A stretch of DNA of 64,000 nt from Xanthobacteraceae bacterium (GTDB lineage: Bacteria; Pseudomonadota; Alphaproteobacteria; Rhizobiales; Xanthobacteraceae), in contig JASHOR010000099.1 in the NCBI GenBank assembly GCA_030041005.1, positions 1 to 64,000 on the forward strand, in the 5' to 3' direction. The position numbers and the translations under genes are program-made. How positions within the stretch are numbered: position 1 is the first letter of the stretch; each line of letters starts with the position of its first letter. The notes under the pieces were generated by a model that was not told the DNA's origin, ran no database searches, and worked only from the letters and a program-made list of their open reading frames with translations. Shown here in pieces: positions 1 to 64,000 of this stretch.

Positions 1-231
1 CTGCGGGATCAGAGCCGGGGCGACCACCAAGCAGTCATGACCAAGTTCTCGGATTTGACGATACAGCCCGTAGCCGGTCGGACCAGCCTCGTAACAGACA
101 TGTAGTCGACCATATCGACCTGCCAATTTCTTGATGGTCCGCTCGACCGTCGCCGGCGTGTTTTCGATCTCGCCGACAAATCGCACTTCGCCCGCGCGAC
201 CGCTTCCGGCAATCGCTACCGCGTGCTTCAT
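1..231 (-). mobile_element. IS110-family transposase, N-terminal part, truncated by the window edge
   Basis: Manual minus-strand translation from 231: MKHAVAIAGSGRAGEVRFVGEIENTPATVERTIKKLAGRYGRLHVCYEAGPTGYGLYRQIRELGHDCLVVAPALIPQ, open to the edge. Typical IS110 (DEDD) N-terminus. Not in the ORF track because it has no stop inside the window. Confidence 0.85.
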
Positions 232-377
232 CTTTGCTACGTCAAAACTACAAAGGTTCCGCTATAATTCCCCATGGTCCGTCCTCCATGCGTGAGGCTC
301 GGCTCGGCCCGTCCGAGCAACCCTCGAATTACCGCACGAAAGGGCGGACCACCGATCTCACCCGGGGAACATGACGT

Positions 378-1556
378 CTAGTGCTGGCGCTGATCGAAGC
401 GGCGCTCGAAGACGTGCTCGGCGATGCGGTTCTTCAACATCTCGATCGAGCCGCCGGCAATCATCCACCCGCGCGTGCGCCGCATGCAATATTCGACCAG
501 CGTCTCGCGGCTGTACCCCAGCGCACCCATGATTTGCACCGATTCGCTTGCCACCTCGAAGCCGGCCTGATTGCAGGCCATCTTGGCGATGGCAGTCTCG
601 TAGGCGGAGGGCAGGCCGCGATCGGCATTCGCCGCGGCGCGATAGAGCAGGAGTTGCGCGCTTTCGAGCTTCACCGCCATGTCGGCGAACTTCCACTGCA
701 ATCCCTGGAACTCGCACAGCGGACGGCCGAATTGCCGGCGCGTGGCCGCATAATCGCGCGCGGCGTCGAACGCATAGCGGCCGTAGGCAAGCGAGCGTGC
801 GGTGTTGCCCAACCGTTCGACATTGAAACCGGCCATCTGCTTTTTGAAGCCGCCCGGCCCAAGCAGGACGTTTTCCGCGGGGACGCGGCAATCGGAGAAA
901 TGCAATTCGCACCATTCCTCGCCGCTCATGAAGGCGGACGGTTTGCCGATGACAAATCCCGGCGCGCCGCGCTCGACCAGGACCGAGCCGATGCCGGACA
1001 GGCCCGGCCCGAATCGCACGTAGATCAAGAAAATCCGGGCATCGGCGCTGAAAGTGGAAAAGACTTTGCTGCCGTTGACGATGTAATCGGAGCCGTCCGG
1101 CCCCGCGCTGGTTTTAAGGTCCGTGACGGCGGACCCGGCATCCGGCTCGGTCATACCGAGACTCATGACAATGCGGCCGGCGAGAAGGTCGGCGAGCCAG
1201 CGCCGCTTCTGCGCGTCCGATGCATATTCGGCAAAGGTGCGGATCGGACCAAAATTGCCGAATTGAACCACGTCGGCGCTGCGCGGGCACGCGGCGGCGA
1301 TCTGCTCGATCGCGATCACGGCGTCCATCAGCGTGCCGCCCTGACCACCGTCCTCGCGCGGCAGCGTGATCCCCATGAGACCTTGCTCGGCGATCGATTG
1401 AGCCACGTCGAAGGGAAAGCCGGGCTGATGCGCGCGCTCAAGCGCACCGGGAGCGAGTCGCTCGCGGGCGAAGCGGCGCACCTGCCCGGCAAACAGCCTC
1501 TGCTCTTGGCTCAATTCAAGGTCCATGGAAGAAAGTCCGCGTTGGGCCGGCTTCAT
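378..1556 (-). CDS. acyl-CoA dehydrogenase family protein
   Basis: MDLELSQEQRLFAGQVRRFARERLAPGA...; MTEPDAGSAVTDL; C-terminal ACAD helix bundle (QIMGALGYSRE). Confidence 0.9.
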   Translation of the reverse strand: MKPAQRGLSSMDLELSQEQRLFAGQVRRFARERLAPGALERAHQPGFPFDVAQSIAEQGLMGITLPREDGGQGGTLMDAVIAIEQIAAACPRSADVVQFGNFGPIRTFAEYASDAQKRRWLADLLAGRIVMSLGMTEPDAGSAVTDLKTSAGPDGSDYIVNGSKVFSTFSADARIFLIYVRFGPGLSGIGSVLVERGAPGFVIGKPSAFMSGEEWCELHFSDCRVPAENVLLGPGGFKKQMAGFNVERLGNTARSLAYGRYAFDAARDYAATRRQFGRPLCEFQGLQWKFADMAVKLESAQLLLYRAAANADRGLPSAYETAIAKMACNQAGFEVASESVQIMGALGYSRETLVEYCMRRTRGWMIAGGSIEMLKNRIAEHVFERRFDQRQH

Positions 1557-1670
1557 CTATCGGGACTGCCGGCCATTCGAAGCATCGCCGCGTGTCACGA
1601 CGCCGCCGCCCCCCGGTCCGGCCTCCAATTGCGGCGAAGCCTCTGATAGCATTCCGACGAACGCGGCAGG

Positions 1671-2678
1671 TTGACCATGCAACAGCGCAAATTCGGCAAT
1701 ACCGACCTTCTGGTCTCCGTCATCGGCTTGGGCTGCTACGGCATGTCGGGCGTCTATGGGCCGGCCGACGACAGTGAATCAATCGCGACGATCCAGCGCG
1801 CTTTCGATCTCGGCGTCAACTTCCTCGATACCTCGGCGAGCTACGGCCAGGGCCACAATCATCGCCTCATCGGCCAGGCAATCCGCGGCCGGCGCCACGA
1901 GGTCGTCATTCATTCCAAGAGCGGCAGCCCGCGCGACGGCAATCCGGACGGGGTGCGCGGCGGCGGCGATCCGCGCTATTTGCGCAACGTGATTGAAGAC
2001 AGCTTAAGGAACCTCGGCATCGAACGGCTTGACGTGTTCTGCATGTCGCGGGTCGATCCCAACATCGCCGTCGAGGAGAGTGTCGGCGCGATGGCCGAAT
2101 TCGCCAAAGAAGGCAAGACGCGTTTTATTTCGCTCTCGGAATGTTCCGCCGACTCGATCCGCCGCGGCAGCGCGGTGCATCCGCTGGCTTCACTGCAGAT
2201 GGAATATTCGCTGCTTTCGCGCGATGCGGAGCAGCAGGGCCAGATCGACGCCTGCCGGCAGCGCGGCATGGCGCTGATGGCTTATGGCGTCGTGGGACGC
2301 GGCATGCTGAGCGCCGAGGTGCCGCAACGCGGGCAAATGACCGCGCAGGACATCCGCACGCGGCTGCCGCGCTTCCAGGACGAGAATATCGAGAAGAACA
2401 TGAAGCTGCGTGCGGCGCTCGAAGCCCTTGCGCGGCGAAAGAATGCCACGCTTGCTCAGCTCGCCATCGCCTGGTCCATGGCGCGAGGAGCGCGCGCCGG
2501 ACTGTTCATCGTTCCGATACCGGGGGCAAAATCGCGCAAGCACCTCGACGAGAACGTCGGCGCGGTGGACATCGCGCTCACGGCGGATGATCTCTCGGAA
2601 ATCGACCGCATCGCGCCCGCCGGCGCCGCCGCCGGCACACGCTATCCGGCCGGACAGATGCACCGGTTGAACGTTTGA
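1671..2678 (+). CDS. aldo/keto reductase
   Basis: [25 protein letters not shown]..., [10 protein letters not shown]..., C-terminal [16 protein letters not shown]. Confidence 0.92.
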
Positions 2679-2692
2679 TCCGCAGCAAGGCC

Positions 2693-3577
2693 CTAAGCGC
2701 CCGCCATTTTCTGGGTCATGGCGCGCATGAAGCGGACGGCGGCGGGGCCTTTGAGCGCGCTCGCCCACAGCTCCCTCGCCATCTTCTCGTGCAGCGCCAG
2801 CGCCTCGGGCGCCGACGTGATCATGGCGACACCGACCCGAATATTGGGCTCTTCGCCGAGGCGGAACGGGCTGAGCACCAGGATCTGGCGATCCGGCTGG
2901 CGGAAGATCTGAAAGCTGGTGTGCGGCAGCGTGTCGAGCACGATGCCAATCTGCACTCCGATCGGCTCATTCTCCATCAGGGTGATGAAATGCTCGGCTT
3001 CGGCGCGCGCCAGTGCCCGGCGCTGGCGGCGCAGCGCATCCGGCAGGTCGAGCCTGCCGACCAGGCCGTTGTGCAGAAAACGCTGCATCTCCGCGGCCGA
3101 AATCAGATTGACGATCGCCGGCTGCCGGCGCCGATAGCATTGTTTGCGCTGGCGCAGCACCTCCATCAACTCCTCGATCTGGGCAAGCGCCCGCTCGTTC
3201 TTGTCGCTCTCCGGCACGGATTCGCGCAACACGTCGCCGAGCGCGGCGTCGAACGCATCGGACGAAAGCACGTAGGAGATCGGCCCGGCGAGCACGATGA
3301 TGTGCTCGGCGGTCTCCTCGATCTGCCGCATACGCTCGAAATAGCTGACCGCGGAGGCGACATATTCGACGCCGACCCCGAGCAAGGTCGGCACCGAGAC
3401 CTGCAGCAGCTCGGCCAGATTCTCCAATGTCTCGATCTTGGCCAGTTCGCCCTTCTCGAACCGATAGAGCGCGGTCCGCGAAATGCCGAGCTTCTGCGCG
3501 ATTTCCTCCGCCGACAGGCCGGAGCCGAGGCGGAACGCCTTGAGGCGGTTGCCTATATCGTCGAAGCGAACGGACAT
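2693..3577 (-). CDS. XRE/Cro-type helix-turn-helix transcriptional regulator with C-terminal sensor region
   Basis: N-terminal HTH: IGNRLKAFRLGSGLSAEEIAQKLGISRTALYRFEKGELAKIETLENLAELL. Confidence 0.85.
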   Translation of the reverse strand: MSVRFDDIGNRLKAFRLGSGLSAEEIAQKLGISRTALYRFEKGELAKIETLENLAELLQVSVPTLLGVGVEYVASAVSYFERMRQIEETAEHIIVLAGPISYVLSSDAFDAALGDVLRESVPESDKNERALAQIEELMEVLRQRKQCYRRRQPAIVNLISAAEMQRFLHNGLVGRLDLPDALRRQRRALARAEAEHFITLMENEPIGVQIGIVLDTLPHTSFQIFRQPDRQILVLSPFRLGEEPNIRVGVAMITSAPEALALHEKMARELWASALKGPAAVRFMRAMTQKMAGA

Positions 3578-3640
3578 GTCAGGCGAGAGAGGACAGACGA
3601 CGGAGGACGGATAATCGGTCCGTTGCGCTGCCGTACTTTT

Positions 3641-4150
3641 TCATCTGTCGTCTGTCTTCCGCCGTCCGTCCTCCGAGCGCAGGCGCTTGGCGGCATCCAG
3701 AGCGGCAATGACGATATTCTGGTATCCGGTGCAGCGGCACAGATTGCCGGAAATACCGATACGCACCTCCTGTTCGGTCGGATCGGGATTGTCGCGCAGA
3801 AACTCGATCAGCGTCGTCAATATTCCCGGCGTGCAGAAGCCGCATTGCAGGCCGTGATTGTCGCGGAAGGCCTCCTGCAGCGGATGCAGCGTGTCCGCGT
3901 TCGGCGCAATTCCTTCGACGGTCAGGATGTCATGACCATCAGCCTGCACCGCGAGCATGAGGCAGGAGCGCGCCGAGCGACCGTCGAACAGGATCGTGCA
4001 GGCGCCGCATACGCCGTGCTCGCAACCCAAATGCGTGCCGGTGAGTCCGAGTTGATGACGGATGAAATCGGCAAGCGTCACCCGCACCGGCACCGTCTCT
4101 TCGTAGCGCGTGCCGTTCACCGTGACGGCGATCTTTCGCGTTTCATTCAT
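3641..4150 (-). CDS. (2Fe-2S)-binding protein, small subunit of a xanthine dehydrogenase/CoxS-type molybdenum hydroxylase
   Basis: [16 protein letters not shown] plus [11 protein letters not shown]...[12 protein letters not shown] double 2Fe-2S signature. Confidence 0.93.
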
Positions 4151-5022
4151 GGCCGCGCTCCTCCCGCGATGCGTTCATGCGCCTTGAGAAGCGCGCGACG
4201 CGGCAATACCGTCGCCAATTGCTGGCGATAGGACGCTGGCGCGTGGATGTCCTCGATGGCTTCGAGCTTGCGCAGGACCTCGCAGATGTCACGCAGCCGC
4301 TTCTCCTCGATGACCTCCCCGATCAGCGCCCGCTCGACTTCACTCGCCCGCACCGGCGCCGGCCCCATGCCGCCAAGCGTCACCGAGGCACGCGTCACCT
4401 TGCCGCTCTTGTCCTCTTCGATCAGCACCGCCGTCGAGACGATGGCAAAATCTCCGTGCCGGCGGGCGAACTCGACGAAGGCATAGCCGTGACCGGCCGG
4501 CCAACAGGGAAAGGTCGCAGCGGTGAGCAGCTCGTCCAGTTCGAGTGCCGGCGTCATATAGGCGACGGGAAAGGCGGCGAAATCGATGCTGCGGGTTCCC
4601 TTCTTGCTGGCCACGGTCACCTTGGCGTCGAGCGCGGCGGCGAGCGTGACCAGTTCCGCCGATGGATCGAGATGGCAGAGCGAACCGCCGAGCGTGCCGC
4701 GGTTGCGCGTCTGGCGATGGCCCACCTCACGGATCGCCTCGTGCATGATCGGACAGCGCACGCCGACGATCTCGGAGAATTCGAGGTCGCGCTGGCGGGT
4801 CATCGCGCCGACTTCCAGCACGCCGTCCGGCGCCTTGATGTAGCTCAAGCCCTCGACCCGATTGAGGTCGACGATGTGATCGGGCAGCACATAGCGCATG
4901 TTGAGCATGGGCATGAGCGATTGCCCGCCGGCGAGGAGCTTGGCGTTTTCGAGACGGCCGAGCAGGTCGACCACATCGGCGACGGTGCGCGGATCGTGAT
5001 AGGAAAAGGGCGGCGGTTTCAT
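4147..5022 (-). CDS. FAD-binding subunit M, xanthine dehydrogenase family
   Basis: MKPPPFSYHDPRTVADVVDLLGRLENAKLLAGGQSLMPMLNMR...; RNRGTLGGSLCHLDPSAEL; overlaps the small subunit by 4 nt. Confidence 0.92.
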   Translation of the reverse strand: MKPPPFSYHDPRTVADVVDLLGRLENAKLLAGGQSLMPMLNMRYVLPDHIVDLNRVEGLSYIKAPDGVLEVGAMTRQRDLEFSEIVGVRCPIMHEAIREVGHRQTRNRGTLGGSLCHLDPSAELVTLAAALDAKVTVASKKGTRSIDFAAFPVAYMTPALELDELLTAATFPCWPAGHGYAFVEFARRHGDFAIVSTAVLIEEDKSGKVTRASVTLGGMGPAPVRASEVERALIGEVIEEKRLRDICEVLRKLEAIEDIHAPASYRQQLATVLPRRALLKAHERIAGGARP

Positions 5023-5105
5023 CCAGGTTGCTTTATCGCGGTCTTTTGACTCTGTGCCGAAAACGGTGCATCAGTTCAAAAACATACGTCAATCCCAATC
5101 TTGAT

Positions 5106-5275
5106 ACTAGTGGAGCGGATTTAGCATTCGCTCCGCACTTGGCCGCAGACTCATGAAGCGAATGTCAAACCCAAAAGCTCCCGTAGAACTGGTATCTGCT
5201 GGTGGCCCGTTTGATTCTGACATTCGCGTGAGAGCGCACCGAACCCGCCCGCGAATGTCAGAATCGGATCACTAG
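5106..5275. repeat. CTAG-bounded double-palindrome repeat (copy A)
   Basis: Terminal CTAGTG/CACTAG; perfect 16-bp inverted repeat GATTCTGACATTCGCG (5213-5228)/CGCGAATGTCAGAATC (5250-5265); a first imperfect palindrome around GGAGCGGATTTAGCATTCGCT...AGCGAATGTCAAACCCAAAAGCTCC. Confidence 0.8.
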
Positions 5276-5278
5276 CCG

Positions 5279-6136
5279 ATGAAGCCAGCGGCCTTCCGCT
5301 ACCACGCACCCAAGACAGTGGACGAAGCCGTGGCGTTGCTCGCGGAGGTGGCGCCGCTGGACGGACGCGTGCTTGCCGGCGGGCAGAGCCTGGTGCCGAC
5401 CATGGCGTTCCGGCTGGCCAAACCTGCGCACCTCGTCGATATCAACGGGGTTGAGGCGCTCGATCGGCTCGCGGTCACGAACGGAAAGCTCGTCATCGGC
5501 GCCTGCGTGCGCCACGCGACGTTCCACCGCCCGGTCTGCCATGGCCCCCTTGGCCAGCTCCTGAGCGAGGTCGTGCGCCACATCGCCCATTATCCGATCC
5601 GCAATCGCGGCACGTTTTGCGGCAGCCTGGCCAACGCCGACCCGGCCTCGGAATGGGCCTTGGTGCTGGCGGCGCTTGATGGAGAAGTTGTGGCCAAAAG
5701 CGTGCAGGGCGAGCGCGTCATTGCAGCGTCCGAGTTTTTCAAGGGCATCATGACGACCGCGCTGCGCGATGACGAACTTCTGGTCAAGGCGCAACTGCCG
5801 CTGCTGGCGCCCGATACGCGCTGCGGCTTCTACGAATTCAACCGCCGCGCCGGCGACTTTGCGCTCGCTGCGGCGCTCGCCGCCTACCGCCTCGAAGACG
5901 GCAAGATCGTCGAGCCGCGGCTGGCGCTCGGCGGAGTCGAGTCAACACCGCGACGCATCGCGGAAGCCGAAGGCGTTCTGGCCGGCGCCGAACCGAGCGA
6001 CAAGGTCTTCCGTGCCGCGGCGGCGGCCGCAGCGGCCGCGGTCGATCCGCTGGAGGATAGTGTCAACAGCGCGGAATTCCGTCGCGATCTCGTTCTGGCG
6101 GTGGCTCGCCGGGCATTGGAACGCGCGGCGGCATGA
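5279..6136 (+). CDS. FAD-binding subunit M, xanthine dehydrogenase family (second paralogue)
   Basis: MKPAAFRYHAPKTVDEAVALLAEVAPLDGRVLAGGQSLVPTMAFRLA...; RNRGTFCGSLANADPASEW. Confidence 0.92.
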   Translation: MKPAAFRYHAPKTVDEAVALLAEVAPLDGRVLAGGQSLVPTMAFRLAKPAHLVDINGVEALDRLAVTNGKLVIGACVRHATFHRPVCHGPLGQLLSEVVRHIAHYPIRNRGTFCGSLANADPASEWALVLAALDGEVVAKSVQGERVIAASEFFKGIMTTALRDDELLVKAQLPLLAPDTRCGFYEFNRRAGDFALAAALAAYRLEDGKIVEPRLALGGVESTPRRIAEAEGVLAGAEPSDKVFRAAAAAAAAAVDPLEDSVNSAEFRRDLVLAVARRALERAAA

Positions 6137-8457
6137 ACGCAGGTCCACAGCGCCCCCCCTGGATCGGACAATCGGTCGAGCGTCTGGAGGATCCGCCGCT
6201 CGTCGCCGGCCGCGGCGAGTTCGCTGGCGACATCAACTTTCCGCATCAGCTACACATGCGCATCGTGCGCTCGGCCCATGCCCACGGTCGCATCGTCGCC
6301 ATCGACGCGACCGCGGCGCGCGCCTTGCCTGGCGTGTTTGCGGTGTGGACAGCGGCCAACGTCGGCGACGTGCCGCCGATCGATTTCCGCGAGGGCAGCA
6401 TTCCTGCGCTCGATCCGTATCGGCAGCCGGTCCTGGCGACAGGGATCGTACGCTATGTCGGCGAGCCGGTTGCCGCCGTTTTTGCCGACGATCCGTATAT
6501 TGCCGAGGATGCCGCCGATCTCGTCGCGCTGGAGATCGAAGAGCTGCCGCCGCTGCTCGACGTGCAGGCCGCTCCGGAAGAATTCTCGCCCGGGCACCCC
6601 ACCGAGGCGGCACTGATCCGTCAGGGCTATGGCGACGTCGGCGCCGTGTTCCGGTCGGCGCCGCATGTGGTGGCGCTGGAGCTGGCCATCGGCCGGCATT
6701 CCGGGGTGCCGCTGGAGACGCGCGGCGTCATCGGGCGCTACGATGCCTCGCGCGGTATTCTGGAGTTGCACGGCGCCGCCAAGGTGCCGCACCGCAATCA
6801 GGAACTGCTGTCGCGCATGTTGAAGATTCCGCCGAGCGCGGTCCACGTGTACGAGTCGCATGTCGGCGGCGGCTTCGGCATTCGCGGCGAGATCTATCCG
6901 GAAGACGTACTGGTCTGCGTCGCCGCCAGGACATTCAAACGGCCGGTGAAGTGGATCGAGGACCGCCGCGAGCATCTGATCGCGGCCAATCACTCGCGCC
7001 AACAAGTGCACAAGATTCGGGCGGCCGTGGACGTCGCGGGCACGATCCTGGCCATCGACGACGAATATTTCCACGATCAGGGCGCTTACATTCGCACCCA
7101 CGCCATGCGCGTCGTGCACATGACGGCGGGCATCCTGCCCGGGCCGTATCGGGTGCCGGCCTATCGGGCGGTCGGGCATTTCCGCCTCACCAACAAGACG
7201 CCGGCCGCGACCTATCGCGCTCCCGGTCGCTACGAAACCACCTTCGTGCGCGAGCGCCTTGTTGACGCGATCGCCGCGCAGCTCGGCATCGATCGCATCG
7301 ACGTGCGCCGGCGCAACGCGATTACTCCGGACGAACTGCCTTACAAGCGCCCGTTGGAAGCGCTGGGCGAGAACATCTACATGGATACCGGCGACTATGT
7401 CGGACTGCTCGACAAGCAGTTCGCCAGCATCGATTGGCCGGCGCTCAAAGCCGAGGTGAATAAGCGCAGAGCGGCCGGCGAACTCATCGGCATCGGCGTG
7501 GCGATGTACCTGGAAAAAAGCGGGCTGGGTCCGACGGACGGCGTAAGGATATCGGTCGACACCTCCGGCATGGTCGAAGTCGTCACCGGCGGCGCTTCGC
7601 TCGGCCAGGGTTTTGAGACCGTCATGGCGCAGGTCGCCGCCGATGCGCTCGGCGTCGATTACCGGAAATGCCGGGTCATTCATGGCCAGACCGACCGCAT
7701 TGCCTTCGGCATTGGCGCGCACGCCTCGCGCGCCACGGTGATGACAGCCTCGGCGACGCACATTGCCGCACTGAACCTGCGCAAGAAAGCGCTGGACGTT
7801 GCGGCCGAATTGCTGCAGGCCGCGCCCGAGGCGCTTGATATCGTCGATGGCGAAGTCGTGCGCAATGATCGCGCCGGGGGTGCCTCGATCAGCCTGGGAG
7901 AAATCGCGCAAAACCTGGCGCCGGGCAAAAAGACTCTCGGCGGCCGCGAACCCGGACTCTCCGCCGAAGGTTGGTTCAAGGTCGATCACCAAGTCTATCC
8001 CTACGGCAACCACATCGCCGTCGTGCGCGTCGATGAAGAAACCGGCGGCGTGGCTGTCGAGCGTTACTTCATCGCCTACGACATCGGCCGCGCGATCAAT
8101 CCGGCACTGGTCAAGGCGCAGATCGTCGGCGGCTATGCGCAGGGGCTGGGCGGAGCTTTGTCGGAGGAATTCATCTATAACGAGCGCGGCGATCCGCTCG
8201 CCGTCACCTTCGCCGATTATCTGCTCCCCGCCGTGCATGAGACGCCGGCGCCCGAGGTGCTGTTGCGCGAGGATTACACGACGCCGCGCAATCCGCTCGG
8301 CATCAAGGGCGGCGGCGAAAGCGGTATCACCGGCGTCGGCGCCGCCATCGCCTCGGCGATCGACGACGCCATCGGCATCCCAGGCGCGGTGACGCAATTG
8401 CCGGTCACGCCGCAGCGACTCAAGGCGATTCTGGCGCAGCGGAAGAGACAGCAATGA
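6133..8457 (+). CDS. xanthine dehydrogenase family protein, molybdopterin-binding large subunit
   Basis: GQSVERLEDPPLVAGRGEFAGDI..., VGGGFGIRGEIYPED, TYRAPGRYETTFVRERLVD, GIKGGGESGITG; 4-nt overlap with the upstream FAD subunit. Confidence 0.93.
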   Translation: MNAGPQRPPWIGQSVERLEDPPLVAGRGEFAGDINFPHQLHMRIVRSAHAHGRIVAIDATAARALPGVFAVWTAANVGDVPPIDFREGSIPALDPYRQPVLATGIVRYVGEPVAAVFADDPYIAEDAADLVALEIEELPPLLDVQAAPEEFSPGHPTEAALIRQGYGDVGAVFRSAPHVVALELAIGRHSGVPLETRGVIGRYDASRGILELHGAAKVPHRNQELLSRMLKIPPSAVHVYESHVGGGFGIRGEIYPEDVLVCVAARTFKRPVKWIEDRREHLIAANHSRQQVHKIRAAVDVAGTILAIDDEYFHDQGAYIRTHAMRVVHMTAGILPGPYRVPAYRAVGHFRLTNKTPAATYRAPGRYETTFVRERLVDAIAAQLGIDRIDVRRRNAITPDELPYKRPLEALGENIYMDTGDYVGLLDKQFASIDWPALKAEVNKRRAAGELIGIGVAMYLEKSGLGPTDGVRISVDTSGMVEVVTGGASLGQGFETVMAQVAADALGVDYRKCRVIHGQTDRIAFGIGAHASRATVMTASATHIAALNLRKKALDVAAELLQAAPEALDIVDGEVVRNDRAGGASISLGEIAQNLAPGKKTLGGREPGLSAEGWFKVDHQVYPYGNHIAVVRVDEETGGVAVERYFIAYDIGRAINPALVKAQIVGGYAQGLGGALSEEFIYNERGDPLAVTFADYLLPAVHETPAPEVLLREDYTTPRNPLGIKGGGESGITGVGAAIASAIDDAIGIPGAVTQLPVTPQRLKAILAQRKRQQ

Positions 8458-8494
8458 GGCGCGGGCTTGACGGCCCTTGTAAAGCTGCCGGCGG

Positions 8495-9574
8495 TCAGCC
8501 GATCACATCGCTGACATTTGAGATTTTGCCGGTTTGCACCGTGTCGTAGCCGGGAATGCCGCGGACATGGGCGGCGAATTCCTCGGACTTCAGGCTTGCG
8601 ACAATGGCTTCGACGTCGGCACGCTCGAACGTCTCGCGCTTGCCGAGCAGATAATAGTCCTCAACGAACAACGGGATGAAATCGAGCTTCAGCCGTCGCG
8701 CCGCAGCCTCAATCCCAATGCCGACGTCGGCGACCCCGCTTGCGATCGCTGCAGCGACGGCAAGGTGGGTGAACTCCTCGGTGTAGTAGCCATTGATCTC
8801 GTTCGTTTCGATACCTTGCTCCAGCAGCATCCGCTGCAGCGCGAGATGCGTGCCGGAGCCGCGCTGGCGGTTGATGAAGCGGGCACCCTTGGCGGCGATG
8901 TCCTTTAGCGTGTGGATGGCGAGCGGATTGCCGGTGGGAACGAGCAGGCCCTGATTGCGACGCACGAAATGCACGACGCGCTGCGCCCGCGGCTTGAGCC
9001 AGGGTTCATATTTGCGCAGGATTTCGCGGCCAAGCCCGCCTTCAGGAATATGGAAGCCGGCGAGCTCGCAGCGATTCTTGCAGAGCGCCACCACGCTTTC
9101 GAGGCTGCCGACAAAGCGCACGTCGAGTTTCGGCCCCGGCCGCGTGCGCAGGAATTCACGCAGTTCGGCGAGTACCAGATCGTGGCTGGCAAACATGGTC
9201 AGCGCCGGATTCGGCTCGTTGAGGATCTCGCTGAGTTGCTGTTCGACCTCCGACGCCGCGCTCTCCAAATGCGGCGTGAGCCGTGCATTGATCCGCTCGC
9301 GCAGCCAGAGCAGCTTTTCGCCCAATTCGGTGAGCTTGGTGCCGCGGCCTTGCTCCTTGCTGACAAGCGGCTGGCCCATGCGCTCGGACCACGCCGTGAT
9401 CAGACCCCAGGCCTGCCGATAGGGCATACCGACCTGTTCGGTCGCCTCGGTCAGCTTGCCGGTGTTCTTGATCGCCTCCAACAGCGCGAACAACTCGGGA
9501 TCGACCGACTTTCGCGGCTGGTGCCCGGCTTTCCAGACCAGATCAAGATCGAGCGTAGGCCGCGGCAAAGGCAT
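8495..9574 (-). CDS. ModE-like/LysR-type HTH transcriptional regulator with PBP-like substrate-binding domain, probable regulator of the divergent fds operon
   Basis: N-terminal winged HTH (LLEAIKNTGKLTEATEQVGMPYRQAWGLI), then PBP-like domain (ASHDLVLAELREFL... FINRQRGSGTHLALQ...). Role inferred from divergent position. Confidence 0.8.
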   Translation of the reverse strand: MPLPRPTLDLDLVWKAGHQPRKSVDPELFALLEAIKNTGKLTEATEQVGMPYRQAWGLITAWSERMGQPLVSKEQGRGTKLTELGEKLLWLRERINARLTPHLESAASEVEQQLSEILNEPNPALTMFASHDLVLAELREFLRTRPGPKLDVRFVGSLESVVALCKNRCELAGFHIPEGGLGREILRKYEPWLKPRAQRVVHFVRRNQGLLVPTGNPLAIHTLKDIAAKGARFINRQRGSGTHLALQRMLLEQGIETNEINGYYTEEFTHLAVAAAIASGVADVGIGIEAAARRLKLDFIPLFVEDYYLLGKRETFERADVEAIVASLKSEEFAAHVRGIPGYDTVQTGKISNVSDVIG

Positions 9575-9694
9575 ATGCGAATTTCAACATATTGAAGGTA
9601 TGTGGCTTCCACATCTAATACATCGGAGAAGCCTTCGGCAATATATGTCTATTTTAGCATATTGGCGAGACCCCCGGGGGCAGGGAGAAAAGCT

Positions 9695-10168
9695 GTGTCC
9701 TCGTATGCGCCTTGGGATGGCGAAACCGCTCGCGCCATTATTGCCGAAAGGCAGGTAATGCAGGGGCCCCTGCTGCCGATCCTGCATGCTTTGCATGAGG
9801 AGTTCGGTTACATCGACCGTGAAGCCGAGCCGCTGATCGCCGATATCTTGAATCTGTCGCGCGCCGAGGTGCACGGCGTCGTCACATTCTATCACGACTT
9901 CCGGCAAAAGCCGGCTGGGCGGCACGTGCTCAAGCTATGCCGCGCGGAATCCTGCCAAGCCCGCGGCAGCGACGCCCTCGCCGCGTGGGCAGAGGCAAGA
10001 CTCGGTGTCGCGTTCGGAGGCACCACCGCCGACGGCAGTGTGAGCCTCGAACCGGTCTATTGTCTCGGCCTGTGTTCGGTGTCGCCGGCGGCGATGCTCG
10101 ACGGCAAGGTCGTGGCACGTCTTGACGAGAAGAAGCTCGACACGCTGCTCGCGGAGACCGACCGATGA
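9695..10168 (+). CDS. fdsG: NAD-dependent formate dehydrogenase gamma subunit (NuoE-like)
   Basis: GTG start at 9695 preceded by an AGGGAG SD-like sequence; MSSYAPWDGETARAIIAERQVMQGPLLPILHALHEEFGYID...GVVTFYHDFR... LCRAESCQARG...YCLGLCSVSPAAMLDG (thioredoxin-like 2Fe-2S). Confidence 0.9.
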   Translation: MSSYAPWDGETARAIIAERQVMQGPLLPILHALHEEFGYIDREAEPLIADILNLSRAEVHGVVTFYHDFRQKPAGRHVLKLCRAESCQARGSDALAAWAEARLGVAFGGTTADGSVSLEPVYCLGLCSVSPAAMLDGKVVARLDEKKLDTLLAETDR

Positions 10169-11724
10169 CCGGCCTTCGCATCTACGTTCCGGGCGACGCC
10201 GCCGCCGCTGCGGTCGGTGCCGACGATGTTGCCACCGCCATTGCGACCGCGGCCGAGCGCAGCGGGACTGCCGTCGACATTGTGCGCAACGGCTCGCGCG
10301 GCCTGCATTGGCTCGAGCCGATGGTCGAGGTCGCGACCGCATCAGGCAGGATCGCCTACGGACCCGTTGCCGTGTCGGACGCGGCGGCAGTCCTGAAGGC
10401 GGCGATTGCGAATCGCGGCGAACATCCTCTTCGTTTGGGCGATCCCGAAAGCATTCCGTATCTGAAGAATCAGACACGGCTCACGTTCGCCCGTTGTGGA
10501 ATCGTCGATCCGCGCTCGCTTGACGACTATTGCGCGCATGGCGGCTACAAGGGCCTTGCGCGCGCATTGGCGATGCCAGCCACCGCCGTAGTGGATGAGA
10601 TCACGCAATCGGGCCTGCGCGGTCGTGGCGGAGCAGGCTTTCCGACCGGAATCAAATGGAAGACCGTGGCCGACACGGCGGCCGACCAAAAATACATCGT
10701 CTGCAACGCCGACGAGGGCGACAGCGGCACCTTCGCCGACCGCATGATCATGGAAGGCGATCCCTTCGTGCTGATCGAGGGGATGACGATTGCCGGCATC
10801 GCGGTTGGAGCGACGCAGGGCTACGTCTATGTCCGCTCCGAATATCCGCACGCCATCGCGGTCCTTAACGACGCCATCGCTGCCGCCCGAAGGGGCGGAA
10901 TGCTGGGCAAAAGCGTCGTAGGCTCACCGCAAGCCTTTGATCTTGAGGTGCGGGTCGGCGCCGGCGCCTATGTGTGTGGTGAAGAGACCGCGCTGCTCGA
11001 CAGCCTCGAAGGCAAGCGCGGAATGGTCCGCGCCAAGCCGCCGCTGCCCGCGCACAAGGGCTTGTTCGGCAAACCGACCGTCATCAACAACGTCCTTTCG
11101 CTCGCCACGGTGCCGATCATTCTGGAGAAGGGCCCGGCGTTCTACAGAGACTTCGGCATGGGCAAGTCGCGCGGTACCATGCCGATCCAGCTTGCGGGCA
11201 ATATCAGATTTCCCGGCCTCTACGAGACGGCGTTCGGCGTCACGCTCGGCGAACTGGTCGAGGACATCGGCGGCGGTACCGCGACCGGACGGCCGGTGCG
11301 CGCGGTGCAGGTCGGCGGTCCGCTCGGCGCCTATTTTCCGCGCTCACTGTTCAACGTGCCGTTCGACTACGAGGCCTTCGCCCAGGCCGACGGGCTGATC
11401 GGCCACGGCGGCATCGTGGTGTTCGACGATACCGTCGACATGGCGCGGCAAGCGCGCTTCGCCATGGAATTTTGCGCGATCGAATCCTGCGGCAAGTGCA
11501 CGCCGTGCCGGGTCGGCTCGATCCGCGGCGTCGAGGTGATCGACCGCATCATCGCGAACCGCGACCGCGCCGCGAACACGGCGCTGCTCGAAGACCTCTG
11601 CAACACCATGAAATTCGGCTCGCTATGCGCGCTCGGCGGCTTCACGCCCTATCCGGTCATGAGCGCGCTCACCCATTTCCCCGAAGACTTCGGCGCGCCG
11701 CCGCGCCTCGCGGCCGCCGAATGA
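10165..11724 (+). CDS. fdsB: NAD-dependent formate dehydrogenase beta subunit (NuoF-like)
   Basis: SGLRGRGGAGFPTGIKWK..., NADEGDSGTFADRMIMEGDP..., GAGAYVCGEETALLDSLEGKRG, ESCGKCTPCRVGS. Confidence 0.95.
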   Translation: MTGLRIYVPGDAAAAAVGADDVATAIATAAERSGTAVDIVRNGSRGLHWLEPMVEVATASGRIAYGPVAVSDAAAVLKAAIANRGEHPLRLGDPESIPYLKNQTRLTFARCGIVDPRSLDDYCAHGGYKGLARALAMPATAVVDEITQSGLRGRGGAGFPTGIKWKTVADTAADQKYIVCNADEGDSGTFADRMIMEGDPFVLIEGMTIAGIAVGATQGYVYVRSEYPHAIAVLNDAIAAARRGGMLGKSVVGSPQAFDLEVRVGAGAYVCGEETALLDSLEGKRGMVRAKPPLPAHKGLFGKPTVINNVLSLATVPIILEKGPAFYRDFGMGKSRGTMPIQLAGNIRFPGLYETAFGVTLGELVEDIGGGTATGRPVRAVQVGGPLGAYFPRSLFNVPFDYEAFAQADGLIGHGGIVVFDDTVDMARQARFAMEFCAIESCGKCTPCRVGSIRGVEVIDRIIANRDRAANTALLEDLCNTMKFGSLCALGGFTPYPVMSALTHFPEDFGAPPRLAAAE

Positions 11725-11735
11725 AGGAGCCTGCC

Positions 11736-14609
11736 ATGTCGCTTACCGAAGAATTCGCCCAAGAAACCGACTACGGCACGCCGCAATCGAAATCCGAAAA
11801 AATGGTCACGCTCACCATTGACGGCAAAGCGGTGACGGTGCCCGAGGGCACCTCGATCATGCGTGCGGCGATGCAAGCAGGGACCGAAATCCCAAAACTC
11901 TGCGCCACCGACATGCTTGAGGCGTTCGGGTCCTGCCGGCTTTGCCTCGTCGAGATCGAAGGGCGCAACGGTACGCCGGCCTCCTGTACCACGCCCGTCG
12001 CGTCGGGCATCGTCGTTCACACCAAAACAGATCGGCTTGGCCGCATCCGCAAGGGCGTGATGGAGCTTTATGCATCCGACCATTCGGTCACGTCACTGGA
12101 CCGCAACGCCGCGGAGAACAAATACGTCGAACTGCTCGACGTGGCGGCCGACGTTGGTCTCACCGAAGTGCGCTATGGTTTCGACGGCGCGCGCCATCCC
12201 AATTCCGGTGTCGATGCTTCCAACCCGTATTTCATCTACGATCCGGCAAAATGCATCGTCTGTTCGCGTTGCGTGCGGGCCTGTGAGGAGGTCCAGGGCA
12301 CCTTCGCGCTGACCATCTCCGGCCGCGGTTTTGATTCGATCGTGTCGGCCGGCATGAACGAGCCATTCCTCGAGTCGGAGTGCGTATCGTGCGGCGCCTG
12401 CGTGCAGGCCTGCCCGACCGGCTCCCTGATCGAGAAAAGCGTGCTTGCCGCTCAAGCGGTCGCGAAGCCTGCCGATCACTCGGTGGTGACGACCTGCGCC
12501 TATTGCGGTGTCGGCTGCTCGTTCAAGGCGGAGATGCACGGCGAGGAAGTCGTGCGCATGGTGCCGTACAAGGACGGCAAGGCGAACCGCGGCCATTCCT
12601 GCGTGAAAGGCCGTTTCGCCTGGGGTTACGCCAACCACAAGGAGCGCATCCTCACGCCGATGGTGCGCGAGAAGATCAGCGAGCCATGGCGCGAAGTCTC
12701 GTGGGACGAGGCGATCGGACGCGTGGCCTCCGAGTTCACGCGCATCCAGACGATCTACGGTCGCGAGTCGATCGGCGGAATCACGTCGTCGCGTTGCACC
12801 GACGAAGAGACCTATCTGGTGCAGAAGCTCGTGCGCGCCGGCTTCGGCGTCAACAATGTCGATACCTGCGCCCGCGTGTGCCATTCGCCGACCGGCTACG
12901 GCCTCGCCAACACCTTCGGCACCTCGGCCGGCACCCAGGATTTCGACTCGGTCGAACAGACCGACGTGGTCATCCTGATCGGCGCCAATCCGACCGACGC
13001 GCATCCGGTCTTTGCCTCGCGCATGAAGAAGCGGCTGCGCCAGGGCGCCAAGCTCATTGTCATCGACCCGCGCCGGATCGACTTAGTCCGCACGCCGCAT
13101 GTCGAGGCAGTGCATCACCTGCCGCTGCTGCCCGGCACCAACGTGGCGATGCTCACGGCGCTGGCGCACGTCATCGTCACCGAAGGGCTGGTGAACGAAG
13201 AGTTCGTGCGCGAGCGCTGCGAATGGGATGCGTTCGAGCATTGGGCGGAGTTCGTCGCCGATCCGAAGAACAGCCCCGAGGTGGTCGCCAAGATCACCGG
13301 CGTCCCGGCGCAAAGCATCAGGCAGGCGGCGCGACTTTACGCCACCGGCGGCAACGGCTCGATCTACTACGGCCTCGGCGTGACCGAACACAGCCAGGGC
13401 TCGACCGCGGTGATGGGCCTCGCCAACCTCGCCATGGCGACCGGCAATATCGGCCGCCCTGGCGTCGGCGTGAACCCGATGCGCGGCCAGAACAATGTAC
13501 AGGGCTCCTGCGACATGGGTTCATTCCCCCATGAGCTGACCGGCTACAGGCATATCGCGATCGACAGCGTGCGGCAGATGTTCGAGATCGACTGGGGCGT
13601 GACGCTCGACAAGGAGCCGGGGCTCCGCATCAACAACATGCTCGATGCCGCGGTCGACGGCACCTTCAAGGGCATCTACATCCAGGGCGAGGACATCCTG
13701 CAATCCGACCCGGACACCAAACACGTCGCCGCCGGCCTCTCGGCGATGGAATGCGTCGTGGTGCAGGATCTGTTCCTCAACGAGACCGCGAACTACGCCC
13801 ACGTCTTCCTGCCGGGCTCCACGTTCCTGGAGAAGAACGGCACCTTCATCAATGCCGAGCGCCGCGTGCAGTTGGTGCGTAAGGTGATGGAGCCGAAGAA
13901 CGGTTACGAAGATTGGCAGATCACCTGCCTGATCAGCAACGCCATGGGCTATCCGATGCGCTACAACCACCCGTCGGAGATCATGGACGAGATCGCACGG
14001 CTGACGCCGACCTTCGCCGGCGTGTCGTTCAAGCTCCTGGAGGAGGTCGGCTCGGTACAGTGGCCCTGCAACGAAAAGGCGCCGATGGGCACGCCGGTCA
14101 TGCATATCGGCCAGTTCGTGCGCGGCAAGGGTCGGTTCCTGATTACCGAATATATCGCGACCGACGAGAAGGTCGGCCCGCGCTTCCCGCTCTTGCTGAC
14201 CACCGGCCGCATCCTCAGCCAATACAATGTCGGAGCGCAGACCCGGCGCACCGACAACGTCATCTGGCATGAGGAGGATCGTCTTGAGATTCATCCGCAC
14301 GACGCCGAAGAACGCGGCGTGCGCGACGGCGACTGGGTCAAGCTCAAGAGCCGCGCCGGCGAGACGACGCTGCGCGCGCTGATCACCGAGCGCGTGGCGC
14401 CGGGCGTTGTCTACACCACGTTTCATCATCCGAACACGCAGGCCAACGTGGTCACCACCGATTTCTCGGACTGGGCGACGAACTGCCCGGAATACAAAGT
14501 GACGGCGGTGCAGGTGTCGCCGTCGAACGGCCCGTCGCAATGGCAGCAGGATTACAACAGTCTGACTCGTCGGAGCCGCCGCATCGCTCCTGCCGAGGCG
14601 GCGGAGTAG
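11736..14609 (+). CDS. fdsA: formate dehydrogenase alpha subunit (molybdopterin bis-MGD, Cys type)
   Basis: N-terminal NuoG-like 2Fe-2S domain, CIVCSRCVRACEE and CVSCGACVQACPTG ferredoxin motifs, TTCAYCGVGCSF, active-site region NVDTCARVCHSPTGYGL. Track ORF starts at 11472 but overlaps fdsB; ATGs at 11721 and 11736. Confidence 0.95.
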   Translation: MSLTEEFAQETDYGTPQSKSEKMVTLTIDGKAVTVPEGTSIMRAAMQAGTEIPKLCATDMLEAFGSCRLCLVEIEGRNGTPASCTTPVASGIVVHTKTDRLGRIRKGVMELYASDHSVTSLDRNAAENKYVELLDVAADVGLTEVRYGFDGARHPNSGVDASNPYFIYDPAKCIVCSRCVRACEEVQGTFALTISGRGFDSIVSAGMNEPFLESECVSCGACVQACPTGSLIEKSVLAAQAVAKPADHSVVTTCAYCGVGCSFKAEMHGEEVVRMVPYKDGKANRGHSCVKGRFAWGYANHKERILTPMVREKISEPWREVSWDEAIGRVASEFTRIQTIYGRESIGGITSSRCTDEETYLVQKLVRAGFGVNNVDTCARVCHSPTGYGLANTFGTSAGTQDFDSVEQTDVVILIGANPTDAHPVFASRMKKRLRQGAKLIVIDPRRIDLVRTPHVEAVHHLPLLPGTNVAMLTALAHVIVTEGLVNEEFVRERCEWDAFEHWAEFVADPKNSPEVVAKITGVPAQSIRQAARLYATGGNGSIYYGLGVTEHSQGSTAVMGLANLAMATGNIGRPGVGVNPMRGQNNVQGSCDMGSFPHELTGYRHIAIDSVRQMFEIDWGVTLDKEPGLRINNMLDAAVDGTFKGIYIQGEDILQSDPDTKHVAAGLSAMECVVVQDLFLNETANYAHVFLPGSTFLEKNGTFINAERRVQLVRKVMEPKNGYEDWQITCLISNAMGYPMRYNHPSEIMDEIARLTPTFAGVSFKLLEEVGSVQWPCNEKAPMGTPVMHIGQFVRGKGRFLITEYIATDEKVGPRFPLLLTTGRILSQYNVGAQTRRTDNVIWHEEDRLEIHPHDAEERGVRDGDWVKLKSRAGETTLRALITERVAPGVVYTTFHHPNTQANVVTTDFSDWATNCPEYKVTAVQVSPSNGPSQWQQDYNSLTRRSRRIAPAEAAE

Positions 14610-14612
14610 GCC

Positions 14613-15434
14613 TTGCTCGACCCCACCCGCCGTGTCGCGCGGACAGCCTGGCGCGCCAGTGGGCGCGCCGGCGGCGCGCGCACGATTCCAGAAGAGACTG
14701 CGGTAGCCTTCACCTACAATGGCTCGTCCTATGCGGTGATGATGGCGACGCCGCAGGATCTCGAAGATTTCGCCTTGGGCTTCAGCCTGACCGAGGGAAT
14801 CATCACTTCGCCGGCCGAGATCGAGTCGCTTGAGATCGTCGAGGAGTCGATCGGCGTCGAACTGCGGATGCGGTTGACCCAGCCGCACGCCACGGCATTC
14901 CGCGAACGGCGCCGCTATCTCGCCGGGCCGACCGGCTGCGGCCTCTGCGGCATCGAAACGTTGACTGAAGCCATGCGGATGCCCACGGCTGTCGCCGATG
15001 ACTCGACTTTCGCGCCCAAAGAGATCATGGCGGCGCTTGACGCCCTCCATGGACTGCAAGCCATCAATCAGATGACGCATGCGGTACATGGCGCAGCGTT
15101 CTATCGCCGGGGCGATGGGCTCCTGGCGCTGCGCGAAGACGTCGGCCGTCACAATGCGCTCGACAAGCTTGCCGGTGCGTTGGCGAGAAAGGGCATGCGC
15201 GGTCGAGGCGGCGTCGGCATCCTCACCAGTCGGCTGTCGGTGGAACTCGTTCAGAAGGCGGCGATGATCCGCATTCCGGTCTTGGTCGCGGTTTCTGCTC
15301 CGACGGCGCTGGCCGTGCGCACCGCCGAGGCGTGCGGCATCACGCTGGCGGCTGTGGCGCGCAACGATGGCTTCGAAATCTTCACCAACCCGCAGCGCAT
15401 CCAAGAGCAGCAAGCCGCTCATGTCCTCGTCTGA
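14613..15434 (+). CDS. fdhD: formate dehydrogenase accessory sulfurtransferase FdhD
   Basis: EETAVAFTYNGSSYAVMMATPQDLEDFALGFSLTEGII..., GPTGCGLCGIETL, REDVGRHNALDKLAG, SRLSVELVQKAAMI. TTG start. Confidence 0.93.
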   Translation: MLDPTRRVARTAWRASGRAGGARTIPEETAVAFTYNGSSYAVMMATPQDLEDFALGFSLTEGIITSPAEIESLEIVEESIGVELRMRLTQPHATAFRERRRYLAGPTGCGLCGIETLTEAMRMPTAVADDSTFAPKEIMAALDALHGLQAINQMTHAVHGAAFYRRGDGLLALREDVGRHNALDKLAGALARKGMRGRGGVGILTSRLSVELVQKAAMIRIPVLVAVSAPTALAVRTAEACGITLAAVARNDGFEIFTNPQRIQEQQAAHVLV

Positions 15435-15663
15435 CAACACCGCGCATGGCACCAGCGACAAGCTGGTCTACATGGCCAACCAGATCGGCGCGTTCTTCAC
15501 ATCGCAGGATCTGGACACGGCATCCGCCAAGATCGCCGAGCACATCACCAAATTCTGGGACCCGCGCATGCGCCGCGCGATCGTCGCCCATCTCGATGCC
15601 GGCGGTGCCGGTCTTGATCCGGCGGCGCGGCAGGCGGTGGAAGCGTTGCGGCCGAGGGCGTAA
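15421..15663 (+). CDS. fdsD: formate dehydrogenase delta subunit
   Basis: MSSSDNTAHGTSDKLVYMANQIGAFFTSQDLDTASAKIAEHITKFWDPRMRRAIVAHLDAGGAGLDPAARQAVEALRP; overlaps the fdhD stop. Confidence 0.88.
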   Translation: MSSSDNTAHGTSDKLVYMANQIGAFFTSQDLDTASAKIAEHITKFWDPRMRRAIVAHLDAGGAGLDPAARQAVEALRPRA

Positions 15664-15667
15664 CGCC

Positions 15668-15760
15668 TATAAGGCGGACCAGTGACGCGTAATCCGCCGA
15701 TTGACGAGCGCGACGCAGGGCGGCGGGTTACCCCGCTGCGCGGCTAACCCGCGCCTATGG
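15668..15760. repeat. intergenic inverted repeats (GGCGGA...TCCGCC and GCGGGTTA...TAACCCGC)
   Basis: GCGGGTTA 15723-15730 and TAACCCGC 15745-15752, preceded by AAGGCGGA...AATCCGCC. Confidence 0.6.
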
Positions 15761-15773
15761 GCTGCCGCTGGTA

Positions 15774-16751
15774 TCAGTCCGCCTTGATGCCGGCGAACTT
15801 GATGACCTTTGCCCATTTCTCCGTCTCGGCGCGGATGAATTTCTCGAAGTCCGCGGGCGTGCCGGTGAACACACCGCAGCCGACGTCGGTGAAGCGTTTG
15901 CGCATCGCCGGATCGGCCAGCGCGGCGTTGATCTGCTTGTTGAGCGCGTCAACTACGTTCGCCGGCGTACCCTTCGGAGCAACGATGCCGTACCAGCCGT
16001 TCGCCTCGTAGCCGGGCAGGAATTCGTCCATGGCCGGGACGTTCGGCAACAACTCCTGACGCTTGGTGCTGGTCACCGCGAGCGCGCGCAGCTTGCCGGC
16101 TCTGATGTAACCGAGCGCGGCGGGCATGACCCCGAACATGGCCTGCGTGCGGCCACCGAGCAGATCGGGCAAAGCGGCGCCCTCGCCGGTGTAGATCACG
16201 TCGACCATCTTGACGTCTGCCATCATGCGAAACAGCGCGCCGGCGACGTAGAGCGGCGTGCCACTGCCGCCCGAGGCCAGGTTGACCTTGCCCGGATTGG
16301 CCTTGGCATAGGCGATCAGCTCGGGCACCGTTTTCGGCGGAAATGCCGGATTGACGACGAGCACCAGCGGAATCGTGGCAATGCTCGCCACCGGCTCGGC
16401 GTCGCTGATGAAATTGAAATTGAGGTGGTGGTAAAGCGCGGGATTGATCGCGTTCGACGACATGGCGAGAAGCAGCGTGCCGCCGTCCGGCGCCGCCTTG
16501 AGCGCCAGCTCGGTGCCGAGATTGGTGCTGGCGCCCGGCTTGTTCTCGACCAGGAAATTCTGTCCGAGCTTCTGCGACAGCCACTGCGCGATCAGCCGGG
16601 CAATGACGTCGGGCGAGCCGCCGGCCGGCACGGTGACGATCAGGCGCACCGGGCGAGTCGGATATTTTTGCGCGGACGCCAATCGCGGCAGGATCGGTAG
16701 CGCCGCGGCGGCGCCGGCCAATTGCAGCAATCGTCGGCGGCGAAGGATCAT
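15774..16751 (-). CDS. tripartite tricarboxylate transporter substrate-binding (Bug/TctC) family protein
   Basis: RRRRLLQLAGAAAALPILPRLASAQKYPTRPVRLIVTVPAGGSPDVIARL...; ORF extends to 16787. Confidence 0.9.
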   Translation of the reverse strand: MILRRRRLLQLAGAAAALPILPRLASAQKYPTRPVRLIVTVPAGGSPDVIARLIAQWLSQKLGQNFLVENKPGASTNLGTELALKAAPDGGTLLLAMSSNAINPALYHHLNFNFISDAEPVASIATIPLVLVVNPAFPPKTVPELIAYAKANPGKVNLASGGSGTPLYVAGALFRMMADVKMVDVIYTGEGAALPDLLGGRTQAMFGVMPAALGYIRAGKLRALAVTSTKRQELLPNVPAMDEFLPGYEANGWYGIVAPKGTPANVVDALNKQINAALADPAMRKRFTDVGCGVFTGTPADFEKFIRAETEKWAKVIKFAGIKAD

Positions 16752-16787
16752 GATGAACTCCGTGGATCGCGTTTTCGATGAGGACAT

Positions 16788-17762
16788 TCACTGCACCTTG
16801 ATGCCAACAGTCTTGATCACCTTGGCCCATTTCTTGGCTTCGGCGATTTCGAATGCTACGAACTCGTTGGGCGACATCACCATCGCCTCGGAGCCAAGGG
16901 CGTCGAAGCGCGCTTTGATCGCGGGATCGACAAGCACGGCGTTGATCGCCTTGTTGAGCGTTGCGATGATGTCCGGCGGCGTTTTCGCCGGCGCGCCGAT
17001 GCCGTCCCAGACAACCGCTTGATAGCCGGGCACGAACTCGCCGATGGTCGGAATGTTGGGCAGCACATGCGAGCGGGTCGCATCGGTCACCGCCAGCGGC
17101 CGCAGCTTGTTCGCCTTGATGTAGCCGAGCGATTGCAGGATCGGCGTGAACGACGCCTGCACCTGGCCGCTGAGCAGATCGGGTAGATAATTGCTGCGAT
17201 ACGGTACGTTGATCAGGTGAACGCCGGCCATCACGTTGAACAATTGCCCAGCCAGATCGGTGGCGGCACCGGCGCCGACCGAGGCGAAATTGATCTTCCC
17301 CGGATTGGCTTTGGCGTAGGCGATGAACTGCGGCAGCGTCTTGGCCGGCACCGACGGATTCACCACTAGCACCAGCGGCAGCTGCACCAGGCCCGAGACC
17401 GGCGCAATGTCGCGGATGAAATTGAAATCAAGATTGCTGTAGAGCGACATGTTGAGAACATTCGTCATTGTCGCCGTGAGCAGGGTGTAGCCGTCCGGCG
17501 GAGCGTGCACGACGAGTTCCGTCCCGATATTGGCGGCGCCGCCGGGCCGATTGTCGATGATGAATTGCTGGCCGAGCCGCTGCGACAGCGATTGCGCGAC
17601 GAGACGCGTGGCAATGTCGGGCGCGATGCCTGCGGGATAGGGAACGATGATGCGCACCGGCCGCGTCGGATAGGCCTGCGCCGCCGCCGCTATTTGCCTG
17701 TCAAGCGCCAATGCACCGGCGGCGGTCGCCAGCCGCAGCAATTGTCGACGCGCAACCTTCAT
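16788..17762 (-). CDS. tripartite tricarboxylate transporter substrate-binding (Bug/TctC) family protein
   Basis: MKVARRQLLRLATAAGALALDRQIAAAAQAYPTRPVRIIVPYPAGIAPDIATRL...; start moved in from the track ORF because the extension overlaps the neighbouring Bug gene out of frame. Confidence 0.9.
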   Translation of the reverse strand: MKVARRQLLRLATAAGALALDRQIAAAAQAYPTRPVRIIVPYPAGIAPDIATRLVAQSLSQRLGQQFIIDNRPGGAANIGTELVVHAPPDGYTLLTATMTNVLNMSLYSNLDFNFIRDIAPVSGLVQLPLVLVVNPSVPAKTLPQFIAYAKANPGKINFASVGAGAATDLAGQLFNVMAGVHLINVPYRSNYLPDLLSGQVQASFTPILQSLGYIKANKLRPLAVTDATRSHVLPNIPTIGEFVPGYQAVVWDGIGAPAKTPPDIIATLNKAINAVLVDPAIKARFDALGSEAMVMSPNEFVAFEIAEAKKWAKVIKTVGIKVQ

Positions 17763-17823
17763 CGTCTTTCCCCTCGCTGCCGACGCCCGCACGCCGGTCA
17801 ATTTGCCCGCGCCATCGGCTTTG

Positions 17824-18819
17824 TCACTCACCGGTCGCACCGGAGAACCTGATGACCTTGGCCCATTTTGCGGTTTCCTCGGCGAGAAACATGCCGAATT
17901 GCGCGGGCGACATCGGCATGACCCGTCCGCCCAGACCCGTGATCTTCGCCTTGAGCTGCGGATCGGCAAGGCCGGCATTGATGGCCTGGTTGAGCTTACC
18001 GACAACTGCCGCTGGAGTCCTCTTTGGCGCACAGACTCCGTCCCAGGCCGTCGCCTCAAAGCCGGAGAGGTATTCGTCGACGGTGGGGACGTTGGGCAGG
18101 ACCTTTGTCCGCGTCGTACCGGTGACCGCCAGCGCGCTGAGCTGACCGGCTCTGATGAATCCGATCGCGGCCGGCACTGTGATGATGAAGGATTGAACGC
18201 GCCCGGAGAGCAAGTCCGTAAACGCGCGCGCCGGCCCGCGATACGGCACGTGAACGATGTTGACTCCGGCCATCATCTTGATGAGCGCGCCGGCAATATA
18301 CATCGGAGTCCCGATCCCGGGCGAAGCCATGTCGACCTTGCCGGGGTGCACCCTCGCATAATTGATGAACTGGGGAAATGTCCTCGCCGGGAATGCTGGA
18401 TTGACCAGCAATACCATCGGCACCCGGATCAATCCGGCAACCGGAGCGGTATCGCGCAGGAAATCGAAATCGAGATGGCGGTAGAGCGTTTCGTTGATCG
18501 TGTTGGTCGCGAGGCAGGTGAGCAGCGTGTAGCCGTCCGGCGGCGCCTGGATGACGGCCTGCGTGGCGAGATTGCCGGCGCCGCCAATCTTGCTTTCGAT
18601 GACGACGGGCTGACCGAAACGTCGGGCGAGCCATCGCGCCATCAGCCGTGAAATTACATCCGGCGTGCCGCCGCTGCCGAACCCTTCGATGATGCGCACG
18701 GGCCGCGTTGGATAGTCGAGCGCAGCGCCCAGCGCCGGAAAAGCTCCGGCCGCCGCCGCAATGCCCGCAAACTGCAATAGTCGTCGCCGCCCGACGCTTT
18801 TTCCCCGGAGGTCAAGCAC
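17824..18819 (-). CDS. tripartite tricarboxylate transporter substrate-binding (Bug/TctC) family protein
   Basis: RRRLLQFAGIAAAAGAFPALGAALDYPTRPVRIIEGFGSGGTPDVISRLMARWL.... Confidence 0.9.
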   Translation of the reverse strand: MLDLRGKSVGRRRLLQFAGIAAAAGAFPALGAALDYPTRPVRIIEGFGSGGTPDVISRLMARWLARRFGQPVVIESKIGGAGNLATQAVIQAPPDGYTLLTCLATNTINETLYRHLDFDFLRDTAPVAGLIRVPMVLLVNPAFPARTFPQFINYARVHPGKVDMASPGIGTPMYIAGALIKMMAGVNIVHVPYRGPARAFTDLLSGRVQSFIITVPAAIGFIRAGQLSALAVTGTTRTKVLPNVPTVDEYLSGFEATAWDGVCAPKRTPAAVVGKLNQAINAGLADPQLKAKITGLGGRVMPMSPAQFGMFLAEETAKWAKVIRFSGATGE

Positions 18820-18867
18820 GGCATCTACGTTATGCCACGCGGCAAGGACGGGGCAACCTTTTGCCTG

Positions 18868-18886
18868 ACGTGATCCGGCATCACGT
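18868..18886. promoter_or_regulatory. perfect 7-bp inverted repeat upstream of the third Bug gene, candidate operator
   Basis: ACGTGAT-CCGGC-ATCACGT, about 50 nt upstream of the start at 18819. Confidence 0.35.
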
Positions 18887-19003
18887 TGTCGCAGCGCCTG
18901 AAAAATTCTGCAGATAAATGGCCTGTGAAACCGGAATTTTCCGATAACGAAAGCTCAGGACACGCGGACGTTGCAGCAATCGAAGGCCGAACGGCAGTCC
19001 GCG

Positions 19004-20041
19004 CTACTTCGGCGACGGATAGATCAATGCCGCTTTGGCCCGCGAGATGATGTTCGGCGGCAGCGCGTAGAGCTTGGTGATCAGCGCCTGCAGATCGCTT
19101 CCGCTCATGTAGTCGAGGTCGAGCTGCATCCGCTTGGCTTCGGCGACGACCGTCGGATCGCGGAGCGTGTCGACAAACGCCTTGCGCAAGGCGGCGACGC
19201 GCTCGGGCGGCACGCCGGGCGGCAACAGATAGGGACGGCCGAACGTGCTTTGGCTCTGGATCAGTTCCAAGACCTGACGCTCTTCATCGGTCTTGGCGAA
19301 TTGCGTGCTGCGCGGCACGCCCATTTTGTCGAGCTCGGGATGGCCCTTCGCGCTCAACTGCACGATCACGTTGATGAATTTCTTGGCGAACCAGTCCGGA
19401 TGCAGCGTCGGCAGGCCGCTCCAGCCGATGCCGCATGCGCCGTTGACCTCGTTGCGCTCGACCGCGACCGTGATTTCCTTGGAACCTGCATAGCCGGTGA
19501 CGATGCGGAATTTGGCGCCGAGCAGATTGTCGAGCATGGCCGGCATATCGCGGGTGGTGCCGCCGGCGCTGCTGGCGCCGACGATGACCTGGTGGTGCAA
19601 TACATCTGCAAACGTCTTGGCCGGGGCATCGCTGCGCAGATAGCAGATGTAGACGTCGCTGTTGGCACTGCCGACGTAGTTGAATTTCTCGGCATCGTAA
19701 TGCGCCTTCACGGTTCCGATCAGCGGATCAAGCATGACGCCGGGAAAGACCGCGGCCATGACGGTGCCGTCCTTCGGAGCGACCTCGTACAGATAACCCG
19801 TCGCTTTGCCGCTGCCGGCGCCCGGCATGTTCTCCACCACCACCTCGGGATGGCCGGGGATATGCGCGCCGAGGTGGCGCGCCAGGAGCCGCGCGTAAGT
19901 ATCGTAGCCACCACCGGCCGACGTGCCGACGATGATTTCGACCTGCTTGCCTTTGTAGAACTGCGCCACTGCATCCTGCGCGGCGGCGCCGCCGAGCGCG
20001 AGGCAGATAGAAACGGCCACAAGGCCTAGTCGCAACAGCAT
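19004..20041 (-). CDS. divergent Bug/TctC-like extracytoplasmic substrate-binding protein
   Basis: Signal peptide, then QFYKGKQVEIIVGTSAGGGYDTYARLLARHLGAHIPGHPEVVVENMPGAGSGKA. Confidence 0.85.
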   Translation of the reverse strand: MLLRLGLVAVSICLALGGAAAQDAVAQFYKGKQVEIIVGTSAGGGYDTYARLLARHLGAHIPGHPEVVVENMPGAGSGKATGYLYEVAPKDGTVMAAVFPGVMLDPLIGTVKAHYDAEKFNYVGSANSDVYICYLRSDAPAKTFADVLHHQVIVGASSAGGTTRDMPAMLDNLLGAKFRIVTGYAGSKEITVAVERNEVNGACGIGWSGLPTLHPDWFAKKFINVIVQLSAKGHPELDKMGVPRSTQFAKTDEERQVLELIQSQSTFGRPYLLPPGVPPERVAALRKAFVDTLRDPTVVAEAKRMQLDLDYMSGSDLQALITKLYALPPNIISRAKAALIYPSPK

Positions 20042-20262
20042 CGCGACCCTCCAGGAAGAATTCGATGGCCGGAAACGCGGCAGACGATGACGATTCCAAA
20101 TTATCGCCGCAGCGGCAATGCCGCAGACCCCTGCAGCATTCGGAGTTCCGACCTTCCTAACATAGGTTAATTTCGTCGGTTAGGGCGCACCGCACCGCCC
20201 TCCTCCACCATGAACGGCAGTATTGACGGCCAAGCGTTAAGCGCGCACCGTAATACAAATAC

Positions 20263-20302
20263 GTCGGAAAACGAAAAACTCAGTCGGAAAACGAAAAACT
20301 CA
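20263..20302. repeat. 20-bp perfect tandem duplication
   Basis: GTCGGAAAACGAAAAACTCA at 20263-20282 and 20283-20302, directly upstream of the SD/ATG of the MFS gene. Confidence 0.95.
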
Positions 20303-20326
20303 ACGGAAATACTGGAGGAATATCCT

Positions 20327-21637
20327 ATGCCGAGTGATGTCGCAGCCCCCGTCCGCGCGAGCCCATCCACTCGCTGGATCCAGTTGATCCTCGGCATCAT
20401 CTGCATGGCGAGCGTGGCCAACCTGCAATACGGCTGGACGCTGTTCGTGCTGCCCATCCAGCATCAATGGGGCTGGAGCAAAGCCGAAATCCAGGTCGCG
20501 TTCTCGATCTTCATTCTGCTGGAAACCTGGCTCGTCCCATTCGAGGGCGCAATCGTCGACCGCATCGGCCCACGCTGGATGGTGCTGGCCGGTGGCGTCG
20601 CGACGTTCCTGGCGTGGTTCGTCAACTCGCACGCCACGTCACTCGGGATGCTTTATCTCGGCGGCGCCATTGCCGGTTTCGCCGGCGGCGCCGTTTACGG
20701 CACCTGCGTCGGCAATGCGCTCAAGTGGTTTCCCGACAAGCGCGGCCTGTGCGGCGGACTGACGGCGGCCGGCTTCGGTGCCGGTGCCGCCATAACCATC
20801 GCGCCGATCCGCGCGATGATCGCTTCGAGCGGCTACCAGCACACTTTCCTGGTCTTCGCCATCATCTACGGCGTGATCATCGTCGTGGTCTCCAACTTCA
20901 TCAAGGCGCCGGCGGCACAGGACGTTCCCCCGCCGCAGAAGATCAAGGTGGCTCAGGGGACCGCAGATCTGCCGCCGTCGCAGGCGCTGCGCTCGCCGAT
21001 ATTCTGGATCATGTATCTGATGTTCTTCCTGGTCGCCGCCGGCGGCCTGATGTCGGCGGCGCAGCTCGCGCCGATCGCGCATGAGCGCGGCATCGCCAAT
21101 GCCCCGATCACGATCTTCGGCATCAGCACCACGGCCATCGTGGCGGCGCTCACCCTGCACAGCATCACCAATGGCGTCGGGAGGCCGCTCAACGGCTGGA
21201 TTTCCGATCACATCGGCCGCGCCAACATGATGGGATTGGCCTTCGGCATCGAAGCCTTGTGCATCGCCGCGTTCGGCTTCTTCGGCAGCACGCCGATGTC
21301 CTTCGTTATCACCGATGCCCTGGTGTTTCTGTTCTGGGGCGACATTTTCAGCCTGTTCGCCGCCACCGTCGGCGACGCATTCGGCCGGAAATACGTCACG
21401 GTCAATTACGGCATCATGTACACCGCAAAGGGCGTTGCCTCGCTCCTGGTGCCGTTCGGCAACGTGCTGACTCACGCCACCGGCTCCTGGCATGCGGTTT
21501 ATGCGGTCGGCTGCGGGATGAACGTGGTGGCGGCACTGCTCGGATTCTTCGTGCTGAGGCCGACGATCAATGCCAGGCTGAAGAAACCGAGCGATCTATC
21601 GGGCCTGCAGGCGGCGAAAGTTTCGGCCGCCGAATAA
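20327..21637 (+). CDS. MFS transporter, oxalate/formate antiporter-like
   Basis: MPSDVAAPVRASPSTRWIQLILGIICMASVANLQYGWTLFVLPIQHQWGWSKAEIQVAFSIFILLETWLVPFEG... resembles OxlT; SD GGAGGA at 20314-20319. Confidence 0.88.
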   Translation: MPSDVAAPVRASPSTRWIQLILGIICMASVANLQYGWTLFVLPIQHQWGWSKAEIQVAFSIFILLETWLVPFEGAIVDRIGPRWMVLAGGVATFLAWFVNSHATSLGMLYLGGAIAGFAGGAVYGTCVGNALKWFPDKRGLCGGLTAAGFGAGAAITIAPIRAMIASSGYQHTFLVFAIIYGVIIVVVSNFIKAPAAQDVPPPQKIKVAQGTADLPPSQALRSPIFWIMYLMFFLVAAGGLMSAAQLAPIAHERGIANAPITIFGISTTAIVAALTLHSITNGVGRPLNGWISDHIGRANMMGLAFGIEALCIAAFGFFGSTPMSFVITDALVFLFWGDIFSLFAATVGDAFGRKYVTVNYGIMYTAKGVASLLVPFGNVLTHATGSWHAVYAVGCGMNVVAALLGFFVLRPTINARLKKPSDLSGLQAAKVSAAE

Positions 21638-21644
21638 TCGCCCG

Positions 21645-22463
21645 TCACGAAGCGGCGCGCAGCGCGATGGCTTGAGCATCGCCTGCCGCTGCTGCCGGCG
21701 CGGCGCGATCATGCGGTGCGGTTTGATCACCGAGATAGCTGCCCTCGAAATCCGATAGCCGGCACAGCGCCGCGAAATCGCACAGCGTCACGTGCCTGCC
21801 GTGAAGAGCAATGAGCTTATCGTCGCGCAGCGAGCGCAGCGTCCGGTTGACGTGGACCGGGCTGAGCCCAAGCGCATCGCCGATCAGCTCCTGCGTGAGC
21901 GGCATCACAAATGACATGTCCTCGGTCCAGCCGCCGCGCTTGAGCCGCACAAACAGTTCAAGCAAGAAATGACCGACCCGGCCGTAGGCTGAACGGCGCC
22001 CGGCGTTGATAAGGTGCTCGCCGAGGATGGCTGTTTCGCCGACGGCCGCGTGAAGCAGCGCCCTCGTCAGCTTCGCATTGCGCTCCGTCATCCGATCGAT
22101 CAAGGCGACCGGAACCTTCGACAGCGTGCACGGCGTCACAGTCGCGATCGAATAAAACGAGCTGGTAAACGTCAAGGACTGCAAGCCGAACAGCTCGCCC
22201 GGCAGCACGAAGTTCACGATCTGTCGACCGCCATTGTGGAGTATCTTGTAGCCGTAGAGCCAGCCGTCGTGATTGACGTACAGCGAATCGGGGCGGCTGC
22301 CGGCAATGACAACGTCAGTGCCTTTGCGGAAGCGAACGCTCTTGGTCTCACTGCCGCAGGCGTAAAGCAGTGAATCCAGTCCGGCCACGAAACTCGACGA
22401 TATCGCGGTGCAGGCCGATTTGGCCGGAAGGTCCACTAGTGCGGACTCGCTGCCCGTCCACAT
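21645..22463 (-). CDS. Crp/Fnr family transcriptional regulator
   Basis: cNMP-binding-like domain (FRKGTDVVIAGSRPDSLYVNHDGWLYGYKIL...GGRQIVNFVLPGELFG) and Crp-type HTH (MPLTQELIGDALGLSPVHVNRTLRSLRDDKLI). Confidence 0.92.
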   Translation of the reverse strand: MWTGSESALVDLPAKSACTAISSSFVAGLDSLLYACGSETKSVRFRKGTDVVIAGSRPDSLYVNHDGWLYGYKILHNGGRQIVNFVLPGELFGLQSLTFTSSFYSIATVTPCTLSKVPVALIDRMTERNAKLTRALLHAAVGETAILGEHLINAGRRSAYGRVGHFLLELFVRLKRGGWTEDMSFVMPLTQELIGDALGLSPVHVNRTLRSLRDDKLIALHGRHVTLCDFAALCRLSDFEGSYLGDQTAPHDRAAPAAAAGDAQAIALRAAS

Positions 22464-22677
22464 ATTCGCCCTGTTGGTGTCCTCGCCGGTCGGTTCACCC
22501 GACGCCTGTGATCTATCTTCTGTTTCTGATATAGGTTAATCAGATAGCCTTCAATTCATTCCCTTCCTTCCCGCACCTACCGCGACAAGATGACTTCCCT
22601 TGCAGACCGACACCGCGGTACGGTTCGCATGAAAGTCTTGCAAGGCCGGCTCGAATCGGCCGCATGGGGAGGCAATC

Positions 22678-24069
22678 ATGAGTGGATCGCGCGCAAGCGC
22701 CGGCACACGCTGGTATAGCTCGCTCACCGGCGCGCAGTGGAAGGCGCTGATTGCCTCGAATCTCGGCTGGACGTTCGACGGTTTTGAGGTTTTCGCCCTC
22801 ATCCTCACGATCGGTGCTGCGCTGCACCAACTGCTGAACCCTTCGCAATACCGGCTGATCCCGGTCTACGCCGGCTCGGTCATCGCCATCACGGTATTCG
22901 GCTGGGGCGTCGGCGGGCTGCTTGGCGGTATTCTCGCCGACTATATCGGCCGCAAGCGGTCGATGACGCTTACGATCCTGGCCTATTCAGCGCTGACTGG
23001 CTTGAGTGCGCTGTCGTGGAACTGGGTATCATTTGCCCTGTTCCGCTTCCTCGTCGGGCTGGCTATAGGCTCGGAATGGGCGACCGGAGCCTCGATCACG
23101 GCCGAGCTGTGGCCCGACAACGCGCGCGGCAAGGGCGGCGCTTTGTTGCAGGCTGGCTACCCGATCGGCAGCATCATCTCATCCGCAGTCTGGGTCGCCA
23201 TCGGCACCTCGGGTCCCAACGCATGGCGTTACATGTTCCTGATCGGCGTGCTGCCCGCGCTGATCGCATACTGGATCCGGCGCAATATCCCTGAGTCGAC
23301 GCGCTGGGAGCGCTCGAACGAGCGACGCCGGGCCGCGCACGATCTGCGGCGCCAGGGCGCGACGCTGGCGGGCGAGGATGCCGCCATCGTTCGCTTCACG
23401 CTGGTCGACATGTTTGCCGAACCGGCGGTGCGTTCGCGCCTTATTCTGACTTTCATCATGTCGCTTGCGGTCACGATCGGGTATTGGGGCGTTTCAAGCT
23501 TCGTGCCGAGCTACGTCGGAACCGTCGCGTCGGCCCAGGGCCTCGCCGCCGAGGCCCAGCGCTGGGTGGGATTGGCCGGCCTGGTGCAGAACATCGGCGC
23601 CTTGCTGGGCTTCATCAGTTTCGGCTTCCTCGCCGATGCCCTTGGCCGCAAGCCGACGACGTTCTCGTACTACCTGCTCTGCCTGGTCCTCACTCCGATC
23701 GTCTATCTCTGGGTGAAGGACATCCGCCTGCTGCTGCTCGGGTTCGCGGTCTACGGCTTTTTCATTCAAGGCGTGTTCTCGTGGACGGCGGTATGGCTGC
23801 CCGAGCTGTTTCCGACGCGGATGCGGGCGACCGCCGCGGGCTTCATTTTCAACGCGCCACGCCTGATTTCGGCGGTCGCGCCGCTGTTCGCCGGCAGCCT
23901 CATCGTGGGGCTCGGCGGCTACGGCAAAGCAGCCACCATCATTGGCATATTCTACGTTTTCGGGCTTGTTGCCGTGCCTTTCCTGCCCGAGACCAAGGGG
24001 AAACCGTTGCCGGAAGCCGACACGCTGTCGGCGGCGGAGCCGCAAACGGCTTTGCAGCAGACTGCATGA
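22678..24069 (+). CDS. MFS transporter (aromatic acid/sugar-phosphate symporter-like)
   Basis: WKALIASNLGWTFDGFEVFALILTIG..., GWGVGGLLGGILADYIGRKRSMTLTI, GLAIGSEWATGASITAELWPDNARGKGGALLQAGYPIG. Confidence 0.9.
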   Translation: MSGSRASAGTRWYSSLTGAQWKALIASNLGWTFDGFEVFALILTIGAALHQLLNPSQYRLIPVYAGSVIAITVFGWGVGGLLGGILADYIGRKRSMTLTILAYSALTGLSALSWNWVSFALFRFLVGLAIGSEWATGASITAELWPDNARGKGGALLQAGYPIGSIISSAVWVAIGTSGPNAWRYMFLIGVLPALIAYWIRRNIPESTRWERSNERRRAAHDLRRQGATLAGEDAAIVRFTLVDMFAEPAVRSRLILTFIMSLAVTIGYWGVSSFVPSYVGTVASAQGLAAEAQRWVGLAGLVQNIGALLGFISFGFLADALGRKPTTFSYYLLCLVLTPIVYLWVKDIRLLLLGFAVYGFFIQGVFSWTAVWLPELFPTRMRATAAGFIFNAPRLISAVAPLFAGSLIVGLGGYGKAATIIGIFYVFGLVAVPFLPETKGKPLPEADTLSAAEPQTALQQTA

Positions 24070-24118
24070 CGGTTGTCTTCGCGGCCAACCCGCGGATCTA
24101 TCGGGCCTGACAAATAGA

Positions 24119-24144
24119 GATGCCCGGCGGCCAGGCCGGGCATC
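24119..24144. terminator. GC-rich hairpin between convergent genes, possible bidirectional terminator
   Basis: GATGCCCGGC (24119-24128)/GCCGGGCATC (24135-24144), perfect 10-bp stem; no strong T tract. Confidence 0.5.
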
Positions 24145-24177
24145 GGCCCATGATCAGCCATTCGGCAATGGGCGGCT

Positions 24178-25434
24178 TTAGGCTGCGGTCGCAGTGAGAT
24201 TGCCGAAGCGCTTGAGGTTTTCCTTCTGCTTCTCGTTGCGCGGCGGCAGCTTGAACAGGCGCGCCGCGGTACCGCCGAGAATATTGTGCTTGGCCTTCTC
24301 CGACAGGAACGGCAGATCCCAGATCGTCGACGGCAGGTCGAAGTCCCAGTGCGGATAGTCTGAGGAATACAGCAGTTGCGTCTCCGCATTGATCATGCGG
24401 AACGTCGTTTCCATCGCGCCGTAATCCTGGATCTCCATCGGCTGCGACGAGTAGTACATGTCGCGCATGTAGTCGGACGGCTTCTTCTTGAGCAGCGGCG
24501 CTTCCGACGGCCGCAGCATGAATTCGTGGTCTAGCCGCTGCATCAGGAACGGCACCCAGGCGAGACCGGCCTCGATCCAGACCACCGGCAGTTTGGGGAA
24601 GCGCTCGCCCATGCCGTTGACCACCCAGTTCGTGCAATGCAGCACGTTGTACCAGGAGAAGCCGAGCGCATGCGCCGCCATGAAGCGGTTGCAGCTCCGG
24701 TAGATCGGCTCGCCCCAGTTCGGGCCGGAATGGAACGACAGCACCAAGCCGCGCTCCTCCATCGCCCGGTACATTTTCATGTAGGCGTTGTCGTAGACCG
24801 CCATGTTCGAGCGCACAGTGGTGACCATGAAGCCGCCGACATGCTTGCGGTCACCGAACGTCTCGACCTGACGGAGCGACGCTTCGGGGTCGGAGAATGG
24901 CAGGCAGAGCATCGAGAAGAAACGGCCGTCAGCCTCCGGCATCACCTTCTCTGTGAGCCAGCGGTTGTAGGCCCAGCACAGCTCGACCTCCATCTCCTTC
25001 TGCGGATGCATGCCGATATTGAGCATGCCGGTCGGGAACAGACAGGAATAATCGACGCTCATGGCATCCATCCAACGGTGACCGAGCTGGATGTCGCGCC
25101 CCGCGCCATTCTCCGACTCGGTCTTCTCCGAGCCGCGCATGGGGTACCGGGTAACGCGGCCGCCCATATCCTGGTAGCCGACGTTCGTCGGCATGATGCC
25201 GGTGCGGTTCCGCTTGCTGCCCGCCGAAAGGCTCAACTGGCGCAGCACGTCATTTTCCATGAACGGCAGCCATTCGTTCTGGTTTTCGTTCTCGTAATGG
25301 TGCGCATCGACATCCACGATCACCATGTCGTCGAAGTTGCGCTGGTGCGCCTGCTTGCGCGCGTGCGCCAGGAGCCGGCTGGTATTGAGTTCCTCGATCG
25401 TTACGCGGCGACCGCGATCAGCGATGAGATCCAT
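24178..25434 (-). CDS. amidohydrolase family protein (ACMSD/2-amidohydrolase type)
   Basis: DMVIVDVDAHHYENENQNEWLPFMENDVLRQLS..., WIEAGLAWVPFLMQRLDHEFMLR, LLYSSDYPHWDFDLPS. Confidence 0.88.
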   Translation of the reverse strand: MDLIADRGRRVTIEELNTSRLLAHARKQAHQRNFDDMVIVDVDAHHYENENQNEWLPFMENDVLRQLSLSAGSKRNRTGIMPTNVGYQDMGGRVTRYPMRGSEKTESENGAGRDIQLGHRWMDAMSVDYSCLFPTGMLNIGMHPQKEMEVELCWAYNRWLTEKVMPEADGRFFSMLCLPFSDPEASLRQVETFGDRKHVGGFMVTTVRSNMAVYDNAYMKMYRAMEERGLVLSFHSGPNWGEPIYRSCNRFMAAHALGFSWYNVLHCTNWVVNGMGERFPKLPVVWIEAGLAWVPFLMQRLDHEFMLRPSEAPLLKKKPSDYMRDMYYSSQPMEIQDYGAMETTFRMINAETQLLYSSDYPHWDFDLPSTIWDLPFLSEKAKHNILGGTAARLFKLPPRNEKQKENLKRFGNLTATAA

Positions 25435-25467
25435 GGCGTTTCTCCGTTCCTAATCCCGTTATCCGGT

Positions 25468-25602
25468 CGTCATTGCGAACCAACGCACCTGCGCGAAGCC
25501 ATGCGGTCCGACTAACTAACAGGCCCCGTGAGGCAATCCGGTTCTCTCCGGGCATTGGCGAAAAATTCGGATTGCCTCGTCGCTTCGCTCCTCGCAATGA
25601 CG
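25468..25602. repeat. CGTCATTGCGA-bounded inverted repeat element (copy E)
   Basis: CGTCATTGCGA at 25468-25478 and TCGCAATGACG at 25592-25602; inner GAGGCAATCCG/CGGATTGCCTC arms. Confidence 0.75.
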
Positions 25603-25606
25603 AAAC

Positions 25607-26002
25607 TCAGCGTCCAGTCCAGCTCTGCCACATGCCGAGCTCGAAAACCGCGAGATCGGCGGCCTTTAACAACCCGCTCGCCGTGACCATCACATCGGTG
25701 GCGGAAATCGAATTTTTGGCCACCGGCATTATCTGATCGCCGGCATCGAGGCGCGCCGCATAGACGCGGCAGGCGGCTGCCATCAACTTCTGCAACGCCT
25801 CGGTCGAGAGCAAATCGAGCCTGCCGTCGACGATGCCGCGCTCGATCGCCTCGGCAAGGCGCTTGGCGTCGGCGGAGACGCCGTCCACAAGCTCGACCCT
25901 GGGCTTGGCGGACGGCCGCATCGGAGCCGGCCGCCGCGCGGTCTTGGCCGCGCTGTTCGTCGTCCTCCCCGCTGCCTTCGCCGCCCGTTTAGGCGATGAC
26001 AT
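25607..26002 (-). CDS. conserved-looking hypothetical protein, 131 aa
   Basis: Low-complexity basic N-terminus, then VDGVSADAKRLAEAIERGIVDGRLDLLSTEALQKLMAAACRVYAARLDAGDQIMPVAKNSISATDVMVTASGLLKAADLAVFELGMWQSW; overlaps the upstream Rieske gene by 14 nt on the same strand. Confidence 0.7.
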   Translation of the reverse strand: MSSPKRAAKAAGRTTNSAAKTARRPAPMRPSAKPRVELVDGVSADAKRLAEAIERGIVDGRLDLLSTEALQKLMAAACRVYAARLDAGDQIMPVAKNSISATDVMVTASGLLKAADLAVFELGMWQSWTGR

Positions 26003-26354
26003 AGAGGTCGTCTCCCTTCTGCACCGTCTTGTATTTTTTCAGCTTCATCCTGCGGTCCGACACGCACTCGCCGGTCTTCATGTCGTATTCCATGCCATGC
26101 CAGGGGCAGACAAAGTGCATCTCGTTTTCCGAGAAGAACAGGCCCATCGAGGTCTTGTCCGGCCGCAGCCGCTCTTCGACCTTGGCGATGGTCAGCCCCT
26201 CGCAGGCCGGGCCACCCTGGTGCAGGCAGAAATTGGAATAGGCGTGGAATTCGCCGTCGTGCCGAAACACGCCGATCTCGTTATCGCCGATAAAAACGAT
26301 GCGGCGATCCCCATCCTTGAATTCCGAAAGCTTCGCGACGAATTTTTCCGCCAT
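25989..26354 (-). CDS. Rieske (2Fe-2S) domain protein
   Basis: MAEKFVAKLSEFKDGDRRIVFIGDNEIGVFRHDGEFHAYSNFCLHQGGPACEG...FVCPWHGMEYDMKTGECVSD: CxH and CxxH Rieske motifs. Confidence 0.9.
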   Translation of the reverse strand: MAEKFVAKLSEFKDGDRRIVFIGDNEIGVFRHDGEFHAYSNFCLHQGGPACEGLTIAKVEERLRPDKTSMGLFFSENEMHFVCPWHGMEYDMKTGECVSDRRMKLKKYKTVQKGDDLYVIA

Positions 26355-26559
26355 GTGCGCCGTTGTCCTCGCGTTTCCGCCCTGTGATCGGCTTTCGCTT
26401 CGTCTTGAATCGGCACTTGGCCAAGGTCTCTCTTGGCCGCCGATGAACTTCGTTACCTTCCCGGTCCGTCTTTCTAACACAGGCCGAAGCTCCGCGCGAC
26501 GGGCATAAGTCGATGCCCAGCCATGCCGGCTGCGCGGCAAGGCGCCGGCACGGCTGCCG

Positions 26560-27501
26560 TCACGCCATCCGGTTTTCGAACTCCCCGATCTTCTCGATCC
26601 AGATTTTCACCACATCGCCGCCCTTAAGGAAGGTTCCACTCTCGGCGCCGGTCCCCGATGGCGTGCCGGTAAGGATGAGATCGCCCGGATGGAGCGTCAT
26701 GTTTTCGGACAATTGTTCGATCTGTTCGGCCAGAGTGAACAGCATCTTTGCCGTATTGGAGTCCTGCTTAAGCTCGCCATTGACCCAGAGCTTGAGGCCG
26801 AGATTCTGCGGATTGGGGATGTCGCTTGCCGGCACGATCCACGGCCCGATCGGGCAGGATCCCTCGAAGGTCTTGTGCTTGGTCCAGTCCATCTTGAATG
26901 GCGAGGTGGCTGGAACCGACGGTCGCCGCCCACGATCGCGCGCGGAAAGATCGTTGGCGACCGTATATCCGGCGACATAGGCGAGCGCCTTCTCCTTCGA
27001 CACGTCTTTGGCCGGCCGGCCGATGACGGCGGCAAGCTCGATCTCCCAATCCATCGCATTGGCGTAACCAGATATTTTCACTGTGGCGCCTGGATCGGCG
27101 ATGGTGCGGGTCGCCTTGATGAAGTGCCAGGGTTTGAGGCCCTGCTCGTGTGGATCGGCCGGCGGCGGGTTGCCCTCGCGCGCCGCCATTGCGGCAGCGT
27201 GATCGGCGTAATTGGCGCCGGCGCAATAGATCGCAGAGGGAAAGCGCACCGGCGCCAGCAGTTTGGTCTTTTTCAGCGGCTGCCGCTTGGCCCGGCTCTT
27301 CGCCGCGCCGGAAGCGGCCTTGCGCAGTGTGCCCTCGGCCGTTTTCCAGTCCTCGAGAATGCCGATGACCGTTGCATAAGCCTGTTTGCCGGTCAGTTTG
27401 GCGGCGTCGAACACATCCTCGCCGATGATGATTCCGGCTCGCGGTCCGTCAGCCGATTTATAGGTTGCGAGCTTGTAGCCGGCGTTTCTTGCCCCTGCCA
27501 T
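26560..27501 (-). CDS. fumarylacetoacetate hydrolase family protein
   Basis: IYCAGANYADHAAAMAAREG..., MDWEIELAAVIGRPAKDVSKEKALAYVAGYTVANDLSARD, LTLAEQIEQLSENMTLHPGDLILTGTPSGTG. Internal start chosen (MAGARNAGYKLATY). Confidence 0.92.
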   Translation of the reverse strand: MAGARNAGYKLATYKSADGPRAGIIIGEDVFDAAKLTGKQAYATVIGILEDWKTAEGTLRKAASGAAKSRAKRQPLKKTKLLAPVRFPSAIYCAGANYADHAAAMAAREGNPPPADPHEQGLKPWHFIKATRTIADPGATVKISGYANAMDWEIELAAVIGRPAKDVSKEKALAYVAGYTVANDLSARDRGRRPSVPATSPFKMDWTKHKTFEGSCPIGPWIVPASDIPNPQNLGLKLWVNGELKQDSNTAKMLFTLAEQIEQLSENMTLHPGDLILTGTPSGTGAESGTFLKGGDVVKIWIEKIGEFENRMA

Positions 27502-27672
27502 GTGCGGTTGCTCCCTGATGCGCAATTGAAGCGTCGGCGCCGACAAAACCGCGATCGCAGCCATCTGGCAAGACCGCTTCGCCAGGACCCGCCACAAGCC
27601 GGTCTTGAGTTGATCCGAGCCTGATGCTTGAGTCTGCCGGATCGAGGACAGCGCCAAAGGCGGAGAAAGAAC

Positions 27673-28563
27673 ATGATAAAGCCCAGACGAGTCGGACACG
27701 CCACCTTCGAAACACCCGATCTGCAAAAGATGATCGACTATTACACGCAGGTCATGGGACTTATGCTTGCCGAGCGCGAGAAGGACCGCGCGTTTCTCAC
27801 CACGCAAATCGGCCTCCTCGCCATCCAGCTCAACAAGGGCGAGAGCGAGCGCTGCACCACGCTTTCATTCGAAGTGGCACCGAACTCCGATCTCGGAGAA
27901 ATGGCGCGCGAATTGGCGAAGGACGGCATCAAAAGCGAGCTGCGCAACGACTCGGTTCCCGGCATCGGTCCGGTGCTGACGTTTGCCGACAACAAGGGAA
28001 CCACGATCGCGCTGTTCAAGGAGTGGAGCTATCTCGGCAAGCATCTGCAGCCGATCGGCGTCGGTCCGCTCAAGCTCGGGCACATCGCCTTCGTGGTCGA
28101 AAGCCCGCAGCAGACCGCGGAGTTCTACGCAAAAGTGATGGGCTTTCGCGTCTCCGATTGGATCGACGACTTTTTCGTCTTCATGCGCTGCAATACCGAT
28201 CACCACACGGTGAATTTCATCCGCGGCAAAAACACCAAGCTCCATCACATCGCCTTCGAGCTGAAGGACTTCATCCACTTGCAGAATTCGTGCGATCTGT
28301 TCGGGCAGAGGAAGATTCCGATCATCTGGGGACCGCTGCGGCACGGGCCCGGACACAACATCGCCACCTATCATCGCAATCCGGATGACCAGGTGGTGGA
28401 ATTCTTCTGCGAACTCGATCAGATGGTGGACGAAGAGCTCGGCTATTTCGAGCCGCGGCCGTGGCACCAGGATACGCCGCAACGGCCGAAGACCTGGCAG
28501 GGCGGCAAGACCAACGTCTGGGGCCCGCCGCCCCTGCCCGATTTTCACAGAGCAAGGGATTAA
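27673..28563 (+). CDS. VOC family protein, two-domain extradiol dioxygenase-like
   Basis: MIKPRRVGHATFETPDLQKMIDYYTQVMGL..., LGHIAFVVESPQQTAEFYAKVMGF, LHHIAFEL, VVEFFCELD. Confidence 0.9.
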   Translation: MIKPRRVGHATFETPDLQKMIDYYTQVMGLMLAEREKDRAFLTTQIGLLAIQLNKGESERCTTLSFEVAPNSDLGEMARELAKDGIKSELRNDSVPGIGPVLTFADNKGTTIALFKEWSYLGKHLQPIGVGPLKLGHIAFVVESPQQTAEFYAKVMGFRVSDWIDDFFVFMRCNTDHHTVNFIRGKNTKLHHIAFELKDFIHLQNSCDLFGQRKIPIIWGPLRHGPGHNIATYHRNPDDQVVEFFCELDQMVDEELGYFEPRPWHQDTPQRPKTWQGGKTNVWGPPPLPDFHRARD

Positions 28564-28565
28564 GC

Positions 28566-28652
28566 GGTCATTGCGGGGGGGGGGCGAAGCGACGAAGCAA
28601 TCCAGAATCGCGAGCGCTGCGCTGGATTGCTTTGCTTTGCTTCGCAATGACC
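28566..28652. repeat. GGTCATTGCG-bounded inverted repeat element (copy D) containing a 10-G tract
   Basis: GGTCATTGCG...CGCAATGACC with inner GAAGCAATCCAG/CTGGATTGCTT arms; G tract 28575-28584. Confidence 0.75.
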
Positions 28653-28726
28653 TAGTGTCCCGATTCCGAAGTTCGCATCATTATGCGGCACCCTCGTTTG
28701 CGAACTTCGGAATCGAAGGACACTAG
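28652..28726. repeat. CTAG-bounded palindromic repeat (copy C)
   Basis: CTAGTGTCC (28652-28660)/GGACACTAG (28718-28726); inner perfect arms GATTCCGAAGTTCGCA (28662-28677)/TGCGAACTTCGGAATC (28699-28714). Confidence 0.85.
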
Positions 28727-28819
28727 CAACTTATTGATCCAGTGTGGCTTTGGTTCAGAACTCCGCATGACGAGGTCGCGGCAGGAATGATGCGGACTTC
28801 TCAACCGCCACACTAATTA

Positions 28820-29509
28820 CTATTCGCTCTTGCCGCCGAGCTGCTTGAGCTTGGCGAATACGGCATCGACGTCCAATTCGTCGCCCGGTTTCTTGGCAGA
28901 CGTCGGCTCCGGTTCCTGCTTCGACGCGGTCGTGACCGATGCCGGCAGCAGCGTCGCCCCCTGCTCCTCGACCGGCACCGGCTTCTCCTTGGCGGCGCGC
29001 TGGACTTCCAGGTCGAGATCGATCTGCGAGCACAGGCCGAGCGTAACCGGATCGAGCGGCGTCAAGTTGGCGGAGTTCCAGTGCGTGCGCTCGCGGATCG
29101 CCTGAATGGTGGACTTGGTGGTGCCGACGAGACGCATGATCTGGCTGTCCTTGAGTTCGGGATGGTTGCGCACCAGCCAGAGGATCGCGTTCGGGCGGTC
29201 CTGACGGCGGGACACCGGCGTGTAACGCGGTCCCTTCTTCGGCTTGGCCTCCGGCAACCGCACCTTGGGATCGGCAATATGCAGCCGATAGGTCGGGTCG
29301 GCTTCGGCGGCGGCGATTTCCTCGCGCGTGAGCTGGCCGGTAAGGACCGGATCGAGCCCCTTGATGCCCTGGGCCGAATCGCCGTCGGCGATCGCCTTCA
29401 CTTCCAGCGGATGCAGGTTGCACAACTGCGCGATCTGATCGAACGACAGCGACGTATTTTCCACCAGCCACACGGCTGTCGCTTTGGGCATCAGGGGCGC
29501 GGTCGCCAT
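28820..29509 (-). CDS. trcR: DUF1013 family, cell cycle transcriptional regulator TrcR
   Basis: MATAPLMPKATAVWLVENTSLSFDQIAQLCNLHPLEVKAIADGDSAQGIKGLDPVLTGQLTREEIA...VGTTKSTIQAIRERTHWNSANLTPLDPVTLGLCSQIDLD. Confidence 0.85.
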   Translation of the reverse strand: MATAPLMPKATAVWLVENTSLSFDQIAQLCNLHPLEVKAIADGDSAQGIKGLDPVLTGQLTREEIAAAEADPTYRLHIADPKVRLPEAKPKKGPRYTPVSRRQDRPNAILWLVRNHPELKDSQIMRLVGTTKSTIQAIRERTHWNSANLTPLDPVTLGLCSQIDLDLEVQRAAKEKPVPVEEQGATLLPASVTTASKQEPEPTSAKKPGDELDVDAVFAKLKQLGGKSE

Positions 29510-29690
29510 GGTAAATCTCCTTTATGCTCCGCCCGCCTTCAGGCGAAGCCCCATATCGACGATGACCGGAAAAGCTGTTGCAATATAGGCAGACGGACCC
29601 TTTGACGCAACGGTGCGGCCATTAGTCCCGCGCGGCCGTGGTGAAGTGGGGCGGCCATGGTAAAATCCCCGCACACAGAGGTGAAAAGGA

Positions 29691-30545
29691 TTGAGAATGT
29701 CAGGATCGCTCGACGGCAAGGTTGCCATCGTTACCGGAGCCGGGCGCGGCCTAGGCCGGGTGATGACACTCGGATTGCTGCAAGCCGGCGCTCGCGTGGC
29801 CGCTACCGAACTCGACGCGCAGGCGCTTGACGAGACCGGTCAGGCTGCCCAGGCGGCCGGCGCCGAAGACCGCGTACTCGACATCGTCGCCGACATCACG
29901 CGCGACGACAGCGCGCCAAAGATCGTCCGCGCGACGACCGAGCGCTTTGGCCGTCTCGATATCCTGGTCAACAACGCCGGGATTAACATAACCTTGTTCC
30001 GCCAGCCCGAGGTGAAATACGCCGGCAAGTTCTGGGAGGTCACCCCGCAGGAATTCCGCCGCATCGTCGAGGTCAACGTCGTCGCCGCGTTTCTGATGAG
30101 CCGCGCCGCGCTGCCGATCATGCTCAAGCAACGGTGGGGCCGCATCATCAACGTGACCACCAGCCTCGACACGATGTATCGCGGTGGCATGCAGCCCTAT
30201 GGCGGCTCGAAGGCGGCGAACGAAGCGCATCTTCTGGCGCTCGCGCAGGAGCTCGAAGGCACCGGCGTCACCGCCAATGTGCTGGTGCCGGGCGGCGCCG
30301 CCAACACCCGCATGGTGTCACCGGCCCAGCAGCCCGATCGCAGCAAGTTGATCGCGCCCGAAGTGATGGTGCCGCCGCTCGTCTGGCTCTGTTCAAACGA
30401 GTCGGACGGCATCAGCGGACAACGCTTCATCGGCGCTCGCTGGGACAAGAACCTGCCGGGGGCCGAGGCGGCCAAGGCAGCCGGCGCTCCGGCAGCTTGG
30501 CAGCAGCTCGGCCGGCAGGCGATCGTGGCGGATGGCGGGTCCTGA
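29691..30545 (+). CDS. SDR family NAD(P)-dependent oxidoreductase
   Basis: GKVAIVTGAGRGLGRVMTLGLLQAGARVAATELDAQ..., NNAGIN, Y-x3-K (YGGSKAA). Confidence 0.92.
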   Translation: MRMSGSLDGKVAIVTGAGRGLGRVMTLGLLQAGARVAATELDAQALDETGQAAQAAGAEDRVLDIVADITRDDSAPKIVRATTERFGRLDILVNNAGINITLFRQPEVKYAGKFWEVTPQEFRRIVEVNVVAAFLMSRAALPIMLKQRWGRIINVTTSLDTMYRGGMQPYGGSKAANEAHLLALAQELEGTGVTANVLVPGGAANTRMVSPAQQPDRSKLIAPEVMVPPLVWLCSNESDGISGQRFIGARWDKNLPGAEAAKAAGAPAAWQQLGRQAIVADGGS

Positions 30546-30546
30546 A

Positions 30547-30828
30547 TTACCTCAGCGGTGCCGCGTTCTGATGCTGATTCACCGTTATGGCGAGCGGCAC
30601 AGCGCGCTTGACAAAGTTCGGCGGGGGTTTGCGCACACGTTTGGTCCATACTGGCGTGCAGCCGGTCCGGCCGCAGACGATGGCGATCGGCACGGTGAGC
30701 GTCGCGCCGGCGCCGGTCGCACCGAATGTCGAGGGCGACAGCGGCATCATCGCTTGGGCGCGGGTGCAAAACGGTCCGCCGCAGACAATCGCCGCGATGG
30801 CGGCGGCTGCGATCGAGATCTTGCGCAT
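30547..30828 (-). CDS. small exported hypothetical protein
   Basis: MRKISIAAAAIAAIVCGGPFCTRAQA signal-peptide-like N-terminus, then short region with CGRTGCTPVWTKRVRKPPP. Confidence 0.5.
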   Translation of the reverse strand: MRKISIAAAAIAAIVCGGPFCTRAQAMMPLSPSTFGATGAGATLTVPIAIVCGRTGCTPVWTKRVRKPPPNFVKRAVPLAITVNQHQNAAPLR

Positions 30829-30952
30829 TCGGTCGTCCCTATGGGTTGGCGGCGGCGCGGAAGCTTGCGGCCGCAACGGCGCCCTTGGGCAATTCGCTAT
30901 GGAATTATGGTGAATGGAGCGTTAACGCCCGCTGCGACGGGTTTGCGCCGCC

Positions 30953-31750
30953 TCAGCTTGGCACACGGCCTTTCACCGCGTTGGCGAACGCCTCGTAGCT
31001 GATGCTGCCATCGGCTGCAGCGGTGGGCAGTTGCTCTCGCACCCGCGCCTTGAGCTGCTCAAGTTCGGCCGGCGACATTTTCCGGATCGCCGCGCCGGAT
31101 GGCCCCTCTGGCACGCGGAACGAGTCCCAGAATTCGTCGAAACCGGCATAGACCACCGGGATACGGATCACGCGCGTGTCGATCGATTGCAGTCCCGCCT
31201 TCTCCCAGACGGTGCGCATGCTGTCGCTCCGCGAGACCTCGACGCCCGGCATGGCCACTGCGACACCGAGCGATTTCAGGGCCAGGTACACGGGCGCGAT
31301 GGGAATGCCGCCCCCGGGGAGGTCCCACATGTAGGTGGCGATCCAGCCGCCAGGCCGCACAACGCGCTTCATTTCCATGGCGGCCTTGACAGGGTCGGGG
31401 ATAAAGCTGATCGCCAGCGCCATGGCGGCAGCGTCGAAACTGTTGTCCGGAAACGGCAAGGCCTGCGCGTCGCCGACGCGAAAATCCGCCGTCCTTGTTC
31501 CAGGCCTCGTGCGCGCGTAGCTGAGCTGACCTTCGGACGGATCGACCCCGCTCACCGCAGCAGGCGCGCAGCGCGCGATCAGCACTTCGGTAGAGGCGCC
31601 GTTGCCGCAGCCGACGTCGAGCCAGCGCAACCCCTTCGGCACCGCGAGCCAGTCGAGGAATTGCTCGGCGACGGCCCGGCTCCAGCGGCCCATCCGCTTC
31701 TCATAAGCAGCGCCGTCGGAAAACATTTGCTTCGCATCGCTCATTGGCAT
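30953..31750 (-). CDS. class I SAM-dependent methyltransferase
   Basis: LRWLDVGCGNGASTEVLIARCAPAAVSGVDPSEGQLSYAR..., VGDAQALPFPDNSFDAAAMALAISFIPDP. Confidence 0.9.
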   Translation of the reverse strand: MPMSDAKQMFSDGAAYEKRMGRWSRAVAEQFLDWLAVPKGLRWLDVGCGNGASTEVLIARCAPAAVSGVDPSEGQLSYARTRPGTRTADFRVGDAQALPFPDNSFDAAAMALAISFIPDPVKAAMEMKRVVRPGGWIATYMWDLPGGGIPIAPVYLALKSLGVAVAMPGVEVSRSDSMRTVWEKAGLQSIDTRVIRIPVVYAGFDEFWDSFRVPEGPSGAAIRKMSPAELEQLKARVREQLPTAAADGSISYEAFANAVKGRVPS

Positions 31751-31780
31751 TGTTCCTGTTCTTGCCGGATATCGACGATG

Positions 31781-32755
31781 TCATTCCGCCTTGACGCCGG
31801 ACTGCTTGACGATCGGCGCCCACTTGGCGAGTTCGGTCTTCTGCTTCGCCGCCAAAGCTTTCGGCATCTGATATTCGACCGGCCAGATTTCCTGGCCGAC
31901 TTTCCCGAAGCGGTCTTGCACGACAGGGTCGGCGAGCGCAACGCGAACGGCCGCATTGAGCTTGGCGATGATCTCGGGCGGCGTGCCCTTCGGCGCCCAC
32001 AGGCCGTGCCAAAAACTCGCGTCGATATTCCTGTAGCCGAGTTCGTCGAGCGTCGGCACGTTGGGCGCCGCCCACCAGCGCTTGGGCTGCAGCACGGCAA
32101 AAGCCTTCAGTTCGCCGCTTTGTACCGCGGTCAGATAGCCCGCAGCCTGCCCGAATGCGAAATCGACGTGGCCGCCGATCATGTCCTGCAGGAGCGGCGC
32201 GCCGCCATGATAGGGAATGAACTGAAACGACGTGCCGGTCTGTTGTTCGAATACCCGCGCGGCGAGCTCCGACGGACTGCCGATACCGACCGTCCCCATG
32301 GTCGCCTTGCCGTGTTGCGCCTTGAGCCAGGCGATGAAGCCTTCGAAGTCGCTGGCCGGCAGCGACTTGCCCGAAACGATCCAGATCGGCGTGTCGGCAA
32401 TGAGCGAGATCGGCGTGAAATCGTTCACGACGTCGTAGTCGAGTTTCAAGATCAACGCATTGAGTACGTGCGTCTGGGTGTGGCCGATAATCAGCGTATA
32501 GCCGTCGGGCGGCGCGTGCGCGACGCGGCCGACGCCGATGCTGCCGCCGGCGCCGCTGATGTTCTCGATGATGACGCTTTGCTTGAGCTCCGCCTGCATC
32601 CGTTCGGCCAGAACGCGGGCGATAGTGTCGGTCGGTCCGCCGGCCGGATAGGGCACCACGATGGTAATGGTGCGCGACGGATAGGTCTCCGCGGCCGCAG
32701 TGCCGACTGTAACGGCCGCGAACAAAGCCAAGACAATCGCAAAAATCTTTTGCAT
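31781..32755 (-). CDS. tripartite tricarboxylate transporter substrate-binding (Bug/TctC) family protein
   Basis: MQKIFAIVLALFAAVTVGTAAAETYPSRTITIVVPYPAGGPTDTIARVLAERMQ.... Confidence 0.9.
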   Translation of the reverse strand: MQKIFAIVLALFAAVTVGTAAAETYPSRTITIVVPYPAGGPTDTIARVLAERMQAELKQSVIIENISGAGGSIGVGRVAHAPPDGYTLIIGHTQTHVLNALILKLDYDVVNDFTPISLIADTPIWIVSGKSLPASDFEGFIAWLKAQHGKATMGTVGIGSPSELAARVFEQQTGTSFQFIPYHGGAPLLQDMIGGHVDFAFGQAAGYLTAVQSGELKAFAVLQPKRWWAAPNVPTLDELGYRNIDASFWHGLWAPKGTPPEIIAKLNAAVRVALADPVVQDRFGKVGQEIWPVEYQMPKALAAKQKTELAKWAPIVKQSGVKAE

Positions 32756-32875
32756 GCGAGATCCTCGCCACGTTGTATCGGGATTGCGAGGCGGGCCTTT
32801 CGCGTTTCTTTTGCCGTTGCCTCTGTGCCGGGATTGTATTTTGCTGCAATCGCTCTTGTCACGGGAAGAAACGCC

Positions 32876-34027
32876 ATGGATTTCGGCTTCACCGACGAAC
32901 AGAACCTGCTGCGCGAGAGCGTGCGCAGACTGATGCAAAAACACGCGCCGCCCGAATACGTGCGCCAGCACGATCGCGAGCGCACTTATCCGGAGGAGTT
33001 GTTCCAGGCTTGCGCGGCGGCGGGCCTGCTGGCCTTGCCGTTCCCTGAGGATTACGGCGGCGCCGGCGGCAGTTTGCTCGACATGACGATCGTCGCTGAA
33101 GAGATCGCGCGCGTGTCCGCCGATCTGGTGATGGCCTATACGGGCAACATCTTTTGCGGCCTCAATCTTTTGCGCAAGGGTACCGAGGAACAGAAGCGCT
33201 GCTGGCTGCCGAAGCTGTTCGCCGGAGAAATCAAGTTCTCAATCTCGATGTCGGAGCCCGACGCCGGCTCCGACATCGGCGCCATGCGCACCACGGCGGT
33301 GCGCGACGGCAACGAATGGATCATCAATGGCCAGAAAATCTGGGCGTCGATGGCGGGCGCGAAGAACAACGTCATCAATCTTTATGTGAAGACGGACCCA
33401 GGGGCGCATTACCGGCAGGGCCTGTCGCTGTTTCTGGTCGACAGCGACGCGCCGGGGCTGACGCTTCGCAAGCTTGACATGCTCGGTCGCCGCGCCACCG
33501 GTACCTACGAACTGACGTTCGATCGCGTGCGCGTGCCGCCGGATCGGTTGGTCGGCGGCGAAAACAAGGGCTGGGACGTGGTGATGTCGGGGCTGCAGGT
33601 GGAACGCGCCACCTCCAGCGCCGGCAATGTCGGCGCCGCGCAGGGTGTCGTCGATCTCGCCGTACAGTACGCCAAGGAGCGCAAGCAATTCGGCCGTGCA
33701 ATCGGCGCCAATCAGGCGATCGCCCACATGCTCGCGGACATGGCAACCGAGGTCGAGGCCGCACGCACCCTGATGTGGCGCGCAGCCTGGCTCGCGAGCA
33801 ATGGGCACGACGCGCTCCGCGAGATCAGCATGGCGAAGCTGTTCACCTCGGAGACCTACGTCAAGGTCGCCAACCTCGGCATGCAGGTGTTCGGCGCCTT
33901 CGGCTATTGCGCCGAGTTCGACATGGAACGTCACTACCGCGATGCTCGCGCCGCGACCATCGCCGCCGGAACATCGCAAATTCAGCGGAACCTGATTGCC
34001 AATCTGATGGGGCTGAAGCTGCAGTAG
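32876..34027 (+). CDS. acyl-CoA dehydrogenase family protein
   Basis: MDFGFTDEQNLLRESVRRLMQKHAPPEYVR..., FSISMSEPDAGSDIGAMRT, QVFGAFGYCAEFDMERHYRDARAATIAAGTSQIQRNLIA. Track ORF start at 31031 rejected. Confidence 0.94.
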   Translation: MDFGFTDEQNLLRESVRRLMQKHAPPEYVRQHDRERTYPEELFQACAAAGLLALPFPEDYGGAGGSLLDMTIVAEEIARVSADLVMAYTGNIFCGLNLLRKGTEEQKRCWLPKLFAGEIKFSISMSEPDAGSDIGAMRTTAVRDGNEWIINGQKIWASMAGAKNNVINLYVKTDPGAHYRQGLSLFLVDSDAPGLTLRKLDMLGRRATGTYELTFDRVRVPPDRLVGGENKGWDVVMSGLQVERATSSAGNVGAAQGVVDLAVQYAKERKQFGRAIGANQAIAHMLADMATEVEAARTLMWRAAWLASNGHDALREISMAKLFTSETYVKVANLGMQVFGAFGYCAEFDMERHYRDARAATIAAGTSQIQRNLIANLMGLKLQ

Positions 34028-34151
34028 CTGGCGGCGAACAGCAGGCAGATTTGATGTGGAACCAAACAGGCGCTTTGCCGCATCCGATAACACTAATGCG
34101 TGATCCGCATTGCATCTGCGGAGCGCGCGCTTATTTTGTGCATATTAGGCC

Positions 34152-34261
34152 GGCCGGGCGGCTCCCCATCCCCCGACACCCCGCCGCCCGGTCCCATAAG
34201 CCTAAGTTGAGGCAACGACTCAAAGAACCCCAGGCGCGTAACCTGCTTGGGGTTCTTTTTT
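34152..34261 (+). ncRNA. candidate intergenic small RNA: three hairpins, C-rich loop, intrinsic terminator
   Basis: Stem CCGGGCGGC (34154-34162)/GCCGCCCGG (34183-34191) with loop TCCCCATCCCCCGACACCCC; TTGAG/CTCAA (34207-34223); terminator AAGAACCCCA (34223-34232)/TGGGGTTCTT (34248-34257) followed by T6. Confidence 0.5.
34223..34261 (+). terminator. intrinsic (rho-independent) terminator
   Basis: 10-bp stem AAGAACCCCA/TGGGGTTCTT plus T tract ending at 34261. Confidence 0.8.
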
Positions 34262-34301
34262 GTGGCCAACGTGTAACGAAAGCGTACGTTTCTGAAATTG
34301 C

Positions 34302-37300
34302 TTAGTATTTTACCAGATCCGAAAGCAGGCTGGCGGCCACGGTGAGCTTCGAAAGGGTCAATCCGGAACCGGCAATCTCGGCGATGGCACCGCGGATTCG
34401 CTCCACCTCGCCCTGACGCGGCTTGATCCAGGCCTCGACAGCCTCTGCACCCACCGTACCGTTGCCGACCATGGTCGCTGCCAGGCGGCGTTCCGCGTCA
34501 CCGATCGAGTCCCGCGCTCGATCAAGCGCCAATCGATCAAAATAATCGGCAACCGGAATGCTGCTCGCCGCGCTGGCGATGCGGTCGAGGCGAAAGAACG
34601 CCCCCGCCGCGAAGAACGTCGCGGCAACGTCCGCGACCGGCTTTTTGGTGCGGTCGGCAACCAACACGATGTCTGGTGCGGCGGCGAGCGGACCGATATC
34701 GGCCATGCGGGCGGCAAGCGTGTCGGGAACTCCGGAACTCGCTAATTCCCTGCGGCGCGCGGCGCGCGTCTGCGATGGACCCTCGGGCAGAACGGCGTCC
34801 AGGCAAGCGGCCACGGCGGCAACGCCGTCGCGATAGTGGCTCACCGTCTCCGCCAAGCCTCTTGAAAGATCGGCATTGCGCAGGAACCACACCATCCTGT
34901 CGAGCAGGAGGTCCTGAACCGCCGCATAGAGGCCGAGCTGCACTTTTCCGGGCAGCCGGTTGTCCAATTCATCGATGGCGGTATTCAGCGCGGTCATTTC
35001 ATAGCTGTCGCGGACCGCAGCGAAAGCCTTGGCGATCGCCGCCGGCCCGGCGCCAGTCTGATCCATGATGCGGACGACGACCGAAGCGCCGCCGCGATTG
35101 ATCATCGAATTGGCAAGCCGGGTGGCAATGATTTCGCGGCGCAGCCGGTGATGGTCGAGCGCATCCGGAAAGCGCTGGGCAATCGCCTTCGGGAAATAGC
35201 GGGTCATTTCGCCGGAGAGATACGGATCGTCCGGTACCGGGGAGTCCAGCAGATCGTCGTAAAGCGAGAGCTTGGCGTAGGCGAGCAGGACCGACAGCTC
35301 CGGCCGCGTGAATGGCTGCGCGCGGCGGCGGCGCTCGGTCAGCGCCATGTCATCCGGCAAGTACTCGACCGCGCGGTCGAGCAGCCCGCGGGATTCCAGC
35401 GTCTGCATCAGCCGCTGCAGGAAGCCGAAATCCTCCATGCCGCGCCGCTCCGACAGCGACAAGGCGAGCGGCTGCAGAAAATTGTTGCGCAGCACCAGGC
35501 TCGCGACCTCGTCCGTCATCTGCGCCAGCAGCGCATTGCGTTCCGCCATGGCGAGGCGGCCATCGCGCAACGGGACGGACAGCGCAATCTTGATGTTTAC
35601 CTCCATGTCGGAGGTATTGACGCCGGCCGAATTGTCGATGGCGTCGGTATTGAGGCGGATGCCGCGGAAGGCGACCTCGATGCGGCCGCGCTGGGTCATG
35701 CCGAGATTGGCGCCCTCGCCGATGACTTTGCAGCGCAAATCCTTGGCGGCCACGCGCACGGGGTCGTTGGCACGGTCGCCAACCGACTCGTCGGTCTCGT
35801 CTGCGGACCGCACGTAGGTGCCGATGCCGCCGAAAAACAACAGATCGACCGGCGCCGTCAGGATGGCGCGAATAAGCTCCTGCGGAGTCAGGCGCTCGGC
35901 CACGCCGAACAGCTTCTGAGCCTGCGCCGAGAGCTGGATCTCCTTGTGCGCGCGCGAATAGATGCCGCCGCCCGCCGATATCAGCGATTTGTCGAAATCC
36001 TGCCAACTCGAACGCGGCAGGTCGAACAGCCGCCGGCGCTCGACGAACGTGCGCTCGGAGTCCGGATCGGGATCGATGAAAATGTCGCGATGGTCGAAGG
36101 CGGCGACCAGCTTCATCGTTTTTTCCCGCAGCGCGCCGTTGCCGAACACGTCGCCCGACATGTCGCCGATGCCGACTGCCGTGAACGGCGTCGCGTGGAT
36201 GTTGATGTCCATCTCGCGGAAATGGCGCTTGACCGATTCCCAGGCGCCGCGCGCGGTGATGCCGATCTTCTTGTGGTCGTACCCCGCCGATCCGCCGGAA
36301 GCGAACGCATCGCCGAGCCAATAGTCATGGGCGATGGCGAGTTCGTTGGCGATGTCGGAGAAGGTCGCCGTGCCCTTGTCGGCCGCAACGACCAGATAAG
36401 GATCGTCGCCCTCGTAGCGCAGAACGTCTCGCGGCGGGATCACGCCGGTGGTGCCGGTGCCGATATTGTCGGTAATGTCGAGCAGCGTCGATATGAACAT
36501 CTTGTAGGTGGCGACGCCTTCGGCCTGAATAGCATCGCGCGTCCAGCCCGGCTTCAGATATTTCGGGACGAATCCGCCCTTGGCGCCGACCGGCACGATC
36601 ACCGCGTTTTTGACGTTCTGCGCCTTGACCAGACCAAGAACTTCGGTACGGAAATCCTGCGGCCGGTCGGACCAGCGGATGCCGCCGCGCGCCACCTTGC
36701 CGAAGCGCAGATGCACGGCCTCAAGCCGCGGCGAATAGACAAAGATTTCATAAAGCGGCCGCGGCAGCGGCATGCCATCGACCTTGCGGCTGGCAAACTT
36801 TATCGCGATGAGCTCTTTTGTCCGGCCGTCGCCGCCGAGCTGATAGAAGTTTGTGCGGATGGCCGCACTGACCGCGTTGACGAAGTGCCGCAGGATGCGG
36901 TCCTCGTCGAGGCTGTCTACTTCCCGCAATGCGGCTTCTATCGCCGCGGAAATTTCCGCCTGGCGGGCGCTGCGCTCGCTGCCGGACTGGGCAAGTCGCG
37001 GCGCGAATCGGGCGTGGAACAACGACACGATATCGGCGGCGATGGCGGCGTGTTTGCACAGCGTCGCCCACATGTAGTCTTGCGAATAGGGCACGCGGAT
37101 CTGGCGCAGATAGCGCGAAATGGTGCGGATCAGCGCGACGGCACGCCAATCGAGCCCGGCCGCAAGTACCAACGCGTTATAGCCGTCGTTTTCGGCGAGC
37201 CGATTCATGACCGCCAGGAAGCAGTCCTCCAGCAACCGCTCGCGCGCGGCAAGGTCGATCGGATCGCCTGAGGCATTCTCGATCTCCATGTCGTGGAACC

Positions 37301-39119
37301 ACACCTCCGGCCGGTCCTGCGGACGGATGTGGTAGGTGCGTTCGTCGACGACACGGAAGCCCATGTTTTCCAGCACCGGGACGCGCTCGGACAGCGAGAT
37401 CGGCCGGCTGGCGCTGAAAACCTTGAGCCCGGCGCGCGCCGGGCCGGCGCCACCCTGACGGTAAAGGTCGACCCCGAGCGGATGTTCGGACGAGAGCGCG
37501 CCGAGAACGCCGATGTCGCCGACCGCCGTCTCCGGCGGATAAACTTCGCGATAGTCGATCGGAAAGGCGTCGCGGTAGCGGGCAAAGAGTGCGCGCGCCG
37601 CCTCGGGCTCGTGCATGGCGGCGATCGCCTGATCGAGGCCGTCGACCCAGCTACGCACGATCTTTTCCACCGCGCGATCGAGCGATCGCCGATCGGGGTT
37701 CGGGGTCTCGCCCTCGTAGCGTTCGATGATGAAGTGGACGCGCACCAACGGACCTTCGGGAAAGAACGGGTAGAACGCGCGAACGCGTCCTTTGTAGACG
37801 TCGGCGAGATAGTCGCCGATCGCCGCTCTCATCCGGCCGTCGTAGCGTTCACGCGGCAGGTAGACGAGGATCGAGACGAAGCGGTCGAAGCGGTCGCGCC
37901 GCGGCAGCACGCGCACGCGCGGCCGTTCGTCGAGCTGAAGAATCGCCAGCGCGAATTGATAGAGCGTCTCTTCGTCGATCTGGAACAGCTCATCGCGCGG
38001 ATAAGTTTCCAGCACGTTGACCAGCGCCTTGCCGGAATGGCTGGCGGGATCGAACCCGGCACGGCGGATGACGGTGTCAACCTTGCGCCGCAGATACGGA
38101 ATCGCGCGGGTGGAACGCGTATAGGCGGTCGAGGTGAAAAGACCGCAGAACCGGCGCTCGCCAATGAGCCGGCCCTCCCCGTCGAAGCGCTTGACGCCGA
38201 TGAAATCCATGGCCGCGCGGCGGTGCACGCGCGAGCGGATCGCCGCCTTGGCGATGATGAGCAGTCGCGGTTCTTCCAGGAATTCGCGGATTTCAGGGGT
38301 GATGGTGACGAGCTGATTGCCGCGGCGCAGCAGCCGCATCTCGCGCGAGCGCAGGAGGCCGAGCCCGGTCTCGAACGCCGGCTGCAGCGCATGTTCGTTG
38401 TTCGTATAAGTGTAGTCGCGGGCGCCGAGCAGCGTGAAATTCTCTCCGGCCAGCCATTCGAGAAACTGGATGCCTTCGGCAATATCGGCCGCCGGCAGCG
38501 GCGGCGGGGTGTTGCGCAGGTCGGCGACGACCTCGCGGAGGCGCGCCAGCATCGGCCGCCAGTCCTCGACGCAGACCCGCACCTCGGCGAGGATGTCTTG
38601 CAGCGTCCGCACCAATTCGGCCCGCGTCGCGGGGTCTTCCAAGTCGCCGATGTGAATGTGAATGAAGCTTTCGCGTGGGCCGTCCCCCCTGTTCGTGCCC
38701 TTGAAGCGGACCAGGTTTCCGGCGGCGTCGCGTTCGATCGAAAAAACCGGATGGACCAGGAGCGAGATGGCAATGCCCCGTTCATGCAATTCGCTCGCCA
38801 CCGAATCGACCAGAAACGGCATGTCGTCGTTGACGATTTCCAGCACCGTCAGGGCGCGCGCCGTGGCGGCGTTGGCGAGCCGCACCTTGGGCTGACCGGG
38901 AGCGCGTTGCGCAATGAAACGCCAGGAGGAGGCCGCGATTGCCACCAGTTCATCCGGGCTGTAGCGCTCGAGGTCCTCGGGTATCGCCCGCTCGAACAGC
39001 TCGGCCAGGAATTCGGCAGGTACGCCGGGATCGTGCAATGCCAACATCGCCGCCGCGGCGCCGACGAGCCACTCGCTGCCGCCCTTGCCGCTAATGCGGG
39101 GACTTTCCTGAACGGTCAT
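34302..39119 (-). CDS. NAD-glutamate dehydrogenase (large, about 180 kDa type)
   Basis: 1606 codons; FKGTNRGDGPRESFIHIHIG, RWSDRPQDFRTEVLGLVKAQNVKNAVIVPVGAKGGFV, GEGANLGMTQRGRIE. Internal start MTVQESPRISGKG preferred over the track start. Confidence 0.93.
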   Translation of the reverse strand: MTVQESPRISGKGGSEWLVGAAAAMLALHDPGVPAEFLAELFERAIPEDLERYSPDELVAIAASSWRFIAQRAPGQPKVRLANAATARALTVLEIVNDDMPFLVDSVASELHERGIAISLLVHPVFSIERDAAGNLVRFKGTNRGDGPRESFIHIHIGDLEDPATRAELVRTLQDILAEVRVCVEDWRPMLARLREVVADLRNTPPPLPAADIAEGIQFLEWLAGENFTLLGARDYTYTNNEHALQPAFETGLGLLRSREMRLLRRGNQLVTITPEIREFLEEPRLLIIAKAAIRSRVHRRAAMDFIGVKRFDGEGRLIGERRFCGLFTSTAYTRSTRAIPYLRRKVDTVIRRAGFDPASHSGKALVNVLETYPRDELFQIDEETLYQFALAILQLDERPRVRVLPRRDRFDRFVSILVYLPRERYDGRMRAAIGDYLADVYKGRVRAFYPFFPEGPLVRVHFIIERYEGETPNPDRRSLDRAVEKIVRSWVDGLDQAIAAMHEPEAARALFARYRDAFPIDYREVYPPETAVGDIGVLGALSSEHPLGVDLYRQGGAGPARAGLKVFSASRPISLSERVPVLENMGFRVVDERTYHIRPQDRPEVWFHDMEIENASGDPIDLAARERLLEDCFLAVMNRLAENDGYNALVLAAGLDWRAVALIRTISRYLRQIRVPYSQDYMWATLCKHAAIAADIVSLFHARFAPRLAQSGSERSARQAEISAAIEAALREVDSLDEDRILRHFVNAVSAAIRTNFYQLGGDGRTKELIAIKFASRKVDGMPLPRPLYEIFVYSPRLEAVHLRFGKVARGGIRWSDRPQDFRTEVLGLVKAQNVKNAVIVPVGAKGGFVPKYLKPGWTRDAIQAEGVATYKMFISTLLDITDNIGTGTTGVIPPRDVLRYEGDDPYLVVAADKGTATFSDIANELAIAHDYWLGDAFASGGSAGYDHKKIGITARGAWESVKRHFREMDINIHATPFTAVGIGDMSGDVFGNGALREKTMKLVAAFDHRDIFIDPDPDSERTFVERRRLFDLPRSSWQDFDKSLISAGGGIYSRAHKEIQLSAQAQKLFGVAERLTPQELIRAILTAPVDLLFFGGIGTYVRSADETDESVGDRANDPVRVAAKDLRCKVIGEGANLGMTQRGRIEVAFRGIRLNTDAIDNSAGVNTSDMEVNIKIALSVPLRDGRLAMAERNALLAQMTDEVASLVLRNNFLQPLALSLSERRGMEDFGFLQRLMQTLESRGLLDRAVEYLPDDMALTERRRRAQPFTRPELSVLLAYAKLSLYDDLLDSPVPDDPYLSGEMTRYFPKAIAQRFPDALDHHRLRREIIATRLANSMINRGGASVVVRIMDQTGAGPAAIAKAFAAVRDSYEMTALNTAIDELDNRLPGKVQLGLYAAVQDLLLDRMVWFLRNADLSRGLAETVSHYRDGVAAVAACLDAVLPEGPSQTRAARRRELASSGVPDTLAARMADIGPLAAAPDIVLVADRTKKPVADVAATFFAAGAFFRLDRIASAASSIPVADYFDRLALDRARDSIGDAERRLAATMVGNGTVGAEAVEAWIKPRQGEVERIRGAIAEIAGSGLTLSKLTVAASLLSDLVKY

Positions 39120-39258
39120 GCTCCCCTCCGTCGGCCAGTCGATCCGAATCTTTGCGAATATTACCCACGCGGCGCGCACATCCGCTACAGCGACGTTTAT
39201 AATCGCCTGCATCAGGCGTCGCCCACGGCGGCATGACACTAACGCAGAGGAAGCCGAC

Positions 39259-39894
39259 ATGGCCAAGCGCAACAACAAACGCGTTGCGGCGACCTCCGCC
39301 GCAACTGCTCGCCCCGGTGCGGCGGCTGGCGACGACACCGCGATCACCGCGCTGACGCTCGCTGCGGCACCGCTGTCACCCGAGATGGCGGCCTATTTCG
39401 CAAAATGCCAGGAAAAGCTCGGCTTCGTGCCGAACGTCCTCAAGGCCCATGCGTTCGATATGGCCAAACTCTCCGCGTTCGCGGCCATGTACAACGACCT
39501 GATGCTGGCGCCGTCTGGCCTGAGCAAGCTCGAACGCGAGATGATCGCCGTTGCGGTCTCGGCGCAGAACCGCTGCTACTACTGCCTCGTCGCCCATGGC
39601 GCCGCGGTCCGGGCGCTTTCCGGCGACCCGGTACTCGGCGAATTGATGGTGATGAACTTTCGCGCGGCGAGGCTGTCGCAGCGCGAACGCGCCATGCTCG
39701 ATTTCACCGTCAAGCTGACCGCGGAGCCATGGTTGATCGGGGAGACGGACCGGGAAGCGCTTCGTCGCGCCGGCTTTTCCGATCGCGACATCTGGGATAT
39801 CGCGGCCGTCGCCGGCTTCTTCAACATGTCCAACCGCGTGGCTTCCGCCGTCGATATGCGGCCAAACAGCGTTTATCACGGGCAAAATCGATAA
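39259..39894 (+). CDS. carboxymuconolactone decarboxylase/AhpD-like, peroxidase-related enzyme
   Basis: LEREMIAVAVSAQNRCYYCLVAHGAAVRAL (CxxC-x3-H) and FSDRDIWDIAAVAGFFNMSNRVASAVDMRPN. Confidence 0.88.
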   Translation: MAKRNNKRVAATSAATARPGAAAGDDTAITALTLAAAPLSPEMAAYFAKCQEKLGFVPNVLKAHAFDMAKLSAFAAMYNDLMLAPSGLSKLEREMIAVAVSAQNRCYYCLVAHGAAVRALSGDPVLGELMVMNFRAARLSQRERAMLDFTVKLTAEPWLIGETDREALRRAGFSDRDIWDIAAVAGFFNMSNRVASAVDMRPNSVYHGQNR

Positions 39895-39918
39895 GCGGCC
39901 TTGTGCGCCGCGGCCACT

Positions 39919-40731
39919 TCATTCAACCGCGGCCGCACGGTCGGCGAGATCATGGATGGCGGGCTTCTCGCCCGAGAGCGGATTGGCCGGATCCCATTGG
40001 TAGCGCAATGTCTCGAAGCGCATGGCGCGGGCATCGAGCATGACCAGCCGGCCGACCAGCCCCTCGCCGAAACCGACAACCTCGCGAATGATTTCCAGCG
40101 CCATCATCGACCCGACGACGCCGGCCAGGGCGCCGAGCACGCCGGCTTCCGCACAGGCCGGGACACTGCCGGGAGGTGGCGGCTCCGGGAACAGGCAGCG
40201 GTAGGTCGGATTGGGTTTGCCGTCGGGACCGCGCTCATGAGCGTGGATCGTGGTCAACGTGGCGTCAAAAGTGCCGAGCGCGGCGGTAACGAGCGGCTTG
40301 CGGGCGAAATAGCAGGCGTCGGAGACCAGATAGCGGGTGGCAAAATTGTCGGACCCATCGGCGATGACATCGTAGCGGCCGATGAGGTCAAGCGCATTGT
40401 CCGCGGTGAGCCGCAGACGATGCAGCTCCACGGCCACGTGCGGGTTGAGCCGTTGGATCACGGCAGCGGCGCTCTCGACTTTGGGGACGCCGATATCCGG
40501 GGTCGCATGGATCACCTGCCGCTGCAGGTTGGAGAGTGTGACGACATCATCATCGACAATTCCGAGCACGCCGACCCCGGCAGCAGCGAGATAGAGCAGC
40601 ACCGGCGCTCCCAAGCCGCCGGCGCCGACCACGAGTACACGCGCGCGGCAGAGCGCGGCCTGTCCCGGGCCGCCGACTTCACGCATCACGATGTGGCGCG
40701 CGTAGCGTTCAAGTTCATCGCCGGTAAGCAT
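39919..40731 (-). CDS. moeB: HesA/MoeB/ThiF-family adenylyltransferase
   Basis: MLTGDELERYARHIVMREVGGPGQAALCRARVLVVGAGGLGAPVLLYLAAAGVG..., DGSDNFATRYLVSDACY; ORF extends to 40767. Confidence 0.82.
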   Translation of the reverse strand: MLTGDELERYARHIVMREVGGPGQAALCRARVLVVGAGGLGAPVLLYLAAAGVGVLGIVDDDVVTLSNLQRQVIHATPDIGVPKVESAAAVIQRLNPHVAVELHRLRLTADNALDLIGRYDVIADGSDNFATRYLVSDACYFARKPLVTAALGTFDATLTTIHAHERGPDGKPNPTYRCLFPEPPPPGSVPACAEAGVLGALAGVVGSMMALEIIREVVGFGEGLVGRLVMLDARAMRFETLRYQWDPANPLSGEKPAIHDLADRAAAVE

Positions 40732-40839
40732 GTCGGCCACGGAACTCCGTATGGCGATGCGGGTCAAGCGCCGGACCGTTCGATTGCGTTAGCGGCCGGT
40801 TCGGTTAGTTTCGACCTCCAGCCGAATGGAGCGACGAAA

Positions 40840-42219
40840 GTGCGGGCCATTGGTGGGTTGACGGCCATTTTGCTCGGCCTCGGCCTGATGCTCGGCTCGA
40901 CGCCGGCATTGGCGCAGCCGCGGAGAGGGCAAAAGCCAGTTGTCCATCTCGCGCGCAAAGTCTCAAATAAGAAGACGGAGGCAAGAAAGCCAGGCCGCGG
41001 CGAGCCCGCGGCCGTGATTTCGAGCGCGTACGCGGCCATCCCGGCAGCCGAGCGTCGGGCCATCCAATCGGACCTGGCCTGGCTCGGCGAATACCAAGGG
41101 CCGCCCGGCGGCGATTTCGACGATCAACGCACGATCGAGGCCGTCAAACTCTTTCAGAAGGCCATTGGCGGCAAGCAAACCGGCATTCTCGACCAGCAGC
41201 AGCGCATGCGGCTTGCTGCGGCGGGAGAAACGCACGAGCAGGCGGTAGGCTTCCGCTTGATCGACGATCCCGCGACGGAATCGCGGTTGGGGATTCCGGA
41301 GAAGCTCGTCTCGCCGATCGGCTCTTCCGCCACTGGCAGCAGTTGGATTTCCGGGCACGGACAGATCCAGATAGAGGCTTTCCGCCTGAGCGAGGCGAAC
41401 TTGGCGACGCTGTTCGAACAGGAGAAGAAGTCGCCGCGCGGCCGCGCTGTCGATTTCAGCGCACTCAACCCGGATTCGTTTGTCATTTCCGGCACGCAAG
41501 GCCTGAAATATTTCGTTGTCCGAGCCGAAGCCAAAGACGGCGGAGTCCGCGGCGTCACCATCCTTTACGATCAAGCGACTGCGGGCATCATGGCTTCGGT
41601 CGCAGTGGCGGTGGCCAACTCGTTCGTTGGATTTCCCGACTTGGAAGCTGTCATGGCTCCGGGGCAACAGCGCGCGGTCGCCTACAGTTCGGCGATCGTC
41701 GTGGACGGACGCGGCGACCTGATCACGGCCCGGCAGGGTGTCGCCGGCTGCGAGGCGATCACCGTGCCTGGCTTCGGGCACGCGGTACGTATTGCCGACG
41801 ACGGTGCCCATGATCTCGCGCTGATCCGGCTGTTCGGCACGCGCAACCTCGCGCCGGCGACGCTGCGAGGCGACGGCCAAGGGGCCGACCTGACGCTCGT
41901 CGGCGTCGCCGATCCCGCGGCGCAAGGCGGAGGCGACGCGGTGAGCAAACAGTCGGCGCGCCTCGACGGCGATGCCGTCGAGCCTGTGCCGACAATTGGC
42001 TTTTCCGGCGCGGCGGCCATCGATGCGCAGGGCCGCCTGGCCGGCATAGTCGTCTTGAAAACGGGCCTTGACCCCGGATCGGGGACCGCCAAGCGAGAAG
42101 CCGTTCTTGTGCCGTCGGCTGTGGTGCGAGCTTTTCTCGCCGCGCACGGCGTCGCGCCTGCGGCCGAGCCGCGCTCGATCGAACGCTCCGTGATGCGGGT
42201 GATCTGCGTGCGGAAGTGA
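40840..42219 (+). CDS. exported trypsin-like/peptidoglycan-binding-domain protein, probably catalytically degenerate
   Basis: GTG start; signal peptide AIGGLTAILLGLGLMLGSTPALAQ; PG-binding-like repeat (IQSDLAWLGEYQGPPGGDFDDQRTIEAVKLFQKAIGGKQTGIL); trypsin-like domain with DLALIRL and GFSGAAAIDAQGRLAGIV. Track start at 39901 rejected. Confidence 0.75.
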   Translation: MRAIGGLTAILLGLGLMLGSTPALAQPRRGQKPVVHLARKVSNKKTEARKPGRGEPAAVISSAYAAIPAAERRAIQSDLAWLGEYQGPPGGDFDDQRTIEAVKLFQKAIGGKQTGILDQQQRMRLAAAGETHEQAVGFRLIDDPATESRLGIPEKLVSPIGSSATGSSWISGHGQIQIEAFRLSEANLATLFEQEKKSPRGRAVDFSALNPDSFVISGTQGLKYFVVRAEAKDGGVRGVTILYDQATAGIMASVAVAVANSFVGFPDLEAVMAPGQQRAVAYSSAIVVDGRGDLITARQGVAGCEAITVPGFGHAVRIADDGAHDLALIRLFGTRNLAPATLRGDGQGADLTLVGVADPAAQGGGDAVSKQSARLDGDAVEPVPTIGFSGAAAIDAQGRLAGIVVLKTGLDPGSGTAKREAVLVPSAVVRAFLAAHGVAPAAEPRSIERSVMRVICVRK

Positions 42220-42993
42220 TTATGCGTTATCGAATGTCGGCGGTCGCTTTTCGATGAATGCGGCCATGCCCTCTTTCTGATCGCGCGTCGCGAACAGGGA
42301 ATGGAAGATGCGGCGCTCGAACCGGATGCCTTCGGCGAGCGAGGTTTCAAAGGCGCGGTTCACCGCTTCCTTGGCCGCCAGCACCGACGGCAACGACATC
42401 GACGCGATCGTTTCGGCGACTTTGAAGGATTCATCGAGGAGGTTTGCCAGCGGCACGATACGACAGACCAAACCGCAGCGTTCGGCCTCGCTCGCGTCCA
42501 TCATGCGGCCGGTCAGGATCAGGTCCATGGCCTTGGCCTTGCCGACCGCGTGCGTCAGCCGTTGCGTGCCGCCGATGCCGGGAATAATTCCGAGCTTGAT
42601 CTCCGGCTGGCCGAATTTGGCATTGTCTGCCGCGATGATGAGATCGCATTGCAGCGCAAGTTCGCAGCCGCCGCCGAGCGCGAAGCCGGCTACCGCGGCG
42701 ACCGTCGGTTTGCGCGCGGCCGCGACGCGATGCCACGCCGCGGTGAAGTCGGTGAAATAGACGTCGGCGAAGCTCTTCTCCGCCATTTCCTTGATATCGG
42801 CGCCGGCCGCGAATGCCTTCTCGGAGCCAGTAATGATCATGCAACCGATATTCTCGTCGGCCTCCAACGCGTCGACAGCCTGCGCAAGCTCGCGCATCAG
42901 CGCGCCGTTGAGCGCGTTGAGCGCCTGCGGGCGGTTGAGGCGCACGAGGCCAACGCGGCCACGCCGCTCGACGATGATGAGATCGCTGGTCAT
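42220..42993 (-). CDS. enoyl-CoA hydratase
   Basis: [51 protein letters not shown]..., [44 protein letters not shown]. Confidence 0.95.
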
Positions 42994-43015
42994 TGCTGCT
43001 GTCCCGAGATGAAGT

Positions 43016-43987
43016 TCACTTCTGGCACGACGGACAATAGAAGGTCGAGCGGCCGTTCTGCACGATGCGCTTGACGGTGCCGCGGCAGCCGCGGGTCGGA
43101 CATTTTTCGCCTTCACGGTCGTAAACCCGGAAGTGATGCTGAAACAGGCCGAGTTCGCCGTCGGTACGCTTGTGATCGCGCAGCGAGGAACCGCCGGCTT
43201 CGATCGCATCGGTAAGGACCGCCTTGATGCCCTCGACCAGGCGTTCGGCGCGCTCGTTGGGCACGCCGTTCTTTGCGGCGATGGTCGAGGTCTTGCGCTT
43301 GGGCGAAAGCCGCGCGCGGTGCAGCGCCTCGCACACGTAGATATTGCCCAGCCCGGCGACCACGCGCTGGTCCGACAGCGCCGCTTTCAGGCTCGTCTTC
43401 TTGCCTTTGCAGGCGCGCGCCAGCATGGCGGCGTCGAATGCGTTGCCGAGCGGCTCGGGACCGAGGCGATTGAGCAGCGGCTCGGCGTCGAGATCGCGGC
43501 GCGGCACGATCTTCATCGAACCGAAGCGACGCGGATCGTTGAAGCTCACGATCGCGCCCGACGACATGTGAAAGACGACGTGATCGTGCGCCGCGTGCTG
43601 GGCGCGCTCATGATAGTAGTTGCCCAGTCCTGGGCCCTCACCCCGAGGAAGAGACCGCAGGTCGCCCTCGAAGGGTGGCGTCCTTCGAGGCTCGCGACCT
43701 CGGGTCGCTCGCACCTCAGGACGAGGCTGTCGAGAATCGAAAACATGAAACGAACCCGACATGCCGAGGTGCATGAGCAGCACGTCTCCGGACGACAGGT
43801 CGACGAGCAGATATTTCGCCCGCCGCCCGATGCCGGCGACGGTGCTGCCCTCCAGCCGCTGTCGAAAATCCTTGGCCAGCGGCCAGCGCAGATCGGCGCG
43901 ACGAACGTCCACCTTGTCGAAGCGTGCGCCTTCCATGGCGGGCGCGAGTCCGCGGCGCACAGTTTCAACTTCGGGCAGTTCCGGCAT
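43016..43987 (-). CDS. mutM: bifunctional DNA-formamidopyrimidine glycosylase/AP lyase
   Basis: [53 protein letters not shown], zinc finger [28 protein letters not shown]. Confidence 0.96.
43627..43735. repeat. REP-like palindromic repeat lying in frame inside mutM
   Basis: CCTTCGAGGCTCGCGACC-TCG-GGTCGCTCGCACCTCAGG (GCGACC 43694-43699/GGTCGC 43703-43708) adjoining a second palindrome CACCC (43639-43643)...GGGTG (43673-43677). Confidence 0.75.
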
Positions 43988-44085
43988 GGTCTAACCCGGC
44001 GCGCGGCCGGCCAAACATGGTTAATGTCGAACAGATAGCGCCGATAGCGCAGCCGCGCTATGTTTGGCAATCGAGAGAACCGCCC

Positions 44086-44871
44086 ATGGCAGAGAGCGTA
44101 CATTTCGGCGCGCGAACGGTGCCGCTGACCGAAAAGCAGGAGCTGGTCAACGACGTTTTTCACAGCGTCGCGCGCCGCTACGACGTGATGAATGATCTGA
44201 TGTCGCTCGGGCTGCATCGCGCCTGGAAGGACGCGCTGGTTACGGCGCTGGATCCGCCCAAACGCGCGCCGTTCTCGGTGCTCGACATCGCCGGCGGCAC
44301 CGGCGACGTGGCCTTGCGTGTGGTCGCGGCGGGCGGGCCGCAGACGCGAGTGGTCGTCTGCGACATCAACGCCGAGATGGTTGCGGTCGGCCGCGAGCGG
44401 GTGGAGAAGCGCACGCGGCGAACCCGGTCGTTGGGCGAACGCGCCGGAAAGGCAACAGGCGCCATCACCTTCATGGAAGGCAACGCCGAAGCGTTACCGT
44501 TCGCCGACCGCAGTTTCGACGCTGCCACGGTCGCCTTTGGCATCCGCAACGTGCCCCGCATAGAGCAGGCGCTCGCCGAGGTGTTTCGCGTCGTGCGGAT
44601 CGGCGGCAAATTTCTTTGCCTCGAATTCTCCGCGGTGGACGTGCCCGGCCTCGACCGCCTCTACGATCTTTACTCGTTCAACGTCATCCCCGCGCTCGGC
44701 CGTGTAGTGGCCGGCGACGCCGATTCTTATCGTTATCTCGTCGAATCGATTCGCCGCTTCCCGCGCCCGGAGGCATTTGCCGCCATGATGCGGTCGGCTG
44801 GCTTCGCCCGCGTCTCGCACAAACTCATGACGGGCGGGATCGTGGCCCTGCATTGCGGCTGGCGCTTGTGA
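44086..44871 (+). CDS. ubiE: bifunctional demethylmenaquinone/ubiquinone biosynthesis methyltransferase
   Basis: [32 protein letters not shown]..., [45 protein letters not shown]. Confidence 0.95.
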
Positions 44872-46448
44872 TTTCCGGTCCCGCGCATCTTTTACGTCTT
44901 GGCCGAGCCATCTTCGTGTTAGCCCGCGAAGGCGTTTTCGGCGTCATCGACCCGGCGATGCTGCCCGCCTCCTCACGACTGGGATTGCGCCTGGCGCGAC
45001 TGATCGAGCGGCCGAGCCGCGGCACCGCGGGGACACGACTGTCGGCGGCCTTGACGCGCTTGGGCCCAAGCTACGTCAAGCTCGGCCAATTCCTGGCGAC
45101 GCGACCGGATGTGGTCGGCGTTGCGCTCGCCCACGATCTCGAAGCGCTCCAGGATCACATGCCGCCGTTTCCGCAAGCCGATGCCGAACGCGCGGTCGCC
45201 GCGTCGTTGGACCGGCCAATCAGCGCGGTCTTCTCGAGCTTCGGACCGCCGGTCGCCGCGGCCTCGATCGCCCAGGTTCACCGGGCGGCCGTGGCCACGG
45301 CCGGTGGACAGCGTGCGGTCGCCGTCAAGGTGCTGCGTCCCGGCGTCGAGCAGCGTTTCCACGCCGACCTGCGCGCCTTCACCTTCGCCGCGCGCCACGC
45401 CGAAAGCCTTTCCGCCGAAGCGCAGCGGCTGCGGCTTATCGAAGTGGTCGATACGCTGCGGCGCTCGGTCATGGTCGAAATGGACTTCCGCCTGGAGGCC
45501 GCCGCGCTCTCAGAAATGGCCGAGAACACCAAGGAGGATCCGGATTTCCGCGTGCCTGCGGTCGACTGGGACCGCACCAGCAAGGAAGTCCTGACGCTGG
45601 AATGGATCGATGCGACGCCGCTCTCTGACCGCGCGCGCCTGCAGGCCAAGGGCTTTGACCTGCGCCAACTTGCGCGGGCGCTGATACAGACATTTCTCCG
45701 CCACGCGCTGCGCGACGGTTTCTTCCATGCCGACATGCATCCGGGAAATCTGTTCGTTGACGACGAAGCCAAGCTTATTGCCGTCGATTTCGGCATCATG
45801 GGCCGGCTCGGCATCAAGGAACGCGTCTTTCTCGCCGAAATCCTCAACGGCTTCATCACCCGCGACTATCACCGGGTCGCGGAGGTGCACTTCGAGGCCG
45901 GATACGTGCCGGCGCACCACTCGGTCGACGACTTCGCCCAGGCGATCCGGGCCATCGGCGAGCCGATCCACAGCCGTACCGCCGAGGAAATTTCCATGGC
46001 GCGGTTGCTGACGCTGTTGTTCGAGGTGACCGGCATTTTCGACATGCGCACGCGGCCCGAGCTGCTGCTGCTGCAGAAGACCATGGTGGTGGTCGAGGGC
46101 GTGGCGCGTTCGCTTGATCCCAAGCTCGACATGTGGAGCACGGCCGAACCGGTGGTGCGCGAATGGATGACGCGGTATCTCGGCCCGGCCGGCAAGATCG
46201 AGAATGTATCGCTCGGCGCGCTGCAGCTCGGCCGCTTCGTCGGCAACGCACCCGGCCTGCTGACGCGCGGGGCGCGCCTGCTCGATCAGCTCGACGAGAT
46301 CACCCGTGATGGCCTTGTCCTATCGCCGCAGACCATCGCCGAGATCGACAAAGCCGAAGCGCGCCGCGAGCGCTGGATCATTGCCGCGCTTTGGTTCATC
46401 GCGGCGCTGCTGCTGTGGCTGGTCGTCCAGGTCTGGAGGTTGCATTGA
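44868..46448 (+). CDS. ubiB: 2-polyprenylphenol 6-hydroxylase-type ABC1/ADCK family kinase-like protein
   Basis: GTG start overlapping the ubiE stop; [21 protein letters not shown]..., [42 protein letters not shown]. Confidence 0.94.
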
Positions 46449-46618
46449 TCGGAAGGAAATCAGCGCCTATCGTGGCCCGGACGTTGGCGGGGCGCCAGCG
46501 ACGAGCGGCATGACGAACTGAAAGAAAGTTCAGAAATCGGCTTTGGCCGCGGGCAACACGATTGATGGCGTTGACCGCGGCATTGCAATCATAAAGCTCC
46601 TGGAACGATCGAGACTCG

Positions 46619-47830
46619 ATGCTTCACTCCACGCGCATCCTTCTCATCATCGGCGGCGGCATCGCCGCCTACAAGGCGCTCGATCTCATTCGCCGGCTGC
46701 AGGACCGCGGCGCGCGCGTACGCTGCATCCTCACCGCTGCGGCGCAGAAGTTCATCACCCCGCTCGCCGCCGCCGCGCTCTGCGGCGAGCGCGCCTACGT
46801 CGATCTGTTCGACACCGAGAGCGAGCTCGATGTCGGCCATATCCGGCTCGCCCGCGAGACCGACCTTGTCATCGTCGCCCCGGCGACCGCCGATCTGATG
46901 GCAAAAATGCGCGGCGGCCAGGCCGACGATCTCGCCACCGCGGTAATGCTGGCGACCGACCGACCGATCCTGATCGCGCCGGCGATGAATCCGCGCATGT
47001 GGGCGGCGCACGCGACGCAACGCAATCTCGCGCAGCTTGTCGCCGACGGTGTCCGCGTCGTCGGTCCCAACAGCGGTGAAATGGCCGAGCGTGGCGAGGC
47101 CGGCGTGGGCCGCATGGCCGAGCCCGGCGAGATCGCGGCTGCCGCCGAGGAGGTGCTGCGCGGGCACGGATCGCTGTCAGGCACGCGCGTGCTGGTCACG
47201 TCCGGTCCGACGCACGAGCCGATCGATCCGGTGCGCTTCATCGCCAATCGGTCTTCCGGCAAGCAAGGCCATGCGATCGCCGCAGCAGCCGCGGCCGCCG
47301 GCGCGGCGGTGGTGCTGGTCTCCGGTCCGGTCGATGTCGCCGACCCGCCCGGAGTTTCCGTCGTCAAAGTAGAGACCGCATCGCAGATGCTGGAGGCGGT
47401 GAAACGGGCGCTGCCCGCCGACGCCGCGATCTTTGCCGCCGCCGTTGCGGATTGGCGCGTCGAGCACGCGAGCGCGAACAAGATCAAAAAACAGCAGGGC
47501 CGCGCGCAACGGCTCGAACTTGTGGAAAATCCCGACATCCTGGCGACCATCGCGGGGCGCAAGAACGGGCGGCCGCGGCTGGTCATCGGATTTGCAGCCG
47601 AGACCGAAAACGTCATCGCCAACGCCAAGGCAAAACTGGTAAAAAAGGGTTGCGACTGGATCCTGGCCAATGACGTATCGTCGCAGACCGGCATCATGGG
47701 CGGCGATAACAATGCGATTCATCTGGTCACCGCCTCGGGCGTCGAATCCTGGCCGCCGCAATCGAAGGACGCCGTCGCCCGCACCTTGATCGGGCGGCTG
47801 GCCGCGGCACTCGCAAAGGCCAAGCCGTGA
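46619..47830 (+). CDS. coaBC: bifunctional phosphopantothenoylcysteine decarboxylase/phosphopantothenate-cysteine ligase
   Basis: [42 protein letters not shown]..., [38 protein letters not shown]. Confidence 0.96.
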
Positions 47831-48294
47831 CCGACGATCGCGCGGTCGAAGTCCGCATTATGCGGTTGCCGGAAGCCGCCGACCTGCCGCTGCCGCAATA
47901 CCAATCGGCGCTTGCCGCCGGGCTTGATCTGCTCGCCGCTGTGCCGGCCGAGGCGCCGATGCAGATCGCTCCCGGCGCTCGCGCGCTCATTCCGACCGGC
48001 TTTGCCCTCGCCTTGCCGGCCGGCAGCGAAGGGCAAATCCGGCCGCGCTCCGGCCTTGCCATCCGCCACGGCATCACGGTGCTCAATACGCCGGGAACGA
48101 TCGATGCCGACTATCGCGGAGAGCTTAAAATCATTCTGGTCAATCTCGGCACCGAGCCATTCGTTGTTCGCCGCGGCATGCGGATCGCGCAGTTGGTGGT
48201 CGCCCGCGTCGAACGCGTCAAACTCACCGAAGCGCCCGATCTCGACGCGACCGCACGCGCCAGCGGCGGTATGGGTTCGACCGGTATTGCGTGA
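47827..48294 (+). CDS. dut: dUTP diphosphatase
   Basis: [18 protein letters not shown]..., [37 protein letters not shown]..., [11 protein letters not shown]. Confidence 0.95.
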
Positions 48295-48428
48295 CCGTCG
48301 TCGATCCCTTGCCGTTCACGATCTGGACTCTTTCAGCGCGATTCTGGTTGAGAGTAAAGTGACCCGATTCGCGGACGGTGTTCCGCGATCGACGTGCCGG
48401 CGCGGGCGGCCGGCAGAGGCAAAGGGGC

Positions 48429-50954
48429 ATGCCGGAGACAATCCGGACAAGCGGGGGCTACGCTCATCCGCCAGAGCGCGGATTTCCCGCAATCGGCTTG
48501 CCCGCGGCTCGCTTGCTGGCGGTTGCGGCAACGGCTTGGCCCTGCGCCGCGCATGCCGCCGGACCGTCCGTCGGCGGGCTGCAGGAATTTCTGCTCGGCG
48601 CCTATTCCGGTATTGACCGGCACGACATAGCGATGCTCGTGCCGATGCTCGGGTTCGTGCTGTTCGCCGTCGTCAGCGCGATCATGCTGCTGCGCGCGCG
48701 CGCGCGGGTGGCGCGGGTCGAGGCGTCAAGCCGCGACCAGATCACCGTGCTGCGCGACCGGCTCGACCGCGCCAGCGCGCTGATCCTGTCGGAGCGGCAG
48801 GTTGTGATTGATTGGCCGGCCGGTTCCGATGAACCCAATATCGGCGGCGATCTCCAAGTCCTCGGGTTGAGCGAGCCGCACCGCGTGCTGGCGTTCGGTT
48901 CGTGGCTCGATGCCGCCACCGCAAGCGAAATGGATCACGCCGCTCAAGCGCTGAGAGAACACGGCGAGCCGTTCGCAATGACGGCGACCACGCTTGCCGG
49001 CCAACCCATCGAGGTGCAGGGCCGCGCCATCGGCGGACGCGCCGTGCTGCGGTTGAAGGACGCCAGCGCCCTGACACGCGATCTGGCCCAGGTCACGCAA
49101 CGCTATCAGGCATTGCTGACCGAGGTCGCTTCCTTGCGCACGCTGATCGAAACGCTGCCGTCGCCGGCCTGGACGCGCGACGCGGTCGGGCGTCTGACAT
49201 TCGTCAACTCCGCATACGCCCGCGCAGTCGAAGCGAAGGACGCAGCCGACGCCGTCATGCGCAATCTCGAATTGCTCGACAGTGCTTCACGGCAAACCAT
49301 TCTGCAGCGACGCCGCGATGGCGGAGCCTATTCGGGCCGGCTACCCGCCATCGTCGCCGGAGCCCGCCGCAGTCTCGATGTGTTTGACGTGCACACCCAC
49401 ACCGGAAGCGCCGGAATCGGCATCGACGCCACCGAGGCGGAGACGATGCGCAACGCGCTCGCCCGCATGGTCGATGCGCATCGCCGCACCCTCGATCAGC
49501 TACCGATCGGGGTCGCCACGTTCGATGCCGATCAGCGGCTCACGTTCTACAACGCCGCCTATCGCGCGCTCTGGGATTTCGATGCCGGCTATCTCGACCA
49601 GAGGCCCACCGATTCCGCGGTCATCGAGGAGCTGCGCGTGGCGCGCAAGCTGCCGGAGCAGACGAATTTCCGCGAATGGAAAGCGCACCTGCACGAAGCC
49701 TACCGCGCCATCGAACCGCGGGAGCAGATCTGGCACCTGCCCGACGGGCGCACGCTGCGCGTGATGACGACGCCCAATCCCGACGGCGGCGTCACCTATC
49801 TGTTCCATGACGCGACAGAGCGGCTCGATCTCGAGCGGCGCTTCGAGGAACTGATCCGCGTTCAGGGCGAAACACTCGACAACCTCGCCGAAGGTGTCGC
49901 GGTCTTTGCCAGCGACGGCAAGCTGCGCCTGCACAACGCCTCGTTCGCCCGCATGTGGCATCTGTCGCCCGCGGTTCTGGCCGAGCGTCCGCACATCGAG
50001 GCCATTACCGCGCTGGGTCGCCCGCTACACGGCGACGATCCGACCTGGCAATCGCTGCGCGAGGTGGTAACGGCCATCGACAGCCGCAAAACGATTTCCG
50101 GGCGGCTGGAGCGGCGCGACGGCAGCGTGATCGACTGCACCACGGTGCCATTGCCAGGCGGCGCGACGTTGGTGACGTTCCACGACGTGACCGACTCGGT
50201 CAATGTCGAGCGGGCGCTGCGCGAACGCAACGATGCGCTGGAGGACGCCGACCGGATCAAGATCGAGTTCGTCCATCACGTGTCCTACGAGCTGCGTTCG
50301 CCGCTCACGAACATCATCGGCTTCGTCCATCTGCTCGGCGATTCCGCGACCGGCCCGTTGGCGCCGAAGCAGCGCGAGTATCTCGACTACATCACCGTCT
50401 CGTCGAACACGCTGCTGGCGCTGATCAACAATATTCTCGATCTCGCAACCATCGATGCCGGTCGCATGCAGCTCAATCTCGGCACTGTCGATATCCTTGA
50501 AACCGTGCAGGCGGCCGCCGAGGGCGTGCAGGACCGGCTGGTGGGCGCCGGACTGACGCTCGATATCCGCGCCGCTTCCGACGTCGGCAGTTTCACCGCC
50601 GATGCGCGGCGCCTGCGGCAAATCCTCTTCAATCTCCTGGCCAACGCCGTGAGCTTCTCGCCGGCGGGAGCGACCGTGACCTTGCGGGTCGAGCGCCGTA
50701 CCGGCGAAGTGGTCTTCTCGGTGACCGATCGCGGGCCGGGGATTCCGCCAGAAGTGCTGGAGAAAGTCTTCAACTGGTTCGAGACGCACGCGCTCGGCTC
50801 GTACCACCGCGGACTGGGCCTGGGGTTGTCGCTGGTTCGCTCGTTCGTCGAGTTGCACGGCGGCACCGTGAGCATCGCATCGGTCGTCGGGGAAGGCACG
50901 ACCGTGACCTGCACGTTCCCGGTCGGCACGGCCGCCGCGCGCACTGCGGCATAG
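48429..50954 (+). CDS. divL: DivL-type atypical (Tyr) sensor kinase with PAS domains
   Basis: Two or more PAS-like regions, then FVHHVSYELRSPLTNIIGFVHLLGD (H-box with Tyr instead of His) and HATPase motifs LLANAVSFSPAG, DRGPGIPPEVLEKVFNWF, HRGLGLGLSLVRSFVELHGG. Confidence 0.8.
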   Translation: MPETIRTSGGYAHPPERGFPAIGLPAARLLAVAATAWPCAAHAAGPSVGGLQEFLLGAYSGIDRHDIAMLVPMLGFVLFAVVSAIMLLRARARVARVEASSRDQITVLRDRLDRASALILSERQVVIDWPAGSDEPNIGGDLQVLGLSEPHRVLAFGSWLDAATASEMDHAAQALREHGEPFAMTATTLAGQPIEVQGRAIGGRAVLRLKDASALTRDLAQVTQRYQALLTEVASLRTLIETLPSPAWTRDAVGRLTFVNSAYARAVEAKDAADAVMRNLELLDSASRQTILQRRRDGGAYSGRLPAIVAGARRSLDVFDVHTHTGSAGIGIDATEAETMRNALARMVDAHRRTLDQLPIGVATFDADQRLTFYNAAYRALWDFDAGYLDQRPTDSAVIEELRVARKLPEQTNFREWKAHLHEAYRAIEPREQIWHLPDGRTLRVMTTPNPDGGVTYLFHDATERLDLERRFEELIRVQGETLDNLAEGVAVFASDGKLRLHNASFARMWHLSPAVLAERPHIEAITALGRPLHGDDPTWQSLREVVTAIDSRKTISGRLERRDGSVIDCTTVPLPGGATLVTFHDVTDSVNVERALRERNDALEDADRIKIEFVHHVSYELRSPLTNIIGFVHLLGDSATGPLAPKQREYLDYITVSSNTLLALINNILDLATIDAGRMQLNLGTVDILETVQAAAEGVQDRLVGAGLTLDIRAASDVGSFTADARRLRQILFNLLANAVSFSPAGATVTLRVERRTGEVVFSVTDRGPGIPPEVLEKVFNWFETHALGSYHRGLGLGLSLVRSFVELHGGTVSIASVVGEGTTVTCTFPVGTAAARTAA

Positions 50955-51042
50955 GCTTCCGCGATAGGCGGCTCCGGTTGCCGTCTGCCGCTGATCGAGT
51001 GGGTTTGCACGCTTGCCGGAAATCCATTAGCGGATCGTCGCG

Positions 51043-52572
51043 ATGCTTCTGACCAGTTCGGGTGCCGCTAGCTTCTCCGTGACTCTGCCGAACGAGCAGG
51101 CAACCGCCCGGTTCGCAATGGATGTCGCCTGCGCGCTCGAGCCCGGCGATCTGGTGACGCTCTCAGGCGACCTCGGCGCCGGCAAGACCACGTTTGCCCG
51201 AGCGCTCGTCCGCTATCTGGCCGATGATGCCGCGATCGAGGTACCAAGCCCCACCTTCACCCTGCTGCAGATCTATGAGCTGCCGCGGTTCCCGCTGGTC
51301 CACGCCGATCTGTACCGTCTCTCAGGGTCTGCCGAATTGTCCGAGCTTGGATTCGATGATCTTCCGGAAAACTCCGTGGTGCTCATGGAGTGGGCGGATC
51401 GCGCCGCCAGCTTGCTGCCGCCAAACCGTCTCGACATCACCTTCACGCTGGTTCCCGCGCTCGGTGCCGAAATGCGCAATGTTCGCTACACCGGTTATGG
51501 CGCATTCGCTCCGCGCGCGGAGCGCATCGCAATGGTCCGCGCTTTTCTGGACGATGCCGGGTTTGGCGAAGCGGAGCGCCAGCGCATGCAGGGAGACGCC
51601 TCGACGCGGATTTTCGAACGGCTGACGCGCGATGACGAGACCACAGTGCTGATGAATGCGCCGCCGCGTCCGGACGGACCGCCGGTGCGCGACGGCAAGC
51701 CGTACAGCGCCATCGCTCATCTTGCCGAGACGACCGTTCCCTATGTCGGGGTGGCGGCGGGTCTGCGCGAGCGCAATTTCTCGACGCCGGTAATCCTGCA
51801 TGCCGACGCCGAGCGGGGGCTCATCATCATGGAGGATCTCGGCGTCGAGCGGATCGTCGAGGGCGATCCGCCAGCGCCGATCGAGGACCGCTATCAGGTT
51901 GCGCTCGACCTGTTGATATCGCTGCATCGCCGCCGCTTACCTGAAACGCTGGCGGTCGCGCCGCATCTCGAATACCGGCTGCCGCGCTACGATATGGACG
52001 CGTTTCTGATCGAGGCGGAGCTATTGCTCGACTGGTATCTGCCTTCCCTCAAGGCACCGGCGCCGGACGACAAGCGCGCGGAATTCCTCTCGCTGTGGCG
52101 CAGCGTCCTCGCGCCGGCGATAGAAACACCGCCGACCTTGGTGCTGCGCGATTACCACTCGCCCAACCTCTTATGGCTCAAGGACCGGCACAACATCGCC
52201 CGCATAGGGTTGCTCGATTTTCAGGACGCGGTCATCGGCCCGGCGGCCTACGACGTCGCCTCCCTGCTGCAGGATGCGCGCGCGGACATTCCGGAAAGCC
52301 TGGAAGTGGCGCTGCTCAGCCGCTACGTCCGCGCTCGACAGACCGACGATCGGCGCTTCGAAGCCGCTGCTTTTGCCCAGCTTTATGCGACACTTGCCGC
52401 CCAGCGCGCCACCAAGATTCTCGGCATTTTCGCCCGGCTCGACCGGCGGGACGGCAAGCCACAATACCTGCGTCATATTCCGCGGCTATGGCGCTATTTG
52501 CAGCGCTCGCTCGCGCATCCGGCGCTTTCCTCGCTGCAGTCCTGGTACGCTGCCAATGTACCGCCTGCGTGA
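51043..52572 (+). CDS. fusion protein: TsaE (t6A complex ATPase) N-terminal domain + AmgK-like sugar kinase (APH fold) C-terminal domain
   Basis: N-term GDLVTLSGDLGAGKTTFARALVRYL...VPSPTFTLLQIYELPRFPLVHADLYRL; C-term MQGDASTRIFERL..., LVLRDYHSPNLLWL, IGLLDFQDAVIGPAAYDVASLLQDARADIP. Confidence 0.9.
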   Translation: MLLTSSGAASFSVTLPNEQATARFAMDVACALEPGDLVTLSGDLGAGKTTFARALVRYLADDAAIEVPSPTFTLLQIYELPRFPLVHADLYRLSGSAELSELGFDDLPENSVVLMEWADRAASLLPPNRLDITFTLVPALGAEMRNVRYTGYGAFAPRAERIAMVRAFLDDAGFGEAERQRMQGDASTRIFERLTRDDETTVLMNAPPRPDGPPVRDGKPYSAIAHLAETTVPYVGVAAGLRERNFSTPVILHADAERGLIIMEDLGVERIVEGDPPAPIEDRYQVALDLLISLHRRRLPETLAVAPHLEYRLPRYDMDAFLIEAELLLDWYLPSLKAPAPDDKRAEFLSLWRSVLAPAIETPPTLVLRDYHSPNLLWLKDRHNIARIGLLDFQDAVIGPAAYDVASLLQDARADIPESLEVALLSRYVRARQTDDRRFEAAAFAQLYATLAAQRATKILGIFARLDRRDGKPQYLRHIPRLWRYLQRSLAHPALSSLQSWYAANVPPA

Positions 52573-52613
52573 GGAATACGACAACGCAAACGGGGATCGG
52601 ATAGCGACGCGGA

Positions 52614-53345
52614 ATGGCTGAAGCGCGACGACAGATGCCGAAGCGGGCGTTCGTGCTGGCCGCCGGTCTGGGCACGCGCATGCGTCCCTACAACGGCAAC
52701 GTGCCCAAGCCGCTCGTGGAAGTCGGCGGCAAGCCGTTGATCGATCATGCGCTTGATCGTCTCGCCGCCGCAGGCGTGGAGCGCGCGGTCGTGAACGTGC
52801 ATCATCTCGCCGACGCAGTGGAGCGGCATCTTGGCGCGCGCCAACGGCCGGCAATCGTCATTTCGGACGAACGCAAAAGTCTCCTTGGCACCGGCGGCGG
52901 CATCGCCAACGCGTTGCCGGAATTGGGCGATGCGCCGTTCTTCCTGGTCAATTCCGACACGCTGTGGCTCGACGGCGTCAAACCGAACTGCGCGCGGCTC
53001 GCCGATGCATTCGACGCCGCTCGGATGGATGCTCTGTTATTGCTGGCGCCGACCGCCGGAAGCATCGGCTATGACGGCGGTGGTGACTACGCCATGTTGG
53101 CCGACGGCCGTCTGCGCCGGCGCGGCGAACACGAGGTGGTGCCGTTTGCCTATGCGGGCGTGGCGATCCTCGATCCGAATCTGTTCGACGACGTTCCCGC
53201 CGGTGCGTTTCCGCTCACGCTGTTGTTCGACCGGGCGGCCGGACGCGACCGACTGTTCGGGATACGCCTTGAAGGCCTCTGGATGCACGTCGGCACCCCG
53301 CAGGCGGTCGCCGAGGCCGAGGCGGCGCTCGCCGCGGCGACCTAG
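52614..53345 (+). CDS. murU: nucleotidyltransferase, N-acetylmuramate-1-phosphate uridylyltransferase-like
   Basis: MPKRAFVLAAGLGTRMRPYNGNVPKPLVEVGGKPLIDHALDRLAAAGVERAVVNVHHLADAVERHL..., downstream of the AmgK-like domain. Confidence 0.85.
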   Translation: MAEARRQMPKRAFVLAAGLGTRMRPYNGNVPKPLVEVGGKPLIDHALDRLAAAGVERAVVNVHHLADAVERHLGARQRPAIVISDERKSLLGTGGGIANALPELGDAPFFLVNSDTLWLDGVKPNCARLADAFDAARMDALLLLAPTAGSIGYDGGGDYAMLADGRLRRRGEHEVVPFAYAGVAILDPNLFDDVPAGAFPLTLLFDRAAGRDRLFGIRLEGLWMHVGTPQAVAEAEAALAAAT

Positions 53346-53507
53346 TGGAGCGGATTTGACATTCGCCGCCCCCAAGCGGTCAGGTCGTGAAGCGAATGCC
53401 AAATCCAAAGCTCCACTGGCGCTTATATTTGCCAGTGGCCCTTTGATTCCAACATTCGCACAAGGACGTCCCGAAACGGGATGCGAATGTTGGAATCGGG
53501 CCAGTGG
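53342..53507. repeat. CTAG-type double-palindrome repeat (copy B)
   Basis: Perfect arms GATTCCAACATTCGCA (53445-53460)/TGCGAATGTTGGAATC (53482-53497); first palindrome GGATTTGACATTCGC (53352-53366)/GCGAATGCCAAATCC (53392-53406, one mismatch); central CCACTGGC/GCCAGTGG. Confidence 0.85.
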
Positions 53508-53639
53508 AATCTGCTAAGCATGCACGCATACCGTTCCCGCGCCGCCGGGCCGCCGTAATCGCTGTGGGAGACGTTTGCCCGATCCCATGATTATGGGCTT
53601 CCGCCTTGCGCGCTAGACGGAAGGGTTCGTGCCCGCAGC

Positions 53640-56600
53640 ATGGCGCCACACGTCTTCACCATACCGCCGTCGGCACCGTTTTTGCCGACGCTCATCGAGG
53701 CGTTGATCGACGGCCGGCTTGGCTCTGCCGCCGCACGCGATCCCCTGGCGCTCGCTTCGGTCACGCTCTACCTGCCGACGCGCCGTGCCTGCCGGCTGGC
53801 GCGCGACGCTTTCCTCGACGTTCTCAAGGACGATGCCGCGATCCTGCCGCGCATCGCCGCCATCGGCGACATCGACGAAGACGAAATCGCTTTTGCCGAA
53901 GCGGCAACCGGCGATATCGCGGCGGAGGCGCTGGCGTTGCCCGAGGCGCTCGGCGGCCTGGAACGGCGCTTGCTCCTCACCCGGCTCGTCAGCCAGTGGG
54001 CCACGGCACCGCAACTGCGTGGCGCCGCCGGCATCCCGCTCGTCGCGCAGACGCCGGCGGCGGCGTGCGCACTCGCCGACGACCTCGCCCGACTGATCGA
54101 CGACATGACCATGCGCGGCGTGTCATGGGACAAGCTCGATGAACTCGTGCCGGAGCAATTCGAAGAGTACTGGCAGCTGACGCTGAAGTTCTTGCAGATC
54201 GCGCGCGGGCAGTGGCCGCAAATTTTGCAGGAAAGACATAGCATCGAGGCGGCGGAGCGCCGCGATCGGCTGATCAAGGCCGAGGCAACGCGGCTCGCAC
54301 GCAAAACCGACGGTCCGGTCATCGCCGCAGGCTCGACCGGCTCGATCCCGGCAACCGCCGAACTGATCGCGACCATCGCCCGGCTGCCGCACGGCGGCGT
54401 GGTCCTGCCCGGCCTCGACACCGATCTCGACGACGAATCCTGGCGCCTGATCGCCGGCGACACAAGCAAAGGCATCGCGCCCGCGCCAAGCCACCCGCAA
54501 TTCGCCATGCAGGCGCTGCTGACGCGTATCGGCATCGGACGCGATTCGGTCGAGGTTTTGGCGCAACCATGTGGCCGCGAGCACTTGGTCTCCGAAGCGC
54601 TGCGGCCCGCGGCCGCGACCGATCTGTGGCGACGCAATGCCGCCGATCCGAGCTTTGCGGCGCAGGCGGAGGATGCGCTGAGTTCGCTCGCGTTGATCGA
54701 AGCCGCGAACGCCGAGGAGGAAGCGCTCGCCATCGCCGTGGCGCTGCGCGAAGCGGTGCAGAGCGGCAAGACGGCGTCCCTGGTCACGCCCGATCGCGCG
54801 CTCGGTCGCCGCGTCCTCGCCATGCTCGGCCGCTGGAATATCGTGGCGGAGGATTCCGGCGGCGACGCGCTCATCGACACCCCGGCCGGAGTATTTGCCC
54901 GGCTCGCCGCCGAAGCCGCGCTCGGCAGAGTCGAGCCGGTACCGCTGCTCGCCTTGCTCAAGCATCCGCTCTTTCGCCTCGGCATGAGTGACCGCGACCA
55001 GGCCGTGGCCGCCTTGGAGCGCGCGATCCTGCGCGGGCCGCGCCCGGGCCGGGGGACGGCCGGCTTGGCGCGCGCGCTCAACACGCTGCGCGAGACGCAA
55101 GCCGATCTGCATCCTTCCGATCCACGCCGCGGCTTGACTGAAGCTGACATTGACGCCGCCGAGAAGCTTGTTGCCACGCTCGGCGAGGCGTTGGCGCCGC
55201 TCGAAAACCTTGCCGGCTCCCCGCGATCGTTCGCTGCCTTTGCGCAACGGCACCGCGAGGTGTTGAGCACGTTGTCGCGTCATGCTGGCGACGAGACGGC
55301 ATTCGCCCGCCCGGACGGCGTCAAGCTAGGCGAAGCTCTCGACGAATTGGCGGCAAGCGAAGCCGCCGCCGGGATGCCCGTCGAGCCGCGCGATTACGTG
55401 GAACTGTTCGCCGCGGCGCTGGCTGGCCGGGTGGTGCGCCGGCCGCCGCGCCCCGGATTGAGCGTGCGCATCCTCGGGCTTCTCGAGGCGCGCCTCACCG
55501 ACAGCGACCGCGTGGTGCTCGGCGGGCTCGTCGAAGGCACTTGGCCGCCGGAGACCCGGAGCGACGCGTGGCTCAGCCGGCCAATGCGCCTCGCGCTTGG
55601 CCTCGATCTGCCGGAGCGGCGGATCGGACTTACCGCCCATGATTTCGCGCAGTTGCTCGGCGCCCGCGAAGTGATCCTCACCCGCGCCGCCAAGCTCGAA
55701 GGCGCGCCGACCAATCCTTCGCGCTTCATTCAACGTCTTGCCGCTGTCGCCGGCGACCGATGGCAAGCGGCCGTCGACCGCGGCAACCGATATTTGTGGT
55801 GGGCGCGCGAACTGGACCGGCCGGAGACGGTCAGGCCGGCAAAGCAGCCGGCGCCAAAACCGCCTCGCGCAACACGGCCGAAAGGCCTCTCGGTGACCGA
55901 GATCGAACACTGGCTGCGTGACCCGTACACGATCTACGCCAAGCATATCTTGCGTCTGCAATTGCTCGATCCGGTCGACGCCGATCCCGGCGCCGCAGAA
56001 CGTGGCACGTTCATTCACGCCGCGATCGGCGACTTCACCCGGCTTTTTGCCAAGGAGCTGCCGGCCGATCCGACCGGCGAACTGATCAAGCTCGGACGCA
56101 AGCATTTTGCCGCCCTGCAGGACTTTCCCGAGGCACAAGCCTTCTGGTGGCCGCGCTTTAGCCGCATCGCGCACTGGTTCGTGCGCTGGGATCTGGAGCG
56201 GCGCGCCGCAGTCGGAACAATCGAGGCCGAGATCAAGGGCGAGATCGAGATTCCGCTCGTCGATGGCGCCTTCAGGCTGCGTGGCGTCGCCGACCGCATC
56301 GAGCGCGACGTCGAGGGTCGTTGCACCATCTTCGATTACAAAACCGGCGCCGCAAGGACCGAGAAACAAGTGCGTACCGGACTCGCGCCGCAACTCACGC
56401 TCGAATCGGCGATCCTGCGCCGCGGCGGCTTTGCCGGAATCCCGCCCGGCTCTTCAGTGGTCGACATCGTCTACGTTCTCCTCAAAGGCGGCGAGCCTGC
56501 CGGCATCCCGGAGCAGATCGCCTTCAAGGACGGTACGCCGGACAGCCAGGCCGATCGCGCGCTGGAAAAGCTCACGGCGCTTGCCAGGCGTTTCGAGGAC

Positions 56601-56732
56601 GAGAACGAGCCGTATCGGTCGCTCGCTCATCCGATGTGGACGACCCATTACGGACCGTATGATCATCTGGCGCGAGTGCGAGAATGGTCGAGCACGGGCG
56701 GCGTCATCGACGATGTCTGGGGCGGGTCATGA
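53640..56732 (+). CDS. addB: double-strand break repair protein AddB
   Basis: VTLYLPTRRACRLARDAFLDVL..., GLVEGTWPPETRSDAWLSRPMRLALGLDLPERRIGLTAHDFAQLL..., C-terminal nuclease region RGTFIHAAIGDFTRLF, IFDYKTGAARTEKQV. Confidence 0.94.
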   Translation: MAPHVFTIPPSAPFLPTLIEALIDGRLGSAAARDPLALASVTLYLPTRRACRLARDAFLDVLKDDAAILPRIAAIGDIDEDEIAFAEAATGDIAAEALALPEALGGLERRLLLTRLVSQWATAPQLRGAAGIPLVAQTPAAACALADDLARLIDDMTMRGVSWDKLDELVPEQFEEYWQLTLKFLQIARGQWPQILQERHSIEAAERRDRLIKAEATRLARKTDGPVIAAGSTGSIPATAELIATIARLPHGGVVLPGLDTDLDDESWRLIAGDTSKGIAPAPSHPQFAMQALLTRIGIGRDSVEVLAQPCGREHLVSEALRPAAATDLWRRNAADPSFAAQAEDALSSLALIEAANAEEEALAIAVALREAVQSGKTASLVTPDRALGRRVLAMLGRWNIVAEDSGGDALIDTPAGVFARLAAEAALGRVEPVPLLALLKHPLFRLGMSDRDQAVAALERAILRGPRPGRGTAGLARALNTLRETQADLHPSDPRRGLTEADIDAAEKLVATLGEALAPLENLAGSPRSFAAFAQRHREVLSTLSRHAGDETAFARPDGVKLGEALDELAASEAAAGMPVEPRDYVELFAAALAGRVVRRPPRPGLSVRILGLLEARLTDSDRVVLGGLVEGTWPPETRSDAWLSRPMRLALGLDLPERRIGLTAHDFAQLLGAREVILTRAAKLEGAPTNPSRFIQRLAAVAGDRWQAAVDRGNRYLWWARELDRPETVRPAKQPAPKPPRATRPKGLSVTEIEHWLRDPYTIYAKHILRLQLLDPVDADPGAAERGTFIHAAIGDFTRLFAKELPADPTGELIKLGRKHFAALQDFPEAQAFWWPRFSRIAHWFVRWDLERRAAVGTIEAEIKGEIEIPLVDGAFRLRGVADRIERDVEGRCTIFDYKTGAARTEKQVRTGLAPQLTLESAILRRGGFAGIPPGSSVVDIVYVLLKGGEPAGIPEQIAFKDGTPDSQADRALEKLTALARRFEDENEPYRSLAHPMWTTHYGPYDHLARVREWSSTGGVIDDVWGGS

Positions 56733-59700
56733 GAAGTCCGGCCACCATTCCCGACACCGTCACGCGCCTGCAAACCAAGGTGTCCGATCCGCGGGTTTCG
56801 GCCTTTGTCGCCGCCAACGCCGGCTCGGGCAAGACCCACGTGCTGGCGCAGCGCGTGATCAACCTTCTCCTTGGCGGCGTCGATCCGGAAAAGATTCTGT
56901 GCCTCACCTTCACCAAGGCCGCAGCCGCCAACATGGCCAAGCGCGTATTCGACACGCTCGCCCACTGGACGACGCTGGACGACGAGGCGCTTAATCAAGC
57001 CATTCGCGAACGTTCCAACATGGCCCCCGACGCGCCCCGGCGCGCGCTGGCGCGGCGCCTGTTTGCCCGCGCACTGGAGACACCGGGCGGCCTCAAGGTG
57101 CAGACCATCCACGCGTTCTGCACGCGCCTGCTGCATCAATTTCCGTTCGAAGCCAAGGTCGCCGCCCGTTTCGGCGTGCTCGACGAGACGGAGCAGACCC
57201 AGCTTCTGGAAGAGCTGACGCTCGCTGTGCTGCTCGACGGCGCCGCCGAGCCGCATAGTCCGCTCGGCCGGGCGCTCGCCACCGCCATGGTCGCAGCCGC
57301 CGACGTGACCTTCCGCGAACTGGTGCGCGAGACGATCGGCCAGCGTGACGCCGTCACGCAATGGGTGAACGCTGCCGGCGATGTCGCCGCCGCGATCCGC
57401 AGCCTGTCGCCGGCGCTGGGCATTGATCCCTCCGACGACCGTCAAAGCATCGACGCCGAGTTTTTTTCCGACTCGTTGATCGCGCCGGCGCAATGGCCCG
57501 TTATCGCCGCGGCGCTGGCGCGAGGCTCGAAGACCGATGGCGAACGGGCACGCTGCTTCGCGGCGCTGGCGGCGCTGTCTGGTTCAGACCGGATCGACAA
57601 ATACCTCGAAATCTTCTGCACCGGAGAAGGAACGCCGCGCAAATCAGTCGTGACCAGATCGATCAGAGACAAAGCCCTCGTCGAACTGTTGAACGCCGAG
57701 CAGCACCGCGTCTGCATGTTGCTCGAACGCCGCCGCGCGGTCGGCTGTCGCGACCGCAGCGCGGCGCTGCTCACGGTCGCCTACGAGGTATTGACACGGT
57801 ATCGCACGGAAAAGGCGCGACGCGGGCTGGTCGACTATGAGGACCTGATTGACAAGACGCTGGATCTGCTTCGTGACGTCGGCGCCTCCTGGGTGCACTA
57901 CAAGCTCGATCTCGGCATCGATCACCTGCTCCTCGACGAGGCGCAGGATACCAGCAGGAAACAGTGGGAGATCGTATCGCGGCTTGTCGCCGAATTCACC
58001 GCCGGCGCCGGAGCGCGCGCAGCCGCCCGCACCATTTTCGCTGTCGGCGACGAAAAGCAATCGATCTATTCGTTCCAGAGCGCCGCGCCCAAGGAATTTG
58101 CCGACATGCGGCGCCATTTCCAGCGCGCGCACGAGGCATGCGGCCTCGACTTCGTGTCCGGCGAGCTCGAGCATTCGTTTCGTTCGGGCGGCAGCGTGCT
58201 CGACGCGGTGGACGCGGTGTTCAAGAGCATCGCTGCGAGCGTCACGTCTGACACCGGAGGTTTTCCGCCGCACATCGCATTGCCGGGCGCGCCGCCGAGC
58301 GTTGTCGAGATCTGGGAACCGGAAAAGCCTGACGAACGCGCCGCGATCGAAGGTTGGGACGCCCCGTTCGATCGGGTGAACGAGACCAGCCCCCGCGTCA
58401 AGCTCGCGCAAAGGATCGCCCGCACCGTCCGCGCCCTGGTCGACCGCCGCGAACCGATCGGCATCGAGCGCCGCGCCGCGCGCTACGGCGACGTCCTGAT
58501 CCTGGTGCGCCAGCGCGGCGAGCTGTTCGAGGCGATCATCCGCGCCCTCAAGCACGAGAATATCGAGGTCGCCGGTGCCGACCGTCTCATGCTCACCGAG
58601 CATATCGCAGTCATGGACCTGATGACGCTCGGCGACGCACTGCTGCTCGCGGAGGATGATTTGGCGCTTGCCACCGTTCTGCGCTCACCGCTGTTCGGTT
58701 TCAGCGACGAAGAGCTGTTTGCGGTCGCGTGGGACCGCGGCCGCTTGCCGTTGCGGACGGCGCTCAAGCGCAGAGCCGCGCAAGCGCGAAAATTCGCCGA
58801 CGCCGTAGCCCGACTTGACCGACTTGCCGAAGCTGCGCGGCGTGAGACGCCGTTTGCGTTCTATGCGCAAATTTTGGGTGAAGGCGAAGGGCGGCGGCAG
58901 TTTCTCGGGCGGCTTGGCGTCGAGGCCAACGATGCGCTGGACGAATTTCTCAACCTCGCCCTCGAATATGAGCGGCGGCAGACCCCTTCGCTGCAAGGCT
59001 TTCTGGCGTGGCTGCGCGCAGCGCGTGCCGAAGTCAAACGCGACATGGAGATCGCGCGCGACGAAGTGCGCGTGATGACGGTGCACGGCGCCAAGGGTTT
59101 GGAAGCGCCGATCGTCATCCTGGCGGATACGATGACTCCGCCGGCCGGCCCGCGCCCGCCGCGGCTCCTCCAACTTGCGGGCGGCGCGCTGATCTGGGCG
59201 GGACGCAAGGAGCACGACGGCCCGACGGTCGCCACGGCGCGCGAGGCGGCCCGCAGCGACGCCGAGGACGAATATCGCCGGCTCCTTTACGTCGCCATGA
59301 CGCGCGCCGCAGACCGGCTGATCGTGTGCGGCGCCGACGGTATGCGCAAGCGTCCGGACGGGTGCTGGTACGATCTGGTGCGCGACGCGCTCGAAGCGCG
59401 CCTGCTTGAAGAGCAAGACGGCGAGGCGAAGGTGTTGCGCTATCGCCGGGAAACCGCATCTGCAACTCCGACCAGCCTCGTGACGTCAGCGGCCGGCGTA
59501 CCCGACGCTGAGCAGGCGGCGGAGGTCGAACGTACGACAAGGGAACAGACGGCTCCGGGCGAGCTTCCGCTCTGGCTCCGCCAAAAGGCTGCCGTCGAAA
59601 TACCGCGGCCGACACCGCTGTCGCCCGCGGCGGCATGGGACGATGCCAGCCCGATGCGGCGCACTACGGCGTCCGCAGCCGAGCGGCTGCAGGCCCTGGA

Positions 59701-60238
59701 GCGCGGCCGCCTTGTTCACCGGCTGATGCAATCGTTGCCCGATATCCCGCCGCAGCGCCGCAAGGCCGAGGCTGACCGTTATCTCGCCAAGGCCGGCAAG
59801 ACCATCACCCCGGAGGAGCAAGCGCAGATTGCCGGGCGGGTTCTCGGCATCCTGGATGACGCCCGTTTTTCCGCGCTTTTCGGGCCGGACAGTCGGCCGG
59901 AAGTCGCCATTGTCGGCCGCATCCCGCGCGCGGGGGCCAAGCCTGTCCTGGTCTCCGGACAGGTAGATCGCCTCGTCGTCGGGAGCGATGGCGTGCTGAT
60001 CGCGGATTACAAAAGCGATCGCCGCGTTCCGGCAAGTCTCGACGAGGTCGAGCCTTATGTCGCGCAGCTCGCGCTCTACCGCGCGTTGCTGTCGCGCCTG
60101 CATCCCGACAAGCCCGTTCGGGCCGCGCTCGTCTTCACCGAGGCTCCGCTATTGATCGAGGTCCCGACCCCGGCGATGGAGAGGGCGCTCGACAAAGTGC
60201 TGAGGAACGCCCGTCACGCTCCGGTGAACGTCACTTGA
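56729..60238 (+). CDS. addA: double-strand break repair helicase AddA
   Basis: ATGA overlap with add[83 protein letters not shown]-terminal [20 protein letters not shown]. Confidence 0.95.
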
Positions 60239-60312
60239 CGCCTGTGGAGCCGGTTCATAGGTTCAGCGCCCGCGGGCTCGAAGACCGATTGCAGAACCAG
60301 ACGAGGTATTCC

Positions 60313-60630
60313 ATGGTCGATAAGGTGACGGATGCAACGTTCGACAAGGACGTGCTGAAGGCGGGCGGGCCCGTAGTGGTCGACTTCTGGGCCGAATGGT
60401 GCGGCCCGTGCCGCATGATCGGACCGGCTCTGGAAGAGATTTCCAAGTCGCTCGACGGCAAGGTCAAGATCGTCAAGCTCAATGTCGACGAGAATCCCGG
60501 CACCGCGGCGAAATACGGCATCATGTCGATCCCGACGCTGATGCTGTTCAAGGACGGCCAACTGGCCTCCCGCCAGGTCGGCGCCGCGCCCAAGCAGAAG
60601 CTCGAGCAATGGATCACCGGTTCGGTGTGA
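60313..60630 (+). CDS. trxA: thioredoxin
   Basis: [23 protein letters not shown]..., [15 protein letters not shown]. Confidence 0.96.
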
Positions 60631-60860
60631 TCGACCGCAGACGTCATTGTCGAATTGGCCCGACCGCGTCGGCGCCGCGGACGCTTCTGCACTGACAATT
60701 TTGGACGTCGTGTAATTCCCGTTCCTGCGGCAACGCGGTGACGCGTGCGGACTTGTCGCATCGCGCGTTGCCAGCGCATAATGGCGCATTGCCAGGCGGC
60801 CTGCGGCATCAATCGGCCCGCGCTGCGAAGCCCCAAGCCGCGGCGTGACGGAGGAACGCG

Positions 60861-62813
<1,953 letters not shown>

Positions 62814-63011
62814 GCGCTCGCGCGACCGGCTCGCGCGGAGCCCTTCTGCTCCGGCGGCTCGCCGCCGAAAGAAAATTTGCGAACGGTTTACCTTACGGCA
62901 GCCGCGATGCTGAGCGCGGCGCTCGCTTCGGTTATGATGGTTTACAGTTTCTGGCACGACGGAGTCGGGGGCCGTAGCCGGAGGCGAGTACACGCGTCGG
63001 GGACCTCGATC

Positions 63012-63527
63012 ATGCAAATACGGATTTTCTTCGCGGCCGCGCTGGCGGCCTCCATGATGGCCTTTGCGCCGAGCGGAGCTTATGCCCGCGGCGAGCTGGT
63101 TACGGTGCACGACCATTATCCGGCGGGCACCATCGTGGTGAGGACCAGCCAGCGGCGACTCTATTTCGAACTCGGCAACGGCGAAGCGATCCGCTATCCG
63201 GTCGCCGTCGGCCGCGCCAACATGCAATGGTCCGGCGCGGTTTACATCGACGGCAAATACATCGAACCGGCCTGGACGGCGCCGGCCTCGATCCGCAAGG
63301 ATTACAGCAAATATCCGGTCGTGATCCCCGGCGGCTCGCCGCACAACCCGATGGGCGTCGCGGCCATGACGCTGTCCGGCGGCGGCCAATACGCCATCCA
63401 CGGCACCAATCAGCCGCAATTGATCGGCCGTTTCATCTCCCACGGCTGCATCCGCATGTACAACGCCGACGTCAGCGATCTCTTCCAGCGCGTCAGCGTG
63501 GGCACGCCGGTCGTGGTGACCAGGTAA
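63012..63527 (+). CDS. exported L,D-transpeptidase (YkuD domain)
   Basis: Signal peptide FFAAALAASMMAFAPSGAYA; HGTNQPQLIGRFISHGCIRMYNADVSDLF. ORF extends upstream to 62877. Confidence 0.93.
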   Translation: MQIRIFFAAALAASMMAFAPSGAYARGELVTVHDHYPAGTIVVRTSQRRLYFELGNGEAIRYPVAVGRANMQWSGAVYIDGKYIEPAWTAPASIRKDYSKYPVVIPGGSPHNPMGVAAMTLSGGGQYAIHGTNQPQLIGRFISHGCIRMYNADVSDLFQRVSVGTPVVVTR

Positions 63528-63532
63528 ACAGG

Positions 63533-63590
63533 ATCAGGAATCAGGGATCAGGAATCAAAAAATTCCTGAAAACCTGATGCCTGGTTCCTG
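63533..63590. repeat. ATCAGG-rich repeat with hairpin between convergent genes
   Basis: TCAGGAAT (63548-63555)/ATTCCTGA (63562-63569) plus reiterated ATCAGGAATCAGGG and CCTGATGCCTGGTTCCTG. Confidence 0.6.
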
Positions 63591-64000
63591 TCAGCCGCAC
63601 CAACTCCCCCGCCTTCCGCCGTTGTAGGCGCGCGCATAGCCGCCTGCGAGCATCGCAGCCGAAACGTCGGGGGTGTTGCGGGTTGCAATCGCGGCATCAA
63701 CGCGCCCGCCATATTTGTCCACGCCGACGCGCGAAACGGTGACCCCGCCCGAGGCGAGAATTTTTTGCAGCGCCGTGCGCGCTGCTTCCGCCTTGGCCAG
63801 TTCGTCTGCGCATCGCGCATGCAGCTCGGCTGCGTCGATGCCGCGCAACCGCACTTTGGTATCGACGTCCAGTCCCGGCCATACCCGCACTCGCGCCTCG
63901 AACGTGTCACCATCGATGATGCGCAACACATCCGCCGGATAGACGAGACCCGGGCTGAGCCGTCTTGCGATTGGAGCATCCGCCAGCGCCGGCGTCGCCG
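63591..64000 (-). CDS. thermonuclease (SNase-like) family protein, 5' end beyond the window
   Basis: RIIDGDTFEARVRVWPGLDVDTKVRLRGIDAAELHARCADELAKAEAARTALQKIL...; reading frame continues upstream (TPALADAPIARRLSPGLVYPADV) to the edge without a stop. Confidence 0.85.
   Translation of the reverse strand, partial: ATPALADAPIARRLSPGLVYPADVLRIIDGDTFEARVRVWPGLDVDTKVRLRGIDAAELHARCADELAKAEAARTALQKILASGGVTVSRVGVDKYGGRVDAAIATRNTPDVSAAMLAGGYARAYNGGRRGSWCG

Follow-up and report, generated by a model that had tools for sequence, protein, structure and literature searches.

The window, a 64,000-nucleotide stretch of DNA from a Xanthobacteraceae bacterium, very probably contains a stand-alone gene for a trans-acting small RNA, whose C-rich loop would pair with G-rich stretches of mRNA. 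The predicted sRNA is about 118 nt long (34144-34261, plus strand); R1, a covariance model derived from 29 copies, describes it, and it is present in 20/20 genomes of the genus. Judged by its sequence, it represents an sRNA family not described before, and one of a functional type that is already known. The first-pass annotation had proposed an unannotated sRNA here. A predicted promoter of its own, the C-rich loop, the terminator and genus-wide conservation all bear this out, but the proposed second hairpin and the pairing with Shine-Dalgarno regions are not supported.

The gene lies between an acyl-CoA dehydrogenase (ACAD) gene on the plus strand, with its 3′ end at 34027, and a gene of an NAD-type glutamate dehydrogenase (GDH) on the minus strand (34302-39347). 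It is independent of both neighbours. The placement in the gap between these convergent genes was correctly noted, but the ACAD neighbourhood is not conserved: in the flanks examined in the 20 genus genomes, ACAD stands beside the element only in the window's own genome. The 3′ end of GDH adjoins the sRNA gene in 18/20. An origin as a piece of the ACAD 3′ UTR is ruled out, since ACAD is not common to the other genus loci.

The RNA is predicted to fold into an outer helix, a spoon-shaped hairpin, a middle element and an intrinsic terminator. The outer helix joins UUAGGC (34145-34150) to GCCUAA (34200-34205) with high pairing probability, and 88.5% of alignment cells are paired. It had been missed before, and because it belongs to the RNA, the expected transcript length becomes about 118 nt instead of 100-110 nt. 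Inside it, the spoon hairpin (34152-34193; 95.8% of cells paired) has an 11-bp GC stem, with arms 34152-34162 and 34183-34193 enclosing the 20-nt C-rich loop UCCCCAUCCCCCGACACCCC (34163-34182), the presumed seed. The terminator (34223-34261; 97.4% of cells paired) consists of a stem-loop at 34223-34257 and a T tract that runs to 34261. Right after the tract, GTGGC at 34262-34266 is conserved in most copies, paralogs included. The folding energy of the 156-nt region is -69.3 kcal/mol; its shuffles give -53.1 ± 4.1 (z -3.9; 0/200 as good).

All three hairpins drawn in the first-pass annotation are found in the sequence. The second one, TTGAG-GCAACGA-CTCAA, exists in the window copy, but other copies do not keep the CTCAA side. 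What is conserved is a middle element, AAGCCUAAGUUGAGGCAAC(R)ACU (34200-34220), with mutually exclusive pairings; in place of the second hairpin, the pairings AGUUG/CRACU and GCCU/AGGC are conserved. Neither candidate pairing shows any compensatory double change in the alignment of 29 sequences. Copies linked to GDH hardly vary in AAGCCUAAGUUGAGGCAAC, with 100% identity over AAGCCT and TGAGGCAAC; the element may therefore serve as a second site of contact, or as a switch in which GCCU pairs either with the 5′ end or with AGGC.

Upstream of the RNA we find a conserved promoter-like block. The element ACACTAAYGCGTGATC (34090-34105, plus strand) is near-invariant in 19 aligned genus copies, with 84-91% identity over a background of 22-34%, and could be a regulator site, possibly for an activator; this 16-mer has a single exact copy in its own genome, where approximate matches with two mismatches occur at three further places. 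It is followed by a predicted -35 box, TTGCAT (34110-34115), conserved in the alignment, and a predicted -10 box, TATTTT (34132-34137), kept across orthologs as TAT(N)T(N), with a 16-nt spacer in most copies. The AT-rich stretch suspected of holding a -10 element does therefore contain a conserved one. From the -10 spacing, transcription would start at about 34142-34145. A strict sigma-70 scan of the region reports no promoter, the -35 box included, so the promoter call rests on conservation. With a promoter-like block and a co-varying terminator of its own, the element has both sequence features of a stand-alone sRNA.

Conservation has sharp borders, coinciding with the promoter and the terminator. 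Identity is 22-34% upstream, 83-91% in the promoter block and 72-99% inside the RNA; directly 3′ of it, identity is back to 22-34%, then rises in the coding end of GDH. No part is more constant than the loop core CCCCAU-CCCCCGACACC, where identity is about 95% among orthologs and among paralogs alike, against 86% (orthologs) and 79% (paralogs) for the stem. The exposure of the C-rich loop claimed earlier agrees with its prediction as almost wholly unpaired; together with its constancy, this would suit a seed role. One-base indels in the loop, and others in the spacer, between orthologs break any reading frame, ruling out a coding ORF.

The expected covariance in related genomes is also found. 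In a MAFFT alignment of 29 sequences (A2), not fitted to any structure, 93.4% of cells pair and 11/27 pairs carry double changes, a result that 0/500 shuffles equal; slid structures, used as a control, give only 2-4 such pairs. The compensatory pairs fall in the spoon stem (5 of 9 counted), the terminator (4/8) and the outer helix (2).

By blastn among 60 relatives, the element occurs in 19/19 of the remaining genus genomes and in 0/41 from outside the genus; most genomes compared are MAGs. The covariance model search extends the family to two genomes of one other genus, g8, of the same family. There the copies lie between metW and a MOSC gene and are without the middle element; the g8 copy is, on alignment, clearly homologous to the window RNA, as 0/5000 random spoons give an alignment this good. 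When 84,980 species were scanned with a pattern, 25 matches came up, several of them the same contigs as genus copies; nearly all are MAGs, named as Xanthobacteraceae, Hyphomicrobiales, Hyphomicrobiaceae or Proteobacteria. Pattern matches in Thiobacillaceae, Myxococcus and viruses receive no support from the covariance model, and we take them as chance. Rfam assigns no family in the window at the gathering threshold, and at a permissive threshold the best sub-threshold hit has E 2.1; the RNA is thus not placed in a known terminator or leader family, the check asked for earlier.

Each genome holds one to five copies at varied loci. The paralogs, away from GDH, keep the loop, the stems and the terminator. 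At one paralog locus (L071:4745-4591, minus strand), two C-loop hairpins stand in tandem with one terminator, behind ACACTAACGCGTGATC, and this locus is preceded by the same promoter element as the window RNA.

A possible but doubtful refinement of the stand-alone sRNA reading, rather than its opposite, is that the RNA originated as a GsrN-type stress sRNA of the sigma-EcfG regulon and moved beside GDH under another promoter. It stems from a second model, which matches weakly in many g58 and g11 genomes; in these two genera we find spoon RNAs of about 80 nt with a C-loop, CUCCCCCCUUACCCCCCGAA, and a terminator (L182-L184, L186-L190, L193-L215). GGAAC-N17/18-GTT, the form of sigma-EcfG promoter given for GsrN (PMC5869019), stands just upstream in 24/24 distinct g58/g11 spoon sequences, which makes these RNAs candidate GsrN counterparts. 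Rfam gives no match at the four loci scanned. Their neighbours, where read, are a long ORF (SMC from its sequence) and, in most, a LemA gene.

The evidence that these spoons and the window RNA are homologous is no more than suggestive: the 5′ half of the g58/g11 RNAs, GCCGGGCGGCUCCCC, agrees with the window RNA, as does CCCCCGA, and under the reciprocal, EcfG-type model genus copies reach up to 40 bits. However, the same model gives many plain terminators 25-32 bits, returning mostly generic terminators across the order, and the similarity between the spoons has p about 0.008 against random C-loop spoons, uncorrected for the search. The loci also differ (GDH versus SMC/LemA). The window copy and almost all genus copies have no GGAAC-N15-18-GTT upstream; isolated EcfG-like matches do occur at three genus loci, at too great a distance upstream or at a copy that is itself doubtful. 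Nor is the window locus, between ACAD and NAD-GDH, near ecfG, nepR or phyR. Tentatively, then, one may imagine an undescribed, Xanthobacteraceae-wide family of C-tract spoon sRNAs, counterpart of GsrN, that would be a sigma-EcfG stress output in the sister genera; here its seed module would have been relocated beside GDH, gained the outer helix and the middle element, been duplicated, and come under a promoter of housekeeping type that carries a new regulator site. If true, the link would show how a stress-response sRNA gets rewired, and would provide candidate GsrN counterparts outside Caulobacteraceae and Rhizobiaceae.

The convergent position by GDH, kept in 18/20 genomes, could instead point to a cis-acting RNA, an antisense or 3′-end regulator of the GDH transcript. 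This is very unlikely: the identity of 22-34% between the terminator and GDH means that there is no conserved overlap with GDH, and the paralogs are not near it. A reading of the element as nothing more than a bidirectional terminator for both genes, its upstream hairpins being decoration, might draw on its location between convergent genes and on one terminator-like site that the terminator scan gave on the minus strand. We find this highly improbable, because the loop, the outer helix and the promoter-like block are conserved far beyond the needs of a terminator, all parts are kept in paralogs away from GDH, and the other genus loci do not share ACAD as a neighbour. A small mobile or repetitive (REP-like) element, copied around the genome to its varied loci, can practically be dismissed given the low copy number, the fixed GDH-linked ortholog, the promoter with its single-copy regulator site and the compensatory stem changes.

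For the stand-alone sRNA, we infer transcription, regulation and target pairing from the sequence as follows. RNA polymerase with a housekeeping sigma factor would start at about 34144, from a promoter carrying the putative upstream regulator site, and would stop at the sRNA's own intrinsic terminator. The stable spoon would present CCCCAUCCCCC as a pre-ordered single-stranded seed, which would pair with G-rich stretches in mRNA leaders and so alter translation or stability of the mRNA, as with GsrN, PmaR and sX13.

Exact 11-nt complements of the loop outside the gene are few in the 20 genomes, near the reversed-pattern control, with no gene in common. The earlier claim that the loop pairs with Shine-Dalgarno regions fares poorly: the loop has no CCUCC core, and partial-loop sites before ATG are not enriched, GTCGGGGGA-N-ATG occurring 49 times versus 69 for the permuted control of the same composition, TGCGGGGGA-N-ATG. 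The rise over the reversed control therefore reflects ordinary G-rich ribosome-binding sites. Both tests are blind to seeds of 6-8 nt.

A well-supported sRNA family is thereby added to a large group of soil bacteria for which, to our knowledge, almost no regulatory RNA is described. Its C-tract loop hardly varies, even though the stems, the promoter and the place in the genome do.

Other C-loop hairpins turned up besides. In genus g107 (family f23; L075, L174-L178), a hairpin CAGGCAGU-[ACUUCCCCCCCAUCCCCUGCAAACA]-ACUGCCUG with a terminator occurs in 7/21 genomes, its sequence being unrelated to that of the window RNA (p 0.5); L178 holds two small ORFs (...SNVTVIEKN...VVEEC...), each followed by a hairpin of this type. 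In one more family, f14 (L228:1501-1600, minus strand), there is a spoon hairpin CCGGGCGUAUUCCCCCCGUCCCCCGGACGUCCGG with a terminator after it.

Among known systems, the Rhizobiales anti-Shine-Dalgarno sRNAs SmelA075/SmelA099 and NfeR1, with the loop motif CCUCCUCCC (PMC3927594, PMC10746234), resemble the window RNA in their conserved C-rich hairpin loops and more variable stems, and NfeR1 likewise has an upstream regulator site, near -70 (PMC3927594, PMC10746234). They differ in their CCUCC loop core, absent from the window RNA (CCCCAUCCCCCGACACC); the CCUCCUCCC motif is absent from its loop, which is constant across copies. GsrN of Caulobacter pairs a six-C tract with G-rich mRNA leaders and activates katG; its homologs found by BLASTn are limited to Caulobacteraceae and usually lie near ecfG/phyR, C. 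crescentus gsrN being an exception (PMC5869019). Both RNAs are alphaproteobacterial and family-restricted by sequence, with an exposed C-rich loop as the most conserved part; compared by description, GsrN has a sigma-EcfG promoter (PMC5869019), and the window RNA a sigma-70-like one, by GDH. PmaR, known only from Agrobacterium and one closely related Rhizobium, is a spoon with a long stem and a single-stranded loop of several C-rich tracts (PMC6234868); by description it shares the spoon shape, the C-rich loop and the narrow distribution. The Hfq-independent sX13 of Xanthomonas is a repressor of mRNAs that carry G-rich motifs close to the start codon (PMC3771888). It too has stable stems, and its apical C4/C5 loops act on G-rich motifs; as it is gammaproteobacterial and has three C-loops, this is analogy and not homology. 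By such analogies, the window RNA would act most like GsrN, PmaR or sX13, and not like the CCUCC anti-Shine-Dalgarno families.
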